DNA from: Arenibacter arenosicollis
GTDB lineage: Bacteria; Bacteroidota; Bacteroidia; Flavobacteriales; Flavobacteriaceae
Assembly (NCBI RefSeq): GCF_014397245.1
Contig: NZ_JACLHY010000016.1
Coordinates: 1 to 64,000 of the forward strand
DNA: 64,000 nt
Direction: 5' to 3'
Shown: positions 1 through 64,000 of the stretch, piece by piece
Layout of the letters: the number at the start of each line of letters is the position of its first letter
How positions within the stretch are numbered: position 1 is the first letter of the stretch
Program-made: the position numbers and the translations under genes
Notes under the pieces: model-generated
The model's input: the letters and a program-made list of their open reading frames with translations, nothing else
What the model was told of the DNA's origin: nothing
Databases searched by the model: none

Positions 1-105
1 TCGGCGGAATCATTCAATGCAAAAATAAAAGCTTTTAGAGCGCAATTCAGAGGAGTCAAAAACGTAGAATTCTTCCTTTATAGATTGACCACAATATTTG
101 CATAA
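1..105 (+). mobile_element. 3' end of an ISAon1-like IS transposase (partial)
   Basis: Frame 1 is open from the first base to a TAA at 103-105 and reads as the C-terminal tail of a transposase, with the blocks AESFNAKIKAFRAQFRG and VEFFLYRLT. I recognise this ending from the DDE transposases called ISAon1 family in Bacteroidota. The rest of the gene lies left of the window. The bases just downstream (about 110-131, ending TTGATCC) may hold the terminal inverted repeat, but the other end is not visible. Family assignment is from recall of the tail motif. Confidence 0.75.
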
Positions 106-377
106 ACACAACAATTGTTCTTGATCCCCGTTCACTGAGCTGGAAACGGTTGAAGAGTTTTTCCTGATAATACTTTTTTCCTTGCATAACTAAAGTTACG
201 ATCGATCCCCCGATCCACAATGATCATGACCGACTTTTTTGCTAACTTGTGCAACAGGCACAATGGCTATAAGTAATTGATTGTTCTCCCTTGCTGGCGC
301 GAGCATCTTGCTCGTGCCCTGTTAGTGCGAGCCTACCGCTCCTGCTAGCGGTGGATTCTTATAAAAACAGGGCCTTT
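106..377. repeat. IS-flanking DNA with GC-rich palindromic repeats
   Basis: No gene is seen here. After the IS end comes a locally GC-rich stretch with two perfect hairpins: CGAGCA-TCT-TGCTCG at 300-314 and ACCGCT-CCTGCT-AGCGGT at 335-352. The surrounding sequence (GGCTATAAGTAATTG at about 265-280) resembles dispersed intergenic repeats of Flavobacteriia. The contrast with the AT-rich neighbourhood suggests a repeat unit rather than a promoter. Confidence 0.5.
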
Positions 378-869
378 TTAAAAGGTTTCGGTTGTATCAA
401 TTCCGTTCTCTATTTTCTTCTGCATTTCTTTTGCCCAGTCGGCTATGCGCTGGTATTGTTCGTTGGTCAGTTTAGCTTCCTCATGTAGCAAAAGGTAAGA
501 TTTAAGCGGCATGCTCTGCTCTTTCATGACCTTGTGAAGGTTTTCGAATTTCTTGGCAGCAGTATCTGGAGGATAAGAGGCAAATTCGGAGAAGTTCAAA
601 GCCTGTTTGGCATTCTTAATATGGCTATTCATCCACCAACTTATGGGTTGTATATTATAATACCACGGATAATCTTCGGTATAATTGGAATGGCAATTAT
701 AACAAGCCACATACAGATCCATTTGGATATCCATTGGCACCTCATACTTATCTGTTATGTCCACATGGGTATCAGCGTCTACATAATTTTTTTCAGGATT
801 AAACACAGGAAGTTGGAGAATCAGGAAGACTATAAATAACGCAAGGACAATCTTTAACCAAGTATTCAT
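378..869 (-). CDS. Membrane-anchored haem-binding domain protein
   Basis: A 163-residue protein with one N-terminal membrane segment (about residues 5-22) followed by a periplasmic domain with a c-type haem motif CYNCH (C56, C59, H60). The block SNYTEDYPWYYNIQP just after it is typical of the Haem_bd family (PF14376). The covalently bound haem suggests an electron-transfer or redox-sensing role in the periplasm. The length fits the family. It stands alone, facing the IS remnant, so no partner can be inferred. Confidence 0.85.
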   Translation of the reverse strand: MNTWLKIVLALFIVFLILQLPVFNPEKNYVDADTHVDITDKYEVPMDIQMDLYVACYNCHSNYTEDYPWYYNIQPISWWMNSHIKNAKQALNFSEFASYPPDTAAKKFENLHKVMKEQSMPLKSYLLLHEEAKLTNEQYQRIADWAKEMQKKIENGIDTTETF

Positions 870-1066
870 AATTTCATGTTCAAAAAAGGTGTTGTTTTAA
901 GAAAAATAGCCACAAGTTCCTTTAACGTTGAACTAAGCTAATAATTTTTTTTAAACTTTCTGGCAAACATTTCCGACCATAGCCCCATAATTTCTGTACA
1001 ATTATTCCAATTTGTGCCAATTTAATTGTACTTTTAGAGGTATACCGTTTAACAAAATCATATACT

Positions 1067-1438
1067 ATGAAACATACAAAAACTCATTATTTCGGATTAT
1101 TATTGACGGCTTTTCTTTTTATGTTCTCTTCCAACGCTTTTGCCCAAAGCAGTGAAACTATCAAAGGAGAAGTTTTGGACATGTCTTGTTATGTTACGCA
1201 AGAAGCTACGGGACAAGGCCACAAAAAATGCGCCCAAGCTTGTTTGGATAAAGGATTGCCTGCCGGAATTCTCAGCGAAAACGGAATGGTTTATCTTTTG
1301 GTAGAAGACCACAACGCAGCTGATGCCTATAAACAAGCCATTTCAAACGCTGCTGAAACGGTAGAAGTAACCGGAAAAGTGGTGGAAAAAGATGGCATAA
1401 AATCTATCGTTGTTGAAAAAGTTACGGTAAAAGGGTAA
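1067..1438 (+). CDS. Small secreted protein with conserved Cys/His motif
   Basis: A 123-residue protein with a Sec signal peptide (residues 1-26, ending NAFAQ). The mature part carries C41, then H52-x2-C55-x3-C59 within GHKKCAQACLDKGLP, followed by a small beta-rich domain ending in a Lys/Val-rich strand. I have seen this motif in short periplasmic proteins of Bacteroidota and Proteobacteria of unknown function. The Cys/His arrangement could bind a metal or form disulfides; that is inference. It is monocistronic and ends at a strong terminator. Confidence 0.75.
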   Translation: MKHTKTHYFGLLLTAFLFMFSSNAFAQSSETIKGEVLDMSCYVTQEATGQGHKKCAQACLDKGLPAGILSENGMVYLLVEDHNAADAYKQAISNAAETVEVTGKVVEKDGIKSIVVEKVTVKG

Positions 1439-1466
1439 ACCGCAAATCTTTTTAAACTTATTCAAA

Positions 1467-1495
1467 AGCAGTTCTTTCAACGAACTGCTTTTTTT
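1467..1495 (+). terminator. Rho-independent terminator after the Cys-motif protein
   Basis: Perfect 8-bp stem AGCAGTTC (1467-1474) and GAACTGCT (1482-1489), with a 7-nt loop and a run of T. It lies 28 bases after the stop codon at 1438. Confidence 0.9.
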
Positions 1496-1550
1496 ATGCA
1501 ATACTTTCCCAATGTTTTAATTTGAGGCATGTTATTTTTAATAAAGCCCC

Positions 1551-2870
1551 CTATTTCCCCAACCAGGCATCAAACCAATTAAACGCATCGGTCTGCATCT
1601 GAATATCAAACTTATGTCCGCCATCATAGAATTTACCGCTATACCTTTCCGAATGGCCCGCTTTTGAAAATACAGTAGCGAGAATTTCATCGGCTTTCTT
1701 CATTTCTGGCAAAGTGTACAATTGGTCATGGTTATTGCTCTGCACCATGGTAGGAAGGGGTACGCGCAGGCCAAAAATTTCAGGGAAATCCAGATAATTC
1801 GCTAAGCCCGGTGCGAAGGTCATCCAGGTGTGGGTGTAGGCCTTGTTCAGTAAAAAATCTTTCCAAGTGGTCATAAACCCTACGCATACGGCACATTTTA
1901 TGCGAGCATCCATGCCCCCTAAAAAAACAGTCCGGAGTCCACCGCCCGAGAGTCCACCGCAACCAATACGCTCTGGATCAACGTCCTTTCTGGCACTTAG
2001 AATATCCAAGGCAATACGATCTTCGGCCAACACCATACCGGGGTATGAGGTGCCAGCGGACAAAAGGGACTTCGCCATAAGGTGTTCATGGTGGCCGGCC
2101 CATTCGTTATAGGCTTCTATGTTCCTAACATCCTCGGAGTTTTCATCGGTACGTCCCTCCGCTTTCAAAGCTCCCCATTCAATACCGGCCATATCCTCGT
2201 AGAACACCCGCCGGCTAGCAAAGGAAAAGGCGTCATGTACCAAAACGGCATAACCCCTTTTGGCCATCTCGTTCGCCCATGCCCTACCCTCATAATAACT
2301 GTTTTGGTGCGGTTCCATAAGCAGATGCTGAGTATCCGAGGTCTTGGTGATCTTTCTTTTGCCAAAGTATTTATTACCGCCATGGTCGTGCAGGGCCAAA
2401 ATAGCGGGCAACTTCCCTGTACTGTTTTCGGGTTTTAAAAAAATGGCCTCCACAGGTCTTCCGTAGGGCAATTTCCATGTAAGTTCCTCTATTTCAAGTC
2501 CGTCGTAGTTGTATTTCCTTTTAAGGGTAACTGTAATGTTATCTTTTATCAAAGGCTCTGCTATCTGCTCTTGGGCCTTGGCATGGGCACTTGGTTTCCA
2601 ATCTTCAATTTTGGACCAGAGGTCGTTCCGGAAGGATAACTTGGGCGGGTCTTGCATTTGATCAGCCAACCAGAGGCCGTATTGGCCTATCTGGCTTTTC
2701 GGGAGTTCTTGATTCATAGGGATAGGTTTTGAAGTTGGTACCATGTTTTGGAATGCCGCGCTCATGGTGCCGGGCAAGAGTGGCAATCCCACCGAAGCCA
2801 TCGCGGTCTTGGATATAAAGGCCCTTCTGGAATCCCGCATCTTGGCATCCGTATTTTTGGGTTTTTTCAT
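1551..2870 (-). CDS. Tat-exported alpha/beta hydrolase (Abhydrolase_7-like esterase)
   Basis: A 439-residue hydrolase. The N-terminus carries a twin-arginine motif SRRAFIS followed by a hydrophobic stretch (about residues 13-36), so export by Tat is likely. The body has an oxyanion-type ALHDHGG segment and the nucleophile elbow GGLSGGG. A late GGHKFD supplies a plausible catalytic His. It resembles dienelactone-hydrolase/acetylxylan-esterase-like proteins (PF12715) found near polysaccharide genes. The substrate is unknown; deacetylation of a glycan or hydrolysis of a sugar ester is inferred. Confidence 0.8.
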   Translation of the reverse strand: MKKPKNTDAKMRDSRRAFISKTAMASVGLPLLPGTMSAAFQNMVPTSKPIPMNQELPKSQIGQYGLWLADQMQDPPKLSFRNDLWSKIEDWKPSAHAKAQEQIAEPLIKDNITVTLKRKYNYDGLEIEELTWKLPYGRPVEAIFLKPENSTGKLPAILALHDHGGNKYFGKRKITKTSDTQHLLMEPHQNSYYEGRAWANEMAKRGYAVLVHDAFSFASRRVFYEDMAGIEWGALKAEGRTDENSEDVRNIEAYNEWAGHHEHLMAKSLLSAGTSYPGMVLAEDRIALDILSARKDVDPERIGCGGLSGGGLRTVFLGGMDARIKCAVCVGFMTTWKDFLLNKAYTHTWMTFAPGLANYLDFPEIFGLRVPLPTMVQSNNHDQLYTLPEMKKADEILATVFSKAGHSERYSGKFYDGGHKFDIQMQTDAFNWFDAWLGK

Positions 2871-3195
2871 GTTTTAGAATAATTGGTGGGACATTTAAAG
2901 TTACTACTTATTTCCAATTATTCGCTACTGTTGGATTTAGGTTAAACAACACATTATGGAATCTACCTTCTAGTGGGACTGCTATTGTATGAGCTGAAGA
3001 AAAAGGATATCGCGAAATTGATTTTTGGAAATTGGATAATTTGCCTCGTTCAATGGTTATGAAGAAGTTGATCTTTTAGTACGAACCGCAATAGAATAGG
3101 CCATTGTTAAGTTAATCTCCGGATTTTAAGACAGTATTGGTAAAGTTCCACTATTAAACCTGTATACTGCATATTAACAATATAAACAATAGCAT
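2871..3195. other. Intergenic region without a recognised gene
   Basis: AT-rich divergent spacer between the hydrolase (minus) and the small 61-residue ORF (plus). A short frame around 2995-3080 reads like coding sequence (GYREIDFWKLDNLPR) but has no start and soon meets stops. It may be a gene scrap. No clear promoter was found. Confidence 0.4.
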
Positions 3196-3381
3196 ATGAG
3201 TAAAACATTTTTGAACACCAAGTTAAGAGGAATTACCAAAACAGTAGCTGAATTCTCCAAACAGGCTGGTCAGAGCAACCGGGAGTTCCGTGAATTTATA
3301 AAGGAACAAGTGGTGGAGTATAGAAAAGAGGGAATGGATGTATTTAAGTCCCCGAGACCAGGAGATGACCAAAAGAATTAA
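3196..3381 (+). CDS. Small hypothetical protein upstream of hibernation factor
   Basis: A 61-residue, charged, probably helical protein without signal peptide or membrane segment; it has several Lys, Glu and Arg and a basic, Pro-containing C-terminus. I do not recognise a family. It lies 115 bases before a ribosome hibernation factor gene on the same strand, with another tiny ORF between them, so a short stress operon is plausible. ATG start, no obvious Shine-Dalgarno. Confidence 0.55.
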   Translation: MSKTFLNTKLRGITKTVAEFSKQAGQSNREFREFIKEQVVEYRKEGMDVFKSPRPGDDQKN

Positions 3382-3397
3382 AAACTTCCTATCCATA

Positions 3398-3493
3398 ATG
3401 GAAATAGGAATACCTAACAAAGAACTAAAAGGCTATTTAGGATATCTAAATGGCCTATTAGAAACTTATGCGAAAAAAACATTAAAACTGTAA
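3398..3493 (+). CDS. Possible 31-residue ORF between small protein and HPF gene
   Basis: ATG at 3398, stop TAA at 3491-3493, only three bases before the ATG of the HPF gene. It would encode a 31-residue peptide with the core KELKGYLGYLNGLLETYAKK, an amphipathic helix pattern. The tight spacing supports translation coupling, but so short an ORF could arise by chance. Confidence 0.35.
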   Translation: MEIGIPNKELKGYLGYLNGLLETYAKKTLKL

Positions 3494-3496
3494 AAC

Positions 3497-3811
3497 ATGA
3501 TAATTAAAATAAATACCGATAAAACGCTTAATGGAGAAGAAAGAAGTGCCGATTTTTTTACTTCCCAAATTGACGAAGCCTTAGAAAGGTTCGAATCTCA
3601 TATTAGTAGAATAGAGGTACACCTGAAAGATGAAAATGGAAAAAAGGATGGATTCAATGATATCTCGTGTCTATTGGAAGCCAGACTTGAAGGCAGACAA
3701 CCCATTGCCGTCACAAATCAGGCAAATACTGTAGATCTTGCAGTAACCGGTGCAATTGACAAAGTAAAAAGTGCCCTAGAAACCATTGTTGGGAAAATCC
3801 AAAAGCATTAA
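3497..3811 (+). CDS. Ribosome hibernation promoting factor / RaiA family
   Basis: A 104-residue protein with the beta-alpha-beta-beta-beta-alpha pattern of the HPF/YfiA family: an N-terminal strand (IIKINTDKTL), a helix with SQIDEALERFESHISRIEVHL, and a C-terminal helix DLAVTGAIDKVKSALETIV. These proteins bind the 30S decoding region in stationary phase and keep ribosomes inactive. The length fits the short HPF type without the long C-terminal dimerisation domain. It is the last gene of a likely three-gene unit. Confidence 0.85.
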   Translation: MIIKINTDKTLNGEERSADFFTSQIDEALERFESHISRIEVHLKDENGKKDGFNDISCLLEARLEGRQPIAVTNQANTVDLAVTGAIDKVKSALETIVGKIQKH

Positions 3812-4164
3812 TATCTATAAAATTAGAAACAAAAAACAACTTAGGTATCAAGTAGGACGCTTATAACAGTAAAATGAGGTCTCTCCCGATAACCATCGGG
3901 ATGCGACGACCTTGCCAGAAGGCAGGCCTACCGGCAGGTAGGCTGGCTCGACCGGAAAACATTACCCTTATCAACTCATTAACAATTAAAAATCCATTGG
4001 ACACATGTTATTTTGGAATTAGGTATTCACAAGGTTTCATTATTTATAATCTACTTAATCTCCCTAAATAGGGTAACCATAAGTCAGGTTTCGGCAATAT
4101 TTACCAATTATAGCAGCCATTTATTACATAAATTGAATTTTTTAATTCAGACCTAATTACACCC
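3812..4164. repeat. Intergenic region with dispersed GC-rich repeat
   Basis: No gene is supported. Two perfect hairpins lie in a GC-rich island: TCCCGAT-AACC-ATCGGGA (3884-3901) and GCCTACC-GGCA-GGTAGGC (3926-3943). The second resembles the repeat at 19052-19071. Closer to the next gene, TGAATT-TTTT-AATTCA (4134-4149) is a short inverted repeat that could be an operator. Confidence 0.6.
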
Positions 4165-6012
4165 ATGACCACAACCAACCACTTTTTAAGAAAACTGTTT
4201 ATTTCCGGATTAATGTTAGCCCTATCCGTTTCCGGATTTTCCCAATCGAGCGGAATGGATGACAATTTCCGTTTTGCCAAACAACATCAGGACGATTTAA
4301 CACTAAGCGTATACATCACCGCGCATTCTGTGGAGCGATTGCTCTCAACCCCTGAAGGAAGAAGGGAAGCCACTTCGCTCATGATGGCCAACGGAATCAC
4401 CAAAGTGTATTTGGAGGTGTACCGTGGCGGTTTGGTTGTCGCGCCAAGCCTGTTGACCAAGACCACAACATATTTTACCCAAAACGGCTTTGAAGTGGTT
4501 GGCGGAATTGCCACTGTCCCTGGAGGTGATATCGGGGTAAAGCAGGAGGGCGAACTAGGTTGGTTCAATTGGCAGAATCCAAAGACCCAACAGGATATGA
4601 AGAAAGTGATGTTGGACGCGGCCCCTATTTTTGACACTTTTATTGTGGATGATTTTTTATGTACGGGAGATATCAGCTTGGAATCCAAGGCCGCCAAGGG
4701 AGACAGCAGCTGGTCCGATTACCGCAGACAATTAATGACGGAATTGGCAAGCTCTCTCTTCATAGATCCGGCCAAGTCCGTTAATCAAGATATACATATG
4801 ATCATCAAATATCCACAGTGGTACGATCGTTTTCACATGTTCGGCTATGATGTGGAAACCGGTCCAAAATTATTCGACGAAGTTTGGGTAGGAACGGAAA
4901 CAAGGGGACAATACACCCAGCGCTTTGGATTTGTACAACCATATGAAGGCTTTGTGAACTATAGTTGGATAAAGTCTATGGCCGGCAAGAAGATCGGGGG
5001 AGCCTGGTTTGATCATGGCGATTGCGATGCTTTGGATTTTGTGGAGCAGGCCTATCAGTCCGTACTTGCCGGGGCCAACGAATTGGTTATGTTTAACTAT
5101 GGGAGTTTTGTAAACGGCCATGCTGGGCACCATTTAATGCGAATGGATTTTGAAAAATTGGCAAGGCTGGCAAAAGCTCTAAAGACCTCTCACATTCATG
5201 GAGTGGCTGGATATAAACCCCCACATAGTGACGCAGGTGGCGATCTTTATATTATGGACTTTGTAGGCATGTTTGGGATTCCCTTGATGCCAACGGTATA
5301 CTATCCCGAAAATGCAGCAACCATTTTTTTACCCACACAAGCTGCCGCCGATCCCAATATTGTGGGCAAGGTAGTGGCATCGCACAAGCAGGGAAAAAGA
5401 ATTATTATGACGGCCGGATTTTTGGCAAACGTAGAGGACAAAGGAAAACTGTCCAAATTGGCCGGTATCCTAAAGCCGGAGGTTGGGGTAATAAGTGCGG
5501 AGAAAATAATCCTGGATGGCAGTGAAACTACTTTGGAAATGCCGTTGGATTTGGAGTCCACATTGGAAGTCAAAAAAGCCATTGCGTTGCTGGAAGTCAA
5601 AGAGGGCAACGACACTATTCCATTCCTGACCAAAAGCAAAGATGGGCAGGTATATGTTTTAAATTCCCATACCTTTTCCGAGGCTGATTTTAAAGCTGTA
5701 GGGGAGGTGTTGCTCTGCCCTCGCCCACTGGGTCTACTGGATCTACCCACTTCCTGGGCGAATGAAATTCGCGCTGCTTTCAACGAACAATTACAGATAG
5801 AACTTAATGCACCCACTAGAATCACTATGCAACCCTTGGAAAATGGAGACCTGATTTTGCACAATTACAACAAGGAAGAAGTAGAACTTCAATTAAACGG
5901 ATTGGAAGGTGATAGACTTTTGGATGCTTTTACGGGTCAAAAATTGGATGCGGCATCAGGTACATTGAAAATGAAACCGAGGTCGAGGCTTTGGATTGGC
6001 AATACCCATTAA
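4165..6012 (+). CDS. Secreted TIM-barrel protein, glycoside-hydrolase-like
   Basis: A 615-residue protein with a Sec signal peptide (residues 1-27, ending SGFSQ). The first ~330 residues look like a (beta/alpha)8 barrel: repeated strands such as TKVYLEVYRGG, FIVDDFLCTG and VWVGTETRGQ, with acidic residues at strand ends. Residues ~370-440 look like the class-I glutaminase-like middle domain of GH42 enzymes, and a beta domain closes the chain. I do not recognise the exact family. The polysaccharide deacetylase gene starts one base after its stop, so the two are almost certainly co-transcribed and probably act on one glycan. Confidence 0.7.
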   Translation: MTTTNHFLRKLFISGLMLALSVSGFSQSSGMDDNFRFAKQHQDDLTLSVYITAHSVERLLSTPEGRREATSLMMANGITKVYLEVYRGGLVVAPSLLTKTTTYFTQNGFEVVGGIATVPGGDIGVKQEGELGWFNWQNPKTQQDMKKVMLDAAPIFDTFIVDDFLCTGDISLESKAAKGDSSWSDYRRQLMTELASSLFIDPAKSVNQDIHMIIKYPQWYDRFHMFGYDVETGPKLFDEVWVGTETRGQYTQRFGFVQPYEGFVNYSWIKSMAGKKIGGAWFDHGDCDALDFVEQAYQSVLAGANELVMFNYGSFVNGHAGHHLMRMDFEKLARLAKALKTSHIHGVAGYKPPHSDAGGDLYIMDFVGMFGIPLMPTVYYPENAATIFLPTQAAADPNIVGKVVASHKQGKRIIMTAGFLANVEDKGKLSKLAGILKPEVGVISAEKIILDGSETTLEMPLDLESTLEVKKAIALLEVKEGNDTIPFLTKSKDGQVYVLNSHTFSEADFKAVGEVLLCPRPLGLLDLPTSWANEIRAAFNEQLQIELNAPTRITMQPLENGDLILHNYNKEEVELQLNGLEGDRLLDAFTGQKLDAASGTLKMKPRSRLWIGNTH

Positions 6013-6013
6013 C

Positions 6014-6781
6014 ATGAAAATTTATCCCTTTCTTCTCCTCCTCTTTTTAATTAAATCTAATGCCCAACAACCCACCATTAAGAAGGTTGCAGGAGCTAAG
6101 CAAGCTGTATTTAGCTTCATTTTTGATGATCTAAATACGTCCGACTCGCTTGTTAAATCCATTTTTGATGAATTTGGTTTCCAACCTTCATTTGCCATCA
6201 CTACGAATAGACTCAACCCAAAAACAGCACCACTGTACAAGTCTTATGCCGAGGAGGGAATAAGTATTTTATCGCATTCACACACACATCCCAAGATGAA
6301 CAATTCATCAGTTCTTGATAAGGAATCTCTACTAATGGAATTAAAGGATTCCAAGGAAAGGATTGAAAGCTATGGAATTACGGTTCGTGGATTTGTTACT
6401 CCCAATTCATATATGCGTCCAGAATTTTTGTCCCTATTGGATACAGAGTATGATTATGCCTTTACCAATAATCACAATGATTTGTATAATATTTCGGTAG
6501 ACAAAAGACATCTTGGCCGCTTTGGCATAGAAAGCAATATATCCACTTCCGACCACAGTATCGAAAAAATTAGGTCGCGCATAGACCAAGCCATAATCCG
6601 TAAGGAACTTTTGGTATTATATGGGCATGCCATGCCTTCCACTTATCAGGACGATTTGGGTAAGCCAAGGGTTACTGCCAATGATCTAAGGGCTATTTTG
6701 GGTTATTTAAAAAGCAAGAGGGACAACAATGATTGCCTTGTACTTACTGCAGATTTGGCGATGGAGGCGTATTATAAATAG
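6014..6781 (+). CDS. Secreted polysaccharide deacetylase family protein
   Basis: A 255-residue protein starting at ATG 6014, one base after the previous stop; a longer TTG start at 5996 would place extra residues before the signal peptide and is less likely. After the signal peptide (1-18) comes the NodB-homology fold: motif 1 FIFDD (D38, D39) and motif 2 SHSHTHP (H88, H92), the metal ligands of CE4 enzymes. It would remove N- or O-acetyl groups from a polysaccharide in the periplasm or outside. The overlap-like spacing links it to the TIM-barrel gene upstream. Confidence 0.85.
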   Translation: MKIYPFLLLLFLIKSNAQQPTIKKVAGAKQAVFSFIFDDLNTSDSLVKSIFDEFGFQPSFAITTNRLNPKTAPLYKSYAEEGISILSHSHTHPKMNNSSVLDKESLLMELKDSKERIESYGITVRGFVTPNSYMRPEFLSLLDTEYDYAFTNNHNDLYNISVDKRHLGRFGIESNISTSDHSIEKIRSRIDQAIIRKELLVLYGHAMPSTYQDDLGKPRVTANDLRAILGYLKSKRDNNDCLVLTADLAMEAYYK

Positions 6782-6904
6782 AGGGAGGTTCATAAATATC
6801 CTATTATAAGTTTACTGAAGCTGGTGTTATTTTTTTCTAAATTGTGGTCGAACCCCAGAACTCGTTTCTGAATGTTTTTGCTGATTTAATAAATCTCTAA
6901 AACA

Positions 6905-6930
6905 CAAAAAGTCCTGAATAAATCAGGACT
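6905..6930 (-). terminator. Rho-independent terminator for the minus-strand gene at 6957
   Basis: Perfect 8-bp stem AGTCCTGA (6910-6917) / TCAGGACT (6923-6930) with a 5-nt loop. An A run at 6906-6910 becomes the T tract on the minus strand. Confidence 0.8.
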
Positions 6931-6956
6931 CGTTGAATTGTAATGAATACTAAAAT

Positions 6957-7490
6957 CTAGTTTTTCTTATATATTTTTACTTCTACCTTTTGGGTGTCTT
7001 TATTATAATATTCTACCATAAAATCGCCATTGGCATTGAAACGACCAATACCGGAATGTGCTTCCCCTTCTACAATATAATATTCATCGTTACTTGAGAC
7101 CCAGGATTTTGCACTTTCTACCGATGTAGCATTATCCTGATTGTGATTAATCCCAAATCCCTGGTTATGAGGAGAAAAAATATAACTACCACCATCGGAA
7201 ATATAATAGGTCTCTTTCGTTGAAAACTGATAACCGGTATTATCATCATTATCAACATAAACCTCTTTTTCCACTTTAGTATCCGATTTTACTCGGTCAT
7301 GATTGTTTTTGTCCAACTTAATGTCCGACGTTTCCTTAGTAACCACTTTTACACTCTTTGCCGATGTTTTATCACCATGGTTTGTTTTAACCGTTGTTAC
7401 TTCGGTCTCTTGTTTTACTTCCTTCGGATTGTCTTGTGCCAGCAGCGTTCCAGAAATTAGAAACACTGCACTAAATAATAAATTTTTCAT
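6957..7490 (-). CDS. Secreted hypothetical protein, Lys/Thr/Val-rich
   Basis: A 177-residue protein with a clear signal peptide (residues 1-18, ending LLAQ). Residues 20-85 are rich in Lys, Thr, Val and Asp with alternating polar/hydrophobic pattern (KSVKVVTKETSDIKLDKNN), consistent with surface-exposed beta strands. The C-terminal half contains YYISDGGSYIF and a closing basic strand. I recognise no family. It is a single gene with its own terminator, typical of envelope proteins of Flavobacteriia. Confidence 0.65.
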   Translation of the reverse strand: MKNLLFSAVFLISGTLLAQDNPKEVKQETEVTTVKTNHGDKTSAKSVKVVTKETSDIKLDKNNHDRVKSDTKVEKEVYVDNDDNTGYQFSTKETYYISDGGSYIFSPHNQGFGINHNQDNATSVESAKSWVSSNDEYYIVEGEAHSGIGRFNANGDFMVEYYNKDTQKVEVKIYKKN

Positions 7491-7715
7491 TTGTTTATTT
7501 TTTAAATTTTTAGTGTTGCCGTTTTTCAGATGCCAACATACAAAGGTGAGCTTATTGCCAAGTTCTCACGTTATACAATTATTGCCAAATGTTGTATAAT
7601 TCAACTATATTTTGCTAAACTATAGTCGATTGGAGAGGTTAAAATTGAAGAAACACTAGGGGAAGAAACTATTTATAGATTTAATCACTTAGTGAAAACC
7701 ATCAACCAATTATCC

Positions 7716-7723
7716 TATCTTTG
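7716..7723 (+). promoter_or_regulatory. Bacteroidota -7 box for the tRNA-dihydrouridine synthase gene
   Basis: TATCTTTG matches the TAnnTTTG consensus exactly and lies 17 bases before the ATG at 7741. No convincing -33 element is seen. Confidence 0.5.
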
Positions 7724-7740
7724 CCCAGCTAAACAAAAAG

Positions 7741-8706
7741 ATGGCTTCTACCCTACTTTCATCACCCTTACAAGGTTTTACCGATTTCAGGTTTCGCAAT
7801 GCCTTCAATCATTACTTTGGAGGTATAGATACTTTTTATTCGCCCTATATTAGGCTCAATGGAAAGTTGAAAATTAAGCAATCCTATCAGAACGATATTT
7901 TACCGGAAAACAACACCACATTGGAGGTGATACCGCAAATAATAACCAATGATCCCGAGGAGTTTGTTTTTGTTGCCAAATATGTGTTGAGTTTAGGCTA
8001 TAAGGAATTGAATTGGAATTTGGGGTGCCCCTACCCTATGGTGGCCAAATCTGGAATGGGGTCCGGTTTAATTTGCAACCCTGATAGAATTAACGAGGTC
8101 TTGCAAAGAGCACATAATGAAACGGATATTTTGGTGTCCATGAAAATGAGAATGGGATATGAGAACCCGGAAGAAATTCTGGAGGCCTTTCGTATTTTAG
8201 ATGAATACCCGCTTAAAAACATTGCTATTCACGCCCGGATTGGAAAGCAACTCTACAAAGGCCCTGTAGATCTGGAGGCATTCGAAAAATGCATTGGCAG
8301 CACCAAACACAAGTTGTACTATAACGGGGACATTACCAGCGTATCCGCTTTTAAGGCCATGGAAAAAAGGTTTCCCAGTATTGATCATTTTATGATCGGG
8401 CGTGGCTTAATTGCCGATCCTTTTTTACCCAGTATGATAAAAAATAACAATACGGAATATCCCGCAAACCGATGGTCCATTTTCTCGGAATTTCATGACA
8501 CCATTTACCAGCAATACGATGAGTACCTGTCCGGGCCAACCCCTATAAAAATGAAAATGCTAGGTTTTTGGGAGTTCTTTTCCCAATCGACCTCCAATCC
8601 ACAAAAAACTTACAAAGCCATAAAAAAGGCTTCAAATCCTGTAAAATACAGACTAGCCGTTGATCAAATTATAAATGCAGAAATGAAAGTCAAAAGTACT
8701 TATTAA
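7741..8706 (+). CDS. tRNA-dihydrouridine synthase
   Basis: A 321-residue FMN-dependent enzyme that reduces uridine in the tRNA D-loop using NADPH. The N-terminus has the family signature SSPLQGFTDFRFR, and the catalytic cysteine is C96 in NWNLGCPYPMVAKSGMG. Later blocks IAIHARIGKQLYKGP and FMIGRGLIADPF bind FMN. Length and motifs fit the DusC-like subgroup common in Bacteroidota; the target uridine cannot be told. It is convergent with the DUF1206 gene. Confidence 0.92.
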   Translation: MASTLLSSPLQGFTDFRFRNAFNHYFGGIDTFYSPYIRLNGKLKIKQSYQNDILPENNTTLEVIPQIITNDPEEFVFVAKYVLSLGYKELNWNLGCPYPMVAKSGMGSGLICNPDRINEVLQRAHNETDILVSMKMRMGYENPEEILEAFRILDEYPLKNIAIHARIGKQLYKGPVDLEAFEKCIGSTKHKLYYNGDITSVSAFKAMEKRFPSIDHFMIGRGLIADPFLPSMIKNNNTEYPANRWSIFSEFHDTIYQQYDEYLSGPTPIKMKMLGFWEFFSQSTSNPQKTYKAIKKASNPVKYRLAVDQIINAEMKVKSTY

Positions 8707-8738
8707 AGGTATTGTCATTGGGTTTTGAAGTATCTATT

Positions 8739-9515
8739 TCAATCATCAAACCTTCTATATTTCGCCTTAATAAACATATAAACGCCGTAGCAGATCAGAC
8801 CCAATGCCACCGAACCAACAAGCCAGGGGCCTTCAGAATTTTGACGTATGAATGAAAATGCCTCTGCGGTGCCTTTAATATCACCCTGACTAGCGGTATC
8901 CGCTGCCCTAAAAAAGAAATAGGCTACGACACCTTCAACAATTCCTCTGGAAATCCAGCCCGCATAACCCAGCCATTTAATGGTTTTCATAAGGTTGATA
9001 TTGGTCATGCTATTCAAATGGAATTTGGACAGGAAATCCCCCTTATAGATTTTTGCAAATTGAAATAGGGCCTTGATAGCCATCCCTATAGCAATAGCAT
9101 AGAATATATAGGGTAGAAATTCCGTAGGGATCATTGCAGTTTTGCTGCTCCCGCCGCTATTGATCTGCTTGAATATTTCATATATGGCAAATATTCCCAA
9201 TCCCATATAGACCAATCCACTAAAGAAGAATCCTATGCGCTTGCCTAAACCTTTTTTGTCATTCCCTATATTCTCGGGATCTTTGATGCTCTGAAAGATT
9301 CGCCAAAAGGCATAACAGAATAATCCAAGGCCCAACAATCCCAAAAGTACCTTGCCGAACGGCTGTTCCTCTAAAAATTTTAGTACCCCCAATTTGCCTT
9401 CAGAAGAGTTGCCCATTCCAATGGCAGCACCGAAAGCCAATATTCCAGTTAGGGCATAAACCACACCCTTTGCGGCATAGCCCGTTCGGGCGATATTTTT
9501 GATTTGGTTATCCAT
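8739..9515 (-). CDS. DUF1206 integral membrane protein
   Basis: A 258-residue membrane protein with six predicted segments arranged as three similar pairs. Each pair begins with an aromatic/Gly pattern: ARTGYAAKGVVYALTGIL, GLVYMGLGIFAIYEIF and LGYAGWISRGIVEGVVAYFF. This triplicated layout is the hallmark of DUF1206. Function is unknown; some members sit near stress genes. It is convergent with the Dus gene. Confidence 0.88.
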   Translation of the reverse strand: MDNQIKNIARTGYAAKGVVYALTGILAFGAAIGMGNSSEGKLGVLKFLEEQPFGKVLLGLLGLGLFCYAFWRIFQSIKDPENIGNDKKGLGKRIGFFFSGLVYMGLGIFAIYEIFKQINSGGSSKTAMIPTEFLPYIFYAIAIGMAIKALFQFAKIYKGDFLSKFHLNSMTNINLMKTIKWLGYAGWISRGIVEGVVAYFFFRAADTASQGDIKGTAEAFSFIRQNSEGPWLVGSVALGLICYGVYMFIKAKYRRFDD

Positions 9516-9723
9516 GGTTCTTAGTTTGATTAAAGTTAGTCAGCTTCCGCCAGATTTATTACCCGTATACCTCAAATTAATGCGCTAAATGCACTTGCAA
9601 AGGTTCTTAAATTGTCTTTTAGTGGCATTCACTGCGGGTTTGGGAAAGAGATATTAAATATTAAGTGCAGTTGTGGTACACTCATGTAGAATTTCATAGG
9701 TCGGTTGAAGTTTAAAGCTGCAT

Positions 9724-10191
9724 TTATTTGTTTTCAATCCGATCTAACGAGGTGGGATCTGCGTCAGCAATTGTTTTGATTTGTGCCAAACCTTTTTTTA
9801 GCACCATTACTAAATTCTCTGGCATCCCTGGAACTTCCAATGTTTCCTCTATCTGAAGAATGGCCTCCTCATGGCCTTGGGCAACAACGCGCATAACGTC
9901 AATATCCCTTGAGCTAGATGAAAGCAGACCATAATTGATCCATGAATGCTCTTCGGTCTCACTGATCCAGACCTTGGAACTGAAGGACATCCCTTCCGAT
10001 ACGCCACTCAGAAAAAGTAGATTTCCAAGATCCTTATAAATGGCCGAACATTCCTGTAAGAAATGACTCCGCTCAGGGCACTCTAACGTATTTATCCCCG
10101 CGAGAAGGTCGCTTTCCGTACCATATAACCTACGCACTACATTTTCGATCGCTAATTGAGACCTCGATTTCATTGGGTTCATTGCTGCCAT
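9724..10191 (-). CDS. Hypothetical helical protein, possibly ferritin-like
   Basis: A 155-residue soluble protein that looks mostly alpha-helical. It has Glu/His-containing helices (ERSHFLQECSAIYKDLG and VVAQGHEEAILQIEETLEV) reminiscent of four-helix-bundle stress proteins, but the ExxH metal pattern of true ferritins is not clear. No signal peptide. The start could be the ATG at 10191 or one of the next two in-frame Met codons. Monocistronic; function unknown. Confidence 0.6.
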   Translation of the reverse strand: MAAMNPMKSRSQLAIENVVRRLYGTESDLLAGINTLECPERSHFLQECSAIYKDLGNLLFLSGVSEGMSFSSKVWISETEEHSWINYGLLSSSSRDIDVMRVVAQGHEEAILQIEETLEVPGMPENLVMVLKKGLAQIKTIADADPTSLDRIENK

Positions 10192-10761
10192 TTTTTCAAT
10201 GGCTGTAAAACTAGGCGTGGAACCTTTAAAGCATTAACGCTAAAAGATGTTTTTATAACACTTTTGATAGTTAACCTAATCTTCCAGTTCGCGGGAGGGC
10301 TAACAAATACTCAGTTTTGTGGGCCCGAAGTATCTTGAAAATTAACAGTGTCATTTAAAACTCCTTCCTGTTAGCTTTGACTTTTTTATAATATATTGAA
10401 TTTATCACTCCTTGAAATTTAATGACCGGCACTAAAATTATTTTATCAGATTAATTTTTAATTCGATATGGATAAAATTCTAAGGGTGAAGAAAGTAATT
10501 TTATTTTTAATAGAGGGAAGAGAAAATAATTTTATTATAAAATAAAAACTATGAAATAAATAAGTATTTTAACAATGTGAGTTTCTTTTAAGTCTTGTTG
10601 GCTGTAATGAAAAAAATGACGCTACATGAAAGGAACTTACGTAAAAACTTAAGTATCAATGTTAAGTCAAAAAATTGTGTAAGCCCTGGTACTTAACATA
10701 CCTATATTTATTAATACCTAAATTATAATTCCCAGCAATTATATTGTAACACTTATATTTA
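10192..10761. other. Long AT-rich intergenic region
   Basis: About 570 bases between divergent genes. It is very AT-rich, especially 10480-10560. No recognisable gene, terminator or -7 box was found. A 25-codon ORF from 10468 is probably chance. Confidence 0.4.
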
Positions 10762-11286
10762 ATGGAACCAGCATTAGAAATTAAAAGATTAGAAAATTTA
10801 TATAAATACCAAATTCTGGATACTCCTCCAGATGGAGAATTTGAAGAAATCACCTCATTGGCTGCAAAAATCTTTGATGTTCCTATTGCCATCATAAGTT
10901 TAGTAGATACTGATAGAATTTGGTTTAAATCCTCATTCGGCATTGATATTGAGGAAACATCAAGAGATCCAGGCTTATGCAGTTCAGCAATTCTTTCTGA
11001 CGATATTTATATTGTGGAAGATGCGAGAGTAGACGCCCGGACCCTTTCCAATCCCCTTGTCGCGGGATTAATGGGATTGCAATTTTATGCCGCAGCTCCA
11101 TTAAGATCACGTGACGGTTTTAATTTAGGGACATGCTGTATAATCGATAAGCACCCACGTAAGTTAAATGTGAAGGAATCTTCAATGCTTAAACAACTTG
11201 CCAGGATCGTGATGTATCAAATAGAATTAAGACTACAGGCCAGGCTGATGTTTAGAGACTTGCAAAAACAAATTACCAAACAATAG
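10762..11286 (+). CDS. GAF domain signalling protein
   Basis: A 174-residue protein that is essentially one GAF domain. The N-terminus RLENLYKYQILDTPPDGEFEE is the typical lead-in, followed by VPIAIISLVDTDRIWFKSS and a CCIIDKHPRKL strand-turn. Such domains bind small ligands or chromophores and usually precede kinase or cyclase modules. Here no output domain is attached, so it may act as a stand-alone sensor through an unlinked partner. The C-terminal helix (about residues 150-174) could dimerise. Confidence 0.85.
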   Translation: MEPALEIKRLENLYKYQILDTPPDGEFEEITSLAAKIFDVPIAIISLVDTDRIWFKSSFGIDIEETSRDPGLCSSAILSDDIYIVEDARVDARTLSNPLVAGLMGLQFYAAAPLRSRDGFNLGTCCIIDKHPRKLNVKESSMLKQLARIVMYQIELRLQARLMFRDLQKQITKQ

Positions 11287-11817
11287 GCCTATCACAGGTT
11301 CTGCTTCGAATTTGTGTAAGATAAGTGATGGTATATTTATTGATCTAAATCATGGTTCAATTAATCTCCATAAGGTGAAGGTACGGTTCAGATATGCGGT
11401 ACTAAATCAAAAAAGGTTAATTACCTATATTATTACGCGCCCAACTACATAACCGAATAAAATAGGATAGTAGGCGACATTTACGCTTTACTCTAATTAT
11501 AAACTGGAATTTTCAAAAGTTGGAGAATGGTCTAAAATATTCCTGCCTTTAGGTTAATTTCCAAAATTAGTTAATCAAGGCGTAATCCTTACTTCACTAT
11601 GCCAAAATATCAGGTAATTTAAATCCTTTCAGCGCCATTAAAATTGTCAATACCCCAAAGTCTTCTTTTTTTGATTAATGCACCTTCTTGACATTAATTT
11701 AGGACCCCATTTTATATTTCTGCTGGATAGCTATTTGAATTAAATATTAATCTTAATGAGCCACATTTCATTTTTTAAAGAGATTACTTTTAATGTATTA
11801 ATCTTATAAATTATAAA
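11287..11817. other. Intergenic region without a recognised gene
   Basis: About 530 AT-rich bases upstream of the 37-codon ORF. All frames are broken by frequent stops. No hairpin terminator for the GAF gene and no good -7 box were found. Confidence 0.4.
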
Positions 11818-11931
11818 ATGATGGGAACACCTGATAAAAATCAAAAAGGTAAAAAGGACGACAAAAACAAAAAAAGTGGATCCGCATCCGATAGGAAAGA
11901 CGGAAACAAGAAAAGTCCAACAAAAAAATAG
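11818..11931 (+). CDS. Lysine-rich 37-residue small protein
   Basis: ATG at 11818 (or 11821) to TAG at 11929-11931. The peptide has 12 Lys in 37 residues, plus Asp, Asn, Gly and Ser and no long hydrophobic stretch, so it would be disordered and basic; a nucleic-acid or ribosome contact is possible but not shown. The strong terminator just behind the stop argues that a transcript ends here. Too short for usual gene finders. Confidence 0.6.
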   Translation: MMGTPDKNQKGKKDDKNKKSGSASDRKDGNKKSPTKK

Positions 11932-11953
11932 GGTATAATCCTATTTTTATTCA

Positions 11954-11980
11954 GGCCCGGTATCACCCGGGCCTTTTTTT
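11954..11980 (+). terminator. Strong terminator after the Lys-rich small ORF
   Basis: GGCCCGG (11954-11960) pairs with CCGGGCC (11967-11973), followed by seven T. It lies 22 bases after the small ORF's stop. Confidence 0.9.
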
Positions 11981-12136
11981 ATTTACACCATCTGGAATAC
12001 GGGAAGGGATTAAAAAGCACTTTCTCCCAACTGGAAAAACACTCCTAAGGCGTTTTGTCCCGCTCGAAAATAGTATCCGAAAACATGCTCGCAATACAGA
12101 TACCAAGGTCTCCACCAACCCAGAAAGAAACACTTT

Positions 12137-12916
12137 CTATCTCAGTTTCTCACTCAAATATTTCCAATACCTTTTGGGCACATGCCTGATATGAAGTTTC
12201 ATGTTTTTTCTCGAAGTTATATTGGTACTTTCAAAATAGTCCTGCCAAAGGGTCTGGAATTCCAACTCCTCGTTGGCAAAAAATTCCTTTGAGGTTTTGG
12301 TGGCATCAAAATTCTCCGGAAGGATTAAGTTTATGATATCTACCTTTTCTAAATCGTAGTATAGTCCGTAATTGCGCTTAAGGTCATAGATTACCCATTT
12401 CTGGTCAGCATACCTGCGTTCAAAATGTTTGGATATTAGTGGCAACACGTCAAAATCGGGTTCTATATTTGCAAAATACAATTCATCCTTGGTCAACCTA
12501 AATCGCACGAAAGCCTCCATTCTATGTTTTTCCCTACCCACGCTTTTGGCGATTTGGGTTACTTTTAAAACGTCTTGGTTGGTAAAGTCGGCATCAATTG
12601 GCAATGCGCTTTTTAGTGCATATTGTATATAGCGCAATAATAGATTCTCAATCTGATGCTGTTCACTTAAAAATGCATAGTATAAGCGAGAGCTACCAGT
12701 TGCCGACGTTTTTTTCTTAATGCCTCTCCATACCCGATCTGCTTTTTCCGGATCTGTTAGCACCTCATCCCTCATGGCAAACAAAGAATCCATTGCATGA
12801 CTTTTTGGTTGTATATCCACTTGTTTCAATTTTAAATCATAAACCTGAAACACACAGGTCAAAAACCCATCAAAAGTGCCATCGTACACCAGTATAGATT
12901 CTTTTGGTATTTGCAT
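12137..12916 (-). CDS. DUF4130 / TIGR03915 putative DNA repair protein
   Basis: A 259-residue protein starting YDGTFDGFLTCVFQVYD, the signature of the TIGR03915 family, with KRYWKYLSE at the C-terminus. Family members occur next to a dedicated radical-SAM protein (TIGR03916), exactly as here; a role in DNA repair or base modification is proposed from that pairing and from fusions with uracil-DNA-glycosylase-like domains in other bacteria. The ATG directly abuts the stop codon of the radical-SAM gene, so the two are one operon. Confidence 0.9.
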   Translation of the reverse strand: MQIPKESILVYDGTFDGFLTCVFQVYDLKLKQVDIQPKSHAMDSLFAMRDEVLTDPEKADRVWRGIKKKTSATGSSRLYYAFLSEQHQIENLLLRYIQYALKSALPIDADFTNQDVLKVTQIAKSVGREKHRMEAFVRFRLTKDELYFANIEPDFDVLPLISKHFERRYADQKWVIYDLKRNYGLYYDLEKVDIINLILPENFDATKTSKEFFANEELEFQTLWQDYFESTNITSRKNMKLHIRHVPKRYWKYLSEKLR

Positions 12917-14179
12917 TTAATCAAATAAGTTTAATTGTGGACTCAAGACTTTTTGATATTTGCTCGTAGAGTTTTGAAGTATAAGCGATTTTAATTGTGG
13001 TCCCGTAAGATCACGTCGTTCGAAATTCCGGGATTCACAAATGAGAAAATATTTTGCTCTGTTCAATGCCACGCCCATTCTTTGTAAATGCTCCCAATTA
13101 AGGTTGCGAAAGCGTCTCGCCTCAATAATTTTATATACCGATTTCATTCCCAACCCTGGAACACGGGCCAACATTCTTTTTTCGGCTTTGTTCACATCAA
13201 CAGGGAATTGTTCTAAATTGCGTAGTGCCCAACCTAATTTTGGATCTACTTCCAAATCGAGATTTTGATGTTCTTGGTTTAGAATCTCATGAACTTCAAA
13301 CCCATAAAAACGCATTAACCAATCGGTTTGATACAAACGGTTTTCACGGAGCATGGGAACGGCGGTTCCTATTTGCGGCAGACGAGCATCATAACTGATC
13401 GGAATATATCCAGAATAATACACCCGCTTAAGATTAAATTTCTTGTAGAAGTAGTTGGACGTCCACATTATTTGCTGATCACTCTCGCCACTGGCGCCAA
13501 TAATCATTTGTGTGCTTTGCCCTCCTGGAGCAAATTTTGGTGTGCTCTTAATAAGCTTCTTTTCAGATTTATATAGGATGATTTCGTTTTTGACTTTCAC
13601 CATTGGCTTTATAAAGTCTTCACGCCTTTTTTCGGGTGCCAATAGTTTCAATCCTTCTTCCGTCGGAATCTCAATATTTACACTCAACCTATCGGCATAG
13701 AGGCCTGCTTCCTTCATCAATTCATCGGAAGCGCCAGGAATCGATTTTAGGTGAATGTAACCATTGAAATTTTCTTCCAACCTCAATTTTTTCGCCACTG
13801 CCACCAAGCGTTCCATGGTATAGTCCGCACTTTTGAATATTCCAGAACTCAAAAACAAACCTTCTATATAATTCCGGCGATAAAAATTAATGGTCAGATC
13901 AACAACTTCCTGAACCTGAAAAGCAGCACGTTTTATGTCGTTACTTTTTCTAGTGACGCAATATGCACAATCGAAGATGCAGTAATTGGTCAACAAAATT
14001 TTCAATAGGGATACACACCGACCATCTTCCGTATAGGAATGACAGATGCCCATACCAGTGGCGTCTCCAAGACCTTTGCTTGCATTATTCCGTTTACTCC
14101 CACTGGAAGCACAGGAAACATCATATTTGGCAGCATCTGCGAGTATCTTTAATTTTTCTTGCGTACGTTCAAAAGACAT
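12917..14179 (-). CDS. Radical SAM putative DNA modification/repair protein (TIGR03916)
   Basis: A 420-residue radical-SAM enzyme. The [4Fe-4S] cluster motif is C67-x3-C71-x2-C74 in NYCIFDCAYC. The barrel follows, and near residues 335-365 a helix-hairpin-helix segment (ARVPGLGMKSVYKII) suggests DNA binding. The set of features and the adjacent DUF4130 gene identify the TIGR03916 family. The chemistry is unknown. It is the first gene of the two-gene operon. Confidence 0.9.
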   Translation of the reverse strand: MSFERTQEKLKILADAAKYDVSCASSGSKRNNASKGLGDATGMGICHSYTEDGRCVSLLKILLTNYCIFDCAYCVTRKSNDIKRAAFQVQEVVDLTINFYRRNYIEGLFLSSGIFKSADYTMERLVAVAKKLRLEENFNGYIHLKSIPGASDELMKEAGLYADRLSVNIEIPTEEGLKLLAPEKRREDFIKPMVKVKNEIILYKSEKKLIKSTPKFAPGGQSTQMIIGASGESDQQIMWTSNYFYKKFNLKRVYYSGYIPISYDARLPQIGTAVPMLRENRLYQTDWLMRFYGFEVHEILNQEHQNLDLEVDPKLGWALRNLEQFPVDVNKAEKRMLARVPGLGMKSVYKIIEARRFRNLNWEHLQRMGVALNRAKYFLICESRNFERRDLTGPQLKSLILQNSTSKYQKVLSPQLNLFD

Positions 14180-14717
14180 GGGGGAATATTTGAGATAAAT
14201 TTTTTAAGATTATTTCATTGATAATGAGATATAATTTCGTTCAATTATTGTGCCGAACTACCTATAAGCTTAACCCATTTAATTGTTAAATTTTAGCCAT
14301 TATAAGCTATATTGATTACGGATAAGATAAATCAAATCTTTACTTTTAGACACATTATAATTCTGAAATTTATCGTGAAATCCACAGAATCACTAGCTCT
14401 AAAAAAAAATGTTTAGCCCTAATCAAAAACCCAGGCTACCCCTAACAGAAGTTAGGTGTAAAGTTGAATTATAATCCAGGAGAATAGTGAAGGAAGCAAC
14501 CAATACCACATTTAATGGGTAGTCCTAGGCTTTTGGGATAACTGTTGGGAGTTTAGGAGGTAATGTTTTGGTTTTTAATTGAACTACTACTTGCTTCCAT
14601 GTCCCTATTTATACGTGCCAATGCCGTAAAAAACAGTATAAACCTTCACAACATTACGTACATCTAAACAAAATAGTCGCTTTGTTTTTGTCCTTCTCTT
14701 GATTCGTAGACGTTAAA
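14180..14717. other. Intergenic region without a recognised gene
   Basis: About 540 AT-rich bases upstream of the radical-SAM operon and downstream of the sulfatase stop. No ORF, repeat or clear promoter element stands out. Confidence 0.4.
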
Positions 14718-16334
14718 TCAGCTTTTCACGGAGGGCTCAATTTTTATATGGATTGGTTGATTGGCATTTACATCAAAAAGTGGTGTGCCCACGAAATCTG
14801 GATCCATCTTTATAGAGGGTTCACTTTTTAAATAGATCAATGACCCTTCAAAATTGGCGTATTTTTCCCTTAGAGCATTGTACTCGGGATTTACACATTC
14901 CTTTCCCCATATCCCCAACATAAATTTTAAACCTGCTTCGCTTTCGCCATATTGCCCTTTATCATCCGTTTCAACGATCCATTGATCTAATACGGATCGG
15001 TATTTTGTCAATTCTTCCGAATAATCCGAATTCCCGGCCAAATTGTTCAATTCAAAGGGGTCGGCTTTTAAATCGTATAATTCTTCCGAAGGGCGTTCAT
15101 CGGACATAAACTGATCCTGTACCTCATTTAGCTTTCCTTCGGCATGCAATTGTTTCATCACTCCTACGAATTCCACCTTGTCAAAATCCATATAGGTGGG
15201 CTGGGAATAAGGCCTATCCGTCATAAAATTCCGAATATATTTATAATCCTTTGATCGTACAGACCTAATACGGTCTATGGTGAAATCGCAGCGATCCCTG
15301 GTTGAAATTACATATTCCCTTGGTGCAATCGAATCACTAAAGATGTTTCGGCCTTCCATATATTCAGGTACCGGAATACCGGCCAAGGCCATTGAGCTGG
15401 TACCAAGGTCCAAACCACCCACTAGGGCATTATTAACACTGCCCGATTTTAGTTTTTTATTACCTTCCCTAAAATCAGCAATAATCAAGGGTACATGAAG
15501 TCCACCATCATAAAGAAATTGTTTGTTCCTGGTCAAGCGCATACCGTGATCGGAGAAGAAGAAAACAACAGTGTTTTTAAGCAGATCGTTTTCTTTTAAT
15601 TTTGCCATAATTTCACCTACTTTTTCATCGGTGATTTGTATTGCATCCAAGTGGTTGGCGTATTCTTCTACAATTGAAGGGTGATCGGGGAGATATGGAG
15701 GAAGTTGGATTTTAGATCGATCTACAGGGGAAGTGACATTTTCCTTGAACTTGGAATTGAAAATTTCCTTTCCTCCGTACATCTGTATTTGTCCAAAAAA
15801 TGGTTCCTTTCCGGTTAGCGTTGCAAGATCCAATCTCACTCCTCCTTTACCATACAAAGGATGATAGGTATAATCTTGATCATAAAGCTCCCTTCTATCA
15901 TAAATAAAATTATAGTCATCCTTACCATTATTAAATGTAAAGTATCCTTCTTCCTTAAAAAGCTCGGGAATGGTCTTCAAATTCTCCGGCAAATATATCG
16001 CCGATTCCAAAGTCCTTGAACTGTGATGGTTCTGGGCTCCAAAAGTGGTCGCCATCATACCGGTAATAATACTTGAGCGACTGGCCGAACAGACTGGGGC
16101 GGGCATATAAACATTGGTGTATAGAACACCCTTCATAGCAAGGCTGTCAATATTGGGAGTAGCAACAAGTGTCTCGCCATAACTCCCCATAAGCGGAGCG
16201 GTATCCTCCAAATATATCCAAAGGATATTGGGCTTAACGGAATTCTGATCCCCGTCCTTTTTTTGTGCGCTATTATCCTTACAGGATATGATTAAAACGG
16301 CTGAAAAAGAAATTAATAAAATGAATTTTTTCAT
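14718..16334 (-). CDS. Sulfatase lipoprotein (type I, S1 family)
   Basis: A 538-residue sulfatase with a lipoprotein signal (LIISC, C18), so it is probably attached to a membrane. The formylglycine signature is C82-S-A-S-R86 in PVCSASRSSIITG, the C-x-(P/A)-x-R form that needs a formylglycine-generating enzyme. Metal-binding blocks are visible: YLEDTAP near the N-terminus and FFFSDHGMRLTRNKQFLYDGG later. It would remove sulfate esters from sugars, consistent with algal sulfated polysaccharides; the subfamily is not determined. The divergent neighbour is a Tat-exported oxidoreductase. Confidence 0.92.
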   Translation of the reverse strand: MKKFILLISFSAVLIISCKDNSAQKKDGDQNSVKPNILWIYLEDTAPLMGSYGETLVATPNIDSLAMKGVLYTNVYMPAPVCSASRSSIITGMMATTFGAQNHHSSRTLESAIYLPENLKTIPELFKEEGYFTFNNGKDDYNFIYDRRELYDQDYTYHPLYGKGGVRLDLATLTGKEPFFGQIQMYGGKEIFNSKFKENVTSPVDRSKIQLPPYLPDHPSIVEEYANHLDAIQITDEKVGEIMAKLKENDLLKNTVVFFFSDHGMRLTRNKQFLYDGGLHVPLIIADFREGNKKLKSGSVNNALVGGLDLGTSSMALAGIPVPEYMEGRNIFSDSIAPREYVISTRDRCDFTIDRIRSVRSKDYKYIRNFMTDRPYSQPTYMDFDKVEFVGVMKQLHAEGKLNEVQDQFMSDERPSEELYDLKADPFELNNLAGNSDYSEELTKYRSVLDQWIVETDDKGQYGESEAGLKFMLGIWGKECVNPEYNALREKYANFEGSLIYLKSEPSIKMDPDFVGTPLFDVNANQPIHIKIEPSVKS

Positions 16335-17053
16335 TCCGGAATTAGGTTTTAGGGATTTACCCTTTTTAGTTAGTAATTAAATTTATTTTTCAACGGTTTT
16401 CAAAGTGCCACAAATTGAACAAGTCCCGAAGGTGGTACCTCAAAAACTGATATTCCCTGATCAGCCTTGCTTCACCTCTATTACCTACCTCACCTTTATT
16501 CCTTTATAAACTAAATAAAATTCTAGAAGAGTGATGGATAATTTTAAATTAACATCAATTTCTCGCTGTGGAGATCTGGCCCATATTTAAAGATAACATT
16601 TTTATCCAATGCCTGTGTTATAATCTCATCCTCCGAATTAAGGCACTGGTTTATAACCTACTTTTTTCTATTATCATTTAAATCAAAGGAATAAAAGAAA
16701 AAATCATAGCCCCGTTTTTGAAGCTAGAAATGGCTCAAGGACAAAAAAAATAGTTTGTTGCTTATATTCTTGGGGTTTAGACCCTAATGTGCAGAGGAGT
16801 TTGTTAGGTCTGGAAAGAGCGGTGGGACTTTGTATGATCACCAAGCCTTTCTAAATAACACCAGATAAACGACAAGGATGGAGATAGACTTGTCATAGAA
16901 TCAGAAAAACTGCCATCGAAAGGTGTAATATTGATTATTGTTATTATCTTTTATAAATTTTTAGCAAACATGACCTCTGCGGTAATGTTGGGATTAATTT
17001 TCAACCAATCAACCATGGGATTATAGTAATTCAATCCCAAAATTTATATCTCA
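16335..17053. other. 719-base divergent intergenic region
   Basis: Separates the sulfatase (minus) from the Gfo/Idh/MocA gene (plus). No ORF is supported. The right end has three TGGGATT boxes, listed separately. The rest is AT-rich without clear hairpins. Confidence 0.5.
16989..17039 (+). promoter_or_regulatory. Three TGGGATT boxes upstream of the oxidoreductase gene
   Basis: TGGGATT occurs at 16989-16995 and 17016-17022, and its reverse complement AATCCCA at 17033-17039. The last two form an inverted repeat with a 10-base spacer, ending 14 bases before the ATG at 17054. It may be an operator or a hairpin near the ribosome binding site. No known regulator is matched. Confidence 0.4.
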
Positions 17054-18427
17054 ATGAAAAAGCAACAAAAATCGGTATCGCGACGAAGATTCTTGGATTC
17101 AATTACTACAGCAGCACTTGCAGTTCCCTTTTTGGGAACTTCCGCCATAAGTTTGGGATCACCAAAGAACAAACTAAAACATGCTTGTATAGGTGTCGGT
17201 GGAATGGGATGGCACGACCTCCAAAATTTTAAGCAGCATCCTGACGTACAAATTGTAGCATTATGTGATGTGGACGCAAAAAACCTGCAAAAGGCGGCGG
17301 AACTTTTTCCAGATGCCCGTACTTATTCCGATTGGCGCAAACTTCTTAAAAAGGAACACGACAATATTGACTCGGTCAATGTAACGGTACCGGACCATAA
17401 CCATTTCGCCATTGCCTATCAGGCGATTCAAAATGGAAAACATGTCTATTGTCAAAAGCCTTTGTGTCATGATGTGGCAGAGGTTCGCAAACTTACCGAA
17501 GCGTCAATAAAGGCTGGGGTAATTACCCAACTTGGCACCCACCATGCCTCGGGCAAAGGTGATCGTTCGGCGGTTCAAATAATAAAGGATGGTGTTATAG
17601 GAAAAATCAAGCACGCTTATCTTTGCTCCAACCGTCCCGCAGCGATCGAGACCTATAGGCTACCAGGCCCGCGCCCACCCAAAGGGCAGGAAGTGCCTTC
17701 CCATTTAAATTGGGACCTTTGGACCGGAACTGCTCCGATGCGCCCCTATGCCCCCAATATCTATCATCCGGCCATATGGAGAGCATGGCAGGATTTCGGA
17801 ACAGGATGGTCCGGAGATATCGGATGTCATATATTTGACGCCGTTTGGAAAGGCCTTGGTTTAAAAGCACCTATGTCGGTCGTAGCTAAGGTCCAAGAGT
17901 CTTGGCAAGAATCCACGGAACGTAACGGCGATACCTGGCCTCAGGGAGACCATATCACTTGGATGTTCCCAGGGAACGAATTTACCGAATCGGATGTGCT
18001 ACCTCTGGAATGGTTTGACGGGGAGTTTTATCCACCTTGGGAAATACAAGCCCTGTTTCATGGGAAACCATATCCAGCAGAATCCGCCATTCTTATTGGA
18101 ACCGAAGGAGCCCTGCTCATACCTCACCGTGAAATGCCCGTTCTATTGCCTGAAAATAAATATATGGATTACGAAATGCCAAATTTGGATGACCGCAATC
18201 ACTACCACCATTTTGTGGATGCCTGTTTGGGAGGTGAAAAAACAGAATCGCATTTCGCCCAATCCGGCCCCATGACCGAAGCCATCCTATTGGGCACGGT
18301 TGCCATACGTCTGCCCGACACGGTCCTGGAATGGGACCCGACCAATATGTTGTTCACAAACCATCCAAAGGCCAATAAATATCTTCAACGTAAGTATCGC
18401 AAAGGCTGGAGTGTGGCGGGATTTTAA
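17054..18427 (+). CDS. Tat-exported Gfo/Idh/MocA family oxidoreductase
   Basis: A 457-residue protein with a twin-arginine signal (SRRRFLDS, residues 9-16). A Rossmann fold follows (HACIGVGGMGWHD), and the usual EKP motif is QKP here (HVYCQKPLCHD). The C-terminal half has the family's large beta sheet (GTGWSGDIGCHIFD). These enzymes use tightly bound NAD(P) on sugars; Tat export of a folded cofactor-loaded enzyme fits. Some GH109 glycosidases share this architecture, so hydrolysis by an NAD-dependent mechanism is an alternative. It faces away from the sulfatase. Confidence 0.88.
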   Translation: MKKQQKSVSRRRFLDSITTAALAVPFLGTSAISLGSPKNKLKHACIGVGGMGWHDLQNFKQHPDVQIVALCDVDAKNLQKAAELFPDARTYSDWRKLLKKEHDNIDSVNVTVPDHNHFAIAYQAIQNGKHVYCQKPLCHDVAEVRKLTEASIKAGVITQLGTHHASGKGDRSAVQIIKDGVIGKIKHAYLCSNRPAAIETYRLPGPRPPKGQEVPSHLNWDLWTGTAPMRPYAPNIYHPAIWRAWQDFGTGWSGDIGCHIFDAVWKGLGLKAPMSVVAKVQESWQESTERNGDTWPQGDHITWMFPGNEFTESDVLPLEWFDGEFYPPWEIQALFHGKPYPAESAILIGTEGALLIPHREMPVLLPENKYMDYEMPNLDDRNHYHHFVDACLGGEKTESHFAQSGPMTEAILLGTVAIRLPDTVLEWDPTNMLFTNHPKANKYLQRKYRKGWSVAGF

Positions 18428-18649
18428 TGGGTCTGACAAATCGAAGGTTTTAGAAGCAAGAAAAATAATATTACTGCCCTTTGAATACACGGCTTGATTT
18501 CATTTCCGAATAGAATGGAATTTGGAACTGGATACCAAACTAAACCAATACGTCATTTTATTTAAGGCATGTGCACTTCAAATTCCATAATGGCATTATG
18601 TACTTCAATTTGCAGTTCTTGTTCCAAAAAACTTTCTAATTGGTTTATA

Positions 18650-18859
18650 TTACTCTTTTCTAACCGGGAGTTTGGATACGGCCTTAAGGGAGTCTGACTG
18701 GATCTCTGCAATACCTACCGGAGAAGCACACCTAACAAAATTATTAAAACATGCACAAACTTCAGGACTCTCTTGACAAGCTTCATTGTCGCTTGCACAG
18801 GAATTACCAATTATTAATAATGAAAAAATAGCCAGAATAAATAAAAATTTTGTTCCCAT
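18650..18859 (-). CDS. Small Cys-rich lipoprotein, hypothetical
   Basis: A 69-residue protein with a signal peptide ending in a lipobox-like LIIGNSC (C21). The mature part has four more Cys (motifs ACQESPEVCACFNNFVRC), so about 45 exported residues could form two disulfides or bind metal. No family recognised. It stands alone between the oxidoreductase and a repeat-rich gap. Confidence 0.55.
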   Translation of the reverse strand: MGTKFLFILAIFSLLIIGNSCASDNEACQESPEVCACFNNFVRCASPVGIAEIQSDSLKAVSKLPVRKE

Positions 18860-19452
18860 AACCTCTATTTTTAAAATTATAACTTATTTCTAAACCAAAT
18901 CTATATAAAGAGCTCATCTTCAGGTGCTACGTATGTAACAAAGCATATAAGAAATGAACCAAATACATAATTTGGTGAAACAAAATATACCCCCGGCACT
19001 GCTACAGGGATGCCGTCGCGGTCCCTGCCTTCGGCAAGCAGGCCTGTCTTCGGTAGGCAGGCCTGCCTACCAGAGGTAGGCCTAAGGCAGAACATTGGGT
19101 ATTCCCCATTATTACATTCAATACTTTTTTCCATCAAGGAAATGCGAAGTTTTGGCTGCACTGAATCTCGATTTGGCAGCAAATCATCGATTTCATGAAT
19201 ACTTTTGAAAATCGTTAAATAAACATTGAATAAAAAAGTATTGGAAAAAATCTAGACTGATTTTAAATTCCTTTAAATCCTCGCATTTTAATTATTTTCC
19301 CAGTGCGAATCTGTTGGAAACCTACAATTCAATGAAATGTTTTTTGTATTTATACCTGAAATTCTTAAGTTTTTGATGAAATTTACGCAGAGACCTAATG
19401 TCCAATAAACTTTTTTATTATCACTAAAATTGATGACCAACCACAATCACCT
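18860..19452. repeat. Intergenic region with GC-rich palindromic repeat array
   Basis: No real gene; the ORFs that cross it are repeat-derived. A GC-rich island at 19000-19090 holds CAGGGA/TCCCTG (19005-19027, 11-base loop) and a perfect 20-base palindrome at 19052-19071 made of GGTAGGCAGG and its complement. The unit resembles 3926-3943. The 360 bases before the next gene are AT-rich and featureless. Confidence 0.6.
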
Positions 19453-21105
19453 ATGATGAAATATTTCTTCTTAATTATCTTATTCTTTTCCTATGTCCAA
19501 TTAGTACAGGGACAGACCGAAAGCCCTCTAGAAAATGTAGTGATCACTACCAAAAAGAAAAAAACCCAAGTTTCCACAAATAAAAAAGGCGAATTGCATG
19601 TCAATGTATCCCCTAAGGATGTCCTTAAATTTAAAGCCAAGGGTGTAGTTCACTATAGTGACTTTGGGGCCAGTGGAGACGGGAAAACCGACGATTTGGA
19701 TGCTATCGCTGCAACCCACGCGTTTGCCAATCAGTACGGTCTTAAGGTGAAAGCAGACGAGGGGGCCACCTACTACATTGGAGGAAAGGAACGCACCGCG
19801 ATCATCCAGACCGATACCGATTTCGGCACAGCTTCCTTCCTCATTGACGATACCGAAGTTGAAAACAACAAAGCTTCTATTTTCTTGGTAAGTTCCAGCC
19901 TACAACCGTTTAAACTTGAGGGGATATCTTCGCTTAAAAAAAATCAAGAGAAAATCGACGTCTCCCTACCAACATCCTGTCTGATCACGGTTACAAATTC
20001 CAACCAAAAGCACTATATCCGCTATGGGCTGAACCAAGACAATGGATCCACTCAAACAGATATCTTTGTTGTTGATAAAAACGGCAATGTAGATTTGGAT
20101 GCTCCCATTATATGGGACTTCGATCAGATTACCGATGTAACTGCCCTACCCTTGGACGAGGTAACGCTAACCATCAGCGGAGGTCGGTTTACCACCATTG
20201 CCAACAAGGCTGAATCCAAGTATAATTATTATAGCCGCAATATAATGATCAAGCGTTCCAATGTAGTTTTGGATGGGCTGGAACACCGTATCATTGGGGA
20301 AGGAGATCATGGCGCGCCCTATGGCGGTTTCATCACTGTTCGTGACTGCGCTTATATAATGGTTAAGAACTGTATCCTGACGGGACACAAAACCTACAGC
20401 ACCATTGGTTCGGCGGGGAAGCCCGTCTCCATGGGTACTTACGACATTTTGGTCAACCGTGCCCTTAATGTATCATTTGTTAACTGTAGTCAGACCAATG
20501 ATATCAACGACAAAACTTATTGGGGAATACAGAGTTCCAATTACTCCAAAAATCTTGTCTATGACAATTGTACCTTTTCCAGGTTTGATGCCCACAAAGG
20601 GGTTGCCAATGCCTCTATCAAGAACTCTACTTTAGGACATATGGGAATCAATGCCATTGGCAGTGGGCTCTTGACCGTTGAGAACACTACTATCCAAGGA
20701 AGGAACCTAATCAACCTACGCTCTGACTACGGCAGTACATGGCAGGGAGACATCGTTATCCGTAACTGTGTTTTTGTACCTGAAGGAGGCAAGCTAACCA
20801 GTGCCAGCTTAATTGGTGGTTCCTATTCCGGGCAGCACGATTTTGGCTACACCTGTTATATGCCCGAACAGATCACCATAGAAAATCTTCATATAGATGA
20901 TTCCAATCATCCAGAAGATTACCTTGGTCCAGCCATTTTTAAGGATTTCAATGAAGAAATGACCGATGATTCCTATCAAGAGAAGTTTCCATATATCATA
21001 ACCAATGAAATTTTTCTTAGGAATGTTACCACTGCCAGCGGCAAGGACTTGATAATAAGCAGTAATCCGTTCATGTTCAAGGATGTGAAAGTCTCTACTT
21101 ATTAA
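19453..21105 (+). CDS. Secreted right-handed beta-helix protein (pectate-lyase-3-like)
   Basis: A 550-residue protein with a signal peptide (1-20, ending VQGQ). The block VHYSDFGASGDGKTDDLDAI is the classic start of Pectate_lyase_3 / tailspike-type beta-helices. Rungs follow with repeated Asn/Val ladders (SFVNCSQTNDIND, VYDNCTFSRFDAH, IKNSTLGHMG). The fold is that of polysaccharide lyases and some GH28-like hydrolases; the catalytic residues cannot be assigned. Position next to sulfatase and oxidoreductase suggests a polysaccharide target. Confidence 0.8.
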   Translation: MMKYFFLIILFFSYVQLVQGQTESPLENVVITTKKKKTQVSTNKKGELHVNVSPKDVLKFKAKGVVHYSDFGASGDGKTDDLDAIAATHAFANQYGLKVKADEGATYYIGGKERTAIIQTDTDFGTASFLIDDTEVENNKASIFLVSSSLQPFKLEGISSLKKNQEKIDVSLPTSCLITVTNSNQKHYIRYGLNQDNGSTQTDIFVVDKNGNVDLDAPIIWDFDQITDVTALPLDEVTLTISGGRFTTIANKAESKYNYYSRNIMIKRSNVVLDGLEHRIIGEGDHGAPYGGFITVRDCAYIMVKNCILTGHKTYSTIGSAGKPVSMGTYDILVNRALNVSFVNCSQTNDINDKTYWGIQSSNYSKNLVYDNCTFSRFDAHKGVANASIKNSTLGHMGINAIGSGLLTVENTTIQGRNLINLRSDYGSTWQGDIVIRNCVFVPEGGKLTSASLIGGSYSGQHDFGYTCYMPEQITIENLHIDDSNHPEDYLGPAIFKDFNEEMTDDSYQEKFPYIITNEIFLRNVTTASGKDLIISSNPFMFKDVKVSTY

Positions 21106-21226
21106 ATTGCGCATAGAGAGCCCTTTTGCTTGGAAATCTACGTATCCCACAGGTATTGTAGTGCTTAATTTAAAACTGGCTTGCAAATTAATGTGAAGTA
21201 AATTAAAAAAATGAATTGCATATAAC

Positions 21227-21231
21227 AGGAG
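21227..21231 (+). promoter_or_regulatory. Shine-Dalgarno-like site before the gene at 21240
   Basis: AGGAG lies 8 bases before ATG 21240. Such a site is unusual in this window, where most starts have none, and it supports this start. Confidence 0.5.
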
Positions 21232-21239
21232 ATAATTAA

Positions 21240-21575
21240 ATGACTTATAACAACAAAGCTTTTAGACCCATTAAAAATTCTGAAAATGGAGAGACATCAG
21301 AAGAAACCATTTTTGAGTACAAGCAAAATGGCTCAATATTGACTTCGGATTACAGTGGTGGACAAATTGTTAGAGGGCACTTAATTGGACTAGTGGACGA
21401 AAACGGAAATATTAAAATGAGTTACCACCAAATAAACATTAAAGGCGAAATAATGACTGGGATTTGTTTTTCAAAACCTGAAGTTATGCCAAATGGCAAA
21501 ATTCGTTTGCACGAAACTTGGGAATGGACTTCAGGGGACAAATCAAAAGGAATGTCCATTCTAGAAGAACTATAA
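21240..21575 (+). CDS. Small hypothetical protein of the family often labelled n-acetylglutamate synthase
   Basis: A 111-residue soluble protein with repeated short beta strands (TIFEYKQNGSILTSDYSGGQIVRG-type pattern, then GKIRLHETWEWTSGD). In Bacteroidota databases similar proteins are often named n-acetylglutamate synthase, but nothing here resembles the acetyltransferase fold, so that name is probably wrong. It sits alone with its own Shine-Dalgarno; such solitary genes are often mobile cassettes. Confidence 0.7.
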   Translation: MTYNNKAFRPIKNSENGETSEETIFEYKQNGSILTSDYSGGQIVRGHLIGLVDENGNIKMSYHQINIKGEIMTGICFSKPEVMPNGKIRLHETWEWTSGDKSKGMSILEEL

Positions 21576-21879
21576 AACCATCTACACTTGTGGGCCCATG
21601 TAAATACAGCTTCCCCCCTCTTTCCTATATAGAATCATTAGTTTAAAATATCTAAATTGGATTCCGGAAAATTCCATTAAGCCCAAAAAATATGACTGCT
21701 GGAATTGGGAAGTAGAAAATAAATGGCGAATTGCCAGGTTTACTTGTCAAACCCTGGAAAAAGAAACTATAACTCCCCATTAAATATGGTGGCGGACAAT
21801 TCTGTTGGAACTGTCCGCCTCCAATTATTAATTAAACCTAATGGAAAATCAATAAAAAATAGCAAGAGTGTTTTCTGAA
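21576..21879. other. Intergenic region with imperfect hairpin
   Basis: No gene. GGCGGACA (21791-21798) and TGTCCGCC (21812-21819) form an 8-bp stem whose inner bases also pair partly. There is no T run, so it may be a transcript-end structure for either convergent gene or a repeat scrap. Confidence 0.4.
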
Positions 21880-22368
21880 TTACATTCCAGACTTAACAGC
21901 TGCTGTAGTAGTACTCATATCTCGGATACAAACATACTTTCCATCCCGTTTCTGAAAATAGGACATATAATTTCCATTTTCCACTTGCTTACCTGAAGCA
22001 TCAAAATCGGTCCAGGATCCTATCTCAACCGCTGAATCACCTTCCACGAATAGGTCGACAATTTTATATACGCTGTAATTTTCTGTTGTATCCTTTGCAA
22101 TATTATTTGCAATATATTCCCTGATGGACGCCTTACCCACAATAGGCTTTCTGTTCCGGCTATAACTAATGGCGTCATCACTGTAATAGGCGACTACGGC
22201 ATCGGCATCCTTCGCTTTTTCACCAGCTGAATATGCGTCTTCCATAGCTTGAATTTCGCTTGTTATTTTTTCCATATCAACTGTTTCCTTTTTTTCGGCC
22301 GGTGCACACCCAACAAAGGTCAAAGCCATACCTAGTAAAAATCCAAATAATCCAATTTTTTGTCTCAT
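21880..22368 (-). CDS. NTF2-like (SnoaL/DUF4440) lipoprotein
   Basis: A 162-residue protein using the ATG at 22368 (a longer start at 22377 exists). A lipobox FVGC is followed by an NTF2-like cone fold: helix ITSEIQAMEDAYSAGEKAKD, then ADAVVAYYSDDAISYS, the usual pattern of DUF4440 proteins, and late strands YMSYFQKRDGKYVCIRD. These domains bind small ligands or catalyse isomerisations; here it is anchored as a lipoprotein, function unknown. Confidence 0.8.
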   Translation of the reverse strand: MRQKIGLFGFLLGMALTFVGCAPAEKKETVDMEKITSEIQAMEDAYSAGEKAKDADAVVAYYSDDAISYSRNRKPIVGKASIREYIANNIAKDTTENYSVYKIVDLFVEGDSAVEIGSWTDFDASGKQVENGNYMSYFQKRDGKYVCIRDMSTTTAAVKSGM

Positions 22369-22669
22369 AATGATCATGTTTTGGTTTGTTATTGAATTTA
22401 CAACTTAAGCATGATAATAACTATATTTATCGAGCTTAAGTTATTTTTGGATAATTTCAGGTAAGGTTATTGGCGCCAACGGGGCATTGGTGTAATCCGA
22501 TTTTCAAAAAAATTGGTTTGGTATACCTCTTTGTTTGGTGTAAGTGGTGAGTTTTGATTATTTATTTTAATTTGTGTGATGTGAAATAATGGGATTCCAC
22601 AATATTTTTTGGTCAAATTGACTAGACCCCATTCTGACTACTCTTTAACCAAAACCTAACATAAGGATT

Positions 22670-22999
22670 ATGGCTTACAGTGAAATACTTGCAGATAGAA
22701 TTAGGAAAGCCTTGGCACACTTGCCGAATATAGAGGAAAAGAAAATGTTCGGCAGTTTGGCGTTTATAGTAAACGGTAAAATGTGTTTAACCGCAGGGCC
22801 ACAAAGAATAATGTGCAGAATAGACCCAACACTGCATGAGCTCCAATTAAAAAAGGATGGATGTACAAAAGTTGTTATGGGAGGTCGGGAATACCGAGGT
22901 TATATCCATATTAACGAGCAGAGTTTGGAAAAAGAAAAAGACTTTGAACATTGGATAAAACTCGCCTTGGAATACAATATACAACTGACCAAGAACTAA
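22670..22999 (+). CDS. TfoX N-terminal domain protein
   Basis: A 109-residue protein with the TfoX/Sxy N-terminal pattern: IRKALAHLPNIEEKKMFGSLAFIVNGKMC followed by a second block with VMGGREYRGYIHI. In Proteobacteria TfoX controls competence; stand-alone N-domains are widespread and their role is unclear. No signal peptide. It precedes the WYL regulator on the opposite strand, convergent with it. Confidence 0.85.
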   Translation: MAYSEILADRIRKALAHLPNIEEKKMFGSLAFIVNGKMCLTAGPQRIMCRIDPTLHELQLKKDGCTKVVMGGREYRGYIHINEQSLEKEKDFEHWIKLALEYNIQLTKN

Positions 23000-23048
23000 T
23001 AGGACAATATCTCCAAAGGTTTATTGCACCTCCATTTTTAGACATAAA

Positions 23049-24005
23049 CTATAGTTTGGAAATAGCCTTTCCCAATATGTCCCTTACCCTATGCTTTAAA
23101 CTTTCTGGCTCCAATATTTCGGCATAATCTCCAAACATAAGGTACCATCTCGGAAATCCATGCTCCAAATCCGATGACATAAATGTCATCTCCACCTTAT
23201 TATCCTTTATTTTCTCCGAAACAAAACCATAATGCTTTTTACTGCTACCAATATATCTGGCTACTCCTTTATCCACCAATATTTTAATCCTTACTTTTTC
23301 CCTATTTACCTCTTTGTTTAGATGGTCATCCAAACTTCCATGCTCCCGACTAAAGGGATGTGGCGTTCTTTTAATACCCAACATTCTGTCCGTTCTAAAC
23401 TGCCGATAATCATTTCTGTAGTGACAGAACCCCAACACATACCAAAAGTTATTTTCATGAAAAAGACCTACAGCTTCAATATGTCTTTCAGTAGGATTCT
23501 CGCTCTGCATAGAGTGGTACTTTAGGAATACCTGTTTTTTTTCTGCAATACTTTCAAAAAGAATTTCAAGGGCATTTGGTATATTTTCATTGAATAGCTG
23601 TTGTGAAGGGTCTACCGTTATTTGTGATTCCAATGCTGAAATCCAATCTTTTTCACTGCCTCTTAAAACCGACTTTACCTTAAACATGGCCGATTGATGA
23701 TAGTTGCCAAGCGATTTGTCCACAAACTTTTGCATCAATTTTTCAGCAGCAACAAAACTTCCCGCTTCTTCACGGGTAAACATAACCGGTGGTAAACGAT
23801 AACCTTCCATAATGGAATACCCAACTCCGGCCTCACTTACTATGGGTACGCCAGAGGCTTCCAAGGTTCTTATATCTCTATAAATGGTACGGAGGCTTAC
23901 TTGGAAACGATCTGCCAATTCCTGTGCCTTTACTATCCTTTTCGACTGCAGCTGTACCAAAATGGCTACTATACGATCAAATCTGTTAACGGTATCCAAA
24001 CCCAT
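23049..24005 (-). CDS. YafY-type HTH-WYL transcriptional regulator
   Basis: A 318-residue regulator starting at ATG 24005; an upstream in-frame Met at 24080 adds 25 residues that lack family character. The N-terminal winged helix is RFQVSLRTIYRDIRTLEASGVPI, followed by the YGY segment EGYRLPPVMF. The WYL domain is in the C-terminal half (NFWYVLGFCHYRNDYRQFRTD). WYL domains bind ligands such as nucleic acids or small molecules and switch DNA binding. It is divergent from a DinB gene, and the shared intergenic region carries two matched inverted repeats, so it probably controls itself and dinB. Confidence 0.9.
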   Translation of the reverse strand: MGLDTVNRFDRIVAILVQLQSKRIVKAQELADRFQVSLRTIYRDIRTLEASGVPIVSEAGVGYSIMEGYRLPPVMFTREEAGSFVAAEKLMQKFVDKSLGNYHQSAMFKVKSVLRGSEKDWISALESQITVDPSQQLFNENIPNALEILFESIAEKKQVFLKYHSMQSENPTERHIEAVGLFHENNFWYVLGFCHYRNDYRQFRTDRMLGIKRTPHPFSREHGSLDDHLNKEVNREKVRIKILVDKGVARYIGSSKKHYGFVSEKIKDNKVEMTFMSSDLEHGFPRWYLMFGDYAEILEPESLKHRVRDILGKAISKL

Positions 24006-24024
24006 AATTGCATAACATATTTCC

Positions 24025-24032
24025 CAAAGATA
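24025..24032 (-). promoter_or_regulatory. -7 box of the WYL regulator gene
   Basis: The minus strand reads TATCTTTG, an exact TAnnTTTG, 19 bases before ATG 24005. A TTTTGG (-33-like) lies 23 bases further upstream (24056-24060 region). Confidence 0.55.
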
Positions 24033-24158
24033 GGACTTCAAATAAAAGTATAATCCAAAATTCACCTTCGATTTATACATAACCGTTCATCATTTACTGC
24101 ATAAAACCTTCAAACACCGATGTCAATAAAATCAGTATACAAATTAAAGGCCTGCAAG

Positions 24159-24174
24159 TGACAACCTATTGTCA
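24159..24174. promoter_or_regulatory. Inverted repeat TGACA-N6-TGTCA, distal operator candidate
   Basis: A perfect 5-bp inverted repeat with a 6-base spacer, upstream of both the WYL gene and dinB. It has exactly the architecture of the second site at 24260-24275, 101 bases away. A WYL-regulator operator is the likely reading. Confidence 0.6.
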
Positions 24175-24259
24175 ACAGTAACTGCAATAATATTTTTATT
24201 CCTTTAATCAATTCAATATCAATAATTTAGATTTTATTATGAATTTATTTTTATACTAC

Positions 24260-24275
24260 TGACAAAGGGCTGTCA
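24260..24275. promoter_or_regulatory. Inverted repeat TGACA-N6-TGTCA, proximal to dinB
   Basis: The second copy of the site at 24159-24174. It covers the expected -33 region of the dinB promoter (its -7 box is 24287-24294), so bound regulator would contact or replace the sigma-factor site. Confidence 0.65.
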
Positions 24276-24286
24276 CTACCTCCGAT

Positions 24287-24294
24287 TAATTTTG
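24287..24294 (+). promoter_or_regulatory. -7 box of the DinB family gene
   Basis: TAATTTTG matches TAnnTTTG exactly, 35 bases before ATG 24330. Confidence 0.55.
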
Positions 24295-24329
24295 GTTCAG
24301 AAATATTAATCACTTAAAAATGTATAATT

Positions 24330-24821
24330 ATGGAAAATACACTAAACAAGTCATTACAAGTAATCACTACTGTAGAATTATTGAAACACTGGCAAGATCA
24401 TAGAGCCTTAACACGCAGAACAATTGATGCATTCCCAGAAAAAGCCTTCTTTAATCATACTATTGGGGGTATGCGTCCGTTTTCCGAAATGGTTATGGAA
24501 CTTTTGGCAATTGCCGCCCCGGGTCTTAAGGAAATTGCTTCAGGGATTACTGCTCCGTTCAATGAAAATATAGAACACGGTAATCAAAAAGCAAAAATAC
24601 TTGAACTTTGGGATAATGCCACTGAGGAAATCAACACCTATTGGTCGCAAATTAAGGAAGAACAATTTCAGCAAACCATAAAACTATTTGGACAATATGA
24701 AGGTACTGTTTGGTCTTCCATATTTTACTTTATCGATAATGAAATTCACCATCGAGGGCAGGGCTATGTCTATTTACGCTCTTTGGGTATAGAACCACCT
24801 GCATTTTATGAGCGTAATTAA
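24330..24821 (+). CDS. DinB/YfiT family protein
   Basis: A 163-residue four-helix-bundle protein. The last helix carries NEIHHRGQGYVYLRSLG, the His-rich pattern typical of DinB metal binding, and the chain ends EPPAFYE. DinB-like proteins are thiol-dependent or metal-dependent enzymes induced by stress in many Gram-positive and Bacteroidota species. It is divergent from the WYL regulator and probably co-transcribed with the next small gene 20 bases downstream. Confidence 0.85.
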   Translation: MENTLNKSLQVITTVELLKHWQDHRALTRRTIDAFPEKAFFNHTIGGMRPFSEMVMELLAIAAPGLKEIASGITAPFNENIEHGNQKAKILELWDNATEEINTYWSQIKEEQFQQTIKLFGQYEGTVWSSIFYFIDNEIHHRGQGYVYLRSLGIEPPAFYERN

Positions 24822-24841
24822 AAATTAATTAAAGTAGGGAT

Positions 24842-25060
24842 ATGAAAACCATTTTGGTATTTAAAACGTCTGTATCTAAAAAACGGCAAATTAAAACACT
24901 AAAACCTGTCTTAAATAATTTGATTACCAAAAATGACTACTGGAATTTTGACCTGGAGGATTGCGACAATATCCTTCGGGTCGAAACCCAAGCGGTACAG
25001 GTAGACTCGGTAATACGAATACTAAAAAAGCATGGCTTTTATTGTGAGGAATTGGTATAA
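24842..25060 (+). CDS. Small hypothetical protein after DinB gene
   Basis: A 72-residue protein with a beta-alpha-beta-beta-alpha-beta pattern like a ferredoxin fold (MKTILVFKTSV, LEDCDNILRVETQ, VIRILKKHGFYCEELV). No CxxC, so not a metal-binding HMA domain. I recall similar short proteins next to DinB or GyrI-like genes in Flavobacteriia. The 20-base gap implies an operon with DinB under the same WYL regulator. Confidence 0.7.
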   Translation: MKTILVFKTSVSKKRQIKTLKPVLNNLITKNDYWNFDLEDCDNILRVETQAVQVDSVIRILKKHGFYCEELV

Positions 25061-25427
25061 GAAAATAACTTTTACCCGTCTTGTTTAAGTGCGAAACGAG
25101 TGTAGCGACGGCCTATTTCGCATTTTGCTGCACTTGGTCAGAGGTCATTGGGCTTAATTAATGTTCTTCAGAATGTCTTCTCCCTTATAAATCGAATATG
25201 AATTCATCAATTTAATATCAGTTTTATTTACAGGATAATAAAAGATTACGAATTGCAATCCCAATTAGGTAATATTAAGCACTTTAGTGGCTCACTGATT
25301 AAATAAGCTTTATTTTTGCGCCCAAACAAGCAAAAAAGAGGAACCTCTATACTGTTTTCAACTGTAAAGAACCAAACTCTTTTGTAAGCTGCGGTTTAAA
25401 AAAGCTGAAAATCAAAATATTATCTGA
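25061..25427. other. Intergenic region before the glycosidase gene
   Basis: A small GC-richer patch at 25085-25140 (GTGTAGCGACGGCC) resembles repeat DNA. Otherwise AT-rich. The only element seen is the -7 box at 25311-25318. Confidence 0.4.
25311..25318 (+). promoter_or_regulatory. -7 box for the GH63-like gene
   Basis: TATTTTTG matches TAnnTTTG exactly and would give a leader of about 100 bases before ATG 25428. Confidence 0.45.
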
Positions 25428-28064
25428 ATGGCATATTTGACCCCGAAAATTGCTGAGGAAGAAAGACTGGCAGTACCCGACAACTACAAAAATTGGAAAA
25501 AATGGGGGCCCTATTTGGCCGAAAGGCAATGGGGTACTGTTAGGGAAGATTATAGTGCTCAAGGAGACGCATGGAATTTTGTAGATCATGATAAAGCACG
25601 TAGTAATGCCTATAGATGGGGTGAAGAAGGTATAGGCGGATTTTGCGACTCTAGGGAGATTTTATGTCTGGCACCTGCCTTTTGGAATGGTAAGGACGAC
25701 ATTTTAAAAGAACGCTTATTTGGTCTCACAAATAATCAAGGGAATCATGGCGAGGATGTCAAGGAACTTTATTTTCATCAGGTATCCACACCTACACACT
25801 CCTACAGCAAATATTTATATAAGTATCCACATAAGAAATTTCCGTATGTGGACTTGGTCAAAAACAATAAAAGAAGTCGGGATGAAGCGGAATATGAGCT
25901 ATTGGACACGCCTAGTTTTAAGAAAAATGCCTATTTCGATTGTTTTATAGAATATGCCAAAGCCGATGTGGACGATATTCTCATGAAGATCACCATAGTA
26001 AACAGAGGTCGTAAAAGGGCAAATATCCATGTTTTGCCACACCTTTGGTTCAGGAATTTTTGGAAACACAACAAACGCTTTAGTCGCCCGCGAATTAAAT
26101 CAATTGCCGATAATTGCGTGCAATCCCGAAGCATTAGAAACGGCCGACATTATTTTTATCATGAAAATGGCAAACAGCTTTTCTGTGAAAATGAAACCAA
26201 CAATAAGCGTATTTATAATGTACCCAATGAGGTGGAGTATGTTAAAGATGGAATTAACGATCATGTCATAAACGGCAAGCGCACCGTTAACCCTGAAAAG
26301 AATGGCTCCAAATCGGCCATCTGGCACAAATTTAAGCTAAAGGCCGGAGAAGAAAAGAGTATAAGGGTACGTCTCAGTAAAAAGAAATTGCAAGATCCCT
26401 GGGCAGATTTTGATGCTATATTTGAGGAAAGGATAAAGGAATGTGAGGAATTTTATGATAGCAAACTAAAGAAAAACTTGCCTGAAACCCACCAAAAGAT
26501 AGCCAAAAGTGCCTTCTCAGGTTTGTTGTGGACCAAGCAATTCTATTACTATGATGTCTTTAAATGGCTTTTTGGAGGACCAGGTGAGCCAAAACCAAAT
26601 AGGATCAGTGCCAGGAATTTTAGTTGGCAACATCTTACCAATAGGCATGTAATATCTATGCCGGATAAATGGGAATATCCCTGGTATGCGGCTTGGGACC
26701 TTGCTTTTCATATGGTTTCCTTTGCTGAAATAGACCCCTATTTTGCCAAAGAACAATTACTACTTGTACTACGGGAAAGCTATATGCACCCCAACGGACA
26801 AATTCCTGCCTACGAATGGAACTTTAGCGACGTTAACCCTCCCGTCCATTCCTGGGCGGTTTGGAACGTGTATGAAAAGGACCAACAAAGGAATGGTAAA
26901 GGAGATACTAAGTTTTTGGAAAATGCTTTTCAAAAACTACTTATCAATTTTACTTGGTGGGTAAACCAAAAGGATAAACACGGTACAGATCTCTTTGAAG
27001 GCGGTTTTTTGGGGCTAGATAATATTGGCGTGTTCGATCGGAATCATATGCCACATGGCGTTAGTAGAATGCAACAAGCCGATGCCACCAGTTGGATGGC
27101 TATGTTTACCGTAAATATGCTGCGTATGTCACTGGAATTGGCGAAGACCAATAAAGTTTATGAGGAGTCCGCGGCCAAATTCTTTAGACATTTCCTAAAT
27201 ATTGCCTGGGCCATGCACCATATAGGGAAAAAAGATATCTCACTTTGGGATGATGAGGATGATTTTTATTACGACGTAGTTGAGCTGTCCTCAGGTGAAA
27301 CGAGCCGATTGAAAGTGAGGTCCTTAGTAGGTATCATACCTTTATTTGCTGTAGAGATAATACATAAGGATCTCTTTGAACAATTAAAGGAATTTAAAAT
27401 AAGAGCTGTCGATATTATTAGAACCCGGCCAGATTTAGCCTCTTTAATCTCCAATATTGAAGAGACCAATAAGGATGGCAACTATCTTTTTTCGATTATG
27501 CGCGCCTATAGGTTGGAAAAGCTCCTGAAACGGCTCTTGGACGAAGATGAATTTCTTTCGGACTATGGTATTAGATCCCTATCCAAATACCACAAGGATC
27601 ATCCTTTTGTATTTCAACACAATGGCCATTATAGCATTCACTATGAACCAGGGGAGAGTCGTTCCAATATGTTCGGGGGCAACTCAAATTGGCGAGGGCC
27701 CATATGGATGCCATTGAATTATATGATCATCCAATCTTTGCGAAAATATTATACGTTTTACGGACCAACTTACCAATATGAATTTCCCACTGGATCGGGT
27801 ATTAAATTAAACTTAAAGGAAATAGCCAATGAGCTTACCAAGAGGTTGGTAAAACTTTTTGAGCGGAACACTGAAGGCAAATTTCAATATCACGCAGATG
27901 ATCCCAATAACTTATTCTCGAAAGATGAGCACTTTAAGAACCAACATCTGTTTTACGAATTTTTTGATGGCGATAATGGTAAAGGGTTGGGTGCTTCGCA
28001 TCAAACGGGATGGACAGCATTGATCGCCAATCTCATCATGGAAATGGAAGAATCCGAGTCCTAA
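25428..28064 (+). CDS. GH63-like (MGH1-type) glycosidase, cytoplasmic
   Basis: An 878-residue protein without signal peptide. The N-terminus (PYLAERQWGTVREDYS) and the region YAAWDLAFHM (W423, D424) with AYEWNFSDVNPPVHSWA (E463) are characteristic of the (alpha/alpha)6 catalytic domain of GH63/mannosylglycerate-hydrolase-like proteins; the end FFDGDNGKGLGASHQTGW matches the late catalytic region. It would release glucose or a glycerate-linked sugar in the cytoplasm. The length and N-terminal beta domain fit the large family members. It stands alone; the next gene begins about 200 bases later. Confidence 0.85.
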   Translation: MAYLTPKIAEEERLAVPDNYKNWKKWGPYLAERQWGTVREDYSAQGDAWNFVDHDKARSNAYRWGEEGIGGFCDSREILCLAPAFWNGKDDILKERLFGLTNNQGNHGEDVKELYFHQVSTPTHSYSKYLYKYPHKKFPYVDLVKNNKRSRDEAEYELLDTPSFKKNAYFDCFIEYAKADVDDILMKITIVNRGRKRANIHVLPHLWFRNFWKHNKRFSRPRIKSIADNCVQSRSIRNGRHYFYHENGKQLFCENETNNKRIYNVPNEVEYVKDGINDHVINGKRTVNPEKNGSKSAIWHKFKLKAGEEKSIRVRLSKKKLQDPWADFDAIFEERIKECEEFYDSKLKKNLPETHQKIAKSAFSGLLWTKQFYYYDVFKWLFGGPGEPKPNRISARNFSWQHLTNRHVISMPDKWEYPWYAAWDLAFHMVSFAEIDPYFAKEQLLLVLRESYMHPNGQIPAYEWNFSDVNPPVHSWAVWNVYEKDQQRNGKGDTKFLENAFQKLLINFTWWVNQKDKHGTDLFEGGFLGLDNIGVFDRNHMPHGVSRMQQADATSWMAMFTVNMLRMSLELAKTNKVYEESAAKFFRHFLNIAWAMHHIGKKDISLWDDEDDFYYDVVELSSGETSRLKVRSLVGIIPLFAVEIIHKDLFEQLKEFKIRAVDIIRTRPDLASLISNIEETNKDGNYLFSIMRAYRLEKLLKRLLDEDEFLSDYGIRSLSKYHKDHPFVFQHNGHYSIHYEPGESRSNMFGGNSNWRGPIWMPLNYMIIQSLRKYYTFYGPTYQYEFPTGSGIKLNLKEIANELTKRLVKLFERNTEGKFQYHADDPNNLFSKDEHFKNQHLFYEFFDGDNGKGLGASHQTGWTALIANLIMEMEESES

Positions 28065-28096
28065 ACCGGACATTTTCCAAACACTTATAAAAATCT

Positions 28097-28117
28097 AGAC
28101 CTCACATTGTGGGGTCT
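28097..28117 (+). terminator. Hairpin downstream of the GH63-like gene
   Basis: AGACCTCAC pairs with GTGGGGTCT (one G-T) around a 3-base loop. The T tract is weak, so termination is uncertain. Confidence 0.4.
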
Positions 28118-28262
28118 CCTGTATTTAAGGACCTTAATTCCACCTAATTTATTATCTTTCTACGGTGGTAGGGAATCATTACCAATTTCTTCCACTTAAA
28201 ATAAAAGCATGCTCCCCCGTATTGCTACAATGTTGAACACAAACCAATCCAAAAGATTAAGA

Positions 28263-29549
28263 ATGAAAATTTTCACTTCCCTTGTGTGCTTTCTCCTTTT
28301 TAGCACTTATTTAATTGCACAACCCCGCCAAGAACTTGTAGAAGTCATTGTAAGTCCAAACCATTCCGATTGGACCTACTCTATTGGGGAACAGGCCGAG
28401 TTTACAATTTTAGTTTATAGAAACAATGTAGCTCTGGACGATATCGAAATTAAGTACACCGTTCAACCAGATCCTGGATACCGTACCTTAAAAATTTGGG
28501 ATGAGGGCACGCGAACCCTTAAGAACAATTCCACAAAAATTAAAGCTAAAAAGTTCAGCGAACCAGGATTTCTCCGTTGTACAGCAACCGTTGAAGTAGA
28601 TGGGAAGGAGTATTCATCCTATACTACGGTAGGTTTTGCACCAGACAAAATACAGCCTACGACCACCTTACCGAAAGATTTTGAAGCGTTTTGGAATAAA
28701 GGCAAGGAAGAATTGAATCAAGTACCTATGAACGCGGTACTCACTTTGATGCCCGAACGCTGCACGGACAAGGTAGATGTATACCATGTGCAATTGGACA
28801 ATATAAAAGGAAAAATCTATGGCATTTTAACCAAACCCAAAAAAACTGGTAAGTACCCTGCCATTCTACACGTGCCCGGTGCGGGCATACGGCCCTATTA
28901 TGGGGAAATTGACGAAGCTGCGGAAGGTTTTATCTCCTTTACTATTGGTATCCACGGCATTCCCGTAAACCTGGATCAAAGCGTTTATGATGCTCTTGGT
29001 AAAGGGGCCCTGAACGGTTACCAGACCTTTAATTTGGATGATAGGGATAATGCCTACTACCGCCGTGTATATCTTGGTTGTGTTAGAGCCGTAGATTTTA
29101 TAGAAAGTGTGGACGGTTTCAATGGCGAAGATATTGCAGTTACCGGTGGTAGCCAAGGCGGTGCGCTTTCCATAGTCACCGCAGGTTTGGATGATAGAAT
29201 TGATTATCTGGCGGCCTTTTACCCCGCCCTATCCGATATGACTGGATTTTTACATGGACGTGCCGGAGGTTGGCCACAGATTTTCGTAGACGACTTCACC
29301 AATAAAACAGAGAAAATAGAAGTTTCCAAGTATTATGATGTTGTAAATTTTGCACGCTTTGTAAAAGTACCGGGCTGGTACAGTTGGGGGTATAATGACA
29401 ATGTATGCCCCCCTGCCTCTACCTATTCCGCCTATAATGTATTAACGGCCCCAAAGGAGCTACATCTTTTTCAAAAGACTCAGCATTGGACCTACCCGGA
29501 ACAACAGGAATTGAGAAAAAAATGGCTAATAGCCAAGCTTAAAAAATAA
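28263..29549 (+). CDS. Secreted acetylxylan-esterase-like protein (CE7-like)
   Basis: A 428-residue protein using ATG 28263, which starts a good signal peptide (ending LIAQ); the longer start at 28209 would bury it. An N-terminal beta-sandwich (to about residue 130) precedes the alpha/beta hydrolase with nucleophile elbow GGSQGGALS and a late TQHWTYPEQQ supplying the His. The helix EAFWNKGKEELNQVP is typical of AXE1 (PF05448). It would remove acetyl groups from sugars. A Gfo/Idh/MocA gene follows on the same strand. Confidence 0.88.
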   Translation: MKIFTSLVCFLLFSTYLIAQPRQELVEVIVSPNHSDWTYSIGEQAEFTILVYRNNVALDDIEIKYTVQPDPGYRTLKIWDEGTRTLKNNSTKIKAKKFSEPGFLRCTATVEVDGKEYSSYTTVGFAPDKIQPTTTLPKDFEAFWNKGKEELNQVPMNAVLTLMPERCTDKVDVYHVQLDNIKGKIYGILTKPKKTGKYPAILHVPGAGIRPYYGEIDEAAEGFISFTIGIHGIPVNLDQSVYDALGKGALNGYQTFNLDDRDNAYYRRVYLGCVRAVDFIESVDGFNGEDIAVTGGSQGGALSIVTAGLDDRIDYLAAFYPALSDMTGFLHGRAGGWPQIFVDDFTNKTEKIEVSKYYDVVNFARFVKVPGWYSWGYNDNVCPPASTYSAYNVLTAPKELHLFQKTQHWTYPEQQELRKKWLIAKLKK

Positions 29550-29617
29550 GAAAGATTAGGTGCCATAGTTTTTGGCATGGCCTTACCCTATATTTAATTG
29601 AACCAAACCAAGCGTAC

Positions 29618-30907
29618 ATGAAGTCAAAAGACCAACATCGTAGAGAATTTATTAAACAAAGTGGTTTGGGCCTATTGGGCCTAACCCTATTACCTTCGGC
29701 ATACGGCAGGATTGCCCCTAGCGATCGCCTAAGGGTTGCCCACATTGGCGTGGGCGGAATGGGCAACAGCCATATGAAATGGTTCAGTGCTCTGCCGGAA
29801 GTAGATGTAGTAGCACTTTGTGACGTAGACGAAATGCACCTTGCAAGTAGCCTAAAAACAATGGAAACCCTTCAGCCCGGAAAAAAGGTGAAAGGCTATG
29901 GTGATTTCCGCAATATACTGGACCGAAATGACATTGATGCCATCACCTGTGCTACTCCTGACCATTGGCATGCACAGATTGCAACTATGGCATTTCAGGC
30001 CGGAAAAGATGTGTACGGTGAAAAACCGCTGTCCTATGATGTTAAAGAAGGGCAAATGATGCTCAAAAATTTGGAAAAACACGACCGTATTTTCCAAATG
30101 GGAACGCAGATACATGCTACCGATAATTACCATCGAGTGGTGGAAATTATAAAGTCGGGCGCCATTGGTAATGTACACACGGTTCGATTATGGAAAACAG
30201 GGGCGCCACCAAATTTGGGCAATCCTAAAAGTGTGGCCATCCCCAAAGGCCTTAACTGGGATATGTGGCTGGGACCTGCACCTTATGTAGATTATATGCC
30301 GGAGAAATGTCACTTTACGTATCGCTATTTCTTGGATTATTCCGGAGGTTTCTTTGCCGATTTCTGGTGCCATATTGCCGATGTTGCCTTTTGGGCCTTG
30401 GAACCCAAGGGTCTAAAAAGTATTGTTGCCCGAGGAGAAAAAGCCGAAGGCATCGCTGACACTCCCAAATGGATTGAAATCGATTATGAGTTCGACGGTT
30501 TAAATCTCTATTGGACCAGTGAACCTCCAAATGTTCCTGGTGCCGCAGAGCGAGGAATCGGAGCCTATTTTGAAGGAGACAAGGGCAGTTTGATATGTGA
30601 TTACAATACACGTGAAATCACCATCAACGGTGTAACCATGACCGATATCCCCGAAATTCCACAAAGCATTATCCGCTCTCCAGGGCATCAACAAAACTTT
30701 GTGGATGCCGTAAAATCGAGAACCCAACCCGAATCAAATCTGGCCTATGCCCGCACCATGACTTTGCCCATGCATTTGGGATTAATTTCATACAGATTGG
30801 GAAGAAAACTCAATTGGGATTCGGATAAGGAGAAATTTATTGGAGATAAGGAGGCCAATGGCCTTTTATCCAGAAAACCACGGAAACCCTGGCAATTGGT
30901 AAAGTAA
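29618..30907 (+). CDS. Exported Gfo/Idh/MocA family oxidoreductase
   Basis: A 429-residue protein with a twin-arginine-like start (HRREFIKQSG), then the Rossmann motif AHIGVGGMGNSH and the classical EKP motif (VYGEKPLSYD). The C-terminal sheet includes SGGFFADFWCHIADVAFW. It resembles the protein at 17054 in architecture but is clearly diverged and keeps the EKP form. It probably oxidises, epimerises or hydrolyses a sugar with bound NAD(P). It follows the esterase by 68 bases and may be co-transcribed. Confidence 0.88.
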   Translation: MKSKDQHRREFIKQSGLGLLGLTLLPSAYGRIAPSDRLRVAHIGVGGMGNSHMKWFSALPEVDVVALCDVDEMHLASSLKTMETLQPGKKVKGYGDFRNILDRNDIDAITCATPDHWHAQIATMAFQAGKDVYGEKPLSYDVKEGQMMLKNLEKHDRIFQMGTQIHATDNYHRVVEIIKSGAIGNVHTVRLWKTGAPPNLGNPKSVAIPKGLNWDMWLGPAPYVDYMPEKCHFTYRYFLDYSGGFFADFWCHIADVAFWALEPKGLKSIVARGEKAEGIADTPKWIEIDYEFDGLNLYWTSEPPNVPGAAERGIGAYFEGDKGSLICDYNTREITINGVTMTDIPEIPQSIIRSPGHQQNFVDAVKSRTQPESNLAYARTMTLPMHLGLISYRLGRKLNWDSDKEKFIGDKEANGLLSRKPRKPWQLVK

Positions 30908-30924
30908 CCGTTCATGCAATAAAA

Positions 30925-30950
30925 GCCCTTTTTAAAGGGCCTTATTTTGT
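30925..30950. terminator. Bidirectional terminator between convergent genes
   Basis: GCCCTT (30925-30930) and AAGGGC (30935-30940) form a compact stem flanked by A-rich and T-rich runs. It ends the oxidoreductase gene and overlaps the stop codon (30932-30934) of the minus-strand gene. Confidence 0.75.
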
Positions 30951-32713
30951 TCCTCTTTTTTCTTCTTTGAAAAGTACCTGCCTTGTTTTACGTAGTAGGA
31001 TCCCACAGGAGGGGCGTTATCACCAAATTCCTTTCTTATGTAGGTCAGGATCTGGGCAATCTCTTCATCTTCCAAATAGTCCACTGGTGGCATCACTCCG
31101 TCAAAAGATTTACCATTCACTTCAATAGGGCCGCTTAAACCGCTCAATACAACATCTATTAGAATTTGTTGATCCCCTTTTACCCATTCCGATCCAGCAA
31201 TGGGTGGAAACCTACTGCCATCACCTTTACCGTTGCTCATATGACATGTACCGCAATATTTATTATATAATATTGCTCCTGCTTCTGCCCTAAGCGGTGT
31301 AAGATCGTCTTTTATTTCATCGGGAGTTTTTATATGAGGTAACTTTTTGTGTTCTTCCATTTGTGCAAGTTGCACTTGACCGAAAGTCTTCTTATCCCCC
31401 TTATACATGACTCGCCAAATCTTTCCATGCTCACTTTCACTTACATACAACGAACCATCAGGCCCCATGGCAATTCCCATTGGTCTGTACCCTGCGTCGT
31501 CCGTATCAACAATTTTATCCACTTGGGTAAAACCATCGGCAAAGATTTCCCATTCGCCAAATTTTCCATTTTTAAATGGTACAAAACCAATAAAATATCC
31601 GGCCTGGGGGAAAGGAGCTCTTATGGTTGACCCATGAAAAGCTATAAAGGCTCCATTTTTGTAATGCTCTGGGAATTGATCCCCTTGATAAAAATGTAGG
31701 TCGTTGGGTGCCCAATGCCCAGGGAAACCAATTATAGGCTGCTCGTATTCAGCCCCTTTTCCTTCCTTTTTACCATCCCCGCCATATTCTGGATTAAGCA
31801 ATTTTTTACCCTGCATATGATCGTAATAGTAGTATGGCCAGCCTGCATCGGTCCCATCCTGTATCCGAAGAAATTCTTCCGAAGGCAGCATAGCACTTTG
31901 CCATGGCGAATAGTATTCGGGCCAATTGCGGTGCATATTGTCCCTTCCGTGCTGCAGGGCATACAAAGTATTGTCGTAGTGGTTCCAGTCCATCCCAACC
32001 ACACTTCTAATTCCGGTCGCATAGCGGTAGCCATCTTTTTGGACCTGTCCGGGTTTATTGGCATCAAATTGCCAAATGCCACCGTGCCACTCCAACTCCG
32101 GACAAGGATCTAGCCCCAATGCACCCGGCATTCTATTTTGCTCTTTAGACTGACATACATCGCCTGGAGATCCGAATGGGACGTACATATGACCGTCATC
32201 ATCAAAAGTCAGGGGCTTTGCAATATGCGAATATCCGTAAATGGAATTTTGATAATCATCAGTGAGCATAACTTCAGGTTCACTTTCCGGGATTAGTTTA
32301 CCCCTCGTCAGTTTTTGTCGGTATACCGTACTGGCGGTACTGTAATACAAATAATTCTCATAAATGCGCATTCCAGTGGCATAATAACCCCGTTGATCAA
32401 ATACCCCAAACCGTTTTATGATGTCCGCTTTCCCATCATTATTGGTATCGCGAAGTCCAATATTTTCGCCCTCTTCATGGGCAAAACGCATTTTAATATA
32501 AATATCCCCATTCTTATTTACGGCAAGATGGCGCGCAGGCCCAATACTATCTACCACCACAACGGCCTCAAAACCTTCAGGTAGGGCCAGTCCCCCATTA
32601 TCAGGGTCGCCTGGAGGTAAAGCTTCAGTACACTGTACCAAAACACCGGCAATAAGTAGAATAAATGGGATTGTTTTAGATCGGGATAGCATTGTGACCA
32701 ATTTATGTTTCAT
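30932..32713 (-). CDS. PQQ-type sugar (sorbosone) dehydrogenase fused to cytochrome c
   Basis: A 593-residue lipoprotein using ATG 32713 (an upstream Met at 32767 precedes the signal unnaturally; ATG 32692 is another option). The lipobox is LVQC. Residues ~50-450 form a six-bladed propeller of the soluble glucose/sorbosone dehydrogenase type (MDWNHYDNTLYALQHGRD, GPDGSLYVSESEHGKIWR). The C-terminal ~120 residues carry a c-type haem motif CGTCH with a distal Met in GVMPPV. It would oxidise a sugar or aldose and pass electrons through its own haem. It is convergent with the Gfo/Idh/MocA gene. Confidence 0.88.
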   Translation of the reverse strand: MKHKLVTMLSRSKTIPFILLIAGVLVQCTEALPPGDPDNGGLALPEGFEAVVVVDSIGPARHLAVNKNGDIYIKMRFAHEEGENIGLRDTNNDGKADIIKRFGVFDQRGYYATGMRIYENYLYYSTASTVYRQKLTRGKLIPESEPEVMLTDDYQNSIYGYSHIAKPLTFDDDGHMYVPFGSPGDVCQSKEQNRMPGALGLDPCPELEWHGGIWQFDANKPGQVQKDGYRYATGIRSVVGMDWNHYDNTLYALQHGRDNMHRNWPEYYSPWQSAMLPSEEFLRIQDGTDAGWPYYYYDHMQGKKLLNPEYGGDGKKEGKGAEYEQPIIGFPGHWAPNDLHFYQGDQFPEHYKNGAFIAFHGSTIRAPFPQAGYFIGFVPFKNGKFGEWEIFADGFTQVDKIVDTDDAGYRPMGIAMGPDGSLYVSESEHGKIWRVMYKGDKKTFGQVQLAQMEEHKKLPHIKTPDEIKDDLTPLRAEAGAILYNKYCGTCHMSNGKGDGSRFPPIAGSEWVKGDQQILIDVVLSGLSGPIEVNGKSFDGVMPPVDYLEDEEIAQILTYIRKEFGDNAPPVGSYYVKQGRYFSKKKKEEQNKAL

Positions 32714-33169
32714 TTTTTCAAGACTGGAGTGAGGAATAAAAATGCTATAAATTAGTTCATAATTCATTTAAGCTTCGTTACTAAAATTAGTATTAATTAT
32801 TTGAATTTAAAAATTTGATTCCCCTAATCAATATTTCCGATTAACCCAAAAACTTGAATATGACTCAAAATAGAGAAGATCATCAAAAAATTAAAAGAGA
32901 ACACTTAAGAAGGACCATATCTCCATTGGGAATGGTTAATTGATTTGGAAGTTCCCTCCTTAGTCTGGCAGGCCCTTGGCTATATTGCTTGCCAAGTTGC
33001 CGGGATACCGCCGGTTGGTTGGAATAATTTATAGGCCACCAAGACATGGACAATGGCATTTGGCGGGTATTTTTTAGTAACGTATTTTTAGGTTACTTTG
33101 ATGGGGAGTATTTTAGAAATAAAGAACATAGTAAATTAACTTAAACCATTAATCCTAAAACATATCAAA
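32714..33169. other. Gene-poor gap with possible transposase remnant
   Basis: About 450 bases. The left part is AT-rich; 32930-33035 reads in one frame as hydrophobic coding-like text (VWQALGYIACQVAGIPP), and 33046-33144 has a short ORF described separately. Both suggest decayed genes rather than regulation. Confidence 0.4.
33046..33144 (+). pseudogene. Possible C-terminal scrap of a transposase
   Basis: A 32-codon ORF containing GIWRVFFSNVFLGYFDG, a pattern like the last strands of DDE/integrase-core transposases (xxWxVYFxxxxLGxFDE). The rest of such a gene is missing. Recall-based and short. Confidence 0.3.
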
Positions 33170-33634
33170 ATGAAAACTCTAAATTTAAAATTATTTGGGT
33201 TTTTAACCCTTATAATAGGTCTTTTAATTTCATCTTGTTCAACAGATGATAATAAATCTCCAAGCAATAATACTCAAGAAACTATAAAAAGCAATGTTGA
33301 ATCCGGTACTTGGCGAATAACAAGTTTTATAGATTCTGGAAACGACGAAACCGTACATTTTAATGGTTATAATTTTACTTTTAGTAGTTCTGGTAAACTA
33401 ACTGCTAGCAATGGTATTAATAATTATGTTGGCACATGGAGTATTACGGATAGTAATAGTAATGATGACAGTCGTGATGATTTAGATTTCAATATAAATT
33501 TTGATCTTACAAACGATTTTGAAGATTTGAATGACGATTGGGACTTTATTTCCAATTCTGCAACAAAAATTGAATTGATCGATGTTAGTGGTGGAAATGG
33601 AGGAACTGATTATCTGACATTTGAGAAAAATTAA
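33170..33634 (+). CDS. Lipocalin-like lipoprotein
   Basis: A 154-residue protein with signal peptide and lipobox LISSC (C23). The mature part starts with an Asp/Asn/Ser-rich linker, then GTWRITSFIDSG, FTFSSSGKLTA and VGTWSITDSN, the typical strand set of lipocalin-like DUF4923/DUF5004-type proteins in Flavobacteriia, and ends with an acidic stretch (DDLDFNINFDLTNDFEDLND). The low G+C and acidity are notable. Probably a surface or periplasmic lipoprotein of unknown ligand. Confidence 0.75.
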   Translation: MKTLNLKLFGFLTLIIGLLISSCSTDDNKSPSNNTQETIKSNVESGTWRITSFIDSGNDETVHFNGYNFTFSSSGKLTASNGINNYVGTWSITDSNSNDDSRDDLDFNINFDLTNDFEDLNDDWDFISNSATKIELIDVSGGNGGTDYLTFEKN

Positions 33635-34116
33635 GACAACACTTAACGACGATTAAAGAGCATGCAAATAAAGGCTAGACCAAAGGTTTGTGCTTATTTG
33701 TGATATTTCCAAATAGAATATTACCCAATTGCGAAATGTCACTTTTTGGCTTTTTGTGAATATTCGAATTAAAGGAAAAATGTCAAAATTCCTCTCTGTG
33801 TTAATCTGAAAAGTTAAGGGACCCAGAGAGCCATTTTGCCCGCTGCTCACCCAGATGTCCTAGGCTACATTTCATACGCTCAACCGTTAGGTGCTGCCAA
33901 ATTGAGCTTTTCTCAAATAGCATAAAGTTTAAAACAAATAGTTGTAACTTGTATTTCCCAACTATCCGAACAAACTAGCATTTGTGATTAGCAGGCATTG
34001 CAGTTTAGTGGTACTAAACATTTAGAATTTTAAGTGCAATGCTTCAGCCCCACACCCGGCCAAGCGCCACAGTTATTTTGAAAAGCTGTCAGCGTTAATT
34101 TAAACGTGGCGGAGAT
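33635..34116. other. 480-base gene-poor region
   Basis: No coding frame holds. Sequence at 33880-33900 (CCGTTAGGTGCTG) and 34055-34105 (GCGCCACAG...GCTGTCAGCG) is more GC-rich and contains short inverted repeats, resembling mobile-cassette ends, but this is not decisive. A GGCGGAG site lies just before ATG 34117. Confidence 0.4.
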
Positions 34117-35520
34117 ATGAGAGAGACTCAAAATGTAACAAAACTTGAAACTGACTATTTGATTGTAGGATCTGGTGCCGTGGGCATGGCTTTCGCTGAT
34201 GTTATCCTATCGGAAACGGATGCCAACATGATAATAGTCGATAAATTCCATAAGCCTGGTGGACATTGGAACCTTGCATATTCATTTGTAAAACTACACC
34301 AGCCGTCTGCATATTATGGCGTAAGTTCAGAAGACCTGGGAAAAGATGACACAGATAAAGTTGGAGTTAATAAAGGTTTGAGACATCTTTCTTCAGGTGC
34401 TGAGATTAGTGCCTATTATGATGATGTCATGCAACGTAAATTCTTGCCAAGTGGCCGGGTAAAATATTTTCCATTGTGCGAATATCAGGGTGAAAACAAA
34501 TTTGTATCAACTCTAACCGGAAGGTCTTATACAGTAAAGGTGAATAAAAAAAATGTGAATGCCGCCCACATGCAAACCAAGGTTCCTTCCACACATACTC
34601 CCAACTTCAGCATTTCACCAGAGGTTCAGTTTATTGCGATCAATGATTTACCAAAAGTAGGGAAGCCACCTGCCGGCTGGATTGTAATAGGGGGTGGCAA
34701 GACGGGCGTTGATGCTATTATTTGGTTACTCGAACACCAGGTTGATCCTGCAAAAATCACCTGGATTGTTCCAAGAGATTCTTGGTATACCGATCGAAAG
34801 AATATACAGCCATCTGAAGAGTTTCTTAAATATTTTCTCAATGATCAGCTTGCTCAGTTAAAAGCTTTGGAACAAGCAGAATCAGTCACAGATTTGTTTG
34901 ACAAGCTTGAGAAATCAGGTGTACTATTGCGGATAGACAAGAAGGTAAGACCAAAAATGCATCGCGGGGCCACTATAAGCCAGCTTGAATTAAAACAGCT
35001 CAGGCGGGTTAAGAATATTGTTCGTATGGGCCGTATCAAGCGTATCGAAAAAGATGGGATTATTCTTGAAAGAGGAAGGATTGACAATGACCCAAACCAT
35101 ATTTTCGTAGACTGTTCTGCAAATGCTCTTGCCCATTTAGATAATACACCAATTTTTTCAGGTAACACCATTACCCTACAGCCGGTAAGAGGGGGACAGA
35201 TTGTGTTTAGTGCGGCCTTCATTGCACATGTTGAAGCCGACTATAAAGAAGAAATACAAAAAAATAAACTCTGTGGGGTAGTCCCATTACCCAACCACGA
35301 TACAGATTGGATAAAAATGTTTGCTGGGTCAATGAAAAATCAACATAACTGGAAAAAGGATCCCGAATTGACAAAATGGCTTTACAACAATAGATTGGAT
35401 GGCTTCAGTCATTTGGTGGCAAATATTTCAGAGAAAGATGAAGAAATGCAGGCGATTTTAAAACGTTTACGCAACAGCATTAAACCGGCCATGATAAATC
35501 TCGAAACACTACTTTCCTAG
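34117..35520 (+). CDS. FAD/NAD(P)-dependent oxidoreductase (flavin monooxygenase-like)
   Basis: A 467-residue soluble flavoprotein with two dinucleotide-binding motifs: VGSGAVGMAFAD near residue 17 for FAD and VIGGGKTGVDA near residue 191 for NAD(P). The segment KPGGHWNLAYSFVKLHQPS is typical of NAD(P)-binding flavin monooxygenase-like proteins. The C-terminal helix is Lys/Arg-rich. It is flanked on both sides by gene-poor DNA, which suggests a recent arrival. Substrate unknown. Confidence 0.85.
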   Translation: MRETQNVTKLETDYLIVGSGAVGMAFADVILSETDANMIIVDKFHKPGGHWNLAYSFVKLHQPSAYYGVSSEDLGKDDTDKVGVNKGLRHLSSGAEISAYYDDVMQRKFLPSGRVKYFPLCEYQGENKFVSTLTGRSYTVKVNKKNVNAAHMQTKVPSTHTPNFSISPEVQFIAINDLPKVGKPPAGWIVIGGGKTGVDAIIWLLEHQVDPAKITWIVPRDSWYTDRKNIQPSEEFLKYFLNDQLAQLKALEQAESVTDLFDKLEKSGVLLRIDKKVRPKMHRGATISQLELKQLRRVKNIVRMGRIKRIEKDGIILERGRIDNDPNHIFVDCSANALAHLDNTPIFSGNTITLQPVRGGQIVFSAAFIAHVEADYKEEIQKNKLCGVVPLPNHDTDWIKMFAGSMKNQHNWKKDPELTKWLYNNRLDGFSHLVANISEKDEEMQAILKRLRNSIKPAMINLETLLS

Positions 35521-35669
35521 CTATTTGAAGAAAAATGATACTCTTAATTTGATTAATTCCAAAATGTATTAAATAAAAAATTGATGTTGAATTAATTCTG
35601 ATTAGGCCTACTCCCCAGGCAAAAAAAAGAATTGGAATGGGTTGTCTTTAAACCTTTTTCCGCCTTCGA

Positions 35670-36266
35670 TTGTCAAAGCACAGGCACGTGGAGGTTGTTG
35701 AAAATACTGAAGTAACAAAATTACCATATTTCAATTCAGCCAATTTCACACCTGAATGGGAAAAAGGAACGCATAAGATTCCGGACTTTTCGTTTACCAA
35801 TCAAAATGGGGAGAACATTACCAATGAAACCTTTGAAGGAAAGATTTATGTAGCCGATTTCTTTTTTACGATTTGTCCAGGTATCTGCCCAAAACTCACA
35901 AAAAATATGGGCATTTTACAAGAAGAATATGAAGATGATCCAGAAATAAAACTAATATCACATTCCGTAATGCCTTGGAATGACACTGTGGAGCAGTTAG
36001 CCGTTTATGCCCGAGAACATGAAGTGCACTTGCCGCAATGGCATTTGGTTACGGGAGAAAAAAATGCAATTTATGACATTGCCAGAAACGGTTACTTTGC
36101 CGATGAAGATTTTGTAAAAACCAAAGATGAAAATGGTTTTATACACACTGAAAATTTTATCCTGGTAGATCAAGTAGGTTATATCAGAGGTGTTTACAAT
36201 GGTACGTTAAACCTTGAAATGAAGCGATTAAAACGACATATTGAAATTTTGAAAAGAGAAATCTAG
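35670..36266 (+). pseudogene. SCO1/SenC-family protein lacking its N-terminal anchor
   Basis: An ORF of 198 codons with a non-ATG start (TTG 35670; a stop lies at 35649). It has a thioredoxin-like SCO fold: copper/thiol motif CPGICP and the late His in HTENFILVD, both needed for copper binding. SCO proteins deliver copper to cytochrome oxidase and need a signal peptide or membrane anchor; none is present upstream in any frame, so the 5' end appears lost. It may be a pseudogene or a cytoplasmic form. It follows the flavoprotein by 150 bases. Confidence 0.6.
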
Positions 36267-36946
36267 TTCCGTGGATGACGGCACTAAAATCAAAAAATAC
36301 CGCACCTATCACTTGCAACTACCTCAAGGAAAACCCATTAGACATCGGAAGTATACTACCGATAAATTTCGACACAAGCCTGAACAGAACGTGCAGGCAA
36401 GGGTCTGATCATTCAAATTCCTCAAAGTGAGCAAATTTTATTGAAGCTCTATTTTTTCCCATTCGATAAACCTTTAATCTTCGGCAACCTTAGTGTAGAT
36501 AATATTAGGGCAATATAATATTCATGGTATGAATAAAAGCAGGTACTTCGGATGAACAGCTTGTTATTGGAATGAAGGGCTTGAAAACCTAATTGAGCGA
36601 ATTAAAACTGGGCACCACAAAAACTAAACGTAATGCGGACCTTAGAGCAAAATCCTAAGGTCTATATTTTTGTAAGTCGCTAAATTGAAAATTACCCGTT
36701 AGGGAAATATTCAGTTTTAGCTTTGGACAGGAAAAAATAAAACTAATCAATAAGATTTAGGTTCGTGTGCAGACCATACCAATAAGCTTGGCAATCGGAA
36801 CGATAAGTTTCTTACTATAGCACTACCCTCAGCCCAACAGTTCTTGGCAAGCATATAAAAGCATAAATGAAGTTCTAAAAGATGTAGACTGAAATTATTT
36901 CCTATTTTTAAATTATTAATCATACCAAAACTCAAAATAAGGCAAA
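36267..36946. other. 680-base region, probably degenerate
   Basis: No gene. Short frames (a 51-codon ORF at 36275-36430, and text around 36570-36620) look like broken coding sequence. No clear promoter for the downstream transporter. Confidence 0.4.
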
Positions 36947-38713
36947 TTGAAAAAAATATTATTAATCAGTAGTCTAATTTTGTTGGGCATGTTACTGTTT
37001 ATGAACCCGACAGTAAAGGAGATTGCAGCAGGAGTAGCAATTTTGCTCTTTGGTATGATCATGTTGGAAGAAGGGTTTCACTCCTTTGTTTCTGGTCCGC
37101 TTCAGGTTATGCTCAAAAAATCTACCGATAAGTTGTACAAAAGTATAGGCTTGGGATTCTTGAGTACTGCAATCCTGCAATCCAGTTCATTGATTTCTGT
37201 AATTCTCATTTCTTTTATTAGTGCCGGCCTTATTGAACTTAGAGCTGGAATTGGGATAATATTTGGTTCAAACATAGGAACAACAGCAACAACCTGGCTG
37301 GTATCTACCCTGGGGCTAAAAATAGATATTGCTGGTCTTGCTATGCCTATGCTGGCATTCGGGATTGTGTTGGTATTGCAAAAACCCAAAAAACTAAAAG
37401 GTATTGGCCAGATCTTAGCTGGTCTCGGATTTTTCTTCATGGGTATCTATTTCATGAAAAATGGTTTTGATGTCTATAAGGACAATATCAGCCTTGCCGA
37501 CTATGCCATACCTGGAGTAATGGGCTTGCTAATATATACTTTTATTGGGGTGTTAATAACCATGATATTGCAATCCAGTAGTGCAACCATGGCCCTAATC
37601 CTTACTGCATTGGCAGTAGGTCAGATTACCTATACCAACTCATTGGCACTGTCCATTGGAGCAAATGTGGGCACCACTATAACTGCTATAATTGGCTCTC
37701 TCAGTTCCAATATTTCCGGGAAAAGGCTGGCGGGTGCACATTTTATATTCAATATCGTAACTGGATTGATTGCATTGGTATTTATTGGGTATTTGGGGCA
37801 ATTGGTCGATATAATTTCTGAGTGGGTGGGTATAGCCCAATCCAATTTCACTTTTAAACTATCCTTATTTCATAGCATATTTAATATCCTTGGCGTCATC
37901 ATTATGATACCCTTAATCAACCCATTGATCAATATCCTGCACCGGGTATTCAAGTCTACCGATGAAGAAGACATCATAGAACAACCTCAGTTTTTGGATG
38001 AAAATGCTTTGGCCTATCCTCAAACTGCCTTGCTTGCTCTGCGTAATGAAACGAAACGTTTATTTGAGAAAGCTGCTTTCACTATCATTCCCCATGGTAT
38101 GAATATTCACAGGACCGATCTTTTTGGAGAAGAGAAAATTAAGGAGGTGATAAAAAAATCGAGAAAGGAGATTGAAGTGAATATTGAAGAATTGTACCTG
38201 CGCAAGATAAAGACCATTTACAGTAAAATCATCGAGTTCACCACCTTGGCGCAATCCCGATCTTCCGTTTCTCCCGAATTGACCAAACAATTTGCACAAA
38301 TTAAATTGGCCAGCAGAAACATTGTTGAGGCCATCAAGGCCTTAGAAGAAATCAGGAAAAACATGAACGTATATCTATTCTCTGAAAATATTCATATTCA
38401 GCATGAATATGATCTGTTGAGACAGAAAATTTCCAAAATCCTTAGAGAATTATATTTATTACAAAAAAGCACTGAGCCAACCCTGCACCTGAAGAAACTC
38501 AAAAAATTAAAATCACAGGCAGAAAAGAGCGACATCCTGTTGGATGGAACGCTGGATAAATTAATCAGAGAAAGTAAAATTCCCAGTACTGTGGTTAGCT
38601 CTTTGGTCAACGACAGCCATATTGTAGCCTTAATATCAAAAAAGTTAATTGAAGCTGGTGAATTAATATATATTAGCCAAGACACCATGGATTTCAATGA
38701 AGTTAATACCTGA
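36947..38713 (+). CDS. Na+/phosphate cotransporter family protein with PhoU-like tail
   Basis: A 588-residue membrane protein with a TTG start (36947) giving a natural N-terminal hydrophobic segment. Two inverted repeats each contain the QSSS signature (AILQSSSLISVI and MILQSSSATMAL) of NptA/PNaS transporters, with about eight to nine membrane segments up to residue ~330. The remaining 250 residues form long helices like a PhoU domain. It would take up phosphate with sodium and may sense phosphate status. Confidence 0.9.
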   Translation: MKKILLISSLILLGMLLFMNPTVKEIAAGVAILLFGMIMLEEGFHSFVSGPLQVMLKKSTDKLYKSIGLGFLSTAILQSSSLISVILISFISAGLIELRAGIGIIFGSNIGTTATTWLVSTLGLKIDIAGLAMPMLAFGIVLVLQKPKKLKGIGQILAGLGFFFMGIYFMKNGFDVYKDNISLADYAIPGVMGLLIYTFIGVLITMILQSSSATMALILTALAVGQITYTNSLALSIGANVGTTITAIIGSLSSNISGKRLAGAHFIFNIVTGLIALVFIGYLGQLVDIISEWVGIAQSNFTFKLSLFHSIFNILGVIIMIPLINPLINILHRVFKSTDEEDIIEQPQFLDENALAYPQTALLALRNETKRLFEKAAFTIIPHGMNIHRTDLFGEEKIKEVIKKSRKEIEVNIEELYLRKIKTIYSKIIEFTTLAQSRSSVSPELTKQFAQIKLASRNIVEAIKALEEIRKNMNVYLFSENIHIQHEYDLLRQKISKILRELYLLQKSTEPTLHLKKLKKLKSQAEKSDILLDGTLDKLIRESKIPSTVVSSLVNDSHIVALISKKLIEAGELIYISQDTMDFNEVNT

Positions 38714-39088
38714 TATTAATAATTTAAAACTAAATTGAATCTTGTAAATAACCCAGCCGAGGACAATGTGTAAATTGTTCATGCTGGCCATTCATTAAGA
38801 AATATATAAAATTAGAATGCTATCAGCAAAAATTGGTGAATAGTAAGAAGACAACTATCAACAAAGTATAACAATAATAACCGAGATAGTGATAAACTCA
38901 GATGTTACCACCCAAACCAACTACCCTGACAGGGTATGATTGAAGCTTCTAATCTGCTACTATTCTTATACTCAGACCTCTAAGCTATTTGTTTGACATG
39001 AACCCATTTAAGTTTCCAAACACACTTTAAAAAAGCAGTTTATTGAACATTTTTTTTAATCTTTATAAAATATAATGAATAAAGAAAA
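38714..39088. other. Intergenic region before the histidine kinase
   Basis: AT-rich, without a gene. A perfect palindrome at 38922-38936 is listed separately. Confidence 0.45.
38922..38936. promoter_or_regulatory. 15-base palindrome TACCCTGACAGGGTA
   Basis: Seven-base arms around a single A, about 150 bases upstream of the histidine kinase ATG. The exact symmetry suggests a protein-binding site; no regulator is identified. Confidence 0.35.
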
Positions 39089-40486
39089 ATGACCTTAGAT
39101 TACCCCTCGATTTTGTTTTTTTTAGCCGTAAATAACTTATTTATTATTGCATTGTTCATCTATCAATATTTTTATCATCACAAGCAATGGTGTTTGTTGT
39201 TAGTAGCACTGGGTATTGCGTTTCAAACGGTTACCATTGTGTTGTATGCCAATAGGGATATTATACCTCCTTTGCTTACTTTGCGAATTAATAATTTCCT
39301 ATTGATTTCGTCTTTTGCATTAACATCCTATGGCCTTGTTTCTTTTGATGGTAAAATCCGAAAAAAACTTTTGTGGATCTTCTTAGTTCTAGGTCTTCTA
39401 TTTTATTCGGCCATTCTGATAGCCGAAGAAAACTACACAATCCTTAGTGTTATACGAATAATCTCCTGTTCATTTTTCTTTGGGATAGGTGCTTTTTATC
39501 TATTTATCAATAAAAATAAATACAAATTTTCAATCCTTTTAAGCGGTGTTCTTATAATATATTCCTTATTCCAGCTTTTTCGTGCTTATAATATATTCCA
39601 ACAGGGTCAGTCTTTTGTATTCCTCAAAAATTCTACGTTCAATAATTGGTTTCTAGTAATCTCTGTTCTTGTAATAAGCGCTATCAGCATAGGTTTCATA
39701 ATGCTTTTAAAAGAACTTGATGAAAAAACAATCCTTAAAAAAAATATTAGAATTCAACAGGATAAACTTAAACTTGAACAGTTGAACCTAACCCAAAACA
39801 AATTGTTTTCCATTATTGCGCACGATTTAAGAAGTCCGTTTATCAATATATTAGGCCTTTCCGACCTACTCTTGGGAAATGTAAAGGAAACCAACGATCC
39901 AGAATCTGAAAAATATACAGATTTAATAAAATCAACCGCCAAAAACACACTCAATCTACTCGACAACCTATTAAATTGGGCAAAATCACAAACTGGAGAA
40001 CTTGGTTTCAGCCCACAAACAATTAATCTATCAGAAATCATATTTGAAATTATAGGACTTAAAATGTCACAAGCAAAAGCTAAAAACATTTCTTTGCATT
40101 ATTCCCCAACAAATTATATTGAATTATTTACCGATAAAAATATTCTAGAAACTATTTTACGAAATCTAATATCGAATGCAATAAAATTTACAAACCCTGG
40201 AGGGCATATAGAAGTTGTAGCTACAACCGATCAACACCAAGTTAAAATTTCTATTTCCGACAATGGAATTGGTATGAACGAGGAGACAATTCGCAAAATT
40301 TTCGACTTATCTTCTAATATAACCTTGCCGGGTACCGCGAACGAAAAGGGTTCTGGTTTAGGTTTGGTTCTTTGCAAAGAGTTTGTGGAAAAACTTAATG
40401 GCCATCTTTGGGTGGAAAGTGAAGAAGGAAAAGGAAGTAATTTCAAATTTACCTTGCCCATGCATATTGAAAATAAAAATGAATAA
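39089..40486 (+). CDS. Membrane sensor histidine kinase
   Basis: A 465-residue kinase. Residues 1-205 contain about six to seven membrane helices, so sensing may be within the membrane. A coiled coil (about 210-236) leads to the HisKA domain with phospho-acceptor H245 in IIAHDLRSPF. The HATPase domain has N box NLISNAIKF, G1 DNGIGMN and G2 GSGLGLVL. No response regulator gene is adjacent, so the kinase is an orphan in this window. Confidence 0.92.
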   Translation: MTLDYPSILFFLAVNNLFIIALFIYQYFYHHKQWCLLLVALGIAFQTVTIVLYANRDIIPPLLTLRINNFLLISSFALTSYGLVSFDGKIRKKLLWIFLVLGLLFYSAILIAEENYTILSVIRIISCSFFFGIGAFYLFINKNKYKFSILLSGVLIIYSLFQLFRAYNIFQQGQSFVFLKNSTFNNWFLVISVLVISAISIGFIMLLKELDEKTILKKNIRIQQDKLKLEQLNLTQNKLFSIIAHDLRSPFINILGLSDLLLGNVKETNDPESEKYTDLIKSTAKNTLNLLDNLLNWAKSQTGELGFSPQTINLSEIIFEIIGLKMSQAKAKNISLHYSPTNYIELFTDKNILETILRNLISNAIKFTNPGGHIEVVATTDQHQVKISISDNGIGMNEETIRKIFDLSSNITLPGTANEKGSGLGLVLCKEFVEKLNGHLWVESEEGKGSNFKFTLPMHIENKNE

Positions 40487-40842
40487 ATGCATCATATAAC
40501 GCAATGCAATTTCAGTACGGTAATCAACAACTGATTCCCGGATCACAGTACATGCTCCCACGGTTAGGAACGGTCCCCTCAATAAGTTTCGCAACATGCA
40601 CCAACCAAGTTTTTCTTTAAAATTTTAGGTAACAAGTTGTTATCCTGTGCAGCAGGGGCTTTACGCTCTTACAAGTTTTTCTTTTCAATATCCAGGTCGT
40701 AAACTACTAACTATATCATATAGTGTGTATCTAGCGGAACCTCCGATTCCCTTCTCCTAAGATTATAAATTAATCTAAAGTGCTATCTTTAAATCAACAA
40801 TCAAAACATTCGAGCCGAGGCCATGGCAACAACCTAAAGAAA
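40487..40842. other. Intergenic region before the hydrolase gene
   Basis: About 350 bases without a gene. The left half is locally GC-richer (40530-40580). No terminator or -7 box was convincing. Confidence 0.4.
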
Positions 40843-41814
40843 ATGAGGGAGAACAGAAAATACATCATTTTGATTGGAATAGCAGCATTCCTCTTTGTTG
40901 GGTACTTTATTGCCGATAATATGCTTTTCAACGGAATAAAACCCAACGCCATAAACGAAAATGGCTTTCAAGCCAACTTCTTTGTGAATAAAAATACAAA
41001 GAGCAAAGCTGCAGTAATTCTAATCGGCGGAGGACAATGGGGAGATTACTGGGCACAACAATTTGCCAAAAAAGAAATGGTCGGTTTGTCTATACCTTAC
41101 ACAGGAAAAGAAGGTTTACCAAGATTACCTGAAGAAATTGAATTGGAATACTTTGAAAACGCCATTAATTGGCTTAGAGAACGTCCTGAAGTTGACCCAA
41201 ATAAAATAGTTGTTATGGGGGCGTCAAGAAATGCTGAATTGGCGTTGGTAATTGCTTCAACATTCCCCGAATATATTAGCGGAGTTGTTGCCTATGCACC
41301 CAGCTCTGTTTCTTGGTCAAATACAGTTTTACCCTACAATTCCAATCAAATGAAAGCGAGCTGGAAATATAAAGGGGTTGATATTCCATACGTACCAATG
41401 AATAAAATCATGGGAAATGAAACTAATAAAATTAAAATGGTGGATTATTGGACTAATGGTTTAGCAAAAATAGAAATCGTTCAACAAGCAGCCATCAAAG
41501 TAGAAAAGATCAATGGACCCATACTACTTTTTTCAGGAAACGATGATAAGGTTTGGCCATCATCAATTATGGCGGATATGATAGAAAAGAGATTGGAAGT
41601 CAATAATTTTGAACATTCCTTTCAGAATATAAAATATGACAACGCTGGACACTTAATTTCAGGTAATCCCGATGATAATTCCAGTTATAGAACTGCAATA
41701 ATCAATATTAACAGAAAAGATTATGAATATGAATTTGGCGGAAATGATGATGGTGATATTAAAGCAAAACAAGATGCCAAATTAAAATTGATGGAATTCA
41801 TGGAAAAGATATAA
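40843..41814 (+). CDS. Membrane-anchored BAAT-like acyl hydrolase
   Basis: A 323-residue protein using ATG 40843 (the start at 40780 adds an unlikely tail). An N-terminal membrane segment (IILIGIAAFLFVGYFI) is followed by an alpha/beta hydrolase resembling the C-terminal domain of bile-acid-CoA acyltransferases: IGGGQWGDYWA, NWLRERPEVDPNKIVVMG and the elbow GASRNAE. The usual GxSxG is GxSxN here, so the Gly is replaced. LLFSGNDDKVWPS gives the acid and NAGHLIS the His. The last 144 bases are duplicated at 44890-45033. Confidence 0.8.
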   Translation: MRENRKYIILIGIAAFLFVGYFIADNMLFNGIKPNAINENGFQANFFVNKNTKSKAAVILIGGGQWGDYWAQQFAKKEMVGLSIPYTGKEGLPRLPEEIELEYFENAINWLRERPEVDPNKIVVMGASRNAELALVIASTFPEYISGVVAYAPSSVSWSNTVLPYNSNQMKASWKYKGVDIPYVPMNKIMGNETNKIKMVDYWTNGLAKIEIVQQAAIKVEKINGPILLFSGNDDKVWPSSIMADMIEKRLEVNNFEHSFQNIKYDNAGHLISGNPDDNSSYRTAIININRKDYEYEFGGNDDGDIKAKQDAKLKLMEFMEKI

Positions 41815-41882
41815 ATGTAAATAATTGGTAGTTGCCAACAATCCGTATAAAACATATCTAATAAGTGTTATAATTCAAGGTT
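41671..41882 (+). repeat. Direct repeat copy A (3' end of BAAT-like gene and flank)
   Basis: From GATGATAATTCC to about 41882 this segment recurs at 44890-45091. The coding part (41671-41814) differs at four of 144 positions by hand alignment. The flank (from GTTGCCAACA, 41831) is less similar, about 80%. The repeats bracket two propeller genes. Confidence 0.85.
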
Positions 41883-42020
41883 AGTGTATCTCTACCGCTA
41901 AGTAGCCAGGAATCCCTATCGAATTCATACCACCATCCGTGCTGCGGCATTATTTCATAATCAATATATTAGTGAAAGATTAATACACAACAAACCGGAA
42001 ATTTATAAAACAAATATAAT

Positions 42021-43424
42021 ATGAAAACAAAACTTGTCATTGTTATTGTTGGTTTCTTATTACTATTCGCGTGCAGCACAAAAAAATCCAATCAACCACT
42101 TGAAATTAATGAAACAGGCAAAACCGAAACCATTGAACAAGTTATAGAAATTGACAGTGTATGGGCAGGTCATCCCGTTGGGTTTAGCCTATATACGCAT
42201 GGAAACAGACAGTATATAGCTTATTACAATGCCAACCGCAACTTGGTGGTTGGACAAAGAAATCTTGAGGATGAGAACTTTGATTTGCATATAATGCCTC
42301 CAACAAGTCGCGAAACTTCTGGCGGCACAAGTACTGTTTTGGGATGGGACAGTCACAATTCTGTTACTCTTGGAGTCGATAAAGATGGGTTCATTCATCT
42401 TTCCGGGAACATGCATACGAATCCCATTACTTATTTCAAGAGCAAACATGCCAACGATATATCCTCACTCGTACAGGAGATGGAAATGATTGGGACCGAT
42501 GAGAAAAAAAGTACCTATCCTAATTTTATGCTAACGAAAGATGGGGAGTTGATTTTTCATTATCGCGATGGCGGTAGTGGAAATGGCAACGAGATTTATA
42601 ATATCTATTCATGCGAAAATAAAACCTGGTCCAGAATGCTGGATGTTCCATTAACGGACGGACAAGGATTGATGAATGCATACCAAACACAACCAACTGT
42701 TTTAAAGGATGGTTGGTATCATGTTTATTGGGTTTGGCGAGATACTCCTGATTGTGAGACGAATCATGATCTATCGTACATGAGGAGCCCGGATTTGAAA
42801 AACTGGTTTGATGCTTTTGGCGGAAAAATTGCATTACCTGCCACTTTGGATAATAAGTTATTGATTGTTGATCCAATTCCCGTAAAAGGAGGAATCATTA
42901 ATTTGGCAGCTAGACTCTGTTTGGATGAAAATAACAACCCGGTATTTGTCTATCATAAATATGATTCTGATGGAAACCTGCAGATATACGCTGCGCACAT
43001 AAATGATAAAAAATGGATTCATAATCAAGTGACCAATTGGGACTATCGCTGGGAGTTTTCAGGTCGCGGAAGTATCAATGTTGAATTTCGTTTCAAAGGT
43101 TTCAATATAAGAAAGGATGGTTATTACGAAGTTGGTTATTGGCATACGAAATACGGAAATGGGACTATTTTGCTGAACAATAAATTTGAAAATATTGGGA
43201 AGGTGTTGAAACCTGAACCATTTGACTCAAGTCTGGAAATTGAAGGAGACTTTCCTGGTTTATTGGTCAAAACCCGTGAAGACATTGGGACTATCAGTGA
43301 AAAAAGCCTTAGATACATTCTCAAATGGGAAACACTCAACAGCAACCGGGATTTGCCACGTGAAAAACCCTGGCCCAAACCAAGCCAGCTGGTTTTGTAT
43401 AAATTAAAGAAAACTAAAGAGTAA
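42021..43424 (+). CDS. BNR_4 beta-propeller lipoprotein, possible PL24/PL25-like lyase
   Basis: A 467-residue lipoprotein (lipobox LLFAC, C18). The BNR_4-type propeller starts with GHPVGFSLYTHGNRQYIAYY. Conserved polar residues lie on the expected face: H112 in DSHNSV, H132 in GNMHTN, Y166 in STYPNF and R182 in FHYRDGG. The H-to-H distance (20) and Y-to-R distance (16) agree with what I remember for ulvan lyases of PL24/PL25, which use His, Tyr and Arg on such a propeller. I therefore infer a polysaccharide lyase, without proof of substrate. It is followed by two more propeller genes. Confidence 0.78.
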   Translation: MKTKLVIVIVGFLLLFACSTKKSNQPLEINETGKTETIEQVIEIDSVWAGHPVGFSLYTHGNRQYIAYYNANRNLVVGQRNLEDENFDLHIMPPTSRETSGGTSTVLGWDSHNSVTLGVDKDGFIHLSGNMHTNPITYFKSKHANDISSLVQEMEMIGTDEKKSTYPNFMLTKDGELIFHYRDGGSGNGNEIYNIYSCENKTWSRMLDVPLTDGQGLMNAYQTQPTVLKDGWYHVYWVWRDTPDCETNHDLSYMRSPDLKNWFDAFGGKIALPATLDNKLLIVDPIPVKGGIINLAARLCLDENNNPVFVYHKYDSDGNLQIYAAHINDKKWIHNQVTNWDYRWEFSGRGSINVEFRFKGFNIRKDGYYEVGYWHTKYGNGTILLNNKFENIGKVLKPEPFDSSLEIEGDFPGLLVKTREDIGTISEKSLRYILKWETLNSNRDLPREKPWPKPSQLVLYKLKKTKE

Positions 43425-43521
43425 TCTTTTACATTTGAAATAAATTACTTAACAAAATGAAAATCAAACCTAATCCTAAGGGTATAATACTAATTGACAC
43501 TATTCTAATCAGTAGAAATTA

Positions 43522-44811
43522 ATGATGACAAAACTATTTCAACTACAAAAAATAGCAGTAATAAAATGTTTTATGTTCCTGTTTATCTTGCATTTTCAAA
43601 ATTTAATGGCACAAACAAGTAGTGTTAAAGAAACAAATTATCAAAGAATTGAAAATGCCGAACATATTGTTGTTTACCAAGAAGAAAACAAATTCCTTGG
43701 ATGGCCGGCAAATAATGGGGCATGGTCTGCTGATGGGGTGAACATGCTCGTCGGGTTTACTCATGGAGATTATGAACTTATCAGAGACAATCACAACATT
43801 GGAGGAAATCAAATAAGTTGGCTGGCTAGAAGTACTGATATGGGGCAAACCTGGGAAGGATATGATCCAGTTGGTTATGTCGGGGACTTTGGTAAGGAAC
43901 AGGAACCGCAAATATTGGAAAAACCTATAGACTTTTCGCACCCTCAGTTTGCTATGCGCATAGTGGGCGCTTCTTACCATGGAGCCCAAGATGAACGAGC
44001 ACATTACTTCTTTTCTTATGATGCAGGTAAGTCGTGGAGTGCACCCTATCGTTTTGGTGTTGATGATATCCGGGAGTGGCCCGAATTGAAAAACACCACT
44101 TTACCTGATCAAACTGAGTTAACTCCGAGAACAGATTATGTGGTGGAAGGAAAGGATGAATGCCTTATATTTATGTCTGTTCGTGAAAAAGGGAAATTCG
44201 GAACAGACCGGCTTTTTTGTATTCGTACCCTTGACGGAGGAAAGACTTTTAAGTTCGTGGGCTGGGTTGTACCACCTTTTGATGAAAGGAAGGTCGATCT
44301 TTCTGTAAAAATAAAATTGGAAGAAGACGATGCCCAAAATCCCCATCCAGATCAAAGCCGTGCCGTGATGTCCCAGACCGTCAGACTTGAAAACGGTAAG
44401 TTGATATGTGCAATGCGCCGAAGGTATAATAAACATAATTGGGTGGACGCATATGCTTCCCAAGATGGTGGCGTCTCTTGGGCATTCCTGTCAGAAGTTG
44501 GAGATGCGGGAGCAGGTAATGGAAATCCGCCCGCACTCAATATAACGGACAAGGGAAGACTGGTTGCAATTTTCGGCAACAGAGAAGAACCGGGGACTAT
44601 GATGGTTGTATACAGCGACACTGAAGGAGCCTCCTGGAGCAAACCAAAGATAATAAGGGATGGTTATGGATCAGTGGATATGGAGACTATTGATCTAGGA
44701 TACCCACAACTACTTCGACGTAAAGACGGCAAGATGGTCGCTCTTTATTATTGGTCTACCAAAGATTACCTCCACCATATTGCCGCAACAATATGGGATG
44801 CGGATAAATAG
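43522..44811 (+). CDS. Secreted sialidase-like BNR-repeat protein
   Basis: A 429-residue protein with a signal peptide (about 1-31, ending LMAQ). At least five Asp-box-like turns are visible: STDMGQTWEG, SYDAGKSWSA, TLDGGKTFKF, SQDGGVSWAF and SDTEGASWSK, so the fold is a six-bladed sialidase-type propeller. An Arg triad of true sialidases cannot be assigned with certainty (R-rich CAMRRRY). It could be an exo-glycosidase or a lyase-like binder. Same strand, 97 bases after the preceding propeller gene. Confidence 0.82.
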   Translation: MMTKLFQLQKIAVIKCFMFLFILHFQNLMAQTSSVKETNYQRIENAEHIVVYQEENKFLGWPANNGAWSADGVNMLVGFTHGDYELIRDNHNIGGNQISWLARSTDMGQTWEGYDPVGYVGDFGKEQEPQILEKPIDFSHPQFAMRIVGASYHGAQDERAHYFFSYDAGKSWSAPYRFGVDDIREWPELKNTTLPDQTELTPRTDYVVEGKDECLIFMSVREKGKFGTDRLFCIRTLDGGKTFKFVGWVVPPFDERKVDLSVKIKLEEDDAQNPHPDQSRAVMSQTVRLENGKLICAMRRRYNKHNWVDAYASQDGGVSWAFLSEVGDAGAGNGNPPALNITDKGRLVAIFGNREEPGTMMVVYSDTEGASWSKPKIIRDGYGSVDMETIDLGYPQLLRRKDGKMVALYYWSTKDYLHHIAATIWDADK

Positions 44812-44874
44812 AAAAGGATTTCCCGATTTTTCTTGCTATAAAAAAGGAAAAATCCTTTGCTAAAGATAATACGG

Positions 44875-45033
44875 ATGGTAAATGTTCCAGATGATAATTC
44901 CAGTTATAGAACTGCAATAATCAATATTAACAGAAAAGATTATGAATATGAATTTGGCGGAAATGATGATGGTGATTTTATAGCAAAACAAGATGCCAAA
45001 TTAAAATTGATGGAATTCATAGAAAAGATATAG
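44875..45033 (+). pseudogene. Duplicated 3' end of the BAAT-like gene (truncated copy)
   Basis: From 44890 the sequence repeats the last 144 bases of the gene at 40843-41814, in the same orientation and frame, with four mismatches including the stop (TAG instead of TAA). A chance ATG at 44875 would give a 52-residue product. The hydrolase core is missing, so this is a remnant, not a gene. Confidence 0.85.
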
Positions 45034-45091
45034 TTTACAGTTGGCAACAGCCTGTATAAAACATATCCAATAGGTATTAGAATCCAAGGTT
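44890..45091 (+). repeat. Direct repeat copy B
   Basis: Partner of 41671-41882 at an offset of 3219 bases. Homology continues past the stop with GTATAAAACATAT, ending near AATCCAAGGTT. Confidence 0.8.
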
Positions 45092-45187
45092 GATACTTAT
45101 TTAAAAAGTCTGCCTAATAACATATTACCCGATAGCTGAAAATTCAAAAAATTACTTCAACAAGAAAAATAATACCAAACATAAATT

Positions 45188-46453
45188 ATGAAGAACAGAG
45201 GAGGTGGTTATGATTTAAATAGACGGAAATTCCTAAAATCCTCTTTGATAGGAGGAATTACATTGGCCAGTATTCCTTCCCTTTACAGTTGTAAGAAAGA
45301 GGACTTGGACTATTTCCTGGCTTTAAATGTTCCCACCAAACTGTTTGATGGTAAAAGATGCTGGTGTCATCCCCGGGCGGGAATTGTCCCGGGGGCAGGT
45401 GAAAATAGTAACCCCAAAGTGGTAATGACCATGAACAAATTGGATCTGGCAGGGAGCGACGTTTTCTATGGTATGTATGGATTGGATACAGATAATCTGG
45501 CAAAGAACTGGACCACACCAAAAGAATTGAAAACATTGGCTCCACGGTTCGAAGTAATTGATGGTATTGAGCGGCCCGTAGCCATAAGCGACTTTTCACC
45601 AAAATGGCATACTGCTACAAAAACTTTGCTGGGCGTAGGGCATACCGTTGCTTATACGCCCAACTGGAAAATTACAAATCCAAGGCCCAGAAACACGTCC
45701 TATTCAATTTATGACATGCACAAGAATGAATGGAGTGATTGGGAAAAATTAATAATGCCAGATGAAGTAAAATTTTATAATGCCGGTGCTGGTTGCGTTC
45801 AACGCTATGATCTGGAGAATGGTGAAATCTTGCTCCCCATATATTTTCGACCAGAAGGAAAAAATTCAAGGGTTACAGTTTGTAAGTGTTCTTTTAACGG
45901 AAAAAAGCTGGAATATCTTTCCCATGGAACTGAATTGGAATTAAATGACGACACACGTGGATTGGGAGAACCTTCATTGACAAAATTTAAGAATGATTTT
46001 TTTCTGACCATTCGAAATGATAAAAAAGGCTTTGTGGCGCGAAGTAAGGATGGAGTGAATTTTGACAAATACCAGCCTTGGACGTTTGATGATGGAACGG
46101 AGCTTGGAAGTTACAATACACAACAACATTGGGTTACACATAGTGAAGGATTATTTCTGGTCTATACTCGAAAAGGGGCAGATAACGATCATGTATTTCG
46201 TCATAGGGCACCCCTTTTTATGGCTGAGGTGGACCCTGAAAATTTATGTGTGATCAGAGCTACGGAACAGATTCTTGTCCCGGAAAGAGGTGCACGCCTA
46301 GGAAATTTTGGTATTGTAGATGTATCCCTTGATGAATCTTGGGTTACTGTTTCCGAATGGATGCAACCTGAAGGTGTTGAAAAATATGGTAGTGATGGAA
46401 GTGTTTTCGTAGCGAAGATTAATTGGAATCGACCAAATCGACTTTTTTCCTAA
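45188..46453 (+). CDS. Tat-exported lipoprotein with sialidase/GH-like propeller
   Basis: A 421-residue protein whose N-terminus has a twin-arginine motif (NRRKFLKSS) and a lipobox (SLYSC, C35), so it is probably exported folded and lipidated. The body has propeller strands such as FVARSKDGVNFDKYQPW and EGLFLVYTRKGADND, as in exo-alpha-sialidase-like proteins of polysaccharide loci. No catalytic set is assigned. It is the third propeller in a row, each with a different export signal. Confidence 0.75.
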   Translation: MKNRGGGYDLNRRKFLKSSLIGGITLASIPSLYSCKKEDLDYFLALNVPTKLFDGKRCWCHPRAGIVPGAGENSNPKVVMTMNKLDLAGSDVFYGMYGLDTDNLAKNWTTPKELKTLAPRFEVIDGIERPVAISDFSPKWHTATKTLLGVGHTVAYTPNWKITNPRPRNTSYSIYDMHKNEWSDWEKLIMPDEVKFYNAGAGCVQRYDLENGEILLPIYFRPEGKNSRVTVCKCSFNGKKLEYLSHGTELELNDDTRGLGEPSLTKFKNDFFLTIRNDKKGFVARSKDGVNFDKYQPWTFDDGTELGSYNTQQHWVTHSEGLFLVYTRKGADNDHVFRHRAPLFMAEVDPENLCVIRATEQILVPERGARLGNFGIVDVSLDESWVTVSEWMQPEGVEKYGSDGSVFVAKINWNRPNRLFS

Positions 46454-46663
46454 AGTACCTACTTACCAATATTCTTTTTGTGGGGACTGCCTGGAAATTG
46501 GATTCGATATAAGCAAATCATCAAAAATTATAAATACGTAATTGCTTGTCCATACCTGCCTACAAAAATCTTCCTGCACCAGAATATCGGGTAAGTTGGT
46601 TTGTATTGGCTAAATTAGATGCTTAAAACATATACAAGCACCTTGGTGATAATTATACTGAAC

Positions 46664-47209
46664 ATGAAAACAAATATTTTAACGATAATCTTCTTAAGCC
46701 TTTTTTACAACACTTGCGTAGGCCAAATCGCGAAACCTGATTATGGTCCAGTTTTTGACGAAATAGGGGCAACGTACGACATTAAAAATGCGGATTTTGT
46801 TCCAGATTCCACAGCCGTCCTAAAGGCCATCTTTGACATAGACTATATGCCCAAAGACTCCTTGGCTTCAAATTCCCTGATCTCCAGCCTTCATCGATAT
46901 TTGAATATGCACGTTAAAAATGGAGTAAAGGAATCCAACATCTCACTTGCGTTTGTTTTGCACGGAGACTCTACAAAGGATGCCCTAACAGATGAGGCTT
47001 ACAAGAAAAAATATGGAATAAAAAACCCTAATACCAATTTAATTAAGACATTGTCAGAACATAGGGTAGCAATGTATATCTGTGGTCAATCCGCAGCTAA
47101 TTCAGGTATTTCAAAGTCTGATATTCTGCCTGAAATTAAATTGGCTTTATCTGCTATGACGGTGTTGACTATTTATCAATCCGAGGGATATTCACTGATT
47201 AAGTTTTAG
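46664..47209 (+). CDS. Secreted DsrE-like protein
   Basis: A 181-residue protein using ATG 46664, which opens a proper signal peptide (ending CVGQ); the longer ORF from 46619 adds 15 residues in front. The DsrE/F fold shows SNISLAFVLHGDSTKDAL, a helix with NPNTNLIKTLSEHRVAMYICGQSA (C in CGQSA) and a closing ALSAMTVLTIYQSEGYSLI. DsrE proteins handle sulfur or persulfide in the cytoplasm, but this one is exported. Function unknown. Confidence 0.8.
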   Translation: MKTNILTIIFLSLFYNTCVGQIAKPDYGPVFDEIGATYDIKNADFVPDSTAVLKAIFDIDYMPKDSLASNSLISSLHRYLNMHVKNGVKESNISLAFVLHGDSTKDALTDEAYKKKYGIKNPNTNLIKTLSEHRVAMYICGQSAANSGISKSDILPEIKLALSAMTVLTIYQSEGYSLIKF

Positions 47210-47305
47210 TGCATAATTCATTTTATCATATTTAGAATAATCATTCTACCAATTATAATCCACAACAAAACCTAAACTGCATTTAAGCCCAGTTTAGCCC
47301 AGCTC

Positions 47306-48223
47306 TTGGCAAAAATTAAAAACATTATCAATACTACCGAAATACATATTGTGCCCAATATACCTTCGCCCATTCGTCTTCAGGAATATGGGGTTGGAAT
47401 TTTCATTGCAGCTTTTACAAAATCAGCATTAAAAAAAGCACTAAAGAAAAAGTTTATTACGGTGAATGATGTTATTGCAACTACGGCTACCATAATAATT
47501 GGAGGTGAGCGTATAAGCTTATCCATTCCAAAGGAAGTTGGTCCCCATAAAAAACTGGTCCTTCCACTTAAGGTTTTATTTGAAGATGATCATTTGGCAG
47601 TGATCCATAAACCTGCAGGCATTTTGGTCAGTGGTAATAGCTTTAAAACCATTGCCAATGCCTTGGCCCAAAACATTCAACGAAGTACTCTTCCTGATGC
47701 AACAAAACCACAACCTGTCCATAGATTGGATTACGCAACCACAGGTATATTATTGGTGGGAAAAACCAGTAGTAGCATTCGTGCTTTAAACAGAATGTTT
47801 GAAGACAAAAAGGTTGAGAAAACATATTATGCAGTAACTATTGGTGAAATGAACGATGAAGGAAAAATCATTTCAGAAATTGATGGTAAGAAATCTCAAT
47901 CGAATTATAAATTAATTGAATCTGTTTCTTCAAAAAGATTCGGCAAACTCAACCTGGTACAAGTGAAACCTCGAACAGGCAGGAGGCATCAATTGCGTAT
48001 ACATCTGTCCAGTATCAATAATCCAATATTAGGAGATGTAGCATATGGAATTGAAGATTTAATTTTAAGTGGTAAGGGCTTATATCTACATGCCTATTCT
48101 TTAAATTTCATACATCCATTTACAAATAATCGGGTCTATTTAAAAGACGATTTCCCCCAAAGGTTTAGGAAAATATTTAATACCGAAACAACAGAAACTA
48201 TAATTGACACTGACCAAAGTTAA
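47306..48223 (+). CDS. RluA-family pseudouridine synthase
   Basis: A 305-residue enzyme, start TTG 47306 (upstream stop at 47273). A degenerate S4-like N-terminus (KKALKKKFITVNDVIA) precedes the catalytic domain with HRLDYATTG; D142 is the catalytic Asp. KPRTGRRHQLRIHLSS and GDVAYG are further RluA motifs. It converts uridine to pseudouridine in rRNA or tRNA; target unknown. Confidence 0.9.
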   Translation: MAKIKNIINTTEIHIVPNIPSPIRLQEYGVGIFIAAFTKSALKKALKKKFITVNDVIATTATIIIGGERISLSIPKEVGPHKKLVLPLKVLFEDDHLAVIHKPAGILVSGNSFKTIANALAQNIQRSTLPDATKPQPVHRLDYATTGILLVGKTSSSIRALNRMFEDKKVEKTYYAVTIGEMNDEGKIISEIDGKKSQSNYKLIESVSSKRFGKLNLVQVKPRTGRRHQLRIHLSSINNPILGDVAYGIEDLILSGKGLYLHAYSLNFIHPFTNNRVYLKDDFPQRFRKIFNTETTETIIDTDQS

Positions 48224-48445
48224 TGTGGGCCTAGGTGTTCAACTCCAAGTTTTACCTATATTTATAATCTCGCCAATTCAGTTTGATTGGTAATTAAAAA
48301 TTAAAAAAATAAATCATAATCCGTCCCCGCTTTAATCGGCACGGGCGGGCAAAAAGCTTTGGTTACAGAAAAGACGGGACTATCGGCGCTACTTCTCTCC
48401 TACTCTATTCATAACTAAGCCTTTATATAGCATTAACTTAAAATA

Positions 48446-48916
48446 ATGGGATTAAATATTGTATTAATTGAACCAGAGATACCTATGAATACGGGAAATA
48501 TTGGTCGACTAAGTTTGGGGTCGGGATCAAATTTACATCTCGTAAAACCATTTGGATTCGAATTAAGTGATAAGAGATTAAAAAGAGCAGGATTGGATTA
48601 CTGGAAGAATATTTCCCTCTTTATTTATGAGAGCGTTGATGACTTCTACTCAAAAAATAAAGGTAAACATTTTGCATACTTCTCCAGTCATGGGACTCAA
48701 GAGTACTGGGATATTGACTATAAAGATGATATGTTTTTAATTTTTGGGAAAGAATCAACAGGTTTGCCTGAAAATATAGTCGCAGAAAATTCCAATTTAG
48801 TATATAACATTCCCATTTACAGTACTCATATTCGAAGTTTAAACTTAGCAAATGCTGTTAGTATAGTGGTCTATGAAGGAATTAGAAATTTAAAAACGAC
48901 TTATAACAAAACTTAA
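48446..48916 (+). CDS. trmL: tRNA (cytidine(34)-2'-O)-methyltransferase TrmL
   Basis: A 156-residue SPOUT methyltransferase. The start NIVLIEPEIPMNTGNIGR and the knot region FGKESTGLPENIV plus SLNLANAVSIVVYEG are diagnostic of TrmL, which methylates position 34 of tRNA-Leu. The length matches. A GC-rich patch at 48315-48400 upstream is repeat-like and does not look coding. Confidence 0.95.
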   Translation: MGLNIVLIEPEIPMNTGNIGRLSLGSGSNLHLVKPFGFELSDKRLKRAGLDYWKNISLFIYESVDDFYSKNKGKHFAYFSSHGTQEYWDIDYKDDMFLIFGKESTGLPENIVAENSNLVYNIPIYSTHIRSLNLANAVSIVVYEGIRNLKTTYNKT

Positions 48917-48992
48917 CTTTATCAGGTCCTGATTATTGGCTGTACCCTTTTGCTGTACTATGCAGTTTAAAAGAAATTAATCCTATAATAAG

Positions 48993-49766
48993 ATGGAGAT
49001 AATATTAATATCCATAGTTGCTTTCTTGGCTGCCATTCTTACCTTTTTCTCAGGTTTTGGACTGGGTACAATTCTTACACCGGTATTTATGCTCTTCTTT
49101 TCAGTTGAGTTGTCAATTGCCTTAACAGGGATAGTACATTTTTTTAACAATGTTTTTAAAATTTTCCTTGTCGGTAAAGACGCCGATAGAAGTGTACTTA
49201 TCAAATTCGGTATTCCGGCCGTTATTTTTGCTTTTATCGGTGCCTGGATATTGATCCATATACCAGATGCCAAGGCCTTATTTATTTACCAATTATTCGG
49301 AAAGACTTTTGAAGTGTTCCCTGTGAAATTCATCATTTCCATTTTGCTTATTATATTCGCCTCAATGGATCTGATACCCTACTTTCAGAATCTAAAATTT
49401 GCCAAGAACAAATTACCTATTGGTGGTGCTTTAAGCGGATTTTTTGGTGGCCTCTCAGGTAACCAAGGGGCATTAAGAAGTGCTTTTCTTATAAAGGTGG
49501 GTCTGAGTAAGGAAACATTTATAGGAACAGCGGTAGTGGTTTCAACCTTTGTGGACTTTACCCGATTGGGTGTTTATGCAACAAGGTTCAATAAATCTGG
49601 ATTGATGGACAATCTGACCATAGTTGTTTTTGCCACTTTATCGGCAATTGCAGGTGCCTATATTGGAAATAGGCTGCTAAAAAAAGTAACCCTTAAATTT
49701 TTACAAATTACCGTTGCAACTATGCTGATTATAATATCCCTTGCCCTGGGCGGAGGATTAATATAA
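48993..49766 (+). CDS. TSUP-family sulfite exporter TauE/SafE-like transporter
   Basis: A 257-residue membrane protein with seven to eight segments. The two repeats begin SGFGLGTILTPVFMLFF and GALSGFFGGLSGNQGALRSAFL, typical of TSUP proteins that move sulfur-containing or C2 anions. The substrate is unknown. Confidence 0.9.
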   Translation: MEIILISIVAFLAAILTFFSGFGLGTILTPVFMLFFSVELSIALTGIVHFFNNVFKIFLVGKDADRSVLIKFGIPAVIFAFIGAWILIHIPDAKALFIYQLFGKTFEVFPVKFIISILLIIFASMDLIPYFQNLKFAKNKLPIGGALSGFFGGLSGNQGALRSAFLIKVGLSKETFIGTAVVVSTFVDFTRLGVYATRFNKSGLMDNLTIVVFATLSAIAGAYIGNRLLKKVTLKFLQITVATMLIIISLALGGGLI

Positions 49767-49825
49767 TTCACCAGTTACCCTCCGATCATGAATCGCCTAA
49801 TTGGTTTTGAACATTCATGAAGCTA

Positions 49826-49860
49826 ACAAAAAAAGAGGGCTAATAAGCCCTCCTTGTTTT
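49826..49860. terminator. Bidirectional terminator between TSUP and DUF4494 genes
   Basis: GAGGGCT (49835-49841) and AGCCCTC (49846-49852) around AATA. An A run on the left (T tract for the minus strand) and CTTGTTTT on the right serve both convergent genes. Confidence 0.85.
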
Positions 49861-49885
49861 ATAATTAATGTATTGGTCGACTACA

Positions 49886-50470
49886 CTAGTCCTCTTCCCT
49901 GTCCATAGCACCAACTGCCAGGGCTTCTTCGTTTTCAAAAGTATCCAATGCTTCCAAGTCTTCATTAATTGCATTGGGTTCCGAAGTTGAATCCTTTAGG
50001 GCATTAAACTTTTCCAATTCTTTCAAGTCTCCCTCGTCCCCTGAAAAATAGGGAAATACGTCCATGATGGGTGATTCGGAAATTACAGGAATGGTGTAAT
50101 CGCCCATTGTACCCTTCATGGCCTGAATGGTGTTATCATAAGCCTCCTTTACATCATTGGCTTGTACCAACAAATAGATATTTGTTTTTCTTTCCTTCCC
50201 GCTTTTTTCATCAAAGGCAATTAAAGACACTTTCGACTTAAACCAGCGATCTGAATTTTCAAAAGGATGTACCTCTGAAAAATTTGCAACTTTTATATTC
50301 GTTATCAGGAATTCTTCACTAGTATAAGCGGCCATTTCTTCGTTTATTCTACTCTCCGCTTCGGTATACGATATCGCATCCAACAAATAAGTTTCCGTAG
50401 TCACTTTCTGTTCTCCAGTTTCATGGATTTTTCTATATTTTACTTTGCACTCGTACCAAGTCTGACTCAT
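49886..50470 (-). CDS. DUF4494 protein
   Basis: A 194-residue soluble protein using ATG 50470 (MSQTWYECKVKY), the usual start of DUF4494; the 50494 Met adds eight residues. Two similar beta-rich halves are visible (TYLLDAISYTEAESRINEEM and IYLLVQANDVKEAYDNTIQA). It ends in an acidic tail (LEALDTFENEEAL). Conserved across Bacteroidota, function unknown. Confidence 0.9.
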   Translation of the reverse strand: MSQTWYECKVKYRKIHETGEQKVTTETYLLDAISYTEAESRINEEMAAYTSEEFLITNIKVANFSEVHPFENSDRWFKSKVSLIAFDEKSGKERKTNIYLLVQANDVKEAYDNTIQAMKGTMGDYTIPVISESPIMDVFPYFSGDEGDLKELEKFNALKDSTSEPNAINEDLEALDTFENEEALAVGAMDREED

Positions 50471-50934
50471 ATCTAATTTTTTTAAGGATGCCAAAAATAG
50501 GTCTTAACAAAAAAATTATCCCCCCATTATCAAAATAGATATTCACAATTGCCGTTTGACTTTTGATCTTCAAATTAAATCTGGAATTTGTATTTCCTGG
50601 ATAAGTAGTTCTTGGGTTTCCTAACTAGCCATCGCTCAATACTATAGACAAAACAAACAGTTGGTTTCTACTATTAATATAAATACTTGGTCAGGATGAA
50701 ACTTTTTTTATATCCCGATTTAAATAACTGAAATCGTCAAAAACCAAATACATAAGAAGGAAGAATTTATCAATTTCGTTCCGATTTCCCAAAGTATAAT
50801 GCCAACAATCCGTTATCTTTAATCCAGAGTGAATTCCCCTTGGCAATTTTAGATACCCCTTGTCATATTCAACCAAAAATAGCAACGACATGACAAGAAC
50901 TAATGAACTATAAAAAATTAAACTGAAGCAGGTT
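50471..50934. other. Divergent intergenic region before the exported methyltransferase
   Basis: No gene; a minus-strand ORF across the right end is a shadow. CTTGTCAT (50859-50866) and ATGACAAG (50890-50897) form an inverted repeat 38 bases before ATG 50935, a possible operator. Confidence 0.4.
50492..50499 (-). promoter_or_regulatory. -7 box of the DUF4494 gene
   Basis: The minus strand reads TATTTTTG, an exact TAnnTTTG, 21 bases before ATG 50470. Confidence 0.5.
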
Positions 50935-51654
50935 ATGAAAAAGGTTATCCAGGCTATATTCTTACTCGCGGTTCTATTGCCTTTAAACCAAGGTGTTGCC
51001 CAGGATAAAACCCAAAGTAGTGGATACACCTTTAAAAATGGTGACCCCAATGGTATTGGAAAATGGTATATGGGAAGGGAAATTGCCCATGTAATGGGGT
51101 ATCAGGGAATGCAATGGTTAGACCGTCCTGATCGTGAAGAAGAGGAAAACACCACCACATTATTGAAGAATATGTCCATTGATTTAAAGGATATCATAGC
51201 CGATATTGGTGCGGGATCCGGTTACCACGTATTTAAGATGGCTCCAATGGCCCGGCATGGACTTATCTACGCCGTTGATATTCAGGATGAAATGTTGGTA
51301 GAGATCGATCGTCGTAAGGATGAGGGCGGTGTTAAGAATGTGTTGGTCATAAAAGGATGCGAAAAAAATATAAACTTACCAGAGAATTCGGTAGACAAAG
51401 TGCTCCTAGTCGATGTATACCATGAATTTAATTATCCAATGGAAGTTATCGCCTCCATCAAAAAGGCTTTACGGCCCGATGGCAAACTGTTTTTGATAGA
51501 ATATCGCGGTGAAGACGACACTGTACCTATAAAAACACTTCATAAAATGACGGAGGCACAGGCCGTAAAGGAAATGCGGGCTGCCGGTATGAAACTAGAG
51601 CGGAACATAGATAACCTTCCCTGGCAGCATTGTATGATTTTTGTAAAGAATTAA
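50935..51654 (+). CDS. Exported class I SAM-dependent methyltransferase
   Basis: A 239-residue protein that begins with a signal peptide (1-22, ending GVAQ). The rest is a Rossmann methyltransferase: motif I D90-I-G-A-G-S-G96, acidic residue D115 at the end of strand 2, and motif near VDKVLLVDVYHEF. SAM is a cytoplasmic cofactor, so an exported enzyme of this class is unusual; it may bind another ligand, or the N-terminus may be a membrane anchor. No partner is adjacent. Confidence 0.82.
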   Translation: MKKVIQAIFLLAVLLPLNQGVAQDKTQSSGYTFKNGDPNGIGKWYMGREIAHVMGYQGMQWLDRPDREEEENTTTLLKNMSIDLKDIIADIGAGSGYHVFKMAPMARHGLIYAVDIQDEMLVEIDRRKDEGGVKNVLVIKGCEKNINLPENSVDKVLLVDVYHEFNYPMEVIASIKKALRPDGKLFLIEYRGEDDTVPIKTLHKMTEAQAVKEMRAAGMKLERNIDNLPWQHCMIFVKN

Positions 51655-51792
51655 TTATTGAGTATAGCGAGTGGACCATATGGTTTTACTCCTACGCTAC
51701 TCTGCAATTGGATTTTGCAGGCAATACCATACAATTTCAAATAAATCCAAGGAGGTATTTGCTATCAGGTTTTGATTTAATTTAAGTCATTG

Positions 51793-51838
51793 AAAAAGCG
51801 CTTTTTTTATAACAATTCATTATCTTCAAAAGATAATT
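51793..51838. promoter_or_regulatory. Two palindromes upstream of the DUF1080 gene
   Basis: AAAAAGCGCTTTTT (51793-51806) is a perfect 14-base palindrome, and ATTATCTT-CAA-AAGATAAT (51819-51837) is an 8-bp hairpin. Both lie within 100 bases of ATG 51885 and could be operator or leader structures. Confidence 0.35.
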
Positions 51839-51884
51839 AATAGCCTAGAGATCAAAAAATTAACGCGAATTAAAACCAACTCAA

Positions 51885-52889
51885 ATGAAACGGACACTTA
51901 CTTCTATAATAGTATTATTTATAAGCTTTAACGGCTTTGCCTTTAACTTGGCACCATCCGTCTCCACTAACCCTTTTATGGGCATGTGGGGGCTCGACAT
52001 TGAAGGTGGAGGTGCAGGCTGGCTAAAAGTACATGAGGACCAAGGCTTCTTGGATGCCGAACTATTATGGATCGGTGGTAGTGTTGTCCCGGTCTCCAAC
52101 GTATATCTAGCTGATGAAAATACCCTCGTTGTTACGAGAACCAATCAGGTGAAAAGAAGTGCTGATCGCAGCCATACGGTAACCTATACCTTGGACGTCA
52201 AAAAAGTGGGAGATGTCTTGCAGGGTACTATGAGTAGCCCCGATAGGGACGGAAATGGAGTGTCCGTCAAAAATTTTACAGGAAAGCGTATGCCGCCAAT
52301 GCCCAGTACGCCAGACCTGTCCAAATTAAAATACGACAAACCTATCAAATTATTCAATGGAAAGGATTTAAGTGGATGGAAATTGATCGATCCTGAAAAG
52401 GCCAATGGTTTTAAGGTCGTAAACGGCACGCTGATGAACGATCCTGTTCAACCAGAAGATGGCGAACATATTTCCTATGGAAACATTCGCACCCTACAGG
52501 AATTTAATGATTTCAACCTGAAGCTGGAAGTCAATGTTCCCGAAGGAAACAATAGTGGAGTGTACCTACGCGGACTCTATGAAATTCAGGTAGTGGATTC
52601 GTACGGAAAGGATTTGGATTCCCATAATATGGGCGCCCTGTATAGTCGCATCACACCAAGTATGGCAGCTGAAAAACCGGCGGGTGTATGGCAGTCATTC
52701 GATATCACCTTGGTAGACCGCCATGTTACAGTTATCTTCAACGGCAAAAAAATAATAGACAATCAACCCGTATGGGGTCCTACAGGTGGAGCCATGTCTT
52801 CCGATGTTTTAAGTCCGGGACCTATCTATTTACAAGGAGACCATGGCAATGTAGCTTATCGCAATATTGTTTTGACCCCTATCAAATAA
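51885..52889 (+). CDS. Secreted DUF1080 (3-keto-disaccharide hydrolase) protein
   Basis: A 334-residue protein with a signal peptide (1-19, ending GFAF). Residues ~20-130 form a small beta domain; the DUF1080 concanavalin-like domain starts at KLFNGKDLSGWKL and includes NNSGVYLRGLYEIQVVDSYG. DUF1080 members hydrolyse 3-keto sugars made by oxidoreductases such as the Gfo/Idh/MocA proteins in this window, so a shared pathway is plausible. A bidirectional terminator follows. Confidence 0.88.
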   Translation: MKRTLTSIIVLFISFNGFAFNLAPSVSTNPFMGMWGLDIEGGGAGWLKVHEDQGFLDAELLWIGGSVVPVSNVYLADENTLVVTRTNQVKRSADRSHTVTYTLDVKKVGDVLQGTMSSPDRDGNGVSVKNFTGKRMPPMPSTPDLSKLKYDKPIKLFNGKDLSGWKLIDPEKANGFKVVNGTLMNDPVQPEDGEHISYGNIRTLQEFNDFNLKLEVNVPEGNNSGVYLRGLYEIQVVDSYGKDLDSHNMGALYSRITPSMAAEKPAGVWQSFDITLVDRHVTVIFNGKKIIDNQPVWGPTGGAMSSDVLSPGPIYLQGDHGNVAYRNIVLTPIK

Positions 52890-52897
52890 TCAATAAA

Positions 52898-52924
52898 AAA
52901 GGCCTCCTTTTCTGGGAGGCCTTT
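52898..52924. terminator. Bidirectional terminator between convergent genes
   Basis: AAAGGCCTCC (52898-52907) and GGAGGCCTTT (52915-52924), a perfect 10-bp stem with a 7-base loop. It ends both the DUF1080 gene and the minus-strand propeller gene. Confidence 0.9.
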
Positions 52925-52931
52925 GATCTTA

Positions 52932-54071
52932 TTATTCCATTTTCAAGACAGCAAATTTGCCTTTGTTCCATCCATGGACAAGCAAATACAATTGTTTTGA
53001 TCCATTTTTGGTAACAATGTGCGGCCAAACCTGGTGAATATTGGTCAAGACCGGGATATCCAAATCTCCAGGAATTACTGTAGAAACCAACTTTTCTCCT
53101 GTATGAACATAGAGCGGAGCCGATTTCTGTTCTCCAATGGCCTGCAAAGCATTTAAGAAGTAATGTTCATCTTTATAGGAAACATTACAAATGAGACTAC
53201 TTTCTGGAATATCATTAAAAATTTCCACAAACTTACCTTTCTTAGTAAATTTTACTACCTGTCCTGCAGCCCTATTGGCAACAAGGATATGTTTTTCATG
53301 GGCATAAATGCCATGTGCAGTCTGAAACTGACCAGGATTGTCTCCCTTTCCACCCCAGGCAAGTTTACCCCAACTCCATTCACCATCTTTTTCCTTAATT
53401 GTCATTACAAAATCCCCTTTGGAATAACCATGGGCAACATATAGCGTGCCATTAAGGTAGGTAACATCCGTAACCCCAAAATTACTATCCTTTGATCCGA
53501 AGAACTCATTGGCTTCGGCAAACTTAAATTCACTTCCGGTAGGCTTCAAAATTTCACTAACTATTGTTCCGTCCAAAGTAAGTACCAATACCCTTTTCCC
53601 TTCTTGTGCTACAGCCAGGTATTTTTTGCCTTTATGAACAAAGAAAACAATACCATGAATATTATCCTTTAAACGTTGATCGTTACCGATGGTAGACCAC
53701 TTTGTTAGATCTGGGCTGATGGAACACAGGCCATATCCAGGAATTCCGGTATATACGATTCCTGTTTCTGGATCTTCATTGAAACCTCCGTGCATTCCCG
53801 GTTCAAATTCATGGGCATCTTCTGGAAAAGCAGCAGTTAATTCCTGGTCCCATGAAAATATATAATCGCCCTGACCGGTGACCAGTTTTGCTTGCATAGG
53901 CATTTCATCCGATGCCATTGGGTCATGCTCGTGATGATGGGCTATATCATTATGTTCATGTGCATGATGTGTATGATCTTGCGAGCGTTGGTTGTTTTGT
54001 GCCAATAAGTTGGATGATAATCCTAAAGAGGAAGCAATCGTCAATACGGCTAGTGTAGTTTTTTTAAACAT
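52932..54071 (-). CDS. Secreted His-rich NHL-like beta-propeller protein
   Basis: A 379-residue protein with a signal peptide (1-24, ending LLAQ). Residues ~30-55 are strikingly His-rich (DHTHHAHEHNDIAHHHEHD), a likely metal-binding tail (Zn, Cu or Ni). The rest looks like a six-bladed NHL/SMP30-type propeller (GGFNEDPETGIVYTGIPG, TAHGIYAHEKHILVANRAAG). It could store or sense metal or bind a metal-dependent substrate. It is divergent from a MarR regulator whose twin operators lie between the two genes. Confidence 0.78.
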   Translation of the reverse strand: MFKKTTLAVLTIASSLGLSSNLLAQNNQRSQDHTHHAHEHNDIAHHHEHDPMASDEMPMQAKLVTGQGDYIFSWDQELTAAFPEDAHEFEPGMHGGFNEDPETGIVYTGIPGYGLCSISPDLTKWSTIGNDQRLKDNIHGIVFFVHKGKKYLAVAQEGKRVLVLTLDGTIVSEILKPTGSEFKFAEANEFFGSKDSNFGVTDVTYLNGTLYVAHGYSKGDFVMTIKEKDGEWSWGKLAWGGKGDNPGQFQTAHGIYAHEKHILVANRAAGQVVKFTKKGKFVEIFNDIPESSLICNVSYKDEHYFLNALQAIGEQKSAPLYVHTGEKLVSTVIPGDLDIPVLTNIHQVWPHIVTKNGSKQLYLLVHGWNKGKFAVLKME

Positions 54072-54201
54072 GGATGGTTATTTATTAATTTTTTGGAAAG
54101 TTAATCAATCTTCTTTAAATATTCAACCTGATAAATTATCTACTATTTTCTACCGGACGTATCAAATGGGTAATTATTTTTTTCAAAAAAATTCAAACTA
54201 T

Positions 54202-54213
54202 GTAACCAGTTAC
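54202..54213. promoter_or_regulatory. MarR operator candidate, copy 1
   Basis: GTAACCAGTTAC is an inverted repeat (GTAAC-CA-GTTAC), 47 bases before the marR ATG. Copy 2 at 54234-54245 is identical, 32 bases away, which puts both on one helical face. Confidence 0.7.
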
Positions 54214-54224
54214 GGAAAATTATT

Positions 54225-54232
54225 TACATTTG
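54225..54232 (+). promoter_or_regulatory. -7 box of the MarR regulator gene
   Basis: TACATTTG matches TAnnTTTG exactly and sits between the two operators, so repressor on either would block the polymerase. Confidence 0.6.
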
Positions 54233-54233
54233 C

Positions 54234-54245
54234 GTAACCAGTTAC
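54234..54245. promoter_or_regulatory. MarR operator candidate, copy 2
   Basis: Second identical GTAACCAGTTAC, ending 14 bases before ATG 54260 and covering the expected transcription start. Confidence 0.7.
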
Positions 54246-54259
54246 TGAATTAAAAAATA

Positions 54260-54754
54260 ATGAACGACTTTTTAACGGAAATGGAATTTGTTGGACTAAC
54301 CAGTAGGCTTAAGCGATTAAGTGATTCCCTACTCTATAGTACCAAGGAATTATACAAATCGGAAGGGTTGGATATTGAACCCAATTGGAACTTGATTTTT
54401 ATTCTCTTGCAGGAAAACGAGACCATGACCATAACCGAAATATCGGAAACATTACAATTCTCACATCCGGCCGTGGTAAAAATCATTAATAAAATGAAAA
54501 AAAACGGACATGTAGAGACCAGGACCGATACTGAGGATAAAAGAAAGCAAATATTAACTCTTACAGAAAAAGCCCATAAGCAGTTACCGGTTTTTGAGAA
54601 ATATTGGACAGCAGGAAGACAGACCGTTATGGATCTACTTGCAGACAGTCCCAATTTTTTAGAGGAATTTTTAAAAATAGAAGAAAAAGTGAACCAAAGT
54701 GATTACAAAGAAAGAACATTAAAAAATTTAAAAAATGACGAACATAGTTATTGA
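54260..54754 (+). CDS. MarR family transcriptional regulator
   Basis: A 164-residue winged-helix regulator. The recognition part is TITEISETLQFSHPAVVKII, followed by the wing with RTDTEDKRKQILTLT. MarR proteins are dimeric repressors that bind short palindromes and release them on ligand binding. The twin palindromes upstream suggest autoregulation and control of the divergent His-rich propeller gene. It overlaps the next ORF by 20 bases. Confidence 0.92.
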   Translation: MNDFLTEMEFVGLTSRLKRLSDSLLYSTKELYKSEGLDIEPNWNLIFILLQENETMTITEISETLQFSHPAVVKIINKMKKNGHVETRTDTEDKRKQILTLTEKAHKQLPVFEKYWTAGRQTVMDLLADSPNFLEEFLKIEEKVNQSDYKERTLKNLKNDEHSY

Positions 54755-54980
54755 GACTATTGGCTATATAGCAATCCTTACAGGCTTCTTTGCTATTACT
54801 AAGAAAGACATGAACAAATTCCGTCTTTGGCATTTGATTTCCAGTTTTTTCTATATCATTTATGGCGCTATGTTAAATTCGATTCCCCTTGTGGTTGCCG
54901 GAGTAGTGTTCTGTATAATCCACGTTTATCATTTAATGAAAATTTACGATTCCAACAAAGGCCCCAAACTAAAAATATAA
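54735..54980 (+). CDS. Small YgjV-like inner-membrane protein
   Basis: An 81-residue protein with three membrane segments (ETIGYIAILTGFFAI, HLISSFFYIIYGAML, PLVVAGVVFCIIHVYHLM). Its ATG lies inside the end of the MarR gene, so translation is probably coupled. YgjV-type proteins are of unknown function. Confidence 0.75.
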   Translation: MTNIVIETIGYIAILTGFFAITKKDMNKFRLWHLISSFFYIIYGAMLNSIPLVVAGVVFCIIHVYHLMKIYDSNKGPKLKI

Positions 54981-55271
54981 TTGAATTGGTGCACAACACT
55001 TTCTTGACGGACCGTATATAAAATCAATATATAGGTTCCACGCACTCGTGAAAGTTTTGTAAATTTATGCCAGCCCAATTCTTGGGCTTCATTTGTTTAA
55101 CGTGAGTTCAATTTGGAACGAAATGCACAGAGGTGATAATTGGTTAATTTTGTCTCCTAGAGCCTGCTTATCAGCAGACAGGCGCAGTCGAGATGTTTGA
55201 GATAATTATATATTTAAATGGAGGTCTCACTCTAGAACCCTTGGTATCACCATTGTTCTTAATTTAAAAAC
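54981..55271. repeat. Intergenic region with hairpins and dispersed repeat
   Basis: AGCCCAA-TTC-TTGGGCT (55072-55088) is a strong hairpin that could end the preceding transcript. GCCTGCTTATCAGCAGACAGGCGC (in part) at 55162-55184 is a nested palindrome followed by CAGTCGAGATG, typical of dispersed intergenic repeats in Flavobacteriia. Confidence 0.5.
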
Positions 55272-55817
55272 ATGGGGAAAAAATTAGATTCGATTACAGT
55301 TGAATTAAAAGAATTCATTGAGAAGCAAAAGATTTTTTTTGTTGGCACAGCGGCTTCTGAAGGAAGGGTGAATATATCGCCTAAAGGAACCGATTCCTTT
55401 AGAATCCTTGATAAAAATAAAATTGTATGGCTCAACCTAACTGGCAGTGGCAATGAAACGGCAGCACATCTATTGAAGAACAATAGAATGACCATCATGT
55501 TCTGTGCATTTGAAGGAAAACCAGTGATACTAAGGCTTTATGGACAGGCAAAAATCTACCATAAAAGAGATATGGAATTCCATAGTTATATAAAACTATT
55601 CCCCGAAAACACTGGTTCTCGACAGATTATTAAAATGAATATCGATTTGGTACAAACCTCTTGTGGCTTTGCAGTTCCCTTTATGGACTATAAAGAGGAA
55701 AGAAATGCTTTGAACTCATGGTCCACAAAACAAGGAACTGCTGGAATTGAAAGGTATTGGGAAAATAAAAACACTTCCAGTATTGACGGATTTGAAACCA
55801 AAATACTTAGCGATTAA
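55272..55817 (+). CDS. Pyridoxamine 5'-phosphate oxidase family protein
   Basis: A 181-residue protein with the split-barrel fold: KIFFVGTAASEGRVNISPKG, IVWLNLTGSGNETAAHLL and PVILRLYGQAKIYHK. Such proteins bind FMN or F420 and reduce or oxidise small molecules; the true PNPOx residues are not kept, so the substrate is unknown. No signal peptide. Confidence 0.85.
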   Translation: MGKKLDSITVELKEFIEKQKIFFVGTAASEGRVNISPKGTDSFRILDKNKIVWLNLTGSGNETAAHLLKNNRMTIMFCAFEGKPVILRLYGQAKIYHKRDMEFHSYIKLFPENTGSRQIIKMNIDLVQTSCGFAVPFMDYKEERNALNSWSTKQGTAGIERYWENKNTSSIDGFETKILSD

Positions 55818-55909
55818 CCCCTACCCTGCCAATAGCAATGATTTTACAAAGCCAATAGTCAAAAGTTTGGTCAGAAGTTGCCCTTTTCCTGTTATATAAG
55901 CCACAGGGA

Positions 55910-57097
55910 TTAAATTACCTTGAGCGCCTTCCCTACTTTGGTAAATGCTGCTACCGCCTTTTCCAAATGCTCCCGCTCATGGGCAGCCGATAATTGCACT
56001 CTAATTCTGGCTTTTCCTTGTGGCACCACTGGATAGAAAAATCCGATAACATAAATCCCCTCTTCCAACAATTGGGAGGCAAACTTTTGGGCCAAGGGAG
56101 CATCATAGAGCATTACGGGTACAATAGGATGATCTCCTGGAACTATATCAAAACCAGCAGCGGTCATCGCCTCTCTAAAATAGATGGTGTTGGCCTCCAA
56201 CTTATCTCGTAGTGCGGTTGAAGAAGCCAATAAATCCAAAACTTTAATAGAAGCCCCTACTATTGAGGGCGCCAAAGTATTGGAAAACAGATAAGGTCTG
56301 GAACGCTGTCTTAGCATATCCACAATTTCTTTTCTGGCCGCCGTAAAGCCTCCCGAAGCACCCCCTAGAGCTTTGCCATAAGTTCCGGTGATAATATCAA
56401 TCCTTCCCATTACATTTCTATATTCATGCGCACCACGCCCAGTGGCTCCCAAAAAACCAGTAGAGTGACATTCATCTACCATGACCATGGCATCATATGT
56501 ATCGGCCAAATCACAGATCTTATCCAATTGAGCAATGGTTCCATCCATTGAAAAAGAACCATCGGTCACAATTAATTTTCTCCGTGAACCTTCTGCAGCT
56601 TTCAATTGTTCTTCAAGGTCCGTCATAGAATTATGCTCAAATCTAAATCGCTTGGCCTTGCACAATCGTATACCATCTATTATTGAGGCATGGTTAAGTG
56701 CATCGGAAATTATCGCGTCCTCTGCACCTAAAATAGGTTCAAAGAGTCCACCATTGGCATCGAATGCAGCCGCATAAAGAATGCAATCTTCCATACCTAA
56801 AAACTCGGCCGTCTTGCGCTCCAATTCCTTATGTATATCCTGGGTTCCACATATAAAACGAACGGACGATAAACCAAAACCATGGGAGTCAATAGCGTCT
56901 TTACCAGCTTTTATAACATCTGGATGTGCGGATAGACCTAAATAGTTGTTGGCACAAAAATTTAAAACTTCCTTGGTATTGGTAGTTTTGATCTCCGCAC
57001 CCTGAGGTGTGGTAATAATTCTTTCTTCCTTATATAAACCCTCAGCTTTAATGGCATCAAGTTCTTTCTGCAAATCGTTCTTTATCTTTGAATACAT
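55910..57097 (-). CDS. kbl: 2-amino-3-ketobutyrate CoA ligase (glycine C-acetyltransferase)
   Basis: A 395-residue PLP enzyme using ATG 57097, which matches the usual length; the ORF extends 22 codons further up. The Schiff-base lysine is K242 in [22 protein letters not shown] and [12 protein letters not shown] are other class-II aminotransferase blocks. It cleaves 2-amino-3-ketobutyrate into glycine and acetyl-CoA, after threonine dehydrogenase, whose gene lies 49 bases upstream in the operon. Confidence 0.95.
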
Positions 57098-57146
57098 ATT
57101 TCTAGCTTGTTTTATTAGTGCCTGGCCTTGTCCAGGGCTATTTGAT

Positions 57147-58121
57147 TTATAAAAGAATCCCAATTGATTTTTTAGATCGAGTGCCGTAATGCTCCCTAAG
57201 CTTTTCGATCATAGTACCGGTAATCATTTTAAGGTCATACTCCGGCTTCCATCCCCAATCTCTGGCCGCCTCATCGTCGTTAATGGATTTAGGCCATCGC
57301 GATGCTATCTCCTGCCTGAAATCAGGTTCATATTTCACTTGAAAATCAGGATAATAAACACGAATTTCCTTGACAATATCCTTTGGGGAAAAACTACTTC
57401 CCGCAAGGTTATAGGATGTTCTAAAGGTAATGTTTTCTTTAGGTGCCTCCATCAGTTCCAAGGTGGCCCTAATGGCATCGTCCATAAATATCATGGGAAG
57501 CGTGGTATCTTCTTCCAAGAAGCAACTGAATTCTTCTTCCAATACTGCCTTGTGAAAAATATCCACAGCGTAATCGGTAGTACCTCCGCCCGGCATGGAT
57601 TGGTAGCCAATAACTCCGGGATATCGGATGGACCTTACATCCAATCCATATTTTAAAAAGTAGTATTGCCCCCAGTTTTCTCCTGCGGCCTTGCTCATCC
57701 CATAAACAGTTGCAGGGTTAAGAAAGGCATTGTTAGGAGTGTTCACCCAAGGAGCGTCTTCACCAAAAACGGCAATGGAACTCGGAAAAAATACCTTATC
57801 CAATCCGTTGATCCTAGATACTTCCAAAACATTAAATAGCATGTTCATGTTAATATCCCAAGTGGCTAACGGATTTGCTTCTCCCTTGGCAGACAAAATT
57901 GCCGCCAAATGATAAACCTGTGTAATGGTATGTTTAGATACTACATCTTGAATTTGATTCCTGTCAGTGGCGTCCAGCACCTCAAATAAACCATAAAAAT
58001 TAGGTGCTTCCTGAATATCTGAAGCAATTACATTGTCCAAACCAAACTTATTTTGCAGCGCTTTTGTAAGCACTGATCCCAATTGCCCATTGGCTCCGAT
58101 AACAAGAATTTTTGCACTCAT
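57147..58121 (-). CDS. tdh: L-threonine 3-dehydrogenase, SDR (epimerase-like) type
   Basis: A 324-residue NAD-binding SDR protein using ATG 58121 (the 58148 start adds nine residues). G9-x2-G12-x2-G15 in VIGANGQLG binds NAD; the catalytic pair is Y140 and K144 in VYGMSKAAG. Together with kbl it oxidises threonine and splits it. The epimerase-like form is common in Bacteroidota. Divergent from an Lrp-type regulator. Confidence 0.92.
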
Positions 58122-58164
58122 AATTTTCCGTTTATCTAAAATTAACAAAAGTGTTAATTACTAT

Positions 58165-58172
58165 CAAAATTA
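58165..58172 (-). promoter_or_regulatory. -7 box of the tdh-kbl operon
   Basis: The minus strand reads TAATTTTG, an exact TAnnTTTG, 43 bases before ATG 58121. The region up to 58303 is AT-rich and could hold Lrp sites. Confidence 0.5.
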
Positions 58173-58303
58173 CAAATAAGGAGTCAATCATTTAAATTAT
58201 CCTCACATTTAAGTAATTATACCTTAATTATATTACTTTTAAAGCTTATTTTACTTTTATCAATAAAAAATAAACTATTTTAAAGTAATTTTTTAGTCAC
58301 TTT

Positions 58304-58765
58304 ATGGAGCAACTTGATCAAACTGATATTACCATTCTGAGGATTTTACAAAAAGATTCAAAAAAAACAGCAAAGGAAATTGCAGCCATTCTTAACCTTA
58401 CCCCCTCCCCTGTATACGAAAGAGTCAGGCGGTTGGAGAAACAAGGGGTCATTAAAAAGTATGTGGCCATTCTGGATAAAAAGCAAATAGACCGGTCTAT
58501 AACTGTCATATGCCAGGTATCCATGAGATATCACAATGAAGCCTTCATAGAGAAATTTGAGGCACAGGTACAGCATTTGGAAGAAGTACAGGAGTGTTAC
58601 CATTTGGCAGGTCAGGTAGATTTTATCCTAAAAATCCACACCAAAAGTCTTGAGGAATACCATGACTTTGTAAAGACCAAACTCTCCAAGATCGAAAATA
58701 TTGGAGTACTAAACAGTACATTCGTATTGAAGGAAATAAAACAATCATCGGAATACTACATTTAA
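58304..58765 (+). CDS. Lrp/AsnC family regulator
   Basis: A 153-residue regulator: helix-turn-helix in TAKEIAAILNLTPSPVYERVRRLE, then the RAM domain with HLAGQVDFILKIHTKSLEEY. Lrp-type proteins respond to amino acids. Its divergence from tdh-kbl makes threonine catabolism the likely target. Confidence 0.92.
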   Translation: MEQLDQTDITILRILQKDSKKTAKEIAAILNLTPSPVYERVRRLEKQGVIKKYVAILDKKQIDRSITVICQVSMRYHNEAFIEKFEAQVQHLEEVQECYHLAGQVDFILKIHTKSLEEYHDFVKTKLSKIENIGVLNSTFVLKEIKQSSEYYI

Positions 58766-58783
58766 TTCCTAGTGCATTTCTGC

Positions 58784-58791
58784 TATATTTG
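58784..58791 (+). promoter_or_regulatory. -7 box before the 2-hydroxyacid dehydrogenase gene
   Basis: TATATTTG matches TAnnTTTG exactly, 57 bases before ATG 58849. Confidence 0.5.
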
Positions 58792-58848
58792 TTTTAACCA
58801 ATAATTCGCCAATTTAAGGAAACCAACCATTGCCGATTGTAACATAAT

Positions 58849-59841
58849 ATGAAAATAGTAAGAACCGATATGGAGCTCGAAACTCCACTCGTAGACAAAA
58901 CTCTTAGGGAACAAGGACATAATTTAGTTTTACTCCCCGATGGGGTATCCGAAGCGATACTTACTAAAGAAGTAATGGATTGCGATATTCTATTAATGTG
59001 CTACACCCCTATTACCAAAAAAATCATCGATTCGGCAAAAAAACTCAAAGCCATAATAAAGTACGGAGTAGGAATAGATGCCATAGATATCCCTGCTGCT
59101 TATGAACGCGGTATTGTGGTAGTCAATATCCCCGAATATGCGGAAGAGACGGTTGCCGAAGGTGCCTTTGCCATGCTCATTGCGCTGGCCAAAAAATTGC
59201 CCATACTACAAAAGCAAATGAACAGCAACGCTTGGATATGGCCAAGTCAAGAATGGTTGGGACTTGATATTGCCGAAAAAACGCTTGGCATAATAGGGTG
59301 TGGTAAAATTGGTACCAGTATGGCCAGAATGGCGGGTCTGGGTTTTAGGGCGAGGGTTATAGGATACGACCCTAGCAAGACAAAGGAGGAATTGGCAAAA
59401 AAGGGGATTCAGAAATATGATGACCTCGCCGAAATGCTTAAGGAGTGCGATTTTATTTCCCTACATGCTGTTTTAAATAAGGAAACCAAACATCTTATTG
59501 GTGAAAAGGAATTTTTGGTGATGAAGAAAACCGCTATTATTATTAATTCCGCCAGAGGGGCATTGATTGATGAAATGGCCCTTTTGGAGGCCTTGGATAA
59601 AAAACGAATTGCCGGTGCCGGCCTTGATGTCTACAGCCAGGAGCCATTGAACAAAACGGACCATCCGTTAAAAAAGCTTTACGAAATGGACAATGTGATC
59701 CTACTGCCCCACTTAACTTTTTACACTAAGGAAGCCATGCATAGGCTTGAAGTGGAGACCATGGAGAGAATTACAGAGGTCATGGAAAATAGGCCAGCTA
59801 CTATTAAATCCAAAGACCCGCGGCTTCAAAATCAGAAATAG
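58849..59841 (+). CDS. D-isomer-specific 2-hydroxyacid dehydrogenase
   Basis: A 330-residue NAD-dependent enzyme. NAD site G150-C-G-K-I-G155 in GIIGCGKIG; catalytic R236 (NSARGALID), E265 (SQEPL) and H288 (LLPHLTFY) are all present. It reduces or oxidises 2-hydroxy acids such as phosphoglycerate, lactate or sugar acids; the exact substrate is not clear. It follows the Lrp gene and is convergent with the Dabb gene at a 20-base distance. Confidence 0.92.
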   Translation: MKIVRTDMELETPLVDKTLREQGHNLVLLPDGVSEAILTKEVMDCDILLMCYTPITKKIIDSAKKLKAIIKYGVGIDAIDIPAAYERGIVVVNIPEYAEETVAEGAFAMLIALAKKLPILQKQMNSNAWIWPSQEWLGLDIAEKTLGIIGCGKIGTSMARMAGLGFRARVIGYDPSKTKEELAKKGIQKYDDLAEMLKECDFISLHAVLNKETKHLIGEKEFLVMKKTAIIINSARGALIDEMALLEALDKKRIAGAGLDVYSQEPLNKTDHPLKKLYEMDNVILLPHLTFYTKEAMHRLEVETMERITEVMENRPATIKSKDPRLQNQK

Positions 59842-59861
59842 TGTTCTCGTTTACCTCCGAA

Positions 59862-60152
59862 CTAAATTTTCTCGTAATCCAATTCCAAAAATTTCTCTAC
59901 ATACTTGGCCCAATAAGTGGATACAAACTTAGTGTGGTCGGGATGTGAATTATAGGCCTCATAATCCGCTATATTGTCAAATTCCATTGACAAACCATAA
60001 TCAAAATCATTCTTCTTCCCTATTTGTCGCAAGGATTGAAAATTATGGACTCCAGGTATCAAGGCCAATTTGGCTGCTGCGGAAAGAAACTCTTTTTCTT
60101 CAGGCGAGCCTTTTGGGTATTTTAACTTCAGGACTACGGAATGCTGGATCAT
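59862..60152 (-). CDS. Dabb (stress-responsive alpha/beta barrel) protein
   Basis: A 96-residue small protein, MIQHSVVLKLKYPKGSPEE at the start and VSTYWAKYVEKFLELDY at the end, the usual Dabb pattern with a dimeric alpha/beta barrel. The role is unknown; such proteins often accompany sugar-degradation genes. Confidence 0.9.
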   Translation of the reverse strand: MIQHSVVLKLKYPKGSPEEKEFLSAAAKLALIPGVHNFQSLRQIGKKNDFDYGLSMEFDNIADYEAYNSHPDHTKFVSTYWAKYVEKFLELDYEKI

Positions 60153-60192
60153 AAACTGGAATTTAGATTTCTATTTAGGTAAATTTAAGCCG

Positions 60193-61803
60193 CTAATACA
60201 CTATTATTCTTTTGTAATGCTCTAATTCAATATCAATGCCACCTATTAGGTGATTGCCTTGGTAATGAGAAGGTCCAGACTGGTCATAATCCACCAATGT
60301 ATATTCCCGATCCTTATCTGCCGTAAACCACTCGGGAAATTGATTGATTCTGGCCCAATCCATAGGCAATTTCATATTCGCCTTATGTCTAGGTTTATCA
60401 AAATATAGCTTTCCTTTCCAAGGTAGTTCAGATTTGATAGAGATCAACAAAGAATCCCCTTTTTGCTCCGCTCCAAGAAACAGGTCATCTCTCCAAGGCT
60501 TTACATACAAGCCCTTGCTTTTCCATAAATTATACATAATGGTGGTTCGGGCAAAGTTGCCATCGCCATGCCAGCCTTCTATAATTCCATTTTCCTGCTG
60601 CATGGCCCACATTACTTTTATTTCACTGTCCATCCATTTGGCAACGGAGGGATCCGGAATTCGGTTGTACAAATTTAGGGCTCCTTCAATGGCGTCCGCA
60701 TACCCATCGGCACTGCCATTTTCCCAGTCAAAGTTGGTATATTTATTTAAATTAGAATATATTTTCAATATGGCTTCCTTATATTTCGGATCCTTATCCA
60801 ATAAATAAACGGCATAAAAGCCGTTAAGTGTATACCCCCAATTATCGGCAGGACGTTCCTGTACAATTTCTCCTGTTTTGGGATTTATGGCGTCATAAAA
60901 TAATCCATTCCCATTTCTACCCACTTCCAGAATCCTGTCCATCATCTCGTGCAACGGCTTTCTGTAGGCTTCCCTTTTGTTTGGCCTGGCAAAGCTTGTA
61001 GAAACGTACAATTCACATAAGCCAGATATCAACTCACACCCATGGTCCCGTAATCTAAGGTAATCCAAGTCCTTTGTGGGGTGGTGGTCGCCCAGCAGAT
61101 AATAATCTCCAATAGCTACGGCCCAGTCCAAGAACTTTTCATCGCCGGTCATCCAGTATACTCGGGAAAGGGTCTGTAGCAATTCGCCATTCACTTCTTC
61201 CCGCGATGCATTGGAACCATCCCTGGATATACCATCGGCTACATTTACTTCATTCTTCATGTCGTACAGCATCTCCATCATTCTTTCAGACCACGGACTT
61301 TTCCCTAACCATTCTGTAAGGGGCAGCAAGCCATCCTTAATATATTCCGAAGTCCCAAAAATAATTTCAGCCATATCCAATTTTTCATTTTGAAAATCCT
61401 TTTTAGAAAAGGAATAGGTATCCGGAAGGGTGTTGACCCTGGAAGTGAGTTTTTTTTCGGCATATAGCATATCCAACATTGTTCCATCAAATAAATCCTG
61501 ATCTGTGAAAAAAGAAGTGAGTACCATAAACGGATAATTATCGGCGGCAGCATCTTTCGCATTCCATATGTCCGTATCAGCTTCAAGGTTTCTCGGAATT
61601 AGGCCAGATTCGGGATCAGCCTCCTGCAACCAACCATGAACGAAGTCTGCACTCCTATTAAAACCCTCATTGGCTAAAATGGCATTATCATCTGCTTTGG
61701 CAAATAGTATACTATCCTCTTCGGACATCTGTATAACGGGATGAGAATCTTTGCAGGCTACTATACACAAAATTCCCAGGGTAAGAAATAAATTTATTTT
61801 CAT
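60193..61803 (-). CDS. Lipoprotein with (alpha/alpha)-barrel, glycosidase-like
   Basis: A 536-residue lipoprotein (lipobox CIVAC). The long helical middle has the repeating pattern of six-hairpin glycosidase or lyase barrels: RVYWMTGDEKFLDWAVAIGDYYL, DNWGYTLNGFYAVYLLDKDP and ADGYADAIEGALNLYNRIPDP, with acidic residues near helix tips. A C-terminal beta domain carries GPSHYQGNHLIGG. I do not recognise the family; a glycosidase or polysaccharide lyase role is inferred. It is followed upstream by the tandem hydrolase gene on the same strand. Confidence 0.7.
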   Translation of the reverse strand: MKINLFLTLGILCIVACKDSHPVIQMSEEDSILFAKADDNAILANEGFNRSADFVHGWLQEADPESGLIPRNLEADTDIWNAKDAAADNYPFMVLTSFFTDQDLFDGTMLDMLYAEKKLTSRVNTLPDTYSFSKKDFQNEKLDMAEIIFGTSEYIKDGLLPLTEWLGKSPWSERMMEMLYDMKNEVNVADGISRDGSNASREEVNGELLQTLSRVYWMTGDEKFLDWAVAIGDYYLLGDHHPTKDLDYLRLRDHGCELISGLCELYVSTSFARPNKREAYRKPLHEMMDRILEVGRNGNGLFYDAINPKTGEIVQERPADNWGYTLNGFYAVYLLDKDPKYKEAILKIYSNLNKYTNFDWENGSADGYADAIEGALNLYNRIPDPSVAKWMDSEIKVMWAMQQENGIIEGWHGDGNFARTTIMYNLWKSKGLYVKPWRDDLFLGAEQKGDSLLISIKSELPWKGKLYFDKPRHKANMKLPMDWARINQFPEWFTADKDREYTLVDYDQSGPSHYQGNHLIGGIDIELEHYKRIIVY

Positions 61804-61833
61804 GATACTATTGATTATTTTATGGACAAACCG

Positions 61834-64000
61834 TTACAGGTCGGATATAAATTTATCTACGGCCTCCATTGCTCCCTCCTCAGAATTTATTTTTTCAACA
61901 GAAATGCTATTGGCCTTGTTCATGGATTTATAATGTTCCTTTACAAAATCATATGATTGCAAGTACCCAGAATCCTGGGTTTCGCCATCCGTCCCCAGAA
62001 CCAGCATTAATTTTCTTGGGGCAAAGGTTGCCGACAAGTCTGGTAGGTCATAATGTGGTAAGGCCCCGGCAACGGTAAAAGGTATTAGGGCAGGGTCATA
62101 GTCTTTGTTGGAAACAATGGTTTCAAAGGAAAGCATTGGATCCAAAAGCAACATGCTAGAAAAATTCACTCCTGAAACAGCAGCGTGCAAGAGACTGGAA
62201 TTAAAGCCCCCTTTAGATATTCCCATAAATTTTTTATCGTCCAAATTCAAATCGGCTTTACATACTTCCAACAGCGTTACTATAGCCTCCACATGCAAGG
62301 CAACCGTACTTTTCCCGTTCAATATCCCTGCAAACCATTGATTGTAGGAGGTATTTTCAAAATAGGCATCACCCTTTAAATACCCAGGTCCCAATTCACC
62401 GTAGCCAGGCATATCTGGGATAATTACGGTAATACCTTTTTTGACCATTTGTATGGGAATGGCATAAGCCTCGTCCGACTCCTTATTCTCCATATTATCC
62501 AAATAAAGTGCCGAGCCACCCATGGATTGTTTGGGTACAAAGGTTACAAACGGAATTATATTATCCCCTTCTTCAACTATCAGATATTTATTTAAAAAAA
62601 AGGTTTCAAATTCTGTTTGTCCGGAAAATATCAATTTTGCCTTCTTGGCATTTTCTGAATAACCCGAAATTGCTTGTACTTTTTGTTTTAAATCGATTAA
62701 ATGTTGGTCCATATTCTGCCTGCTCCCCTTCAATACCTCCATATTTTTCTTGGTCAGATCACTATTCACGTCGAACAAAAATTTGCTCCCAACCGATGTT
62801 GAAAGTTGACCCGTTTCCGTAACATACAATTCTTCTACCGGAAAAATAACCACTTCCTCATCCTTGGAATCTCCCGGATTATCTAAATGCTTTTGAAAAA
62901 AAGCATACATGGCTTCCCTATTTTTTAGGGTAGATTGATGCCCAGCATTGTCCTCCACCATCATCATATTTTCTTCTTTACCAAAAGCTTTGTACGCCAA
63001 TCCCGTTTCCTGATAGGTATCCCGTGCTCCCTGAATACTGAACATATCCCGTGTTGTGGTTATCATCAAAGTTGGTTTGGGAGCCCTCACCTCCAAAAGA
63101 TCTGCATGGTCTAAACCAAGTTGAATACCTCTGGGAAAATTCTGCTCTGCATCCTGTGGCCCTCCAGATTTTAATTGATATTCCATTGCGGTGATATAAC
63201 ATTCCGGTGCTGAAGCTTTAATACGCTCATCAAAGGCCGCAATGTGGGAAGACTGGGTTCCCCCTCCGGACCTACCGGTAATACCAATACGATTGGGATC
63301 CACTTCCTTGCGGGTAAGTAAATAATCCACGGCCCTAATCCCATCCCAAATCATATATTTAGCAGTGGATTCCCCGTTGACAAACAACTGTGCCCCGGGA
63401 TAGGAATGCTCACGCGTTGGACTAAAGCGTGACTTGCCCTGGTTCTGATCAAAATACTGCAATCTTTCCCCTTGTCCGTAAGGGTCAAATGCTAAGACGG
63501 CGAAACCTTTCTTAACCAAATTGAGAATAACATGTTGATAGACGTCACTTCTAAATGCCAAATCGCTATGACCACTGCAATATATTATAGTTGGTAGGTT
63601 CTTCCTTTTGCCCTGAGGAATAAAAAAAGCCGCCGTTACCTTTACCCCTGGCATAGATTCATAATATAATTTTTCTATGCTATACCCATCCTTTTTAATC
63701 CTTTTGGTAATTACAGGATTCAAAGGTGTTTTTGCTGGAAAATTCCCTAGTGACTCCTGTAGCTTTTCTTTGACCAATTGTTGTCTCAATTCCCAATCTG
63801 TTTTGGTCTGTAGCTTTGAAATGGACTCTTTTCTTTGGGCAAGAGTTTCAAACGAAATTTCACTTTGTTGCTTATAAAGTTGATTTTCAGCATCGGAATA
63901 ATAGTTCCAATAATCCAGCACCGAATAATCGGTTTGGGAAAAACTGGAGAACGGACAGATTATGAACACCAGAAATATTCTAATATTAGTAAATTGACAA
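61834..64000 (-). CDS. Tandem alpha/beta hydrolase, secreted (5' end cut by window)
   Basis: The frame is open to the right edge, so the start is probably outside; the visible N-terminus reads NIRIFLVFIICPFSSFSQ, a signal peptide. Two hydrolase domains follow: the first with nucleophile elbow TGRSGGG and the His in NAGHQS, the second with elbow GISKGGF. The first looks like an acetylxylan-esterase/DLH type. Two active-looking domains in one chain suggest removal of two ester groups from a glycan. Same strand as the alpha/alpha-barrel gene, 30 bases away, likely an operon. Confidence 0.82.
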   Translation of the reverse strand, partial: CQFTNIRIFLVFIICPFSSFSQTDYSVLDYWNYYSDAENQLYKQQSEISFETLAQRKESISKLQTKTDWELRQQLVKEKLQESLGNFPAKTPLNPVITKRIKKDGYSIEKLYYESMPGVKVTAAFFIPQGKRKNLPTIIYCSGHSDLAFRSDVYQHVILNLVKKGFAVLAFDPYGQGERLQYFDQNQGKSRFSPTREHSYPGAQLFVNGESTAKYMIWDGIRAVDYLLTRKEVDPNRIGITGRSGGGTQSSHIAAFDERIKASAPECYITAMEYQLKSGGPQDAEQNFPRGIQLGLDHADLLEVRAPKPTLMITTTRDMFSIQGARDTYQETGLAYKAFGKEENMMMVEDNAGHQSTLKNREAMYAFFQKHLDNPGDSKDEEVVIFPVEELYVTETGQLSTSVGSKFLFDVNSDLTKKNMEVLKGSRQNMDQHLIDLKQKVQAISGYSENAKKAKLIFSGQTEFETFFLNKYLIVEEGDNIIPFVTFVPKQSMGGSALYLDNMENKESDEAYAIPIQMVKKGITVIIPDMPGYGELGPGYLKGDAYFENTSYNQWFAGILNGKSTVALHVEAIVTLLEVCKADLNLDDKKFMGISKGGFNSSLLHAAVSGVNFSSMLLLDPMLSFETIVSNKDYDPALIPFTVAGALPHYDLPDLSATFAPRKLMLVLGTDGETQDSGYLQSYDFVKEHYKSMNKANSISVEKINSEEGAMEAVDKFISDL

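Follow-up and report, generated by a model that had tools for sequence, protein, structure and literature searches.

A predicted glucuronate lyase of Arenibacter arenosicollis, probably from a sister subfamily of PL42

Background

The gene at positions 42021–43424 (plus strand) of a 64,000-nucleotide stretch of Arenibacter arenosicollis DNA (contig NZ_JACLHY010000016.1, positions 1 to 64,000; hereafter the window) codes for a BNR_4 propeller protein, and the question it raises is which reaction this protein catalyzes, and on which glycan. A preliminary description had noted a His-His-Tyr-Arg set resembling that of ulvan lyases and had proposed a polysaccharide lyase, possibly of a new subfamily, and not a sialidase. 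The best overall explanation, to which we give odds of about three to one, is that of a secreted, probably lipid-anchored, β-eliminating glucuronate lyase of a PL42-sister subfamily. It is based on homology, the invariance of the catalytic set, the predicted fold, the clade, and the partner genes in relatives. The fold is a known one, as are the catalytic centre and the type of reaction; for the clade, the altered pocket and the locus partners, no description was recognised in the literature covered, most subscription papers lying outside that coverage.

Results and discussion

A lipoprotein-like propeller closest to PL42

An uninterrupted reading frame (467 aa) spans the gene, and frame 1 of the opposite strand contains many stops. 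Residues 63–340 of its product match the BNR_4 profile (E 1.3e-86); BNR_4 proteins are present in 30 of 296 sampled genomes of the phylum. A signal peptide (42021–42074, plus strand), read by eye from the translation, ends in LFAC with Cys18, which resembles a lipobox and makes the protein a predicted lipoprotein. The AF2 model (mean pLDDT 90.1) has a predicted seven-bladed β-propeller fold.

By sequence, Foldseek and VIA-align, the nearest solved relatives are the GH145/PL42 proteins BT3686 and FoRham1, not those of PL25. Sequence matches to these characterized members had E values of 1.1e-43 (5muk) and 5.7e-17 (7esk), or 1.3e-86 and 8.5e-32 by profile, and hhalign returned a probability of 100 against the canonical PL42 alignment (A2). 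Agreement of the predicted model with the GH145/PL42 structures was only moderate, with TM-scores of 0.60–0.65 by query length and rmsd values of about 5–6.6 Å in Foldseek, and rmsd values of 4.2–4.5 Å in VIA-align. Since the closest structural matches are GH145/PL42 proteins and not sialidases, a sialidase was set aside, as the preliminary description had anticipated. 'Neuraminidase' is nevertheless the label that even the solved BT3686 chain still carries.

The protein shares 29–38 percent identity, over the aligned part, with 15 canonical PL42 rows, and scored 195.1 bits with the NCBIfam equivalog model AlphRhmnaseBT3686, below the cut-off of 700 bits that a canonical control (L068) exceeded with 794.1 bits. 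In a maximum likelihood tree of 91 rows, inferred by a quick method without bootstrap, the window protein and 52 relatives share one side of a branch with an SH-aLRT value of 98, and 19 canonical PL42 rows, BT3686 and FoRham1 among them, are separated from these, the placing of long branches (FoRham1 and several other rows) being unsure. L084, a long row of another group, lands inside PL42 in this tree. The alignment of the clade (A1) comprises the window protein and 52 of the 65 loci with relatives; it omits L001, L002, L014, L015, L019 and L027 as well as the cut or frame-broken L047, L053, L056, L057, L061, L062 and L065. The sequence data thus suggest that the clade is probably a distinct PL42-sister subfamily with a changed −1 (leaving-sugar) pocket.

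An invariant predicted lyase face and a changed leaving-sugar pocket

Conservation was assessed in an alignment of the window copy and 65 relatives (66 rows, fragments among them), counted over rows with a letter at the respective position. The positions of H112 (42354–42356), H132 (42414–42416), Y166 (42516–42518) and R182 (42564–42566; all plus strand) given previously are right, as are the distances of 20 residues between the histidines and 16 between Tyr and Arg. Free variation among close homologs, which had been named as speaking against a lyase, was not seen, H112 (65/65), H132 (64/64), Y166 (65/65) and R182 (65/65) all being invariant. The assignment of the four residues to conserved turns is only partly right, as in the predicted model Y166 lies in a strand (164–171) and R182 at the end of another (177–182), neither being on a turn.

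The spacing likened to that of ulvan lyases is real and is found in PL25 (H123/H143, Y188/R204; PMC13193363, available text), but it does not discriminate, because FoRham1 of PL42 (H85/H105, Y150/R166; PMC8377490, available text) and BT3686 have it too. For the latter, the available text names H90/H110 and Y143 (PMC8406133), and the printed sequence has an Arg 16 residues beyond Y143. An endo-ulvan lyase of PL25 or PL24 type is highly unlikely, as GH145/PL42 proteins are far better matches in both sequence and structure, and no PL25 chain was found among the sequence matches at E values up to 1. Moreover, the zinc-ligand His of PL25 (H208), four residues past the neutralizing R204 (PMC13193363, available text), differs in the clade: counting from R182, and comparing this one ligand, the position of the zinc His in PLSV_3936 (5uam) and SH2L_Ulv3 is taken by the invariant S186 (42576–42578, plus strand). 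Membership in PL25 was rejected on the grounds of this Ser and of the weak similarity. The similarity of the protein to PL24 (LOR_107) and Uly1 likewise appears to be far below that to PL42, and LOR_107 has a different neutralizer, Arg259, according to the available text of PMC8377490. PL37 was dismissed as a parallel, since the family represents a dehydratase for which catalysis by Asp/Arg/Lys has been proposed; the P29 dehydratase of Formosa agariphila was predicted through PL37, with these residues in the proposed mechanism (PMC8511951, available text).

The site of FoRham1 provides the closest template. As far as the available text of PMC8377490 describes it, the glucuronate side comprises H85 (base and acid), H105, Y150, R166 (neutralizer), Y202, R220 and S170, with Y26, N275, Q276, R331 and E381 placed at the rhamnose side or close to it, and mutants of H85, H105, Y150, R166 and R220 were strongly impaired. 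Nine of these residues could be mapped by alignment, eight of which are retained and clade-invariant. H112 aligns with the base/acid H85, H132 with H105, Y166 with Y150 (and with BT3686 Y143; PMC8406133), R182 with the carboxylate-neutralizing R166, and S186 with S170; Y221 (42681–42683) corresponds to Y202, which contacts the carboxylate, R240 (42738–42740) to R220, associated with distortion of the GlcA ring, and N294 (42900–42902; all plus strand) to the rhamnose contact N275. The ninth, the rhamnose contact Q276, is replaced by L295 (42903–42905, plus strand), a clade-specific exchange: the position is Leu in 63/63 clade rows with a letter and Gln in 16/16 canonical PL42 rows. Two further residues invariant in the 16 canonical rows, the Arg of a PxxRP motif (R331 in FoRham1) and the Glu of a WEP motif (E381), have no aligned counterpart, because the hhalign alignment of clade and canonical rows has a gap at the former and stops before the latter. 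The PxxRP Arg is R333 of BT3686, and the available text of PMC8406133 reports the R333A variant to be inactive on wine AGP. FoRham1 Y26 falls outside the stretch aligned with the BNR_4 protein. R343, W344, R364, H375 and K435–E437 are further positions that the clade conserves.

BT3686 combines a posterior hydrolase site around His48 with an anterior lyase site (PMC8406133, available text), raising the possibility that the window protein is a GH145-type α-L-rhamnosidase acting through its posterior face, or bifunctional like BT3686. H60 (42198–42200, plus strand) does align with H48, within a similar T-H-G stretch. This position is drifting, however, with H in only 44 of the 62 clade rows that have a residue there, the others carrying N, Q, K, D, S, Y, R or E, whereas the anterior set is invariant; conservation therefore marks the lyase face and not the posterior His. 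A similar loss of the His within GH145, where again the anterior site is the conserved one, is described in the available text of PMC8406133. Judged by this one posterior residue, hydrolysis was rejected as the main activity, and a rhamnosidase or a bifunctional enzyme is very unlikely. A catalytically dead, lectin-like propeller that would merely bind uronic sugars is the least probable of the alternatives. All eight retained FoRham1-type positions are invariant in the clade, as compared to 101 of 467 positions overall, and the ninth is an invariant Leu.

Taken with the separate clade, the invariant PL42-type set supports the earlier suggestion of a polysaccharide lyase, possibly of a new subfamily, as far as sequences allow. 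The clade shares with PL42/former GH145 (BT3686, BACINT_00347, BACCELL_00856, FoRham1) the predicted propeller and the aligned anterior residues H, H, Y, R, S, Y, R and N, and differs in the branch of 98 that sets it apart, the Gln-to-Leu exchange, the unaligned Arg and Glu motifs, the sub-cut-off score, and its locus partners.

Partner genes in relatives

The genes around the relatives were clustered, and clusters were named from one or two representatives each (SusC and SusD clusters by eye). A heparinase-like cluster is nearest to PL35 (8khv, 1.3e-102), a PL12-like cluster matches heparinase III (5jmd, 3.5e-37), and a PL8 cluster matches chondroitinase AC (1hm2, 1.2e-82). A cluster of the alginate-lyase family, here called PL38-like, also occurs near relatives, as do clusters of GH88, sulfatases, sulfatase-GH78 fusions, UxuA and UxaC.

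Among 65 mapped loci (including the window and the canonical L064, excluding L065), PL35-like genes were found in 29, PL12-like in 19, and PL8 in 18. At least one lyase cluster was present in 36 of these 65, and 29 (window and L064 included) had none in the available stretch. Counting by cluster profiles gave lyases in 38/65 loci, here with the window and L065 and without L064. When only the relatives flanked by 8 kb on either side are considered (n = 31), a lyase cluster is present in 18 and missing from 13. These counts miss lone genes such as that of the DUF4962/heparinase protein of L036. In 35 of 63 relatives, the directly neighbouring gene on the same strand is PL8-, PL12-, PL35- or PL38-like, a count that leaves out the canonical L064, the frame-less L065, and the window. 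Searched with the same lyase profiles, the 20-kb neighbourhoods of 15 canonical PL42 genes yielded no match; eight of them contain a GH88-type gene. Fisher's test of 35/63 vs 0/15 gives p = 5.8e-5, without adjustment for kinship, the flanks differing in length. Around L122, a clade member from a separate domain search, there are two PL35-like genes, one PL8-like and another heparinase-like gene.

Three loci (L011, L012, L034) hold seven or eight PL8/PL12/PL35/PL38-like lyase genes in about 20 kb. In L023, a MAG titled Spirosoma fluviale, a gene of the PL35-like cluster lies directly upstream of the relative; a PL35 enzyme has been named from a species called Spirosoma fluviale (PMC12088678, available text).

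Fusions of sulfatase-rhamnosidase size (≥1000 aa) occur in 11 loci, the sulfatase-GH78 architecture being confirmed for two. In Formosa, the sulfatase-GH78 protein P36 has the Rha3S ends of ulvan oligosaccharides as its substrate (PMC8511951, available text), and fusions of this size as well as GH88-type genes, as in the ulvan pathway of Formosa agariphila, are found near some relatives. The partners point in two directions, PL8, PL12 and PL35 being GAG-like and the sulfatase-rhamnosidases ulvan-like. Both would be accommodated by a heteropolysaccharide that is sulfated and contains glucuronate as well as some rhamnose.

These data bear on whether the protein is simply a PL42 enzyme of known specificity, i.e., an exo-acting L-rhamnose-α-1,4-D-glucuronate lyase whose targets are Rha-GlcA ends of arabinogalactan type or derived from ulvan. 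The retention of the mappable catalytic and GlcA-side residues and of N294 is in keeping with this, and the sulfatase-GH78-size fusions in the 11 loci, with a close relative in the genome of A. arenosicollis itself, fit rhamnose in the substrate. Nevertheless, we regard a known specificity as rather unlikely in view of the Leu in 63/63 rows at the position of Q276, the PxxRP and WEP motifs without aligned counterpart, the 195 bits against a BT3686-model cut-off of 700, and the negative search for partner lyases near the 15 canonical PL42 genes.

Scattered partners in the genome of A. arenosicollis

Within the window, none of the genes between 30001 and 56000 belongs to the lyase, SusC/D or GH88 clusters. 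The predicted lyase gene is flanked by genes for a BAAT_C-type hydrolase (40780–41814), a BNR_2 protein (43522–44811), and a secreted, TAT-type-looking protein without Pfam match (45188–46453); in the close relative L001, the counterpart of the last is split over two frames (11833–12651 and 12648–13130). Immediate neighbours of the gene differ between Arenibacter loci, and these three were not used to name a function, because their counterparts are not all around the gene in the other loci of the genus. As the gene is an orphan in its own genome, its functional context was borrowed from relatives in which the pathway is clustered, and through which such an orphan becomes readable.

In this assembly of 77 contigs (G000), close relatives of the genes that form one utilization locus elsewhere are scattered over six contigs (C8, C1, C12, C24, C28, C34; L102–L106, L126). 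A heparinase III/PL12-like gene (L102:3161–5209; C8, 65160–67208), 67 percent identical to the copy in L010, lies 1.2 kb past the end of the window and about 22 kb downstream of the predicted lyase gene. On C12, where PL35-like, SusD and SusC genes occur together, the identities are 69, 69 and 61 percent, respectively; C24 has a second PL35-like gene (48 percent), C1 the partner BNR_4 gene (72 percent), and C28 a GH88 gene (70 percent). C34 codes for a protein of sulfatase-GH78 size with 83 percent identity, over 1173 aa, to the L020 copy adjoining the relative there. Three heparinase-family genes were found in the genome, all of them in these partner groups. Of the scattered genes examined, one PL35-like gene is still accompanied by SusC/D. 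A search of the genome for PL8 gave no match, and the control genomes there were also silent; since the same search matched in three of four genomes reached through the loci, the exception being L003 (Arenibacter aquaticus), PL8 is likely to be absent.

Proposed reaction and substrate

By analogy to FoRham1, a 4-linked glucuronate would be bound in the anterior cleft, its carboxylate neutralized by R182 together with Y221 and its ring strained by R240. H112, tuned by H132 and Y166, would take the C5 proton and deliver it to the leaving O4. This syn β-elimination would release the leaving sugar and leave a 4,5-unsaturated glucuronate, an end that a GH88-type hydrolase might then remove. If the clade behaves like PL42, the enzyme would act on chain ends or oligosaccharides and not in mid-chain, so that the step would be a late one. 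Its substrates would probably be oligosaccharides from a putative marine polysaccharide that is sulfated, rich in glucuronate and contains some rhamnose.

A leaving sugar other than plain rhamnose is hypothesized on the grounds of the changed −1 pocket and the different partners. We tentatively propose, at somewhat less than even chances, an exolyase of the propeller type that keeps the PL42 catalytic centre but has its −1 pocket rebuilt for another residue (e.g. 3-sulfated rhamnose or a hexosamine), which would trim the non-reducing ends of products of PL8-, PL12- and PL35-like lyases and thereby bypass sulfatase and rhamnosidase steps. The clade offers a ready test case, with the PL42 lyase centre kept, one rhamnose contact changed, and GAG-type lyases as partners in many relatives. 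Identification of the released sugar would help to pinpoint the substrate on which these loci act and reveal how specificity shifts in a propeller lyase.

A second BNR_4 family and other genes of the window

A second BNR_4 family (A3) recurs in these loci (L007, L010, L011, L018, L019, L021, L028, L029), with its own-genome copy at L103:9172–10584 on C1. It keeps a His (H116) and the Tyr of a T-Y-P motif (Y166) and has Lys (K182) at the position of the neutralizing Arg; the position 20 residues beyond H116 holds R136 in place of a conserved His. Its similarity to PL25 is weak (E 0.0015), and its AF2 model, with a mean pLDDT of 65.4, is too low in confidence for a fold search. Elsewhere in the window, two open reading frames, 19453–21105 (550 aa) and 34117–35520 (467 aa), have no Pfam match at E 0.001. 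Genes for a sulfatase (14718–16334, minus strand), a GH63/MGH1-like protein (25428–28064) and an acetyl-xylan-esterase-type protein (28209–29549) possibly belong to another glycan pathway.
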